DNA of 33,211 bases from Planctomycetaceae bacterium (GTDB lineage Bacteria > Planctomycetota > Planctomycetia > Planctomycetales > Planctomycetaceae): positions 1 to 33,211 of the forward strand of contig JAQGHS010000774.1 of the NCBI GenBank assembly GCA_028291605.1. Direction: 5' to 3'. Shown in pieces: positions 1 to 33,211 of this stretch (the stretch's first letter is position 1; each line of letters opens with the position of its first letter). Position numbers and translations under genes: made by a program. The notes below the pieces were generated by a model that was given only the letters and a program-made list of their open reading frames with translations, did not search any database and was not told the origin of the DNA.

Positions 1-34
1 CGCGGCACAACGCGGGTTAACCTGGGCGTTAGGC
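1..34 (+). repeat. attC site, right half (cut by window edge)
   Basis: The window opens with the right arm CGCGGCACAACGCGGGTTAA, followed by CCTGGGC and the R' box GTTAGGC at 28-34. The left half lies outside the window. It marks the start of the first visible cassette. Confidence 0.85.
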
Positions 35-56
35 AGCTAAGAAAGACTGGGTGCTA

Positions 57-545
57 ATGGACGATACCTCGTTTCTTGAACGGATTCGATCATCTCCGGG
101 CGATGCGGTGCTTCTTCGAGAATATGCCGAATGGTTAACAGAACACGACGACCCGCGCGGTGGATATCTGACCGCGGAACTTGATCTTCGTGACACTGAA
201 ATGCGGCTCCTTCAGCTGAGGTCCGCTGTAGGGAAATTCGCTGCTCATCGAGGACTCGATGCCAACTGGCTCGATCTAGTCGTGCCACTCACGGTAAGGT
301 CGCCAATGCGGGGGACGTTCTACGCCGCGCCTGCACCTGATGAGTCTCCATTTGTCAAGATCGGTGACATATGCCATCCGGAAACGATTATCGGCATCAT
401 CGAAGCAATGCACGTGTACAACACGATTCCCGCCGGACATTACGGTGTCGTGTCTGAAGTGCTTGCGTCAAGCGGGTTACCTGTTGCCTACGGTGATCCT
501 CTGGTACAACTAACTCGACCGCCAAGTCTCTTGTCCGGTGGGTGA
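57..545 (+). CDS. TIGR02996-domain protein fused to a biotinyl/lipoyl-like domain lacking the biotinylation lysine
   Basis: Residues about 3-45 (SFLERIRSSPGDA...YAEWLTEHDDPRG) match the TIGR02996 repeat-companion domain, which is typical of planctomycetes. Residues about 78-155 match the biotin carboxyl carrier (AccB) fold: a SPMRGTFY start, a PDESPFVKIGD strand, then IIEAMHVYNTIPAG and a GDPLVQL end. In true carriers the motif is EAMK and biotin is attached to that lysine. Here it is EAMH, so classical biotinylation should be impossible. The ATG at 57 is preferred over the GTG at 51 opened by the ORF track. The gene is the first cassette visible, between the attC ending at 34 and the one starting at 553. 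It may be a decoy, a structural adaptor or a decayed carrier. Domain calls are strong; function is unknown. Confidence 0.8.
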   Translation: MDDTSFLERIRSSPGDAVLLREYAEWLTEHDDPRGGYLTAELDLRDTEMRLLQLRSAVGKFAAHRGLDANWLDLVVPLTVRSPMRGTFYAAPAPDESPFVKIGDICHPETIIGIIEAMHVYNTIPAGHYGVVSEVLASSGLPVAYGDPLVQLTRPPSLLSGG

Positions 546-552
546 ATGTGCC

Positions 553-655
553 GCCTAACACAATCGGTTCAACCCGACATTGTTCCGCGGTCGGGTCTAA
601 CGTGTTTATCAACATCGCTCGCGTGGCACAACGCGGCTTTACCTGGGCATTAGAT
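553..655 (+). repeat. attC site (R' degenerate)
   Basis: R'' GCCTAAC is at 553-559, followed by CGGTTCAACCC, the central loop, CGTGGCACAACGCGG and ACCTGGGC. The final R' box reads ATTAGAT instead of GTTRRRY. The first base of the invariant GTT is therefore changed, so recombination at this junction may be impaired. Confidence 0.82.
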
Positions 656-669
656 CGCGACTCAACCGA

Positions 670-1185
670 GTGTTCAGCTACGAATATCGCTGTGATCTCT
701 GTGATTATTCCGGTTTTGCGAGCTGGGGAAATCCGGGCTACTACGTCTTTTCCGATGGGGAGCGAATGCCGGCTCGCACCCAGCCAGTGTGGTGCAAGTC
801 GTGTTCCACGATGACCCTTGCAGAAGATATTCCGCCCGTCACATCTTTGGCCGACAGGATTCAGCAACTTCACAGCCGCACGCTTTCCGACGAAGAATTA
901 CAGTTCATCGCCGACCTCAACGACTCTTTGGAAGTGCACATCCAGAGATGTCTGGATCAATGCCATTTGATGATTGCACGATTCCAGGACCGCCACATTC
1001 CCAATCGATGTATCGAGTGCGGAGGTCATGATTTCATGCTACTTCAGACCGACGAGGGAATGATGGTTGACGCGTTTCCTCATCCAGAATGCGCTGGGAT
1101 GATACGGCAGAAGAGTCAGTCGCACTGTATCCCGTCTCACGGTTTCCTGCTGGACGCACAGGGCAATCGCATTCGCGAGACTTAA
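670..1185 (+). CDS. Cassette-encoded zinc-ribbon protein of unknown function
   Basis: This 171-residue protein starts with GTG just after the attC. Paired cysteines suggest two zinc ribbons. One is N-terminal, with CDLC near residue 8 and CKSC near residue 43. The other is C-terminal, with CIECGG near residue 116 and a PEC near residue 138. The segment between them (DRIQQLHSRTLSDEELQFIA onward) looks helical. No enzymatic motif is visible. The stop codon is followed directly by an attC left half, so this is a cassette gene. The next ORF may now travel with it, because the right half of that attC is missing. Confidence 0.65.
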   Translation: MFSYEYRCDLCDYSGFASWGNPGYYVFSDGERMPARTQPVWCKSCSTMTLAEDIPPVTSLADRIQQLHSRTLSDEELQFIADLNDSLEVHIQRCLDQCHLMIARFQDRHIPNRCIECGGHDFMLLQTDEGMMVDAFPHPECAGMIRQKSQSHCIPSHGFLLDAQGNRIRET

Positions 1186-1226
1186 GCGATCGAACGGTTC
1201 AACGCGACGTGTGCCGTGGGCGAGTC
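1186..1226 (+). repeat. attC left half only (eroded site)
   Basis: GAACGGTTCAACGCGACGTGTGCCGTGGGCG matches the left arm of the other sites in outline, but no CGCGGCACAA arm or GTTAGGC box follows before the next ORF. R'' is not recognisable; the upstream ORF stop lies where it should be. This looks like a deletion that joined two cassettes. Confidence 0.6.
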
Positions 1227-1250
1227 TACGGTAAAATCAACAGGCAAATA

Positions 1251-1535
1251 ATGCATTTCACCTGCTTCACCACTATCAAGGACTGCGTGTACCTCAAACA
1301 GGTCAGTGCCCTGGACCCGCCCTCGGCTGTGCGGCAAGCAATCGGTTCTTTGCCGTTTCATGATGGTACTGGACCGTTTGACGACGAACTGGAATGGTTG
1401 CAACAGGTCTGTGGAGGCGAAGCCGTGGTGACAATGCATCCCGTTGGGCACTGCAAGAATACATGGCTCTGGCTGGAAGGTTCGCGTTACGAGCCGCAAT
1501 ATCTTACATACGCAGTTCAAACCGATATGAAATAG
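1251..1535 (+). CDS. Small hypothetical cassette protein
   Basis: The 94-residue protein (MHFTCFTTIKDCVYLKQ...) ends just before an attC. The ORF track opens at 1089, but that upstream part overlaps the preceding gene and the attC remnant. The ATG at 1251 is the first sensible start. The protein is acidic and soluble, with three cysteines, and shows no signal peptide or transmembrane segment. I recognise no family. The eroded attC upstream suggests it is physically fused to the zinc-ribbon cassette. Confidence 0.5.
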   Translation: MHFTCFTTIKDCVYLKQVSALDPPSAVRQAIGSLPFHDGTGPFDDELEWLQQVCGGEAVVTMHPVGHCKNTWLWLEGSRYEPQYLTYAVQTDMK

Positions 1536-1545
1536 ACGTATCTGT

Positions 1546-1638
1546 GTCTAATGAGCGGTTCAACCCGACGTGTGTTGCGGGGGATTTCGATATATCATGT
1601 CACCTGTGGGCGCACGCGGGTTAACCTGGGCGTTAGGC
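1546..1638 (+). repeat. attC site
   Basis: The R''-like box GTCTAAT (last base changed from AAC) is at 1546-1552, followed by GAGCGGTTCAACCCGACGTG. The right arm is GCGGGTTAACCTGGGC with R' GTTAGGC at 1632-1638. The central stem is diverged from the other sites. Confidence 0.82.
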
Positions 1639-1649
1639 GGTGTAATGAA

Positions 1650-2171
1650 ATGGCCAAACTGGATTTTAGACGCCGCTTCCTCGCGGGCTTGCCCGCTATT
1701 CCGGCTGAACTCGGACTTCGGCTTGATGAATTCGTCCAATTTGACACGTCCACAGTGCATCTGCTCGACTCGGAAGATGCCACCTTGTTGCTTGCTCAGG
1801 GATTGCCACATGACGCTTCGCCATTTCTGAGCTTTGAAGCGTATTCATCGGAGCAACTTGACAGCAGATTCGAAACATTCGGTGTCTCGAAGTCGTACTT
1901 TCCAATCGGTCACAACGGTTCCGGGGATGTCTTGGCAATTGATCTGAATACTCGTGAGGTAGTTTACTTCAACCACGATCTCGAGGACGCTCGCGTCTTT
2001 GTCAATTCGTCCCTGATTCAGTTCCTGGAATGCCTTTGCATCTTTCAAGAACACCTCACACAAGAAACAATGGCCAGTTGTTTGGCTGATATTGCCACAT
2101 CAGATCATAAGGCTACCGCTCCTGGAGCATTGTGGCACAATGAAGTTGGGAATGAAGTCCTGGACGAATAG
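1650..2171 (+). CDS. SUKH-4-like immunity protein (cassette gene)
   Basis: The 173-residue protein starts at the ATG of MAKLDFRRRF, 11 bases after the attC; the track's earlier start lies inside the attC. The C-terminal half carries the SUKH-4/SMI1-like signature: YFPIGHNGSGDVLAIDL, then REVVYFNHDLEDARVFVNSS, then LIQFLECLCIFQE. SUKH proteins are known mainly as immunity proteins that neutralise contact-dependent or polymorphic toxins. No cognate toxin is visible in the window. An orphan immunity gene in a cassette fits acquired protection against neighbours' toxins, but that role is inferred. Confidence 0.78.
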   Translation: MAKLDFRRRFLAGLPAIPAELGLRLDEFVQFDTSTVHLLDSEDATLLLAQGLPHDASPFLSFEAYSSEQLDSRFETFGVSKSYFPIGHNGSGDVLAIDLNTREVVYFNHDLEDARVFVNSSLIQFLECLCIFQEHLTQETMASCLADIATSDHKATAPGALWHNEVGNEVLDE

Positions 2172-2190
2172 GACAGCGAAGCAAATCAGT

Positions 2191-2249
2191 GCCTCACAAG
2201 CGGTTCAACATCGCCCGCGAGACAATGCGGGTTAACCTGGGCGTTAGTC
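2191..2249 (+). repeat. Short attC site
   Basis: R''-like GCCTCAC (2191-2197) is followed by AAGCGGTTCAACATCGCCCG and then GCGGGTTAACCTGGGC with R' GTTAGTC at 2243-2249. At 59 bp it is much shorter than the roughly 100-bp sites around it because most of the central stem is missing. Both terminal boxes carry one off-consensus base. Confidence 0.78.
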
Positions 2250-2273
2250 CTCAACGTTTCTAGAGAGTTTCTT

Positions 2274-2930
2274 ATGCCCGAATACTCGCACACACTGATT
2301 CCCGGCCGGGTCGATTTCGTTCCTGAGCCCAAGCAGGTTGGTTCCTTCCTTTCGTCGCTCGCCACGATCGGCGCGGCGCCCCTGAAACCGGCGTTCGTTG
2401 TCTCGATGCCGTCTGGAAAAGTGCGGACTTTCAAGAACCCCATCTCGGGCATAATGCAGACGTTTGCAGGACGCGAGTCAGAAGAGCTCGACGACCTCAC
2501 CGCTGTGGCGGGCGCGTTGAAACGGCTCGAGGACTACGACGTCTCTGTCGCGGGAAAGGGACCGCCCAAGTTGAAGGCGTTCACCTTCGACTTCAAAGGG
2601 AAATACGACTTTTTTGTTCGATGCTGCCTGCGTCCGGAGGTCGTGTCGATGTCAGACTGGCACGACGAGGTTCCGATCGAGCGGAAGGTCGAAAGTTTTG
2701 GACAGCAATGCAGTCCAAAAGATCGTCTGGGCATCTATCTCAACCCGAACACACTTGAAGTTATCGAAGTACCCAACGCGGGTTGCGCACGATTTTGGAT
2801 TGAGTTCGAATACGGCAATCTCTTTCCGTCAATCAAAGACCGGCTGGATCTGATAGAGCCAGCGATTGCGGAGGTGGCCGAGAAGGAATTCGCTATCAAG
2901 TTCGTTCAAGGATGTCACTGGGGCGCATGA
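2274..2930 (+). CDS. Hypothetical cassette protein, 218 aa
   Basis: The ATG lies 24 bases after the attC. The product (MPEYSHTLIPGRVDFVPEPK...) has no signal peptide or transmembrane segment. It alternates beta-strand-like and helical stretches, with charged helices near residues 77-90 and a C-terminal helix rich in Ala/Glu (IAEVAEKEF). I recognise no catalytic motif or family. About 130 bases without a further ORF separate it from the next attC, longer than at the other cassettes. Confidence 0.65.
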   Translation: MPEYSHTLIPGRVDFVPEPKQVGSFLSSLATIGAAPLKPAFVVSMPSGKVRTFKNPISGIMQTFAGRESEELDDLTAVAGALKRLEDYDVSVAGKGPPKLKAFTFDFKGKYDFFVRCCLRPEVVSMSDWHDEVPIERKVESFGQQCSPKDRLGIYLNPNTLEVIEVPNAGCARFWIEFEYGNLFPSIKDRLDLIEPAIAEVAEKEFAIKFVQGCHWGA

Positions 2931-3060
2931 GGCCCAAACAAAGTGATGTGCTTGATCGAGCCCCTCGGTGAATTACTGACCTCTTTCAGTCAAGGCCAAC
3001 CGGCTTCGTTACTGGGAGGTCGTTCTGAAATATCGCTGATAAGACTGACACAAAGTAATG

Positions 3061-3160
3061 GCCTAACCAGGAGTTCAACCCGGCATTGTGCCGCGGGCGG
3101 GTTTGAGGTGTAATCAATGTCACTCGCGCGGCACAACGCGGTTTAATTTGGGCGTTAGGC
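3061..3160 (+). repeat. attC site (best-preserved copy)
   Basis: R'' GCCTAAC (3061-3067) and R' GTTAGGC (3154-3160) are perfect inverted complements. The inner arms GCATTGTGCCGCG and CGCGGCACAACGC pair almost completely, and L'' GTTCAACC has the extra base relative to L' GGTTTAA. The 100-bp length and the central segment GTTTGAGGTGTAATCAATGT recur in the sites at 3484 and 5287. Confidence 0.9.
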
Positions 3161-3175
3161 GTGGGAGGTATTTCG

Positions 3176-3469
3176 GTGGTTCAGGAAGTTGTCTTTCGCT
3201 TCATGCCGAGTTTGCTTGGCAGTTTCGATGAGCCAGATCCAATTCCGCACCTCGCCGGAGTAATCCTGCTCCAGCACGGTGAGGCACTGGTGGGAAGTTG
3301 GGACGCAGAATGTTGCGGGTTCATCCATCCCTCTAATCAGAATGAATTGGCCGCAAATGCGTTGGAAGCCGTCTTGGCTGCATACCCGGACGTTGATTTA
3401 AAGAGCGACACGTTGCGTATATTCACTTGCCCGCCGATCCTCATCGCACGGTACGACTTTGGCACGTAG
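3176..3469 (+). CDS. Small hypothetical cassette protein
   Basis: I place the start at the GTG at 3176. A strong GGAGGT ribosome-binding site at 3164-3169 lies six bases upstream, whereas the track's start at 3161 abuts the attC and has no such signal. The 97-residue product (VVQEVVFRFMPSLLGSFDEPD...) is soluble with a CC pair in its middle. No family is recognised. It is immediately followed by another attC. Confidence 0.6.
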   Translation: MVQEVVFRFMPSLLGSFDEPDPIPHLAGVILLQHGEALVGSWDAECCGFIHPSNQNELAANALEAVLAAYPDVDLKSDTLRIFTCPPILIARYDFGT

Positions 3470-3483
3470 CCATGGCGAGCGGT

Positions 3484-3579
3484 GCCTGACAAGCGGTTCA
3501 ACCCGACATTGTGCCATGGGCGGGTTTGGGGTGTAATCAATGTCGCTCGCGCGGCACATGCGGTTTAACCGGGAGTGGC
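3484..3579 (+). repeat. attC site (R' lost)
   Basis: R''-like GCCTGAC at 3484-3490 is followed by AAGCGGTTCAACCCGACATT, GTGCC, and the conserved loop GTTTGGGGTGTAATCAATGT. The right arm CGCGCGGCACATGCGGTTTAAC is present but the end reads GGGAGTGGC where GGGCGTTAGGC is expected. The terminal GTT box is destroyed by a small deletion or substitution. Confidence 0.78.
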
Positions 3580-3581
3580 AG

Positions 3582-4241
3582 ATGTCACGTAACATACTGG
3601 CAATAGTGGTCGTATTTGGGTCCGTCGCATTCGCGGCCGATCTGTCGGAGAAGTGGCAGAAACGACTGGATTCTGCGGATGGCATCTATCAAGCGGCAAA
3701 GATGAAGGCAGACAACGCGCGGTTCTACGCGATGCAAAAGGCGAATGCTGACCGTCTGAAGTTATTGAAGACGGCGCTGGCCGATGCGACTAAAGCGGGG
3801 GATTTCGATGCCGCGACGGCCATCAAGGAACGAGTGGCTGCTGTCGAGACAGATGTCGTCGGATCGCGTCCCAAGCCCAAGAATACTGTCAAGATTGCAG
3901 GACACGAATACGCCCTGGTCGAGGAAAAAGCAACCTGGCATGTCGCCAAACAGATCTGCGAAGAGATGGGAGGGCACCTGGCCACGATCAACTCGCAGGA
4001 TGAGAGCCGTCAGTTACTCGCCCTGTGCAAGACTTTCAGTGTTGATGTATGGATGGGAGAAACAGACGAGAAACAAGAAGGCAAATGGCAAGGCGTTGAT
4101 GGATCGACTCTGATGGCCGACTTCTCTCCAAGTAACGGCGGTGGCTTCGAGCATTACATGTTCTACGAAGATAACCTCGGCAACTGGGATGATGGCAATG
4201 GCGGCGTACGGCTTGCGTTTGTTTGCGAATGGGACAACTGA
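3582..4241 (+). CDS. Secreted C-type-lectin-like protein (cassette gene)
   Basis: The start is the ATG of MSRNILAIVVVFGSVAFAAD, right at the end of the degenerate attC; the longer track ORF starts inside the attC. Residues 1-19 form a signal peptide (cleavage near AFA/AD). Residues about 20-80 are a charged helix, probably a coiled coil. Residues about 95-219 resemble a C-type lectin domain: HEYALVEEKATWHVAKQICEEMGGHLATI at its start, then WMGETD, and NWDDGNG...AFVCEWDN at its end. Such domains bind carbohydrates or proteins outside the cell. A secreted binding protein as an integron cassette is consistent with surface interactions. Ligand and calcium dependence are not predictable. Confidence 0.8.
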   Translation: MSRNILAIVVVFGSVAFAADLSEKWQKRLDSADGIYQAAKMKADNARFYAMQKANADRLKLLKTALADATKAGDFDAATAIKERVAAVETDVVGSRPKPKNTVKIAGHEYALVEEKATWHVAKQICEEMGGHLATINSQDESRQLLALCKTFSVDVWMGETDEKQEGKWQGVDGSTLMADFSPSNGGGFEHYMFYEDNLGNWDDGNGGVRLAFVCEWDN

Positions 4242-4385
4242 TGTGGCACCATCCGCGGTGTAGTAGCGCAGCGTGCTAGAACGACTCGTTGGATGTGTAT
4301 TCCGCTTCAGGGGTAAAGGTCCGTCAGGTGGCAATCGAAAAGCAAATTGTCAGCCGTCTGAAATTCACTACAGCATTATTCGAGT

Positions 4386-4646
4386 ATGACTTTGATGAAC
4401 CAATGGATCAGCAAGATTGCAATCGCGTTTGTTGCAGTGGTTGCCGGTTCCATCATCTTGATGTGGTATCGCGTTTCTTATCTTGCAGTAGACCCGGGAC
4501 TTGAACAAGGCATTCAAACCGTCGTGAAACGAAATCCCACTCTCCAGCCTATGCTCGATCGAGCGATGTCCGACGGCAGACTCACGATGGCGGAAGCCAA
4601 TGCGATCATCAACGCAGCCGAGAAGTTAAAAAAAGCGGCGAAGTGA
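4386..4646 (+). CDS. Small single-pass membrane protein
   Basis: The 86-residue product has one transmembrane helix (about residues 8-27, ISKIAIAFVAVVAGSIILMW). A soluble tail follows, ending in DGRLTMAEANAIINAAEKLKK, a helix-loop-helix resembling short EF-hand-like or TerB-like segments. The ATG at 4395 (MNQWISK) is an alternative start. No attC separates it from the lectin gene 145 bases upstream; a degenerate attC end lies downstream. It may be a second gene of the same cassette or the product of cassette fusion. Confidence 0.55.
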   Translation: MTLMNQWISKIAIAFVAVVAGSIILMWYRVSYLAVDPGLEQGIQTVVKRNPTLQPMLDRAMSDGRLTMAEANAIINAAEKLKKAAK

Positions 4647-4699
4647 ACTGGCCTGGTTCTTGGCGGCGTTCGCGTACGATGAATCATTCTCATTCTTTG

Positions 4700-4740
4700 A
4701 TGGCCAAGTGCCGCTTCCCTATTTCACCTGGGCGTTAAGG
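4700..4740 (+). repeat. attC right end (degenerate)
   Basis: CACCTGGGCGTTAAGGC matches the last bases of the other attC sites except for one inserted A in the R' box (GTTAAGG at 4734-4740). AAGTGCCGCTTCC upstream is a weak echo of the inner stem. I cannot identify a paired left half between 4647 and 4700, so the left boundary is approximate. Confidence 0.55.
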
Positions 4741-4744
4741 CATC

Positions 4745-5293
4745 ATGATTCCAGTCGGCTATCTGGCGATGCATGTGATTCATTGCCCTGAGTCGCTCGA
4801 TGGTGCGAGCGTGGCAGGCGTGTATTCCGTCAGCGGTTGCCTATCCAAGGACTTTGCGGACTACGTCAATTACTGGAAGCACAATGGCTACTGGTTCTTC
4901 GATTCACCGAAGATCATTCAGGACCTCGCGACCGCGAACGGGATTGATCTGACGGGAACGACACTGTTTTTCTACGAACTCTATGAGTTGCAATTTGATG
5001 ACGCCGTAAACACATGGACGCCGATTTCTTCGGATCCATCATTTCCGACGCAGATTGTGCTCCCCAACTGCAAAACACTGGAAGGCTTTGACGTCGTAAC
5101 ATATTCTTGTGGAACGACGGCCGAATGTTCCCCGTTGTCCTGCAATGCATTGGCGACGGAGTTAGAGTCAAATCAACATTGCCTGATGGAGTCGTTCGAA
5201 CGCGCGAAGCAGTTAGTTGAAGGCGGCAAATTCCGGAACTCCGAACCAGGACCCTTTCGGGTCATTTCCGTGTATTCGACAATATGGCCGTAG
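4745..5293 (+). CDS. Hypothetical cassette protein, 182 aa
   Basis: The ATG lies four bases after the attC end, with no Shine-Dalgarno-like sequence other than the attC itself. The product (MIPVGYLAMHVIHCPESLDG...) is soluble and acidic with several aromatic residues (FADYVNYWKHNGYWFF). It has no signal peptide and no recognised domain. The stop codon TAG overlaps the left box of the next attC, a tight packing typical of cassettes. Confidence 0.62.
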   Translation: MIPVGYLAMHVIHCPESLDGASVAGVYSVSGCLSKDFADYVNYWKHNGYWFFDSPKIIQDLATANGIDLTGTTLFFYELYELQFDDAVNTWTPISSDPSFPTQIVLPNCKTLEGFDVVTYSCGTTAECSPLSCNALATELESNQHCLMESFERAKQLVEGGKFRNSEPGPFRVISVYSTIWP

Positions 5294-5387
5294 CAAGTGG
5301 TTCAACCCTGACGTGTGCCGCAGTCGGGTTTGGGGTGTAATTCAACATCACTCGCGCGGCACGGGTTAAATAACTTGGGCGTTAGGC
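5287..5387 (+). repeat. attC site
   Basis: The left box is degenerate (GCCGTAG at 5287-5293) and includes the stop of the preceding gene. AAGTGGTTCAACCCTGACGT follows, then GTGTGCCG, the conserved loop GGTTTGGGGTGTAATTCAAC and CTCGCGCGGCAC. The right end GGGTTAAATAACTTGGGC leads to R' GTTAGGC at 5381-5387. Confidence 0.85.
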
Positions 5388-5405
5388 GGAGTGGAGGATG
5401 ACAGA

Positions 5406-6110
5406 GTGGGTGCCAGTGGATGGACATATTTTACTCCCTATCAACCAGAGGCGTCTGCTGCATTGCAGGAGTTGCAACGCCAGGTATTTGCTTCTGGGCA
5501 ATATAAACGGCCGCAAACGGGCCCGGAGCTACTCAATCAAATCCAGCAATACAATCCTGCGGAAATCCACCGTAAAACGGCCGAGAGTTACCGACGTCTG
5601 CCTGGTGCTGGCGACTCGGCCGAGATTCAAACGATGATTGCTCGGTGCGAGCAAATGGCGGCGGCCGCAGAAGCCATTTGGCCTCGGACCTGCCGCCTGG
5701 TTGAAGCAATGAAAACCGGCGACACAAGCCAGTTGGCTGCCGACGAACTCCGCGAATTCAGCCTGTACCCGCAACTTCTCAAGCTATCTCCTAGTTTGAG
5801 CCGTAAGCATCGCAAACCGCATCGTCCGGCGAAGAGTATCGAAGAACTGCGTGAACAAGCAGGAGAGGATGGAACGCACTCGATACTCGATATCCTTCGG
5901 ATCTCCAAGAAGAGAAACCATGCGACAGCGTCCCCTCTGTCAGAGAAACTTCTCAATCAACATTTCGGCACAGTCGAGCCCAGTCGGGAGCAGGTCGAAA
6001 CGAATGACTTGACCTTCGCGGAAGCGCTCAACTGGCAGGCGGTGTTCTTCGCTGTATTTCATGCTGGCGAGCCAGCCGAATGGGCTTTTATAGGCAGTTC
6101 CGGAGACTGA
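5406..6110 (+). CDS. Last cassette ORF: conserved protein of unknown function (MGASGW-type N-terminus)
   Basis: I choose GTG at 5406, giving the N-terminus MGASGWTYFTPYQPEASAAL. A GGAGG at 5393-5397 sits eight bases upstream, and this beginning resembles a family of uncharacterised bacterial proteins. The track start at 5391 overlaps the ribosome-binding site. The 234-residue product has a helical middle (EIQTMIARCEQMAAAAEAIW) and the segment KSIEELREQAGEDGTHSILDI. The C-terminal half is also hydrophilic, with a final aromatic block. No signal peptide is present. No attC follows its stop, so either this is the array end with its attC lost, or it is a non-cassette gene at the array border. Confidence 0.65.
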   Translation: MGASGWTYFTPYQPEASAALQELQRQVFASGQYKRPQTGPELLNQIQQYNPAEIHRKTAESYRRLPGAGDSAEIQTMIARCEQMAAAAEAIWPRTCRLVEAMKTGDTSQLAADELREFSLYPQLLKLSPSLSRKHRKPHRPAKSIEELREQAGEDGTHSILDILRISKKRNHATASPLSEKLLNQHFGTVEPSREQVETNDLTFAEALNWQAVFFAVFHAGEPAEWAFIGSSGD

Positions 6111-6212
6111 CGCAGAATCGATTCGCGTTCGGTGACGGAGTGGATGCAATCTTGTTCCGTCGTCAGCCATCGACACACCACGCCCTCGAAACCAAAACTC
6201 AAGAGCACATTT

Positions 6213-6953
6213 TCATTGTGTCGACTTGGTCTTATGCAATTTGTACAACTGTGCGACATCCTGCCACTTCAGTTCATTTGAGTGCCTGAAGTGGACGACA
6301 GCATGGCAGTTCGGACACAAGGGGATCAGATCCGCCACAGGATTGAGTAGATAGGTGCCGCCTTTTTGAGATACTGGGACGATGTGATGAACCTGAATCA
6401 AGCCTTCAGCATGCTCGCCGTAATGATCCTTAAAGATAATTCCACAGGCTTGGCATTTGGGAATCTTGTAGTGCCGTAGGCAAAGCTCTTTTGCCTTTGG
6501 GTCCCTTTCATACTTTCTAATTGTTGCTTCATAAGTTGCGCCCTCTTTGAATGTTAAGTAAGTCGGTATGAGGGGCCTTTGTGAAAGTTTGGGTGGTTCC
6601 GCGGGTTTCGTGTTTGTTTCTGTCGGAATAACATATGGTTCATTGATGTTATCGAGGTTCAAACACTGTAATTCCCGGAATCGATATCCATTTCTGTCGT
6701 CGTAATGCGCCTTGACGACACGGCGAAGTATTACGCGAGCATCAGATTGCTTGTTGATCTCATAAAGGCCGTCTCCGACCATTTTAAATAAATTGGGGTT
6801 TGATCCCATTTCAGATCTAAGGGACTGAGCTGGTGTCTCCTTAAACGAACAATACTTGCGCGTCAAAATCCGATTGGTGATGTCATCGAAATAGTGCAGG
6901 GGTGTGTTTCTGGATTCCCACAATACCACAAGGCACGCTTCAATATGTTGCAT
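6213..6953 (-). CDS. HARE-HTH / HNH endonuclease
   Basis: Residues about 1-70 (IEACLVVLWESRNTPLHYFD...GDGLYEI) fit the HARE-HTH winged helix found with restriction and chromatin proteins. The C-terminal part is an HNH nuclease: a zinc-binding CQAC, then HHIVPVSQKGG, then DLIPLCPNCHAVVH. HNH enzymes of this type cut DNA, often modified or foreign DNA. The HARE domain may read modified bases; this is known for the family, not seen here. A GGAA lies six bases before the ATG. The gene is on the opposite strand to the cassettes and looks richer in A/T than its neighbours, consistent with recent transfer. No methyltransferase partner is visible, so an orphan type IV-like defence nuclease is plausible. 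Confidence 0.8.
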   Translation of the reverse strand: MQHIEACLVVLWESRNTPLHYFDDITNRILTRKYCSFKETPAQSLRSEMGSNPNLFKMVGDGLYEINKQSDARVILRRVVKAHYDDRNGYRFRELQCLNLDNINEPYVIPTETNTKPAEPPKLSQRPLIPTYLTFKEGATYEATIRKYERDPKAKELCLRHYKIPKCQACGIIFKDHYGEHAEGLIQVHHIVPVSQKGGTYLLNPVADLIPLCPNCHAVVHFRHSNELKWQDVAQLYKLHKTKSTQ

Positions 6954-7091
6954 TAGAACTTTCCAAATCAGGGTCGATTATTGAGGATAACGTGATTGTC
7001 CCTACCCCCAAACTTCCCGTCGAGTGTAGTGCAAAAACGCGGGAACCACTTCCGCAAGGAGGCGTAGGTTCTGAGTACGTCACGCTCGGCC

Positions 7092-8489
7092 TCATCGCTT
7101 GTGGGCAAGGAATGCGTTCGACAACGCCTCCGCAGCCACCGGGTTCGATTGGAAGTGTTGGTGAACGTAGCTGGCCAGGATATTCCCTTTGGAAAAACCG
7201 CCGGGACGCTCTCCGCCTCCACGGGAATCTCGCAGACTGTACGGTCGGTGCCAGGCTCCGAGCTCAAAGGGTTCGACGATTTCTGAATAGTGGAATTCAT
7301 GACCGCGTAGCTGTGTGCCTGGTGGTCCAAACAATGTTTCTTCCGCAGACGTGGTGGCCGTGTATCCGAGTCGTTTGCAGCGTTCCAGCATGCGGGTTGA
7401 GAACGGTAGTAGTCCCACCATGGGCCAGGCCTGACTGCTCCGGTCAATAACTGTCTGGGCCAGATACATCATGCCGCCGCATTCGGCATAAATCGGCTTG
7501 TCGGTGGCGGCGAAGCGCGCGATTGATTGCAGCATGGACTCGTTGGCGGATAACTGCTGCGCGTGTTCTTCCGGGTAGCCACCTCCCAGGTACAGACCAT
7601 CAATGTCTGGCGGAAGTTCGGCGTCACGTAAGGGTGAGAACTCGACGATTCGCAGGCCGAAGTTTTGCAACAGTTCCAGGTTGTCGGGGTAATAGAAACT
7701 GAAGGCTTCGTCCATGGCGACCGCGACCGTTCCGCGGCAGTCTGCCAATCGGCCCGGCTGCGTTTCCCCAGACGACGAGCTGATCGCCGCGGCCGGAGTC
7801 GAATGCTGGCTGGCGAGTTTGTAGAGGGCGTCCATGTCGATTTGCTGTTGCACGGCAACGCCCAGTGCGTCGGTCACCGATTCGCCTGGAGCATTCAATC
7901 GGGGTGCCTTCAGGCCCAGGTGTCGAGACGGTAGTGCGGGGAAAGAATCTCGTGAAAACCAGCCTGCCAGATCGCATAAACCCGCGCCGGTTAAGGCCTC
8001 TTGCAACATCGACGCGTGGCGGCTGGAACCGCAGTAATTGGCGATGACGCCTGCGATGCGACAAGCGGGTTCGAATTCGGAAAAGCCCTTGATGCCGGCA
8101 GCGAATGACCGGCCCGCGCCGGTCGCATCGGCGACCAGCAGGACCGGCGCATTCAACAGCGATGCGATCTCGGCGGTACTGCCTTGCAGGGCTGTGGTGG
8201 ACGCCCCGTCAAACAGGCCCATCACCCCTTCGATAATCGCGATATCGGCGTCGCACGTTTTTTGTTCAAACAGACGTTGAACGTATTCTGGACTGAGCAT
8301 CCAGGTGTCGAGATTGTAGCTCACACGACCGGTCGCCAGGCGATGCCAGCTGGGATCGAGGTAGTCGGGACCGACTTTGAATGGCTGCACCTTGAGGCCG
8401 CGGGACCTCAATGCTGCCATCACACCCAGCGCAATCGACGTCTTGCCCACACCGCTGCGAGTTCCCGCAATAACCAGACGTGGAACCAA
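7092..8489 (-). CDS. cobB: Cobyrinate a,c-diamide synthase
   Basis: The 465-residue protein has the CobB/CbiA layout. An N-terminal P-loop ATPase carries GTRSGVGKTS (residues 9-18) and VGPDYLDPSWH. IIEGVMGLFDG follows. The C-terminal class I glutamine amidotransferase-like domain carries LYLGGGYPEEHA, the nucleophile cysteine in AECGGMMYLA and the histidine in YVHQHF. It amidates the a and c side chains of cobyrinate using glutamine and ATP. The start is TTG: a stop codon lies just upstream and a purine-rich AAGGGGAAGG precedes the TTG. It is the only cobalamin gene on the minus strand, reading away from the main operon. I see no riboswitch on its own strand. Confidence 0.93.
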   Translation of the reverse strand: MVPRLVIAGTRSGVGKTSIALGVMAALRSRGLKVQPFKVGPDYLDPSWHRLATGRVSYNLDTWMLSPEYVQRLFEQKTCDADIAIIEGVMGLFDGASTTALQGSTAEIASLLNAPVLLVADATGAGRSFAAGIKGFSEFEPACRIAGVIANYCGSSRHASMLQEALTGAGLCDLAGWFSRDSFPALPSRHLGLKAPRLNAPGESVTDALGVAVQQQIDMDALYKLASQHSTPAAAISSSSGETQPGRLADCRGTVAVAMDEAFSFYYPDNLELLQNFGLRIVEFSPLRDAELPPDIDGLYLGGGYPEEHAQQLSANESMLQSIARFAATDKPIYAECGGMMYLAQTVIDRSSQAWPMVGLLPFSTRMLERCKRLGYTATTSAEETLFGPPGTQLRGHEFHYSEIVEPFELGAWHRPYSLRDSRGGGERPGGFSKGNILASYVHQHFQSNPVAAEALSNAFLAHKR

Positions 8490-8610
8490 TGCCTTCCCCT
8501 TTTATTCGCGTTTGACTTCGATGAGATTCTCCGCCGGATGATACTCGATTTCGGTCAGGCGTCGAGCAGGTGGCGCAGCGCCCAATGGTATTCACTTTGT
8601 GGTTGAACTC

Positions 8611-8689
8611 GTGAGCGGCACGGCGCTAGCCGCCGGTTCTTCCAGGGAAATCGACGCACAGAACCGGTGGCTAGCGCCATTCCGCTCAC
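8611..8689. repeat. 30-bp imperfect inverted repeat (hairpin)
   Basis: Arms at 8611-8640 and 8660-8689 (core GGCGCTAGCC) match at 27 of 30 positions and enclose 19 bases. The hairpin lies in the 323-base gap between cobB and the riboswitch. It has no T-run on either side, so it resembles a dispersed palindromic repeat more than a terminator, although it could separate the divergent transcripts. Confidence 0.75.
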
Positions 8690-8774
8690 AGAGTATGGTC
8701 TCACGTTTTGGTTCGTGCGGCGACGTCAAACGGACGGGGAAAATGCGGAAAATATCGGCCAATTCACCAATCGG

Positions 8775-8803
8775 TTGATTCTGTGGATCGCTCGCGGTAG
8801 ACT
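8775..8803 (+). promoter_or_regulatory. Candidate sigma-70 promoter for the riboswitch transcript
   Basis: TTGATT and TAGACT are separated by 17 bases. Transcription would begin near 8810, directly before the first paired stem of the riboswitch at 8813. The match is by eye, and planctomycete promoters are poorly characterised, but the placement is what a riboswitch leader requires. Confidence 0.4.
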
Positions 8804-8812
8804 TCGTCCTTG

Positions 8813-8990
8813 AAATGGGTGCTTGCCTGAATCGTGAGATTTTGGCGAGAGAATAGGGAAGACGGTTAGATTCCGTCGCGGTCCCGCCGCTGTAACCGGG
8901 GACGAACGCTACATAAACCACTTCAGGCAACTGCCTGCGGGAAGGCGTAGCTAGTAGGCCGATCCGGGAGCCAGAAGACCTGCCCATTGT
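8813..8990 (+). ncRNA. Cobalamin riboswitch
   Basis: The conserved elements are in order: AGGGAAGACGGTTAGATTCCG, GCGGTCCCGCCGCTGTAA, GGGAAGGCG, and the B12 box AGCCAGAAGACCTGCC at 8969-8984 (consensus AGCCAGGAGACCTGCC, one change). A closing stem can form between AAATGGGT (8813-8820) and GCCCATT (8982-8988). These are the hallmark parts of an adenosylcobalamin-class aptamer, expected to repress downstream expression when B12 is abundant. The next genes are a small leader ORF and a DUF1559 gene, then the cobalamin operon. I could not identify a convincing terminator or ribosome-binding-site sequestering structure as expression platform. Confidence 0.93.
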
Positions 8991-9031
8991 CACTGTTGCG
9001 AAGAGTCGTGCTCGGTTGAGGTACGGACGCA

Positions 9032-9181
9032 ATGATGAGGGCACGGCATTGGGCCGGCCTTCTTTCTGTTGCTTTTGTAGCGTGTCACTACGCGCCTGTA
9101 TTGCTGCGCATCTGCGGCACTCAGCTCTCTCCCCCGGCATTTGCTCTTCGCTGTCCAATTCCTGGCGTTCGAAACGCCTGA
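9032..9181 (+). CDS. Possible 49-aa leader ORF after the riboswitch
   Basis: ATG ATG at 9032 follows a GAGGT at 9018-9022 and opens a 49-residue frame (MMRARHWAGLLSVAFVACHY...) ending in TGA at 9179-9181. It has an N-terminal basic-hydrophobic stretch like a signal or membrane anchor, and three cysteines. It is too short for the ORF track. Being the first ribosome-binding site after the aptamer, it could be the direct target of riboswitch control, or it may be chance. A 6-bp perfect hairpin (GGCGTT-CGA-AACGCC, 9164-9178) lies at its end. Confidence 0.3.
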   Translation: MMRARHWAGLLSVAFVACHYAPVLLRICGTQLSPPAFALRCPIPGVRNA

Positions 9182-9204
9182 AGCGTGGCAACGAGGAAAT
9201 TGCT

Positions 9205-10314
9205 ATGAAAAATGGTCGCTTGAGCTGGTTGTGTTTGGTCTCTGTTCATGGTCGTCAAACGCAGGGATCAATAGATTGCAAGACGTCGCTCGACACTGTA
9301 AGTGGGACGAAACCGCGTCGCGGTACGACTCCTTCTCGCGGGTTCACTCTGATTGAACTGCTGGTGGTGATTGCGATTATCGCCGTGCTGATTGCCCTGT
9401 TACTGCCGGCCGTGCAGCAGGCGCGCGAGGCGGTCCGCCGTGTCCAATGCAAGAATCATCTGAAACAGATTGGATTGGCGTTACACAGTTATGAGTCGAC
9501 GCATCGCTTCTGGCCTGAGCAGTCGGGTACGCCGCAACCGGGGCCGCTTTACAAGATGCCGATGAGCAGTTGGATGACGTCGGTCCTGCCCTATCTGGAT
9601 CAGGCCAATCTTTATCGGGGATATGATTGGAGTCGCGACTGGCACGACGTTGCCAATCTGGCCGTCGTCACGATGAACGTGCCTGTCTATAATTGCCCCT
9701 CCGCACCGATTCGTGAGGGGTTTGAGTATACAGTTCTGGTCACTTATGCAGACCCCGTCACCACGACGGCGACATTGGGGACACGCACGTTTTATTACGG
9801 CGCCACGACCGATTACACAAATGTGGGCGGTATTGGCACGAATTTGAACAATACTCTGACACAAAAAGTCACGAATCCGGGGACTAGCGGCATCTTAATG
9901 TCGAACGCGGTGTCGTTGGCGGCAGTCACCGATGGCCTGTCCAATACGATTCTTGTCGCTGAGTGTGCTGGCCGGCCCAATCTGTACCAACGCGGAATGC
10001 TGGTTCCAGACGGGACGACTCCGAAGACCTGGAGTGGTTCGTCGACAAAACCGTTTCCCGTGGGCGGAGTCTGGGCGAGCCATAACAAAGGGTTCTTGAT
10101 CGATGGGGCTCTGGCAAACGGTTACACTACCAGTACCCCCGGTGTGGCCTCCGTGAACTTTTCGAACGACAACGAGATCTACGCCTTCCATCCCGGGGGA
10201 GCGAATGTGTTGATGGCCGATGGATCGGTGCGCCTGGTCGCGGAATCAATGTCTCTGCAAGTGCTGTGTGCGATGGCCTCCCGTGCGGGCGGCGAAGTCG
10301 TGTCAATGGATTAA
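9205..10314 (+). CDS. DUF1559 pseudopilin-like protein (H-X9-DG C-terminus)
   Basis: Translation probably starts at the ATG at 9205, behind a GAGGA; the track start at 9016 is unsupported. A 44-residue basic leader is followed by the prepilin motif GFTLIELLVVIAIIAVLIALLLPAVQQAREA, a type IV pilin/secretion pseudopilin N-terminus cleaved after the glycine. The rest is the planctomycete DUF1559 domain, ending in FHPGGANVLMADGSVRLV, which has exactly the H-X9-DG spacing. DUF1559 proteins are very numerous in planctomycetes and their role is unknown. This one lies directly behind a cobalamin riboswitch and before the B12 operon, so it is probably B12-repressed. An inferred role is surface capture or import of corrinoids. 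The leader is longer than usual. Confidence 0.88.
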   Translation: MKNGRLSWLCLVSVHGRQTQGSIDCKTSLDTVSGTKPRRGTTPSRGFTLIELLVVIAIIAVLIALLLPAVQQAREAVRRVQCKNHLKQIGLALHSYESTHRFWPEQSGTPQPGPLYKMPMSSWMTSVLPYLDQANLYRGYDWSRDWHDVANLAVVTMNVPVYNCPSAPIREGFEYTVLVTYADPVTTTATLGTRTFYYGATTDYTNVGGIGTNLNNTLTQKVTNPGTSGILMSNAVSLAAVTDGLSNTILVAECAGRPNLYQRGMLVPDGTTPKTWSGSSTKPFPVGGVWASHNKGFLIDGALANGYTTSTPGVASVNFSNDNEIYAFHPGGANVLMADGSVRLVAESMSLQVLCAMASRAGGEVVSMD

Positions 10315-10341
10315 GAACCCCTGACAAAACCGGTTGTGGGA

Positions 10342-10377
10342 AGTTCAGAACCGCAAACTTTCAAGCGGTTCTGAACT
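10342..10377 (+). terminator. Perfect 13-bp hairpin between DUF1559 and bluB
   Basis: Arms 10342-10354 and 10365-10377 (AGTTCAGAACCGC and its exact complement) surround a 10-base loop. A T-rich GGTTTTGTT follows 11 bases later, not immediately, so this may be an attenuating hairpin rather than a standard intrinsic terminator. It could end the riboswitch-DUF1559 transcript or reduce read-through into bluB. Confidence 0.5.
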
Positions 10378-10496
10378 GATGCAGAGGTTTTGTTAGAGTT
10401 TATAAGATAGAAAACCGATCCGCGCCGCATGACGTTGCCTCGCAATCTGCGATGTCAGGTCTCGACTCTGGACCATGTGAAAGCAGGCTGACTCAG

Positions 10497-11138
10497 ATGG
10501 AATTGTATGAAGCCATCTATGGCCGTCGCGACGTCCGTCGATTCCAGGCAGAGCAGATTGCTGATGACGTGCTGGCTCGAATCCTGGATGCTGCTCACCA
10601 TGCCGGTTCAGTGGGCTTCATGCAGCCCTGGAATTTTATCGTGGTTCGCTCGCTGGACGTGCGCCAGCAAGTCTACGAGCTGTTTACCCGGGAAAATGCC
10701 AGGGCCGCAGAAAACTATACTGGTGAGCGGCGCGAGTTGTATGACTCGCTGAAGCTCGCGGGGATCCTGGAAGCGCCGGTCAGCGTGGCGGTCACCTGTG
10801 ATCGGAGTCGAAATGGGCCCGCTGTGCTCGGCAAAAACAGCATGCCCGAGATGGATCTCTACAGTACCTGTTGTGCCATTCAGAACCTGTGGTTGGCGGC
10901 TCGCAGTGAAGGGATCGGCGTCGGCTGGGTGAGCATCCTGGATCCCACGCTCGTGAAGCCCTTGCTGGGTATTCCCGACGACATTGTGCTGGTCGCCTGG
11001 CTGTGCCTGGGGATTCCCGTCCAGTTCGACGATCGTCCGATGTTAGAGACTGTGGGCTGGGAGAAACGATTGCCGCTGGAAGAAGTGGTCTTCGCGGAAC
11101 GCTGGCAAGAGCGCTGGGCCGCTGATTCCTCAAAGTGA
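10497..11138 (+). CDS. bluB: 5,6-dimethylbenzimidazole synthase BluB
   Basis: BluB is a flavin destructase that converts FMNH2 and O2 into 5,6-dimethylbenzimidazole, the lower ligand of cobalamin. The product matches the nitroreductase-fold BluB family: IYGRRDVRRF at the N-terminus, HHAGSVGFMQPWNFIVV, then a LWLAARSEGIGVGWVSIL segment and PDDIVLVAWLCLGIP. Starting at the ATG at 10497 gives 213 residues, close to family length; the track start at 10452 adds 15 non-homologous-looking residues. It is oxygen-dependent, which points to an aerobic lifestyle. It is the first enzyme gene of the plus-strand cobalamin run, 80 bases before cobQ. Confidence 0.92.
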   Translation: MELYEAIYGRRDVRRFQAEQIADDVLARILDAAHHAGSVGFMQPWNFIVVRSLDVRQQVYELFTRENARAAENYTGERRELYDSLKLAGILEAPVSVAVTCDRSRNGPAVLGKNSMPEMDLYSTCCAIQNLWLAARSEGIGVGWVSILDPTLVKPLLGIPDDIVLVAWLCLGIPVQFDDRPMLETVGWEKRLPLEEVVFAERWQERWAADSSK

Positions 11139-11144
11139 ATTTCC

Positions 11145-11222
11145 ATGACGCAGTATTTCCTACGTACGACAAATGACCAACTTCCATTCGCAATCGTGCG
11201 AATGCAGAGGGCGAGCCCATGA
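11145..11222 (+). CDS. Possible 25-aa ORF coupled to cobQ
   Basis: The frame MTQYFLRTTNDQLPFAIVRM... starts at ATG 11145 and ends with a TGA that overlaps the cobQ ATG as ATGA, the same coupling seen at six other junctions of this operon. An 8-bp perfect hairpin (CATTCGCA/TGCGAATG, 11185-11204) lies within it. No recognised family. It may be a coupling leader peptide or a coincidence. Confidence 0.25.
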   Translation: MTQYFLRTTNDQLPFAIVRMQRASP

Positions 11223-12763
11223 CTGGTCGCGTCCTGATGATCCAGGGTACGAGTTCCTCTGCAGGCAAAAGTTTGCTGGTGGCGGCGCTCTGCAGGATCT
11301 TCGCGCGACGTGGTGTTCGAGTCGCGCCGTTCAAGTCGCAAAACATGTCCAACAACGCGGCTGTTTGTGCGGACGGCGGAGAAATCGGACGCTCGCAGGC
11401 TTTTCAAGCATTTGCTGCGGGGATCGCGCCCACGGTCGACATGAACCCGATCCTGCTCAAGCCCGAGGCCGAGGTTCGATCGCAGGTGATTGTCAACGGG
11501 CGTCCCTGGAAGTCCCTCGACGCACGACAGTATTTCAACACGAAGCAGGCCCTGTGGCCGATCGTTACTGCAGCCCTGGATCGGTTGCGCAACGAGTACG
11601 AATTGGTTGTGATTGAAGGTGCCGGAAGTCCCGCCGAATTGAATCTGCGCGATGTGGAAATCGTCAACATGTCGGTGGCCCGGTATTGCCAGGCTCCCGT
11701 GCTGCTTGTCGGCGACATCGAGCGTGGCGGTGTGTTCGCCCAATTGCTCGGGACATTGTGGCTGCTCGATGACGACGAACGAACACTCGTGCAGGGCCTG
11801 TTGATTAACAAATTTCGAGGCGATGTGTCGTTGTTCGATGCCGGCCGGACGATGCTTGAGCAACGGGGTGGTGTTCCGGTCCTGGGAGTCATTCCCTGGG
11901 TCAGTGCGCTGAACCTGCCTGATGAAGATGCCGAAGTGCTGAGTCGGGTGTCCAACGGTTCCGCCCGGCCGGGGGACATCGACATCGCCGTGATTCGCCT
12001 GCCACGAATTTCTAACTTTGATGACTTTGATCCCTTGGCGACGGCCGCGGGTGTCCGACTGAGATACGTCGAATCGGTATCGCAGCTTGGACAGCCGCAC
12101 GCGGTCATCCTACCGGGAACCAAGAGCACGATGTCGGATCTGGACTGGCTGCGGCAAACGGGACTCGCCTCACGAATTGTGGAGTTGGCCGCGGTCGGAA
12201 CTCACGTCGTCGGAATCTGCGGCGGATATCAAATGCTGGGCCGGATTCTGCGCGATCCGGAACTGGTCGAGTCTGACGTCGAGCAAATGTCGGGACTGGG
12301 GTTATTGCCCACGGTGACAGTCTTTCAGACAAGCAAAGACACCAATCAGGTTCGCGGTGTGATTCGCGACGACCGCAATTGTCCCGGTGGTCTTGGTCAG
12401 GTCGTCGAAGGGTACGAGATTCACATGGGGCGGACATTCGGCGGCCGGCCCTGGCTGGAACTGTCGCGTTCCGAGGACGAGCTTTCTGCGGTATCAGACG
12501 GGGCGGCGTCGGACGACGGGCGGATCTGGGGCTGCTATCTGCATGGACTTTTTGGCAACGACGGTTTCCGGCAGTGCTGGCTAAAGTCGCTGAGAAAACA
12601 TAGTGAGTCAGAATCCCCGCTCAGCCAGCCGATTGAGCCAATCGGTGAGTTTGCGAATGCAGTGGAGGCCTCGTTGAATCGTCTCGCGAATCAGGTGGAG
12701 GAGGCTCTCAATATGGAGCGACTGGAACAAATCGTCTGGAATCAAGCAGGAGTCCTCCAATGA
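11219..12763 (+). CDS. cobQ: Cobyric acid synthase
   Basis: CobQ (CbiP) amidates the b, d, e and g side chains of adenosylcobyrinate a,c-diamide using glutamine and ATP. The 514-residue product has the P-loop GTSSSAGKSLL (residues 10-20), the family block APFKSQNMSNNAAVC, then ERGGVFAQLLGT in the synthetase domain. The amidotransferase domain carries the nucleophile cysteine in VVGICGGYQMLGR and a histidine in CYLHGLFGND. Length and order are normal for the family. Its stop overlaps the cobO start (ATGA), so the two are translationally coupled. Confidence 0.95.
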   Translation: MTGRVLMIQGTSSSAGKSLLVAALCRIFARRGVRVAPFKSQNMSNNAAVCADGGEIGRSQAFQAFAAGIAPTVDMNPILLKPEAEVRSQVIVNGRPWKSLDARQYFNTKQALWPIVTAALDRLRNEYELVVIEGAGSPAELNLRDVEIVNMSVARYCQAPVLLVGDIERGGVFAQLLGTLWLLDDDERTLVQGLLINKFRGDVSLFDAGRTMLEQRGGVPVLGVIPWVSALNLPDEDAEVLSRVSNGSARPGDIDIAVIRLPRISNFDDFDPLATAAGVRLRYVESVSQLGQPHAVILPGTKSTMSDLDWLRQTGLASRIVELAAVGTHVVGICGGYQMLGRILRDPELVESDVEQMSGLGLLPTVTVFQTSKDTNQVRGVIRDDRNCPGGLGQVVEGYEIHMGRTFGGRPWLELSRSEDELSAVSDGAASDDGRIWGCYLHGLFGNDGFRQCWLKSLRKHSESESPLSQPIEPIGEFANAVEASLNRLANQVEEALNMERLEQIVWNQAGVLQ

Positions 12764-13380
12764 CAACTGAAGACAGTGAAGCGCTGGCACACAAGGAAAA
12801 GATGGTCCGTCGCGACCAGGCATTTGAAGAGCGACAGGCCAAGGCGACCCGCGAGAAGGGGTTGCTGATTGTTCACACGGGGGCTGGCAAGGGAAAGACG
12901 ACCGCAGCGCTGGGAATGGTGTTTCGTGCGTTGGGAAACGGGATGAAGGTCGGCATCGTGCAGTTCATCAAGGGGGCGATGGAAAACGGTGAATCGGCTT
13001 TCATTGAGAAGCTGCGTTTGCAGGGAATGCCGATCGAACTGTATACGCTGGGCGATGGCTACACCTGGAAAACGCAGAATCTGCAGCAGGACATTGCGTC
13101 TGCCAGGCGTGGATGGGACAAGGCGGTGGAATTGCTGCGTGACCCCTCGTTTGACATGGTGGTTCTGGACGAAATGAACATTGTACTGAAATACGAATAC
13201 CTGCCTCTGGATGAGGTTCTTGCGGAATTGGCGGCCAAACGGGAAATGTTGCACGTCATTATTACTGGACGAAATGCCAAGGCGGGTTTGATCGAAGTCG
13301 CGGACCTGGTCACTGACATGACGCAGATTAAGCATCCGTATCGCTCGGGCATCAAGTCGCAGCGCGGGATCGAATTCTAA
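12760..13380 (+). CDS. cobO: Cob(I)yrinic acid a,c-diamide adenosyltransferase
   Basis: CobO/BtuR transfers the 5'-deoxyadenosyl group from ATP to the corrinoid cobalt. The 206-residue product has the family P-loop HTGAGKGKTTAALG (about residues 38-51), then VQFIKGAMENGE, LGDGYTW, VVLDEMNIVLKYEYL and HVIITGRNA, all typical of BtuR/CobO. The ATG overlaps the cobQ stop. cobT begins 14 bases after its stop. Confidence 0.95.
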   Translation: MTTEDSEALAHKEKMVRRDQAFEERQAKATREKGLLIVHTGAGKGKTTAALGMVFRALGNGMKVGIVQFIKGAMENGESAFIEKLRLQGMPIELYTLGDGYTWKTQNLQQDIASARRGWDKAVELLRDPSFDMVVLDEMNIVLKYEYLPLDEVLAELAAKREMLHVIITGRNAKAGLIEVADLVTDMTQIKHPYRSGIKSQRGIEF

Positions 13381-13394
13381 AAGGTGGTTGCAAC

Positions 13395-14438
13395 GTGAGT
13401 CTCTCGTCCAGCGACATCTGGCAACATCTCAATGGCCTCACCAAGCCGCCTGGCAGCTTGGGACGGTTGGAAGAGCTCGCTGCGCGGTTGTGCGACATCC
13501 AACAAACTCTGTCCCCGCAAACTTCGCCGCGACGGCTGGTCATTTTTGCTGGCGATCATGGCGTGGTGAGTGCCGGCGTAACGGTCTGGCCTTCGGCGGT
13601 GACGAACCTGATGTTAGTCAACATGTGTCAGGGAGGAGCCGCTTCAACAGTTCTCGCAGGACAGTCCGGGACAGAAGTTGTGCTCGTGAACGTAGGCGCG
13701 ATTGACGATCCGATTACCGAACCGCCCACAGCGAATTCTGGGGTTCGTTACCGCAGTCGTCGCGTTTGTAATGGAACACGGAACCTGGCGATTGAACCTG
13801 CACTCACCGTGGATGAATTCCAGCAGGCCTGGATGATTGGTGAAGACGAGGCCCGTTCCGCTGTGGAATCCCAAGTGAAAGTCGTGATTGCTGGGGAGAT
13901 GGGAATCGGCAATACGACGCCTGCATCCTGCCTGGCGATGCTGTTGGCGGATGTCCCGCTCGACAATGCCGTGGGACAGGGGGCCGGAGCGAATGAGACC
14001 TCCCTGAGCCAGAAGCGGAATGTTGTCGAGCAGGCAGTCGCGCGAGCTCGTGAAATCTGGGAACGTGATCCCGTCGCCGCAATCGCTTCCGTTGCGGGGC
14101 TGGAGATTGTGGCGATGGCCGGCTTTTTCGTTGCGGCCCACCGTCTTGGATTGACCATCATCCTGGATGGAGCCGTGGCGAGTTCGGCCGCTTTGATCGC
14201 TGAACATCGATCACCGGGTGTGTCGCGATCCATGATCGCAGCACATCTTTCGACCGAGCCGGCGCATCGGGCAGTCCTGGAACGTTTGAGTCTGACCCCG
14301 TTTCTCGATTGGAACATGCGATTGGGCGAGGGGACCGGTGCATTGTTGCTGCTGCCGCTACTCGATGCCGCCTCGGCAATGATTTCCAAGATGGCAACGC
14401 TGGAGAGTTTTGGCATCAGTCCAAAGGTGACCTCGTGA
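13395..14438 (+). CDS. cobT: Nicotinate-nucleotide--dimethylbenzimidazole phosphoribosyltransferase
   Basis: CobT activates dimethylbenzimidazole as alpha-ribazole phosphate from nicotinate mononucleotide. The product (347 aa) begins with GTG; AAGGTGG lies about eight bases upstream. Family blocks include LTKPPGSLGRLEELA, VIFAGDHGVVSAGV, GEMGIGNTTPASCL, LDGAVASSAAL and NMRLGEGTGALLLLPLLDAA. The last contains the conserved catalytic glutamate. It pairs functionally with bluB upstream. The stop overlaps the cobS start (GTGA). Confidence 0.95.
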   Translation: MSLSSSDIWQHLNGLTKPPGSLGRLEELAARLCDIQQTLSPQTSPRRLVIFAGDHGVVSAGVTVWPSAVTNLMLVNMCQGGAASTVLAGQSGTEVVLVNVGAIDDPITEPPTANSGVRYRSRRVCNGTRNLAIEPALTVDEFQQAWMIGEDEARSAVESQVKVVIAGEMGIGNTTPASCLAMLLADVPLDNAVGQGAGANETSLSQKRNVVEQAVARAREIWERDPVAAIASVAGLEIVAMAGFFVAAHRLGLTIILDGAVASSAALIAEHRSPGVSRSMIAAHLSTEPAHRAVLERLSLTPFLDWNMRLGEGTGALLLLPLLDAASAMISKMATLESFGISPKVTS

Positions 14439-15286
14439 CCGAACAATCGACAATTTCTGAACACGCGGCAGTCCCGCAGGTGCACCCCGTTCCGGCAGAA
14501 CAGTGGGGGGAATGGTCCGCGTTTTTGACGGCGGTGCAGTTCCTGACGCGAGTGCCGTTGCCGTTCTCGGAACCGGTCTCGGCCGCCGTGCTGTCGCGCT
14601 GTCCGGTCTATTTTCCGTTAGTGGGGGGATTGATCGGTGTTGCGACATCGGTGGTCGTCGGCGTCGCGGGCTTGTTCTGGCCAGTTTGGTTGGCGGTGAT
14701 CGTCGCACTCGCAATCGAAGCCCGGCTGACGGGAGCGTTTCATGAAGACGCTGTCGCCGATTTCTGCGATGCCTTCGGTGGTGGCTGGACGCGAGACGAT
14801 GTGCTGCGAATTCTGAAAGATAGCCGGATCGGCTCGTACGGAGCCCTGGGACTGGGAATCGCTGTCGCGTTGCGAGCTGGTGCCATGCTGGAAATCATTC
14901 AACAAGTGGGTCGGCACAACTGGCTCGTGTGGGGTTCCGCAATTGTGGCCAGCTGTGCCATTGGTCGCTTCGTGATCGTCTTGGTCATGGTCCGGGTGCC
15001 GCCTGTCTCGTCCCGAGAAAGTTTGTCTCGCGACATTGGTCGTCAGTTGAAATTGCGAGATTTGCTCACCGCCTCCGTCTGGATGTTGCCCCTCGTATTG
15101 CCCTTCATCATTCAACTGCCGCTACAGGCTGCCATATGCGTCGTTGCGCTGGTCGCGATTGTGATGTGGTTCATGGCGCTGGTGCGGCGTCGGCTGGGAG
15201 GGATCACCGGTGATTGCCTGGGCTGTATCGGCTACGGTTCCATGGTCGTCGTTCTGCTGGCGACAGCGGCGAGGTGGAATCCATGA
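14435..15286 (+). CDS. cobS: Adenosylcobinamide-GDP ribazoletransferase (cobalamin synthase)
   Basis: CobS joins AdoCbi-GDP and alpha-ribazole(-phosphate) at the membrane, the last assembly step. The GTG at 14435 overlaps the cobT stop, giving 283 residues; the track's start at 14309 lies inside cobT. A roughly 28-residue soluble N-terminal extension precedes the family start FLTAVQFLTRVPLPF. The signature HEDAVADFCDAFGGGWTRDDVLRILKDSRIGSYGALGLG follows, then several hydrophobic helices and a C-terminal GGITGDCLGCIGYGSM-type loop. It is an integral membrane protein. Confidence 0.94.
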   Translation: MTEQSTISEHAAVPQVHPVPAEQWGEWSAFLTAVQFLTRVPLPFSEPVSAAVLSRCPVYFPLVGGLIGVATSVVVGVAGLFWPVWLAVIVALAIEARLTGAFHEDAVADFCDAFGGGWTRDDVLRILKDSRIGSYGALGLGIAVALRAGAMLEIIQQVGRHNWLVWGSAIVASCAIGRFVIVLVMVRVPPVSSRESLSRDIGRQLKLRDLLTASVWMLPLVLPFIIQLPLQAAICVVALVAIVMWFMALVRRRLGGITGDCLGCIGYGSMVVVLLATAARWNP

Positions 15287-15864
15287 CATTGAAGATCTCA
15301 ATCCCCACCTTAATCGTTGTGCGACATGCCCCGGTTGACCAGAAGTACCAGGGAGTTTGTTATGGACGCACTGACGCCGTATTGGGACCGGAAGGGGAAC
15401 AGCTGAGCTACGCTGTGGCCGAGGAACTCGCCGCCTGGGGCAATGCGACTATTGTCCATAGCGGGCTGCAACGTACGCGATTTCTGGCCGAGCGACTTGC
15501 CGCGCAGCTTGGATGTTCTGCCACGACCTGCGAAGCCCTCCAAGAGCGGGACTTTGGCACCTGGGAGCTGCAGCCCTGGAATGACATTCACGCCCAGCAT
15601 GGTGACGAAATGCTGCGCATGGTTTCCGAACCCGAGACGTATCGTCCCGGGGGAGGCGAAACGACGTATGAAATGCGGGATCGTGTGGTGCAATGGTTTG
15701 AATCACTCCCCAATGCAGACCTGACCATCGCGGTGACTCACGGAGGTCCGATCGCGGCCCTGCTCGGATCGCAACGGCGATTACCAGTCACTGATTGGAT
15801 GGACCTGATTCCCCGTTGCGGACAAATCGTGCCGATCCACAAACGGGCTACCGAACAGGAGTGA
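15283..15864 (+). CDS. cobC: Alpha-ribazole phosphatase (histidine phosphatase family)
   Basis: The 193-residue product is a phosphoglycerate-mutase-like phosphatase. The phosphohistidine motif is VVRHAPVDQKYQGVCYGRTD, a conserved acid is in QERDFGTWE, and the second histidine is in VTHGGPIAAL. In this context it removes the phosphate from alpha-ribazole phosphate or adenosylcobalamin phosphate. I start at the ATG at 15283, which overlaps the cobS stop; the track start (15214) is inside cobS. cobU follows three bases after its stop. Confidence 0.88.
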   Translation: MTLKISIPTLIVVRHAPVDQKYQGVCYGRTDAVLGPEGEQLSYAVAEELAAWGNATIVHSGLQRTRFLAERLAAQLGCSATTCEALQERDFGTWELQPWNDIHAQHGDEMLRMVSEPETYRPGGGETTYEMRDRVVQWFESLPNADLTIAVTHGGPIAALLGSQRRLPVTDWMDLIPRCGQIVPIHKRATEQE

Positions 15865-15867
15865 TTC

Positions 15868-16470
15868 ATGGCACACATTGCACTGATTTTGGGAGGCGTG
15901 CGGAGCGGCAAGAGTGGCTTTGCACAAGACCTGGCTCAGAAAATGAGCGGGGACGATGTCCTGTTTGTGGCCACGGCCGAAGCCGGCGATGCCGAGATGT
16001 CGCGTCGCATTCAGATCCATCGGACGTCGCGGCCGGCTGCCTGGTCGACGCTGGAAGTCGCCCAGAATGTGGGGGCCTCGCTGCAGCGATATCAGCAGAG
16101 CGGCCCGCAGCACCGGACGGTGCTGATTGATTGCTTGACGCTGCTGGTTAGTAATGTACTGCTGAGTTGTGAGGAACAAGCCGACCCAGCCATTGCCGAG
16201 CAGCGCGTGGCTGTGGAGATACAGGGCCTGCTGGCTGCCTGCCTGCATTGGCAAGGAACGGTGATCATCGTGTCGGGAGAAGTGGGCCTCGGTGTGGTTC
16301 CAGAATCTGCGCTCGGGCGACAGTACCGCGATCTATTGGGATGGGCCAACCAGGCAGTTGCAGCGCGATCAAATGCCACGTACCTGCTGGTTGCGGGGCT
16401 TCCGATAGAACTTAAGTCGCTGGCCAACAGTGTTGAGCAAGCGGCCTCGAAATTGAAAATGCTCAGGTAA
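15868..16470 (+). CDS. cobU: Adenosylcobinamide kinase / adenosylcobinamide-phosphate guanylyltransferase
   Basis: CobU phosphorylates adenosylcobinamide and then forms AdoCbi-GDP. The 200-residue product carries the P-loop LILGGVRSGKSGFAQ at residues 6-20, then VATAEAGDAEMSRRI. The family HRTSRPAAWSTLE block and IDCLTLLVSN follow, then VSGEVGLGVVPESALGRQYRDLLGWANQ. The guanylylated histidine of the family is in the HRTSRP region. It is two bases before btuF, in the same operon. Confidence 0.95.
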   Translation: MAHIALILGGVRSGKSGFAQDLAQKMSGDDVLFVATAEAGDAEMSRRIQIHRTSRPAAWSTLEVAQNVGASLQRYQQSGPQHRTVLIDCLTLLVSNVLLSCEEQADPAIAEQRVAVEIQGLLAACLHWQGTVIIVSGEVGLGVVPESALGRQYRDLLGWANQAVAARSNATYLLVAGLPIELKSLANSVEQAASKLKMLR

Positions 16471-16472
16471 TC

Positions 16473-17582
16473 ATGAAACAACCAATATCCATACGATTGA
16501 TGCGGCGATTGATCAATCTTAATGTGTACCGCGCAATTTTCGGGGCCATCGTCCTGACAGCCGTCGGTTGCCAGCAGAGTTCGCCGCCCCCCGTGTCGCA
16601 GCCTGTGTCACCGCCAGTGTCACAGCCTGTGCAGCCTGCAACCACCGCGGCAGTCTCCAAGACCGTCGATGCACCCAGCCTCGCGGTCGCGACTAAGTTT
16701 CCTTATGAAGTGACTGATGGATTGGGACGCAAGGTGATTCTTGCGAAGATCCCGCTGCGAATTGTCTCCTTGTCGCCGAAGAATACGGAGATGCTGTTTG
16801 CCGTGGGGGCGGGCGATCAGACCGTCGGTACGACGACTTATTGCAATTATCCGCCAGCCGCTGCCAAGATCGAAAAGGTCGGCGGCTTTTCCGCTAAGAG
16901 TCTGAGTCTCGAACGCATTGTGAGTTTGAAGCCGGACCTGGTTCTCTCCGTGGGCGACTTGCATGTGCCGATCATTCAGGAATTGGAGCGGCTGGAAATT
17001 CCAGTCGTGGCCTTCTCGGCCGATTCGTTTGAAGGTCTGTTCAAGGACCTGCAACTCCTGGGACGCATGACCGGACACGAAGGTGAAGCTTCAACCCTGG
17101 TCAACAAGCTGATCGAGCGTGTGGATCGGGTCAAGGAAAAGGCGCAGACCATCCCCGACAAAGAGCGACTGACTGCCATGTATTATGTTTGGGGGGACCC
17201 CCTGACTGGGGCCGGTCCAATCTCGTACTTTGGCGAGATGATCCAATTCTGCGGTGCTGTGAACATTGTCGAAGACACGTCAACTCGCTTTCCCAAATTG
17301 ACGATGGAAGTGTTGCTCACCAAGAATCCCGATGTCATAATCTCGTCTACTAACCACTCTGATCTGATTTCACCCAAGGTCGTCGACTCACGGCCAGGTT
17401 GGGGCCGGCTAAAAGCTGTGCAGGAGAAGCGCGTCTATCTCTTGGACGGAGGCCTCGTCTCGCGGTGCACTCCACGAACGGTCGATGCACTGGAGCTCAT
17501 GGCACATCTCGTGTATCCCACCTACTTCGCGGCACCCCGCGAGGAATCGAAGAGCGATCACGCGAATGGACCACAACGATGA
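16473..17582 (+). CDS. btuF: Cobalamin-binding lipoprotein of the ABC importer
   Basis: This is the substrate-binding component of B12 import. The N-terminus has a membrane segment and the lipobox LTAVGC, so the mature protein is probably lipid-anchored; E. coli BtuF is soluble. A low-complexity linker (VSQPVSPPVSQPV, encoded by near-tandem DNA repeats) follows. The PF01497-type domain then shows RIVSLSPKNTEMLFAVGAGDQTVGTT, VGGFSAKSLSLERIVSLKPDLVL and a conserved long bridging helix near GLFKDLQLLGRMTG. The stop overlaps btuC (ATGA). Siderophore binding is an alternative, but the operon context favours corrinoids. Confidence 0.88.
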   Translation: MKQPISIRLMRRLINLNVYRAIFGAIVLTAVGCQQSSPPPVSQPVSPPVSQPVQPATTAAVSKTVDAPSLAVATKFPYEVTDGLGRKVILAKIPLRIVSLSPKNTEMLFAVGAGDQTVGTTTYCNYPPAAAKIEKVGGFSAKSLSLERIVSLKPDLVLSVGDLHVPIIQELERLEIPVVAFSADSFEGLFKDLQLLGRMTGHEGEASTLVNKLIERVDRVKEKAQTIPDKERLTAMYYVWGDPLTGAGPISYFGEMIQFCGAVNIVEDTSTRFPKLTMEVLLTKNPDVIISSTNHSDLISPKVVDSRPGWGRLKAVQEKRVYLLDGGLVSRCTPRTVDALELMAHLVYPTYFAAPREESKSDHANGPQR

Positions 17583-18598
17583 AGCGGTCCGTCGTCTGTT
17601 TGCCAATCCTGTCGGTCGTCCTCCTGATTACGGCGTTGCTGAGCCTGGGGGTGGGGGCGGTGACGATTGCGCCGGGCCGCATCCTCCAGATCCTGACGGA
17701 GCACAGCGGAAACGCAGTCCCTGCCACCGAATTGACGATCATCTGGGAACTCCGTTTACCGCGACTGCTGCTGGCCTGCTTTGTCGGTGCCGGACTGGGG
17801 ATGGCAGGCGCCGGTTATCAGGGACTCTTTCGCAATCCCCTGGCCGACCCGTTCGTCATTGGAGCCTCCAGCGGTGCGGCGCTCGGTGCGACACTGGCGA
17901 TCATTAATGGCTGGCAAGGTCACGTTCTGGGCCTCGCGTGCATCCCTGCGGCTTCACTCATTGGGGCGTTAGGGGCAGTGGCGATCGTCTATAGCATCGC
18001 GACCGTGGGACGGCAGATTCCCATGGTCTCGCTGCTGCTGGCAGGTGTCGCGCTCAGCAGTATGTTGGGTGCGATTGTCTCGTTGCTCATGTTCCTGCAT
18101 GAAGAAAAGTTGATGACGATCTTCAGTTGGCTCATGGGAAGTCTATCCGGTCGCGGTTGGCCCGCGCTCTGGTCAACCGCTCCACTGATTCTGATTGGCG
18201 GTTTAATCTTGTGGATGCATTCCCGCGCGCTGGATGCATTAACGTTTGGCGAAGAATCAGCCGCCTCACTGGGGCTGGGAATCCGTCGACTCCGTGCGAC
18301 CATCGTCCTGTCAGCGAGCCTGATTACTGCGGCGAGCGTCGCGGGCGGTGGCATCATCGGGTTTGTTGGGTTGATTGCCCCGCACATGGCGAGATCGCTG
18401 GTAGGGGCACGGCACGCCCTGGTCATTCCCATGAGCGGCCTGCTGGGTGCCCTGCTGCTGCTGTTGGCAGACGATGTAGCCCGCACGATCGTGGCGCCCT
18501 CCGAACTGCCGGTGGGAATTGTCACGGCCCTGATGGGTAGTCCCTTCTTTCTCTACTTGTTGAAGACTCGACAGAGAGAATTGGGGGTGGGACAGTGA
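17579..18598 (+). CDS. btuC: Cobalamin ABC transporter permease
   Basis: The 339-residue protein is a FecCD/BtuC-type permease with about ten hydrophobic helices. Signature stretches include ELRLPRLLLACFVGAGLGMAGAGYQGLFRNPLADPFVIGASSGAALGA, then SLLLAGVALSSMLGA, ITAASVAGGGIIGFVGLIAPHMAR and ELPVGIVTALMGSPFFLYLL. The GxxGFVGLIxPHxxR segment couples to the ATPase. The ATG at 17579 overlaps the btuF stop; the track ORF starts inside btuF. The stop overlaps the btuD GTG. Confidence 0.93.
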   Translation: MKRSVVCLPILSVVLLITALLSLGVGAVTIAPGRILQILTEHSGNAVPATELTIIWELRLPRLLLACFVGAGLGMAGAGYQGLFRNPLADPFVIGASSGAALGATLAIINGWQGHVLGLACIPAASLIGALGAVAIVYSIATVGRQIPMVSLLLAGVALSSMLGAIVSLLMFLHEEKLMTIFSWLMGSLSGRGWPALWSTAPLILIGGLILWMHSRALDALTFGEESAASLGLGIRRLRATIVLSASLITAASVAGGGIIGFVGLIAPHMARSLVGARHALVIPMSGLLGALLLLLADDVARTIVAPSELPVGIVTALMGSPFFLYLLKTRQRELGVGQ

Positions 18599-19404
18599 AC
18601 ACTCTTCACGCGAAGGACATCACGTGTGGCTACGACCAGCGGAAGGTGTTGGAATCGCTGTCGCTGTCGGCCACTGCCGGTGAAGTCCTGGTACTGCTGG
18701 GACCGAACGGCGCGGGCAAAACGACGCTGCTGCGAGCGCTGGCCCGATTCCTGCGTCCGATGTCTGGTACCGTCTTGCTGGACAATCAGGATCTTTGGAC
18801 CTTAAGGCGGGAAGCAGCGGCGCAGCGGATTGCCCTCATGCCCCAGAGTGAACGTCGTGATTGGCCGCTGACCGTGGAAGAGTCCATCCAACTGGGACGT
18901 GCCCCACACCGCGGCTGGTACGTTCCCTTCAATGCGGAAGATGCCCTGATTGTCGAGTCGGCATTGGCCAGTACCGGGTTGCTGGAATTGCGCGAGCGAC
19001 CCATTACTGAACTGTCAGGTGGGGAATGGCGGCGGATGGTTTTTGCCCGTGCCTTGGCTCAACAGGCGAACGTGCTGCTCCTGGACGAACCCACCGCGGG
19101 ACTTGACCTGAAATACCAGCACGAAGTTCTGCGGCTGGTTTGCGACCTCGCGAAGAACCGGAATTTGACTGTCGTAGTGACCCTGCACGATCTCAACCAC
19201 GCGACGCTCTACGGCAGTCGGCTGGCGGTCGTCGCGGAACATACGATTGTGGCCGTCGGGGCTCCGCAGGATGTGATGACGGTGGATTTGATCGAACGAG
19301 TGTTCGGAGTCCATGTGACGATTGTCCCCCATCCGGTCTATGGAACACCGATGGTCGTGCCGCTCATGGAAAAGGCCACTGCAGCGGAGAACGGCACATC
19401 ATGA
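18595..19404 (+). CDS. btuD: Cobalamin ABC transporter ATPase
   Basis: The 269-residue ATPase has Walker A GPNGAGKTTLLRAL (about residues 40-53), a Q-loop in ALMPQSE, the ABC signature LSGGEWRRMVFARALAQ, Walker B VLLLDEPTAGLD and the switch histidine in VTLHDLNHA. It powers the BtuC/BtuF importer. GTG at 18595 overlaps the btuC stop. Its own stop overlaps the cbiB ATG. Confidence 0.93.
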   Translation: MNTLHAKDITCGYDQRKVLESLSLSATAGEVLVLLGPNGAGKTTLLRALARFLRPMSGTVLLDNQDLWTLRREAAAQRIALMPQSERRDWPLTVEESIQLGRAPHRGWYVPFNAEDALIVESALASTGLLELRERPITELSGGEWRRMVFARALAQQANVLLLDEPTAGLDLKYQHEVLRLVCDLAKNRNLTVVVTLHDLNHATLYGSRLAVVAEHTIVAVGAPQDVMTVDLIERVFGVHVTIVPHPVYGTPMVVPLMEKATAAENGTS

Positions 19405-20348
19405 GTGCCATGCAGTGCCAGATCCTGGTGCTTGGAATTGCGGTGCTCCTGGACCTCTGCCTGGGAGAGCCGCCGACGGTTGTGCATCCCGTGGCGTGGA
19501 TGGGGTCCGCCATATCTTTTGTTCGCCAGCGAGCATCCAAACAAGGACGGTTGTGGCCCTTCCTGACCGGCCTGCTGCTGATGGTCGTCGGCATCGGGGG
19601 GATAGTGGTGGGAGGCATACTACTACTTCGCGTGCTCGGAATGCTTCCGCAATCTGTCCAGATCCTTGTATCAGCCATGTTACTGAAGACGACATTTTCC
19701 ATTCGCGGCCTGCTGAACGCCGGCCGCGAAGTGCAATCTGTCCTGGCGGCGGGGGATCTCCCCGAGGCACGCAAACGACTCAGTTGGCATCTTGTCAGCC
19801 GCGATACATCGTCGTTGAATGAATCCCAGGTGGCCGCAGCCACGATTGAGTCGCTCACCGAAAACACGAGCGATTCCATTGTTGCTCCGCTGTTAGCTTT
19901 TGCGATCGCTGGTCTACCGGGGGCCCTGGTCTATCGCTATATCAATACTTGCGACGCGATGCTCGGCTATCGCGATCCCGAACGGGAATGGTTGGGCAAG
20001 TTTCCCGCGCGGTTGGATGATCTGGTGAATCTGATTCCCGCCCGTATCACGGCGATCCTGCTGATCGCCGCAGGCTCATTGATGTTGCATGACCCCGCGC
20101 GGGCGATTTACGTCTGGTTTCGCGATCGCAAGCTGACGGCCAGTCCCAACGCCGGACATCCCATGAGCGCGGCCGCCGGAGTCTTGTGCGTCGAGCTGGA
20201 AAAGGTCGGCCATTATCGTCTCGGGGCCGGCTTCCGCCTGCCGGATTCGACCGATGTGTCACGCGTCCGACGACTGTTACTCCTGTCCACAGTACTGGCC
20301 TGTGTGAGTCTCATCGGGTTGATCATCGTCGTGAACGGAGCCCATTGA
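19401..20348 (+). CDS. cbiB: Adenosylcobinamide-phosphate synthase
   Basis: CbiB (CobD in the aerobic nomenclature) attaches aminopropanol phosphate or ethanolamine phosphate to adenosylcobyric acid. The 315-residue membrane protein shows the N-terminal block LLDLCLGEPPTVVHPVAWMGSAI, then LVSRDTSSLNESQVAAATIESLTENTSDSIVAPL and RYINTCDAMLGYRDPEREWLGKFPARLDDLVNLIPAR. PNAGHPMSAAAGVLCVELEK follows. All are typical of the family. The ATG at 19401 overlaps the btuD stop; the longer track ORF reads back into btuD. Confidence 0.95.
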   Translation: MSAMQCQILVLGIAVLLDLCLGEPPTVVHPVAWMGSAISFVRQRASKQGRLWPFLTGLLLMVVGIGGIVVGGILLLRVLGMLPQSVQILVSAMLLKTTFSIRGLLNAGREVQSVLAAGDLPEARKRLSWHLVSRDTSSLNESQVAAATIESLTENTSDSIVAPLLAFAIAGLPGALVYRYINTCDAMLGYRDPEREWLGKFPARLDDLVNLIPARITAILLIAAGSLMLHDPARAIYVWFRDRKLTASPNAGHPMSAAAGVLCVELEKVGHYRLGAGFRLPDSTDVSRVRRLLLLSTVLACVSLIGLIIVVNGAH

Positions 20349-20350
20349 AA

Positions 20351-21436
20351 ATGCTCTCTCCCCGACCGGAAGTCCTGGCACTCTCAGAAGTCATTCATGG
20401 TGCATTGAATCACACTGAACTGGCCGCACTCGGGATCGATCCCGCCTCGGTTATTGATTTCAGTGCCAGCGTGAATCCCTTCGGACCGTCGCCGCGAGTC
20501 ATTGAAGCGATCGCCAATTCGCAGATCCATTGTTATCCCGACCGCGACGCCACGGAATTTCGCCAGGCCCTGGCGAGCCACCTGGGTGTCCCGAAGGATT
20601 GCCTGATCGCCGGCAACGGAAGTAGTGAACTATTATACTTAATCGGGCTGGCCTTCCTGCGTTCAGCCGATCAGGTCTTGGTTGTCGGACCGACGTATTC
20701 CGAATACTCACGCGTGGCTCAATTGATGGGGGCGACGGTGAGTTGTTGCCAGGCCAGCCCGCGGTCCGGTTTTCAATTTCCCACCCGCTCACTCGAGGAA
20801 TCAATACGAGCCCTCCGCCCCAGAGCTGTGTTTGTGTGCCACCCGAATAACCCGACCGGGCAATTGACACCGACCGCAGCAATTTATCTGTGGGCCGACG
20901 AATTCCCGCAGACCTTGTTCATCATCGACGAGGCCTACATCGAGTTCTCGCCCGACGCCCAATCCTTTACGAAATCAATTCGCGACAACATCGTGGTCCT
21001 GCGTTCCATGACCAAGGCCCATGGACTGGCGGGACTTCGTCTGGGCTATGCTGTGTCGACACCCGCAGTGATCGACCTGCTGGCACGTGTCCGTCCGCCT
21101 TGGAGCGTCAGCACGATCGCGCAAAATGCGGGAATCGCAGCGCTGCAAGACTCGACCTATCTGCAGCGCGCCCTGGCGAGTCTCGCCGCTGAAAAAACAT
21201 TGTTGGAGGAGAGACTCGCCGCACTCGGCGCAATGACGTTTCCGTCGGAAACTCACTTCTTTTTGATTCGCGTCGCAAATGCGACCGCGACTCGCCAGCA
21301 ATTACTCAACTCCGGGATCCTCGTTCGGGACTGCACATCGTTCGGAATGCCCGGGTTCCTGCGAATCAGCCCACAGACTCCACCCCAAAACACATTGTTT
21401 TGCGAGGCCTGGAAGCAACTCCCAGTGGGTTGCTAG
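20351..21436 (+). CDS. cobD: Threonine-phosphate decarboxylase
   Basis: CobD is a PLP enzyme making (R)-1-amino-2-propanol O-2-phosphate from threonine phosphate, the substrate of cbiB next door. The 361-residue product has IDFSASVNPFGPSPRVIEAI, CYPDRDATEFRQALASHLGV, GNGSSELLYLIGLAF, CHPNNPTGQL and FIIDEAYIEF. The PLP lysine lies in VLRSMTKAHGLAGLRLGY. Histidinol-phosphate aminotransferase is the close relative, but the FSASVNPFGP start and the context favour CobD. ATG at 20351 is chosen; TTG at 20345 overlapping the cbiB stop is possible. It is the last gene of the operon and is convergent with the next gene, 48 bases away. Confidence 0.9.
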   Translation: MLSPRPEVLALSEVIHGALNHTELAALGIDPASVIDFSASVNPFGPSPRVIEAIANSQIHCYPDRDATEFRQALASHLGVPKDCLIAGNGSSELLYLIGLAFLRSADQVLVVGPTYSEYSRVAQLMGATVSCCQASPRSGFQFPTRSLEESIRALRPRAVFVCHPNNPTGQLTPTAAIYLWADEFPQTLFIIDEAYIEFSPDAQSFTKSIRDNIVVLRSMTKAHGLAGLRLGYAVSTPAVIDLLARVRPPWSVSTIAQNAGIAALQDSTYLQRALASLAAEKTLLEERLAALGAMTFPSETHFFLIRVANATATRQQLLNSGILVRDCTSFGMPGFLRISPQTPPQNTLFCEAWKQLPVGC

Positions 21437-21484
21437 ATGGTTGAACAAGCCGCGTCATCGTCCGATGTGTCTTCGCTGGCGCTT

Positions 21485-22594
21485 TCATAATCCCACTGCC
21501 ATGACCCACGTCAGACTTTTTCCAATGTCGTAGGTTTCGATCCGAGTGAGCATTCCGGTCTCGGGGTCACACTCATAGAGCGCGAGCTTGCCTGTCCCCT
21601 CACCCGCTCCGAAGACAAATTGACCGCCGGGAGAGATGTCGAACGAACGGGGAGTCTTTTCCGTCGGTGACCGTCTGATGGCGGTCAATTTCCCCGCCTC
21701 GTCAATCGAGAACCCGGCCAGGCTGTCGTCCCCGCGGTTGGAGACCCAGACGAATTTTCCATTGGGGTGAACTTTGACTTCGGCTGTCGAGTTGCCTCCC
21801 TTGAAGCCGGCGGGCAGAGTCGACAGCGTCTGTAACGGTTTCAGTCCGGTTTGCGGATCAACCTGATACGCAGTCACGCTGCTGCCACTTTCATCCGAGG
21901 TGAACGCGAGATTCTTCGTCGGATGAAAAGCGAGATGTCGCGGACCGGCTTTCGCTGCTCCACCCGGAGCTCGCCCGATGTCCGTCAGCGTGCCCGTTTT
22001 GTCGTCGAATCGAAATTGGTAGACGGCATTGGGAGCGACGTGCGGTACGTACACGATTGTGTTCTCGCGACTGACGGCGATGCTATGAGCGGTCTGAGCG
22101 GTGTCGATTGTTTGTACGGCCGGACTCGCAATCGTGCCGTCGGCGTTCAGCTTATGGACGACCACTTTTCCGCCGGAATAAGACGCCGTTAGCAACCATT
22201 TCCCCGACCGATCGGTCGCAACAAATGCCGCATTGGAACCCTCGGCCAACGAGACCTCATTGAGCAGTTTCAAACTTCCGGTCTCCGGATCGATTTGAAA
22301 ACTGCCAATCTTGTTGGTGCTGCGCAGAGACCCGTATAGATATTTCTTCTGTGGGTCGACACACAACGCCCCGGGTGCACCACCCACAGTGAGCGTCTGG
22401 ACGGCGTTCAATTTCTTCGCCTGCGAATCGAGCTGGAAGACCTGAATCTGCTGTTCGGGGGATTTTGAAACATAGACAAAAGTGCGACCTTTTTCCTGCG
22501 CCTCAACTAACGTCCCCACCGACAATGCCGCGCACATGATCCATCCCACGCCAAGTATTTTCACTAAACCTGCCGAACGGAGAAAGTGTCTCAT
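21485..22594 (-). CDS. Secreted lactonase-family beta-propeller protein
   Basis: The 369-residue product has a signal peptide (hydrophobic core VKILGVGWIMCAALSVGTLV, cleavage near VEA/QE). A seven-bladed propeller of the lactonase family (6-phosphogluconolactonase-like, PF10282) follows. Repeating blade motifs are visible: VQTLTVGGAPGALCVDPQKKYLYG, FQIDPETGSLKLL, GPRHLAFHPTKNLAF, EVKVHPNGKFVWVSNRGDDS and PRSFDISPGGQFVF. Export argues against a role in the cytoplasmic pentose pathway; the substrate is unknown. It faces the end of the cobalamin operon and is probably unrelated to it. Confidence 0.85.
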   Translation of the reverse strand: MRHFLRSAGLVKILGVGWIMCAALSVGTLVEAQEKGRTFVYVSKSPEQQIQVFQLDSQAKKLNAVQTLTVGGAPGALCVDPQKKYLYGSLRSTNKIGSFQIDPETGSLKLLNEVSLAEGSNAAFVATDRSGKWLLTASYSGGKVVVHKLNADGTIASPAVQTIDTAQTAHSIAVSRENTIVYVPHVAPNAVYQFRFDDKTGTLTDIGRAPGGAAKAGPRHLAFHPTKNLAFTSDESGSSVTAYQVDPQTGLKPLQTLSTLPAGFKGGNSTAEVKVHPNGKFVWVSNRGDDSLAGFSIDEAGKLTAIRRSPTEKTPRSFDISPGGQFVFGAGEGTGKLALYECDPETGMLTRIETYDIGKSLTWVMAVGL

Positions 22595-22623
22595 GGTCGG
22601 GACCCAATTCTAAGGATGTGCGG

Positions 22624-22657
22624 TAGAGATATTTGTGCTGTCGCCACGCTTGCCAGA
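22624..22657. repeat. Solo half of a dispersed palindromic repeat
   Basis: The segment contains AGAGATATTTGTGCTG followed by GCCACGCTTGCCAGA. It matches the left arm of the complete inverted repeat at 26816-26910 and the solo copy at 25810. No right arm is visible here. It lies upstream of the lactonase gene. Confidence 0.6.
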
Positions 22658-22685
22658 TCGAGGGAATTTAATATCCGTCCGACAA

Positions 22686-22934
22686 TCATCGCCAAGTTCC
22701 CAGATGAATCGCCGGCCGTGTCCCCACTCGCATGGCATAGGGCAGGCGCGAGGGATGCGTGCGCCGTGCAGCTTGAATGGCTTCGCTTAATGTCTTCCCG
22801 AGAAAGTATTCACCAGAAACCGGTTCGATCGCGACGAACTCACCATCGTGCCCGGGCTCAAGCAGCGACCGCAGCCGATCGGCATAGATTTTTTCAGCCG
22901 CCTGAATCAGTTCGAATTGAACCGCACTGACCAT
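22686..22934 (-). CDS. Small conserved hypothetical protein
   Basis: I place the start at the ATG at 22934, which has GGAG seven bases upstream; the track's start at 22976 adds 14 unlikely residues. The 82-residue product (MVSAVQFELIQAAEKIYADRL...) has GEFVAIEPVSGEYFLGKTLSEAIQAARRTHP, a pattern of small uncharacterised proteins that use a 'value, flexible display, helix' layout. A C-terminal RVGTRPAIHLG is typical of the same group. In planctomycetes and cyanobacteria such proteins often neighbour an aspartyl-protease or antitoxin-like gene, so a toxin-antitoxin-like role is possible but unproven. Confidence 0.6.
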   Translation of the reverse strand: MVSAVQFELIQAAEKIYADRLRSLLEPGHDGEFVAIEPVSGEYFLGKTLSEAIQAARRTHPSRLPYAMRVGTRPAIHLGTWR

Positions 22935-23190
22935 ACTGCAACTCCGGAAAGACGCTCTCGTATAACTGGCATTCAACTAGTTTAAGCAAAGTCACCTTCT
23001 CCGGGAAGTTCTTCCAGACAAACTTCTTGGCCAATTCTTGCGGCGAACAGGTGACCTTACCCCTTTCCTCCTTCCACTGTTGGGCGGAACCGCTGACAAA
23101 TTGTGCCTCTAATTCGCTTCGCTCACACAAGTTTGAAAACCTGATGTGCCACCCCGCGAACTCGCGCCCATTCTTTGAAGTCTTTGACAT
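22894..23190 (-). CDS. Possible small gene upstream of the 22686 gene
   Basis: An ATG at 23190 opens a 98-residue frame (MSKTSKNGREFAGWHIRFSN...) within a longer track ORF, overlapping the next gene's start by 41 bases. The segment ...KKFVWKNFPEKVTLLKLVECQLYESVF looks protein-like. There is no convincing ribosome-binding site, and the part ERSELEAQF is typical of low-value intergenic translations. It may be a real partner of the following gene or a decayed fragment. Confidence 0.3.
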   Translation of the reverse strand: MSKTSKNGREFAGWHIRFSNLCERSELEAQFVSGSAQQWKEERGKVTCSPQELAKKFVWKNFPEKVTLLKLVECQLYESVFPELQYGQCGSIRTDSGG

Positions 23191-23252
23191 CCAGTAATCC
23201 GCTCCACCTCGCGCGTTGTTACGCGTCGCTCCGCGACTGGTGTGAAAATCAG

Positions 23253-24590
23253 TTACTGGGGAAAGCACTTTCCGAACGCGACCAGCAGTTTGAGTGGGCC
23301 GGCGAGCCGAATCTTTCGCCGCAGCAGGGCCCAGACGATGTTCTTTTCCTTCCTCAGAAAGCCGATCCACGTTTGCGAGTCAGCGGTCACGCGCAGATCG
23401 GGCTGGCCGACATGCCCCTCCTTCACGCTGAGCTGTTGTTTCCGGATTACGACGGTGGCCTGCCGCTGCTCACGACCAGTGAAGGTGAAGTGGAAAGTGG
23501 CGTTCAGTCCCGCCGACTTGCCTGGCTGGAAGACGTTCGACATTCCCCTGAGAAAAACCTCGATGGTGTTCGGCCGCAGGCTGTGGCCCACATGCTTGAT
23601 CTTTTTGTGGGGAAATCGTTTGGCGACATGTTCCTCGGCGTCGGAGTTTTTAGTGACGTAAATCGTCTCCTCCTTCTCTTGCAGCGGCCGCACGATTTCC
23701 TTGAGATGTGTCTTCCGATCGGCGAGGAACGGCCCAATGACGTCCTCCCCGGCCGGGCAGACCGCCAGGCAGTATGCGGCTTTGTAGTTCGCCCCGAAGG
23801 ACAGACTCTGCCACATCGAGGCCGACTCGGCATCGCTGACGCGACCGCGGTAGTCGCGGGCGCTGCTGCTGTCGGCCACCTGCTCGACCCAATCGGTGAA
23901 GCCCCCCATGAACTCGCGGTAGTTATGGGTGTAGCAGGCCGAGAAGTTAAAATCTCCCTCCGGCGAGATGGCTCCCACAGGACATGCGGCCACGCACAGT
24001 TTGCATTCCAGACAAGGGTTGTAGCTGATCGGCTGGCTCGACTCGGAAACCTCGGCATCCAACAGGATGGTCCCCAACAGGATGAAATTGCCGAACTTCT
24101 CGTGGATCACGTTGCGGTGAATGCCCATCATGCCCAGCCCTGCAGCCACCGCGACCGGTTTGTGAGACACGATCCAGACCTTGCCGGGGAACCGGTCCAT
24201 CTCCATCGGGAAGCCCATCGCCGGGTTCAGTGCTCGGAGCCCCCTGACTTCCAGAGTCTGAACCACGCTCCGGGCAATCTCATTGACCTCATCCCCGCTA
24301 TGGTGGAACTCGGTGTTGGAGACCGAGCGAGCCGGTGTCCGAATGGCCTCGCGATTCATGCGAACCACGAAGCTGATCAGCGTCCTGGTGTGGGGGAACG
24401 CCTTCAAAATGTCGTCGCGCTGATCGTCCAAAGCGGGTCTGCCGATCTCGACAAATCCTACGTCATCAGCACCAGCATCGAGGACCAGTTGCTTCAGCCA
24501 TCCGGCATCCAGCGACTCGCCCTGCGACGGAACGGAGGGTCCGGCTTTGAGGTGCATCCGCTGCACGGTCGGGTGATCTTCAAGCTTCAT
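23253..24590 (-). CDS. QueG/reductive-dehalogenase-like 4Fe-4S protein fused to an SCP2 domain
   Basis: Starting at the ATG at 24590, behind AAGGAG, gives 445 residues; the track start at 24614 is eight codons earlier. The N-terminal 190 residues resemble the catalytic part of QueG and reductive dehalogenases, which bind a corrinoid: DAGADDVGFVEIG, then SHKPVAVAAGLGMMGIHRN and KFGNFILLGTILLD. A ferredoxin motif CLECKLCVAACP (C-x2-C-x2-C-x3-C) and a later CLAVCP fit two Fe-S clusters. Residues about 355-445 form an SCP2 (sterol carrier) domain, from ATFHFTFTGRE to the C-terminus. There is no Tat signal, so it is cytoplasmic. It may be a corrinoid-dependent reductase for a hydrophobic substrate. 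Substrate and cofactor are not proven. Confidence 0.8.
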   Translation of the reverse strand: MKLEDHPTVQRMHLKAGPSVPSQGESLDAGWLKQLVLDAGADDVGFVEIGRPALDDQRDDILKAFPHTRTLISFVVRMNREAIRTPARSVSNTEFHHSGDEVNEIARSVVQTLEVRGLRALNPAMGFPMEMDRFPGKVWIVSHKPVAVAAGLGMMGIHRNVIHEKFGNFILLGTILLDAEVSESSQPISYNPCLECKLCVAACPVGAISPEGDFNFSACYTHNYREFMGGFTDWVEQVADSSSARDYRGRVSDAESASMWQSLSFGANYKAAYCLAVCPAGEDVIGPFLADRKTHLKEIVRPLQEKEETIYVTKNSDAEEHVAKRFPHKKIKHVGHSLRPNTIEVFLRGMSNVFQPGKSAGLNATFHFTFTGREQRQATVVIRKQQLSVKEGHVGQPDLRVTADSQTWIGFLRKEKNIVWALLRRKIRLAGPLKLLVAFGKCFPQ

Positions 24591-24603
24591 GGCTGCTCCT
24601 TGT

Positions 24604-24620
24604 TGTATATGCAACTATCT
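24604..24620 (-). promoter_or_regulatory. Putative MarR operator, copy 2
   Basis: TTGTATATGCAACTATC is identical over 17 bases to a site upstream of the marR gene. It contains the near-palindrome TTGTAT-ATGCAA, typical of MarR-family operators. It lies just upstream of the ribosome-binding site of the Fe-S/SCP2 gene. Confidence 0.65.
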
Positions 24621-24633
24621 GGGTAAATAAAAA

Positions 24634-25089
24634 TCACCGTGTCGCATTCGCCTGGCTGACTCGCTGCATGGCCTGGTTCAACTGCTCCACGAACCCGGCC
24701 CCCAGAACCTTCTTAACCTGCTGTTGTGCCTCGCTCCAAGCGGGAATCGCTTTTTCCAGAAGCTGGCGTCCCTGTGGTGTCAGTCGAAAAGGCTGCGAGC
24801 GGCCATCCTCGTCGGGCACAACTTCCAGCCAGCCACGAACCTTCATTCGTTCGACGTTGCGGCTGAGGGTGGAAACGTCGAGATGCAGGTGTTCGCAAAC
24901 TTCAACGGGGCGAGCTATACCCATCTTGGCGGCGGCGACCAGGATGTTCATCTGGCTCACCTTCAGGTCAAGCGACCGCAGGGCGTCGTCGTAGATATTG
25001 GTGATGACGCGATTTAGCATGCGCAGCCGAACGGCAACGCACTCGCTGGCGACCTTGTCAATCATCGTTTGCATCTGCTCGGCTCCCAC
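24634..25089 (-). CDS. MarR-family transcriptional regulator
   Basis: The 151-residue protein has a winged helix: RPVEVCEHLHLDVSTLSRNVERMKVRGWLEVVPDEDGRSQPFRLTPQGRQLLEKA, with the DxR wing typical of MarR. An N-terminal dimerisation helix and a C-terminal helical segment flank it. The GTG start at 25089 has AGGAGG six bases upstream. An out-of-frame ATG immediately after that ribosome-binding site gives only a ten-codon frame. Identical operator-like sites lie upstream of the gene and between it and the downstream Fe-S/SCP2 gene, 43 bases away. It therefore probably represses itself and that gene, and releases on binding a small aromatic or oxidant ligand. Confidence 0.88.
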   Translation of the reverse strand: MGAEQMQTMIDKVASECVAVRLRMLNRVITNIYDDALRSLDLKVSQMNILVAAAKMGIARPVEVCEHLHLDVSTLSRNVERMKVRGWLEVVPDEDGRSQPFRLTPQGRQLLEKAIPAWSEAQQQVKKVLGAGFVEQLNQAMQRVSQANATR

Positions 25090-25105
25090 TTCATGCCTCC
25101 TCGGA

Positions 25106-25177
25106 TTAGTCCGCGATCAGTTTGCGTGCCACAGTCTTCCCGATGTTGCCAACGCCGAGAATGCCGACTTTTATGAT
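25106..25177 (-). pseudogene. N-terminal remnant of a Rossmann-fold NAD(P) oxidoreductase
   Basis: Read on the minus strand, 23 codons give IIKVGILGVGNIGKTVARKLIAD and then TAA. The GxGxxG dinucleotide-binding fingerprint is intact, and the beginning matches F420-dependent NADP oxidoreductase-like proteins (PF03807). A GGGAG precedes it, but no ATG/GTG/TTG start remains in a sensible place. The TAA is followed a few bases later by the marR ribosome-binding site. This looks like the stub of a deleted gene that stood between the operator and marR. Confidence 0.55.
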
Positions 25178-25196
25178 CGTTTCTCCCTACGGCTAA

Positions 25197-25213
25197 TTGT
25201 ATATGCAACTATC
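25197..25213 (-). promoter_or_regulatory. Putative MarR operator, copy 1
   Basis: TTGTATATGCAACTATC is identical to the site at 24604-24620 and in the same orientation. It is about 108 bases upstream of the marR start and just upstream of the oxidoreductase remnant. Confidence 0.65.
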
Positions 25214-25498
25214 GGTTTGTCAAGAGGCAGCCCGTGATCTCACAAGAGGGAATCCGAATCCGGGCCAGGCCACGGGTTCTCTGAACGTGTATGAGCAAAG
25301 CGAATTCGAGGATGTTTGGTTGGTGACTCTCCCCCCGCACGCAGTTGGCTCTGGTGTTGAGTGTGATTGTGTCGGTTGGAATTCTGGGTATCATGCGGGC
25401 GTTGTTCGCGTGGAGTGCGTCACAGAGGCCGCTGCCTAGCGGATCAACTCCGAGTGACCCCGTACCCGTTCCTGACACGTACTCCGAAGGATTGAGCC

Positions 25499-25762
25499 AT
25501 GCGCAAATCGGCAGTTCTGTTCTTGTTGATGTTGGCTGTGATGGCGGTGGCGTTGCACTCCCCAAATGAATCGACCCTGGGGCAGGTTAAGCAATCAGTT
25601 CCGATTCCAAAGTGGGAATACATGGTCGTCTCGGGGGACGCGTTTCCTACCCGAACGGCGGTGCTTTCGATGCAGAACCGATTCAATGAACTGGGGAAAG
25701 AGGGGTGGGAAATCTCCCTGGCGATACGCGAAGGATTCGTCTTCAAGCGGACTGTGAAATAA
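25499..25762 (+). CDS. Small secreted DUF4177-like protein
   Basis: The 87-residue product has a signal peptide (MRKSAVLFLLMLAVMAVALHS). The mature domain carries WEYMVVSGD, then RFNELGKEGWEISLAIREGFVFKR. This is the DUF4177 pattern, with 'WEY' at the start, a 'LN-GxEGWE' helix turn and a 'FKR' end. AAGGA lies eight bases before the ATG. The function of the family is unknown. The 285 bases upstream hold no convincing gene. Confidence 0.7.
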   Translation: MRKSAVLFLLMLAVMAVALHSPNESTLGQVKQSVPIPKWEYMVVSGDAFPTRTAVLSMQNRFNELGKEGWEISLAIREGFVFKRTVK

Positions 25763-25809
25763 TCGCCGTTCACTAGGACGGAGCATTCAGATCCCCGCGT
25801 GCAAAGCGA

Positions 25810-25846
25810 TAGAGATATTTGTGCTGAAGCCACGCTCACCAGAGCC
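25810..25846. repeat. Solo half of a dispersed palindromic repeat
   Basis: AGAGATATTTGTGCTGAAGC followed by CACGCTCACCAGAG is nearly identical to the left arm of the inverted repeat at 26816. It shares AGATATTTGTGCTG exactly with the solo copy at 22624. It lies between convergent genes. Confidence 0.6.
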
Positions 25847-25902
25847 TGGAGATCCACCAACGAAAGCTCAACGGCTACCCATCATTCCGATAGTGAAGTC
25901 TG

Positions 25903-26772
25903 TCACTTCTTTCCCGCTACGAACTTTTCGGCCTGCGGATCCCAGGCAATCTTTTGTTCACGTTCCTGATCCAGGAGTGACCTCCAGTACCGATCAAACT
26001 TCGTCTGGCGTTGCTGTTCGTCGTCCTGATCGTTGTATTCTGGCCAGGACTTCGGAACCTCAGGCGACATGCGATACGCGTGGGTCCGAATGGATGTGGT
26101 GGCTTGACGACGGGTTTCCGCATCAAGTCTCCTGAACTTGGGAGACGTTAAGAGCGCTTCGGCCGCAGCCAAGGGGGACTGTGACGGAATCAGCGGCGTC
26201 GTACGCATGATACTGTTCCGGCGCACCCACTCGATGTGTGATGCTGGATGTTCCTCCTGCCCACCAAAAAAGGTGCCATGTCCCACCATAAAAGGAATAT
26301 CGTTGATCAACTCGAGCGGTTCGAGGGGCCAGAGAGATTGATCGCGAGAATCATTGTCCAGCAAGAAGACCGCAATGGCCGGTGAGGGATTTCGTCGAGC
26401 GGGATCTGCAGGTTCAAATAGCAGCCGAACAATCCAGAATACGATTTTCGGTTCGTCGTAAGCAGATCTCCGTCTGTCGAAAGGAGGTCTTATTGATGTC
26501 CATGCCAGGTATTCTTCCAGCCTGGCCAGAGCCTGTTCCTTACCCAGCCGTTGCAACGCGTTCACGGCTCGGATGACATCCAAACCCGTGGCGGACGACG
26601 AATGCGGGCCGTGACCCCATGGCCAGCCACTGGCGCGATAGATCAAGTCCGCTTCCGGCGAGAGCTTCGGCCGTGGTTCAACCTCTCGCCTGCGTTTTTC
26701 TTGAGCTTGCTGCGTGCCTGGTCGCGTCAACAGGATCAAGCCGAGGCAAGTCGAAATCAGGATCAGTCTCAT
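25903..26772 (-). CDS. Exported hypothetical protein
   Basis: The 289-residue product begins with a signal peptide (MRLILISTCLGLILLTRPGT, cleavage near QQA/QE). The mature part is rich in Arg and Pro and has HGPHSSSATGLDVIRAVNALQRLGKEQALARLEEYL, a helical stretch. A motif around FMVGHGTFFGGQEEHPASHIEW resembles no enzyme I know. Such proteins are common in planctomycetes without known function. The long inverted repeat at 26816 lies just upstream. Confidence 0.65.
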   Translation of the reverse strand: MRLILISTCLGLILLTRPGTQQAQEKRRREVEPRPKLSPEADLIYRASGWPWGHGPHSSSATGLDVIRAVNALQRLGKEQALARLEEYLAWTSIRPPFDRRRSAYDEPKIVFWIVRLLFEPADPARRNPSPAIAVFLLDNDSRDQSLWPLEPLELINDIPFMVGHGTFFGGQEEHPASHIEWVRRNSIMRTTPLIPSQSPLAAAEALLTSPKFRRLDAETRRQATTSIRTHAYRMSPEVPKSWPEYNDQDDEQQRQTKFDRYWRSLLDQEREQKIAWDPQAEKFVAGKK

Positions 26773-26815
26773 GAGATTATCTTCTCCGTGCGTCCGGCCC
26801 GACTAAGTAGACCGG

Positions 26816-26910
26816 CAGAAATATTTATGCTGTAGCCACGCTCGCCAGAGCGTGGGAATCCATGGTAAATCGCCCACGTTCTGGCGAACGTGGCTACATA
26901 GTTATTTCTG
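26816..26910. repeat. Complete long inverted repeat (palindromic element)
   Basis: Arms at 26832-26856 and 26873-26897 (GTAGCCACGCTCGCCAGAG and its partner) match at 23 of 25 positions around a 16-base loop. The pairing extends outward through CAGAAATA and TTATTTCTG, so the element is about 95 bp. Solo left arms occur at 22624 and 25810. It sits between two minus-strand genes and has the form of a REP/MITE-like element. Confidence 0.8.
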
Positions 26911-26973
26911 GGCTCCTACTTAGTGGGGCCGGCTATCAATTGGCGATTCCGGGAGAGATTCTACTAAGTCCCT

Positions 26974-29175
26974 TCAACGTTTTTTCTTTAACGCTTCATT
27001 CGCGACAGAGCGGACTTCCCAATCCGTCGATTGAGCCACCTCCCGCAATACGGCGATGGCCTCGGGGGTCCCGACCGCTACGAGCGTTTCGATGGCCTGT
27101 CTGGAATAACCCAGACGGGGCTGGCGTGCCCATTTCACGACAAACGACAGAAACGGTGCACCGTCGGCTTTCAATTCAGAAATGGTGTGAAAGCCATAAG
27201 CGAGATCAACGAAGCGTCCGGACTTCTGAGGTTCAAACAGACCCTTTAACTCGTGCTCCAAAGGCCCGCGATTTTGCGTGATCCGATAGATGGCGGCTGC
27301 GGCCCGCAGACGGATGCCGACGTCGGCATTCTGGAGATGTTTCTCGATCTCCGGGATGACCGGTTTGCCTTTATCTCCCATTTCCGCCAGCCGGTCCATT
27401 GCCGCTTGGGTGAATTTGATATCGCGTTCGGAGATCTGGTGCAGATAGAACGGAATGAGCAACTCGTGGTAAGCCTTGAATGGTCCCATTTGCTCCAGTC
27501 CGACGGGCACGTTGACTTGCCGGTCCTCGAACGCCTTGACGATCAAAGTCGCAGTTCGCCGAGGTTTTCGCGAGACACGGATCAGGGCTCGCAGGCATTC
27601 ATCGGCTTCACCACGATGCCCCGTCAGCAGTCCTTCTTCCAGCGATGCGATCGTTTCGGCAGAATGCAAATCGAGGGGAATGGTAAAGGCCGCGATTTCC
27701 TCCAGGGAGAGGCCCACATTCCAGAGGGCGGGTTCGGCGATATCGGCGGCCATCGGTCCCAGTCCGGCCAGGGTTTCAGCGACCTGCGATTTATCTCGAC
27801 CTTCAGACTTCCGCAGCATGTCCAGCAGTCGCTGCTTGAGCGACACGGCGCGCGGACCCATCTGCACGATCCCGTGCAAAGCAGTTTGTTGAATGTTCGG
27901 ATTCTTACTGGACAACATTTTCTCAATTGCTGGCAGGGCATCGACGTCGAACTCGGTCCAGGGCGAGTCCTGATTGATGATGAGCGGCTTGTTCGTGCGC
28001 TCGACGATGGTCTCGATGAGTTGCAGGCAGCGTGGTGCATCGTGCGTGATGCGCCAGAGCGTGATCGAGGATAATTCCGCGAGCACGGCAATCCGCCCCG
28101 AGTTGTCATCCGCTAACGGATTGTCCGTGTTTGATTTGGCGACCTTCTTCAACCGGACGTATTCATCGAGCGCCCCGTTCGCCGTTGCGATGACATTTGG
28201 TGCCGCCGTGGCACCTGCCGCTCCCAGCAAGGCCAAACGCTCCACCGCCAGAATCCGGGCTTCAAACTGTGGATGCTGCAGGCATTCGACCAACAGCGGG
28301 AGGTCAGCCGGATGGGGTGGGCCGATGTGCCTCAATGCTGCCTCGGCGGCCTCACCCAGCAGAAACCGCTCGTCATCCGCGGGGCCGATGGGATAAGCTT
28401 TGATGATCGCCGGGATCGCTCGGCGAGCTTCGATTCCGTAGTTGGCCAGCGCTGCGGCGGCGGGAGCACCGACTCCCGGACGAGACACCGCCTGCATCAA
28501 TCCGGCAATGGCGGCTTCCGGATCGGCGTGATTCGTTTGCAGCGCCCGGACCGCCGCGACTCCGACGGCAGGTTCCGCATCCGTCAGCAGCGACACGATG
28601 CTTGGTATGGCGGTTTTTCCCATGTGCGACAAAACGCGAGCCACCGCTGCCCGGACTCGCGGTTCGGAATCTTTGGCCAGAGTCTCGGTTTCGGTCACGT
28701 CCAGTCGCCGCAATCGACCGAGAACCTCAGTGGCCCCGGCGCGGACGAGTCTTGACTTGTCTCGTAATAATCCGCGTGCTGCCCCGACCGCCGGATCACC
28801 CATCGCAGTCAGAGCATCGATGGCCCCCGCTCGAATCCAGTGTCGGCGGTCGTCTAGTTTCTGGCACAACACGGGGACTGCAGGAACCGCCCGTGAGCCG
28901 AGTTTCGCCAACGCACGCAACGCGACTTCCGGCTGGCCGTACTTGTCGGCCTCGATCAGCGCGACGAGCAATCGCACGAGCTCGGTAATATCACCCTGGA
29001 GCTCAGTATCCTTCGCCGCTTCAATGGCGATCGCGACTCGGTCCAAGTCCCGGCTGCGCACCGCCTCGAGCAAACTGGGGCCCTGCACTTCTTGACCGTG
29101 GCCATTCGTCAAACAGATCGATAGACAGATTAAAAAGATGACACATGTCATTCGGGAATGCGGCAAAACAATCAT
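26974..29175 (-). CDS. Secreted HEAT-repeat protein
   Basis: The 733-residue product starts with a signal peptide (MTCVIFLICLSICLTNGHG from the second methionine; the first ATG at 29175 is eight residues earlier). The rest is a succession of HEAT/PBS-lyase-like helical repeats. Clear units include LAKLGSRAVPAVPVLCQKL, AITAMGDPAVGAARGLL, VLSHMGKTAIPSIVSLL and RLAEMGDKGKPVIPEIEKHL, spaced about 35-40 residues apart. The protein should form a periplasmic or surface solenoid for protein binding. The final 45 residues again resemble a HEAT unit (VAVGTPEAIAVLREVAQ). No catalytic domain is seen. Large secreted HEAT proteins are frequent in planctomycetes. Confidence 0.88.
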   Translation of the reverse strand: MIVLPHSRMTCVIFLICLSICLTNGHGQEVQGPSLLEAVRSRDLDRVAIAIEAAKDTELQGDITELVRLLVALIEADKYGQPEVALRALAKLGSRAVPAVPVLCQKLDDRRHWIRAGAIDALTAMGDPAVGAARGLLRDKSRLVRAGATEVLGRLRRLDVTETETLAKDSEPRVRAAVARVLSHMGKTAIPSIVSLLTDAEPAVGVAAVRALQTNHADPEAAIAGLMQAVSRPGVGAPAAAALANYGIEARRAIPAIIKAYPIGPADDERFLLGEAAEAALRHIGPPHPADLPLLVECLQHPQFEARILAVERLALLGAAGATAAPNVIATANGALDEYVRLKKVAKSNTDNPLADDNSGRIAVLAELSSITLWRITHDAPRCLQLIETIVERTNKPLIINQDSPWTEFDVDALPAIEKMLSSKNPNIQQTALHGIVQMGPRAVSLKQRLLDMLRKSEGRDKSQVAETLAGLGPMAADIAEPALWNVGLSLEEIAAFTIPLDLHSAETIASLEEGLLTGHRGEADECLRALIRVSRKPRRTATLIVKAFEDRQVNVPVGLEQMGPFKAYHELLIPFYLHQISERDIKFTQAAMDRLAEMGDKGKPVIPEIEKHLQNADVGIRLRAAAAIYRITQNRGPLEHELKGLFEPQKSGRFVDLAYGFHTISELKADGAPFLSFVVKWARQPRLGYSRQAIETLVAVGTPEAIAVLREVAQSTDWEVRSVANEALKKKR

Positions 29176-29263
29176 GATGGAATGGCACCGCAGTGAATGT
29201 CGTGTGGCCGAGTCAGTATGCGAAGGTCAGGCGTGCATCAAGGTTGTACACCCCTTTGACTCC

Positions 29264-29479
29264 TCATGATAGCTTGTGAAGACGATCGTATGAATCGGAA
29301 TCGACGCCTTGCTGATTCGCATTCAGGAATTCCCAAGTTGAGGGGGCAACAGGCCCACGGATCACGTCGACTGGATGCTCCGCGTCGGCGTGTCGGAGCG
29401 AATAGCTCGGCACCCGCTGGACTTGGACGTTCTTACCAAACACAATAGCCGCGATGCTCTGGATGTAAGAAAACACCAT
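29264..29479 (-). CDS. Possible small ORF in the HEAT/beta-lactamase gap
   Basis: The 395-base gap between 29175 and 29571 is otherwise empty. On the minus strand a frame with good codon choice gives 71 residues from the ATG at 29479 (MVFSYIQSIAAIVFGKNVQV...), ending near 29264. It has a hydrophobic start and a hydrophilic tail. The frame remains open upstream beneath the beta-lactamase-like gene. There is no clear ribosome-binding site and no family match. Confidence 0.3.
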   Translation of the reverse strand: MVFSYIQSIAAIVFGKNVQVQRVPSYSLRHADAEHPVDVIRGPVAPSTWEFLNANQQGVDSDSYDRLHKLS

Positions 29480-29570
29480 CGAGAACGACCACCAGGCTGT
29501 CGACGTGAGCTGCGACAGTGACGCAGAATGGCCACGTGAGACGTTGTTTTGCCAAGGAAAGGGCCGGTCT

Positions 29571-30800
29571 ATGAGTTTAGGAATCGAACTCTCCCGTCGC
29601 GATTTGCTGCGACATGCCGCGTTCGCCGGCGGGTCCGTCCTGGTTTTTGGCTCCGTACCCTCGGTGCGTGCCGCGTCCACTTTGCCCGCAGTCAAACCTG
29701 AGGACATTCAGCTCGATCCGCGGCGTCTGCAGGTGGCCTACGATCTGCTGGAGAAATGGACGACCGGTCCGAATGCTCCGGTTCCCGGTGGGGCGATTCT
29801 GGTCGGCCGCTTCGGGAAAACGGTGACGCCGCGGTTCTTCGGACGCCAGGGACCCGAACCTGATGCCGAGCGAATTCGTGACGACGCCATGTTTTACATG
29901 GCGTCGGTTACCAAGCCGGTGATCTTTATGGCGGGCATGCTGCTCGTGGAACGCGGACAACTCAATCTGAGCGATCGGGTCACACGCTATATTCCCGAGT
30001 TCACCGGCAAGGATAAGGACAAGGCACAGGTCCTCCACCTCTTTACGCACACGTCGGGGCTCCCGGACGAATTGCCACGCAACGGGGAGTTGCGGAGTCA
30101 ACAGGCACCGTTGGCAAAATTCATTGAAGAAGTCATCAAGACCGATTTGCAGTTCGCACCGGGCACCCAGTTCAGCTATTCCAGTTCGGCAACGATCCTC
30201 GTCGCCGAGATCGTGCAGCGGCTTTCCGGTAAATCGATCCGCGATTTCGTGCGGGATGAAATCATCACGCCCCTGGGGCTGAAGTCGACGGGGTTGGGAT
30301 CACAAGGATTTGCTCGCGAACGGCTCGTACGCACGACCGTGCCAGACTACCAGGTCGGCAGCCCGGGAAATTGGAATACCACGTATTGGCAGGAGTTCGG
30401 TTCGCCAGCGGGCGGACTGTTCAGCACGCCCGCGGATTATGCGGTGATCTGTTCCCTGATGCTCGGCGGCGGCAAGTGGGGCGATGTCCGGCTCTTGTCG
30501 CCTGCGACCGTTCGCATGATGACCACGAACCGGTTGAACGATCTGCCCGACCTGCCAGAGCCAGTGCGCCGCACGCAGCCGTGGGGGCTTGGCTGGCGAC
30601 AGAACCACCTGGGCACAGCCGACAGTTGGAGCGACCTACTGAGCCGGCGGGTCTTCGGTCACACCGGGTCGGCAGGCAACGTCGTCTGGATGGACCCGGA
30701 AACTCAGGGGTTTTGTATTGTGTTGACGAATTACCTGCGCGCAAGAGCTCCCTGGCGTCTGGTGCATTTGTCAAATGCCGTCGCCGCGGCGTTTGTGTAG
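29571..30800 (+). CDS. Tat-exported class-C beta-lactamase-family serine hydrolase
   Basis: The ATG at 29571, preceded by AAGGAAAGG, gives 409 residues beginning MSLGIELSRRDLLRHAAFAGGS, a twin-arginine signal (SRRDLL); the track start lies 22 codons earlier. The beta-lactamase/DD-peptidase fold is supported by the catalytic SxxK in ASVTKP, the second motif Y-S-S in FSYSSSATIL, and HTG in FGHTGSAGNVVW replacing KTG. LFTHTSGLPDE is also typical. The family includes esterases, transpeptidase-like enzymes and D-aminopeptidases; the substrate cannot be deduced. A second member follows 26 bases downstream. Confidence 0.88.
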   Translation: MSLGIELSRRDLLRHAAFAGGSVLVFGSVPSVRAASTLPAVKPEDIQLDPRRLQVAYDLLEKWTTGPNAPVPGGAILVGRFGKTVTPRFFGRQGPEPDAERIRDDAMFYMASVTKPVIFMAGMLLVERGQLNLSDRVTRYIPEFTGKDKDKAQVLHLFTHTSGLPDELPRNGELRSQQAPLAKFIEEVIKTDLQFAPGTQFSYSSSATILVAEIVQRLSGKSIRDFVRDEIITPLGLKSTGLGSQGFARERLVRTTVPDYQVGSPGNWNTTYWQEFGSPAGGLFSTPADYAVICSLMLGGGKWGDVRLLSPATVRMMTTNRLNDLPDLPEPVRRTQPWGLGWRQNHLGTADSWSDLLSRRVFGHTGSAGNVVWMDPETQGFCIVLTNYLRARAPWRLVHLSNAVAAAFV

Positions 30801-30826
30801 GTTGGATCTCAAAGGAACATTTCAGC

Positions 30827-31948
30827 ATGAGTCGCTCTATCATCATTGCCGTTTTGAGTTTGGTGTCGGCGCTGCCGTTGGCGGTCGCGGAAGATGTCCG
30901 CTTGCCGCGGAGTTCGCCCGAGTCCCAGGGTGTATCTTCGAAGGCGATTCGCGAGTTCATCGATACGGCGAATCAGAAAATCGATACGTTGCACAGCTTC
31001 ATCCTGGTGCGCCATGGGCACGTTGTCGCCGAGGGATGGTGGAAGCCCGAAACGGCCGATAAGCCGCATGTGCTGCATTCGCTCAGTAAGAGTTTTTGCT
31101 CCACCGCAGTGGGACTCGCCGTCGCTGAAGGAAAGCTGAGTATCGATGATCCGGTACTGAAGTTCTTTCCGGAAGATGTACCCGAGAAGCCATCGGACAA
31201 GCTGAAGCAGATGCGCGTTCGAGATCTGCTGACGATGTCGACGGGACATGAGACCGAGCCGAAGTTCACCCCAGAGGATTCCTGGGTGAAAACGTTTCTC
31301 GCGCATCCGGTGCCGCATAAACCGGGGGCCCATTTCCAATACAATTCGCCCGCGACCTACATGCAGTCGGCCATCGTGCAGAAGGTCACGGGCCAGACCG
31401 TGCTGGAGTTTTTGAAACCGCGCCTGTTTGAACCGCTGGGCATCGAGAACCCGACCTGGATGAACAGCCCGCAGGGAGTTTCGACTGGCGGCTGGGGCTT
31501 GATGCTGCGCAGCGAAGACATTGCCAAGTTCGGGCAGTTATATTTGCAAAAGGGAAAGTGGAATGGCAAGCAGCTCGTGCCCGCCGCTTGGATCGAGCAG
31601 GCGACCGCGAAACAAGTCTCGAACGGCAGCGACCCCGCTCGCGATTGGGATCAGGGCTATGGGTTTCAGTTTTGGCGTTGCCGACATGGAGCTTACCGCG
31701 GCGACGGAGCGTTCGGACAGTTTTGTATTGTGCTGCCGGAACAAGACGCGGTCATCGCCATCACCGCTGATACCAGAGACATGCAGGCCGAACTGAATGT
31801 GGTCTGGGACAAGCTACTGCCGGCGTTCCAGGCGGCCGCGCTGCCGGCTAACGTTGATGAAGAAAACCTGCTCAAAGCGGCGCTCGCCAAGCTTGTTGTT
31901 CCGGAAAAGCACACCCCAAATACACTCAAGTTACCGGGGACGAAATAA
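30827..31948 (+). CDS. Secreted class-C beta-lactamase-family serine hydrolase (second copy)
   Basis: The ATG at 30827 lies 26 bases after the previous stop, with AAAGGA about nine bases upstream; the track ORF from 30371 reads through the previous gene. The 373-residue product has a Sec signal peptide (MSRSIIIAVLSLVSALPLAVAE). The catalytic SxxK is in HSLSKSF, the YxN motif in FQYNSPATYM, and RGDGAFGQ stands at the third-motif position. The sequence differs strongly from its neighbour, so this is not a recent duplication. Likely periplasmic; substrate unknown. Confidence 0.87.
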   Translation: MSRSIIIAVLSLVSALPLAVAEDVRLPRSSPESQGVSSKAIREFIDTANQKIDTLHSFILVRHGHVVAEGWWKPETADKPHVLHSLSKSFCSTAVGLAVAEGKLSIDDPVLKFFPEDVPEKPSDKLKQMRVRDLLTMSTGHETEPKFTPEDSWVKTFLAHPVPHKPGAHFQYNSPATYMQSAIVQKVTGQTVLEFLKPRLFEPLGIENPTWMNSPQGVSTGGWGLMLRSEDIAKFGQLYLQKGKWNGKQLVPAAWIEQATAKQVSNGSDPARDWDQGYGFQFWRCRHGAYRGDGAFGQFCIVLPEQDAVIAITADTRDMQAELNVVWDKLLPAFQAAALPANVDEENLLKAALAKLVVPEKHTPNTLKLPGTK

Positions 31949-31952
31949 TCCC

Positions 31953-32099
31953 CGTGGGATAGGCATCCTGCCTGTCGATCGCGAAGCGACAAAGCAGTGA
32001 ACCAAGAGACTATGTCAATCATAGCGGCGATCGTAGGATGAATGGACTTCGGGTTTGTCGCATCAGGCGACAAAAGACAGGCAGGATGCCTATCCCACG
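31953..32099. repeat. 147-bp element with perfect 24-bp terminal inverted repeats
   Basis: Arms at 31953-31976 and 32076-32099 (GTGGGATAGGCATCCTGCCT and its exact complement) are identical over 24 bases and enclose 99 bases. The inner part has secondary complementarity: GTCGATCGCGAAGCGACAAA near the left, and a TTTGTCGC...GCGACAAA stem near the right. It fills most of the gap between two plus-strand genes. A MITE-like or dispersed hairpin element is the best reading. No transposase is nearby. Confidence 0.85.
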
Positions 32100-32138
32100 A
32101 CGAAGAATCCTAATCATTTTAACATCTCAGGAAATATC

Positions 32139-33011
32139 ATGAAATCTGGTCTAGTGGGCCTAATCTTTTTGTTGTCGTCAGTCTCTGCGTTTGCCGAGCT
32201 GCCGAAGGATATTCCGACCGCGATTCCGTTATGGAGCCAGGGGGCTCCGGGTTCTGAGGCTCGCGCGAAGGAGATGGAAGACTTTGTCGGAGACAATTGC
32301 GGCAATGTGCATAACCCGACGCTCACGCCGTATGTGCCCGAGCGTGCCAAGGCCACGGGCACCGCTGTCATCATTTGTCCGGGCGGAGGACATTCCAAGC
32401 TGTGTCTGGGGCATGAGGGCTATGCGCTGGCCGAATGGTTTCGAGATCGGGGCATTGCGGCATTCGTGTTGAAGTACCGGCTCGCTCGTGAGAAGGGGAG
32501 CACTTACACGATCCAGGAGCATGCGATGGCGGACACTCGAAGGGCATTGCGATTGGTTCGCAGCCGCGCTGCCGAGTGGCACATCAAGAGCGATCGAGTG
32601 GGCATTCTCGGGTTCTCGGCGGGGGGCGAACTCGCTGCGTATGCGGCCATGAAGAACGATCCCGGCCAGAAGAATGCGGCGGATGTCATCGAGCAACAGA
32701 GCTGCCGGCCCGATTTCCAGGCACTCATCTATCCGGGGAGTTCAGGCAGCTTCACTGCCGAGGCTGGGATGCCTCCGGTGTTTATTACGGCTGGATACGG
32801 TGACCGGCCCGATATCTCCGAAGGGATGGCGACACTCTACCTCAAGTACAAAGCGGTCAAGGTCCCCGCGGAACTGCTGCTGTTCGCCAATGCGGGCCAC
32901 GGGTTCGGATATCGCCACAATGTCAAGCCCAGCGCCGCCGCTCGCTGGCCGGAGCGATTCACAGAATGGCTGACCGACAGCGGCCTGCTGGACGTGCAGG
33001 AAACAAAGTAG
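32139..33011 (+). CDS. Secreted alpha/beta hydrolase (esterase-like)
   Basis: The ATG at 32139 (AGGAA upstream) gives 290 residues with a signal peptide (MKSGLVGLIFLLSSVSAFAE); the track start lies inside the inverted repeat. The esterase/acetyl-xylan-esterase-like hydrolase fold shows PGGGHSKLCLGHEGYALAEWF (oxyanion-hole region), the nucleophile serine in VGILGFSAGGELAAYAA, an acid in the GYGDRPDISE region, and the histidine in NAGHGFGY. This is the layout of planctomycete esterases thought to act on acylated polysaccharides. The substrate is inferred only by family. Confidence 0.87.
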   Translation: MKSGLVGLIFLLSSVSAFAELPKDIPTAIPLWSQGAPGSEARAKEMEDFVGDNCGNVHNPTLTPYVPERAKATGTAVIICPGGGHSKLCLGHEGYALAEWFRDRGIAAFVLKYRLAREKGSTYTIQEHAMADTRRALRLVRSRAAEWHIKSDRVGILGFSAGGELAAYAAMKNDPGQKNAADVIEQQSCRPDFQALIYPGSSGSFTAEAGMPPVFITAGYGDRPDISEGMATLYLKYKAVKVPAELLLFANAGHGFGYRHNVKPSAAARWPERFTEWLTDSGLLDVQETK

Positions 33012-33034
33012 CGCTTCGTCAAAGCTAGGAATTG

Positions 33035-33108
33035 GGGTGCCACTGGCGCTGCCAGTGCTTTGCCGGACAGCCGAACGACTATCGGCACTGGCAGAGCCAG
33101 TGGCACCC
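33035..33108. repeat. 24-bp inverted repeat, GGGTGCCACTGGC type
   Basis: Arms at 33035-33058 and 33085-33108 match at 23 of 24 positions and enclose 26 bases. It lies 23 bases after the hydrolase stop, so it may also act as a transcript end, though no T-run follows. The last 100 bases of the window hold no gene I can support; an ATG at 33135 opens a frame that runs off the edge. Confidence 0.8.
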
Positions 33109-33211
33109 TACGCCGTTAACCCTTTTCCCGTTGAATGAAAGAAGTCTTGATGCGATTGAGGTTTGTGGTCATATCTTCCGTTACCACACGAGTCGATAGG
33201 ACCCCTCTCTC

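Follow-up and report, generated by a model that had tools for sequence, protein, structure and literature searches.

Efflux and redox proteins are the usual targets of MarR-family repressors, and E. coli MarR has two operator sites that lie together in the promoter region. The footprint of a second member of the family, M. tuberculosis Rv2887, is GC-rich and different in sequence from the operator described here (PMC5526998). Bacterial repressors bound inside transcribed regions also act as roadblocks, as described for CodY, CcpA, PurR, GalR, ArsR and LacI, while many DNA-binding proteins are poor roadblocks (PMC10310618); an extra operator serving as a roadblock has been used as an engineering means to cut leak (PMC12970293). 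In eukaryotic Pol I termination, a T-rich sequence 15 bp upstream of the Reb1/Nsi1/TTF1 site is where the polymerase comes to a halt; this sequence promotes backtracking and weakens the hybrid, and a hairpin is also required (PMC12366685). The MarR literature searched contained no match to the operator TANTTGYATATRCAANTA, and the literature searched for planctomycete MarR operators yielded nothing relevant. Among the open-licence papers found, no title or abstract joined a T-tract or T-rich element to a roadblock in bacteria. The MarR switch considered below is itself of a familiar type; the open-licence literature searched, as represented by its titles and abstracts, contained no case of a second, intra-operon operator preceded by a conserved T-tract at fixed spacing.

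The locus lies within a window of 33,211 nucleotides (the whole stretch of DNA analysed) from the draft genome of a Planctomycetaceae bacterium. A preliminary description of this window had reported two identical 17-bp sites, in the same orientation, that bracket marR, and exact copies of TTGTATATGCAACTATC were indeed found at 24603-24619 (site D) and 25197-25213 (site U), with a spacing of 594 bp. The chance expectation for this 17-mer in the window is 0.02 matches, and no third copy occurs in the window with up to three mismatches allowed. The term bracketing is accurate as to position but falls short as a reading, because marR, the Fe-S/SCP2 gene and all other parts of the switch are on the minus strand, such that in the direction of transcription U precedes marR and D precedes the Fe-S/SCP2 gene, each site being upstream of its own gene. 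A genome-wide scan for additional copies, which the same description had suggested, returned U and D as the only two exact matches in the 9.1-Mb draft, and the many copies within coding regions that it had named as evidence against an operator did not appear. The sole further match to the 14-mer GTTGYATATRCAAC at one mismatch or fewer lies within a long ORF on contig C1040 and was rejected as a regulon site for that position; a match on contig C415 was likewise rejected, as both Y/R positions of the core deviate. With no further plausible site beyond the operon in its own draft genome, the proposal of a self-contained switch is supported. Two features go beyond the earlier account, namely that U overlaps a strong promoter and D does not, and that D is accompanied by a T-tract locked to it in position.

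Site U, with its palindromic core TTGCATATACAA at 25197-25208 (minus strand), lies in the spacer and -10 element of a sigma70-type marR promoter at 25196-25223 (minus strand), which reads TTGACA, a 16-bp spacer and TACAAT and matches the consensus at 11 of 12 positions, where 0.4 promoter-like sites would be expected in the region by chance. The minus-strand sequence of U is CTTGACAAACCGATAGTTGCATATACAATTAG, and the palindrome spans both the spacer and the -10; relatives mostly carry TTGAC at an equal spacing (TTGAC-17-TACAAT). The marR gene itself (24634-25089, minus strand; GTG start picked from alignment with relatives) encodes a predicted winged-helix repressor that scores 33.6 bits against Pfam MarR_2 (cut-off 27), placing it in the MarR family, and its closest solved structures in the PDB are Rv2887 and E. 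coli MarR. A cysteine near the N-terminus, C17, is shared by at least 90% of the 30 homologues aligned and could be a redox or electrophile sensor. Immediately after the marR stop, a T-rich tract, TTTTTATTT (24625-24633, minus strand), ends 11 bp before the start of operator D (24603-24619, minus strand; core 24603-24614). The Shine-Dalgarno AAGGAG of the target gene (24596-24601, minus strand) follows 2 nt past the D core, in a position that is conserved, and leads into the Fe-S/SCP2 gene (23253-24590, minus strand), predicted to encode a QueG/reductive-dehalogenase-like 4Fe-4S protein with a C-terminal SCP2 domain. The minus strand of this junction, TGATTTTTATTTACCCAGATAGTTGCATATACAACAAGGAGCAGCCATG, thus runs from marR stop through T-rich tract, palindrome and Shine-Dalgarno to the Fe-S start. 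The locus resembles the MarR-family autorepressors of E. coli and M. tuberculosis in its MarR fold, as judged by sequence, in a probable homodimer on a palindrome, in a predicted operator over its own promoter, and in a target within the same operon. However, where E. coli MarR has both sites at the promoter, the second site here lies inside the operon, past marR.

Between U and marR lies what appears to be the decayed 5' end of a gene for a Rossmann-fold NAD(P)-binding protein, translated as IIKVGILGVGNIGKTVARKLIAD and then a stop (25108-25176, minus strand), which matches Pfam F420_oxidored weakly (E 0.0017, under the curated cut-off). This remnant is part of an insert of about 90 bp that is absent from the related loci examined, and no other copy that might be its source was found in its own genome. 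It has no ATG but its own SD-like GGGAG, and it directly follows U, as if operator U had once driven such a Rossmann gene.

Conservation was assessed in 80 related marR loci, mainly from Planctomycetota, with a few metagenome-assembled genomes (MAGs) labelled as other phyla; the closest named relatives of the window are Planctomycetota MAGs. Counting an operator with at most one mismatch, U is present in 68 of these loci, D in 65 and both in 59. Among the relatives of this genome, marR homologues down to about 38% identity nearly all have TTGYATATRCAA, mostly with 0-2 mismatches, upstream, and in most of them the same operator is repeated before the next gene; no sites accompany two homologues of about 30% identity (L033 and L034), where the family reaches its limit. 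Information profiles from de-duplicated sets identify the conserved unit as the 18-bp palindrome TANTTGYATATRCAANTA rather than the 17-mer, which consists of the palindrome core, one arm and two outermost bases (TC) that are not conserved. The constraint that had been read from the 17-bp identity is therefore real for the palindrome, but does not extend to the equality of the two copies, as the 12-bp cores of U and D are identical in only 28 of the 59 two-site loci. In a first set of Fe-S orthologues, D occurs within 500 bp upstream in 19/19 marR-adjacent genes and in 0/7 unlinked ones (Fisher p 1.5e-6, a nominal value since the loci share descent), and D stays before the Fe-S gene even where DNA intervenes after marR (602 nt in L141, about 930 nt in L184). 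Judged by this placement, D goes with the downstream gene. The same two-site switch also precedes genes for HlyD/RND membrane-fusion, NmrA-type NAD(P)-binding, DUF302 and membrane proteins. The presence of both sites in 59/80 loci, together with the absence of the site from marR-unlinked Fe-S genes, strongly supports the operator reading first offered for them, and U and D are very probably the two operators of an autoregulated MarR switch.

The flanks of the two sites have different profiles: TTGAC stands at -16 in U, and T is found at 80-89% from -17 to -11 in D, where each position of the T-tract carries about 1.0-1.4 bits relative to about 0.1 in the flanks (de-duplicated set, n=44). A run of at least five T, usually T7, precedes 51 of 65 D sites as opposed to 7 of 68 U sites (p 2.5e-16, nominal). 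The end of the tract lies 9-14 bp from the operator (median 10, sd 1.07), and its distance to the marR stop ranges from -2 to 225 nt (sd 45.6). The tract is weak or absent in about one fifth of D sites, and that of the window is an interrupted, degenerate version of the T7 of relatives. As a test independent of marR, 298 genomes of the class were scanned for the pattern T5-N(10-12)-operator, with the reversed pattern as a control; this recovered 24 composites, every one of them downstream of a marR homologue and on its strand, and the control gave 0. A scan for the U-type pattern gave 16 places, 14 of them before marR in the right sense, one the palindrome partner on the opposite strand and one before a fabF-like gene. 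This last TTGAC-operator composite (L221) has no marR homologue nearby, and may be either a chance occurrence or a distant member of the regulon.

These observations can be assembled into a model, to which we would assign a probability of roughly 55% as a whole, by which a MarR dimer may repress its own operon through two operators of the same sequence. The model proposes that at U, MarR would cover the only strong promoter at its spacer and -10 and so block initiation of both marR and the Fe-S/SCP2 gene, and that at D, bound MarR would act as a roadblock to a polymerase that has passed through marR. The active centre of the halted polymerase would then rest on the T-tract, 10-17 bp upstream of D, and because a T-tract in that position would give a weak RNA:DNA hybrid (rU:dA), the complex could backtrack or release. 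Low-level production of marR could in this way continue while the target is off, and a ligand that removes MarR from DNA would open U and D together. We infer MarR binding, the ligand, stalling and release, and a stall distance is assumed for MarR. In favor of a roadblock, D lies within the transcribed region and lacks both a -35 and the last T of a -10; against it, no hairpin is enriched and the T-tract of the window is interrupted. The model resembles roadblock repression as described in bacteria in that a repressor site lies downstream of the transcription start, here known from sequence alone, but differs in the T-tract at a fixed distance and in the conserved place between repressor gene and target. 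When an autorepressor and its target are in one operon, making the repressor leaks the target; a second operator after the regulator gene would resolve this conflict. The two-operator arrangement is apparently widespread in one phylum, and the T-tract predicts where the polymerase would stop.

More tentatively, and at somewhat less than even odds, the T-tract as a release element and the MarR operator may together constitute a repressor-dependent terminator between marR and the target, at which the ligand-free repressor would terminate transcription. With a similar degree of reserve, such a terminator could be viewed as matching the Pol I Reb1/T-rich terminator in layout, though switched by a ligand and free of a hairpin. 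At D, as at the Reb1/Nsi1/TTF1 site, a T-rich non-template sequence precedes the site of a (here putative) roadblock protein by about 15 bp, a likeness of layout alone, with no homology. However, the locus is bacterial, its repressor is presumably ligand-controlled, and no upstream hairpin is conserved. If confirmed, this would be a hairpin-free, protein-gated bacterial terminator recognisable from sequence alone.

Several of the same features may be accounted for differently. Site D could be a second, weaker MarR-repressed promoter-operator for the Fe-S gene, laid out like U with the T-tract as its -35, given that the slot of the T-tract (-17 to -11) matches that of TTGAC in U (-16) and that the palindrome has a TACAAN hexamer. 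However, T7 makes a poor -35, 57% of U sites but 18% of D sites retain the final T of the -10, and a promoter scan of the window detects the U promoter only, with no sigma70-type promoter recognised at D. Further, a distance of 7 nt from the hexamer would put the transcription start within or beyond the conserved Shine-Dalgarno, whose first base is mostly 13-18 nt from the operator start, the start codon usually being at 24-29. A second promoter at D is accordingly rather unlikely, and since the Shine-Dalgarno precedes any start site that D could give, the target is most plausibly transcribed from U, through D, as it would be in the model where MarR at D obstructs a polymerase coming from U. 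Alternatively, D could be an operator and the T-tract could act in the mRNA, as a U-rich ribosome standby or S1 site that aids translation of the target. The T-tract is frequent where the start codon is at most 40 nt from D and weak or absent in most loci beyond that distance, as such a role would have it. However, the spacing of the tract to the start codon scatters more (sd 4.8) than its spacing to the operator (sd 0.95), L117 has the tract with its start codon 140 nt away, and the tract accompanies D before unrelated target genes; we consider a translational role improbable.

An ordinary intrinsic terminator, or an attenuator, at the end of marR might also account for the T-tract as its tail, with D following by chance. 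The tract often begins directly after the marR stop, and stable hairpins precede it in a few loci (L112, L119 and L145), but its position tracks D and not the marR stop, and over 52 loci the hairpins before it do not exceed those of shuffled sequences (median -3.4 kcal/mol, mean z -0.19). Since these hairpins are no stronger than shuffles, the T-tract is not a usual terminator, and we consider this explanation very improbable. A still simpler account would have the repeat arise by accident, either through local duplication or through the insertion that brought the Rossmann remnant. The insert of about 90 bp after U is particular to this genome, and the TC of the 17-mer is unconserved, as an accident might leave it; however, dozens of other genomes, the same genus included, have both sites but no insert, and an accidental origin can scarcely be entertained. 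The switch with MarR acting at both U and D is thus retained as the preferred reading.

Two further observations concern individual relatives. Very similar marR/Fe-S operons are found in MAGs labelled as Acidobacteria, Methylococcaceae, Deltaproteobacteria and Nitrospirales (L103, L105, L113, L117, L130 and others), reflecting either horizontal transfer or mis-binned planctomycete contigs. In a locus from Isosphaeraceae (L165), a perfect inverted repeat of about 56 nt, ggcttttcttagggccaattcgTTGTATATACAAcgaattggccctaagaaaagcc, is centred on D and would fold as a long RNA hairpin.
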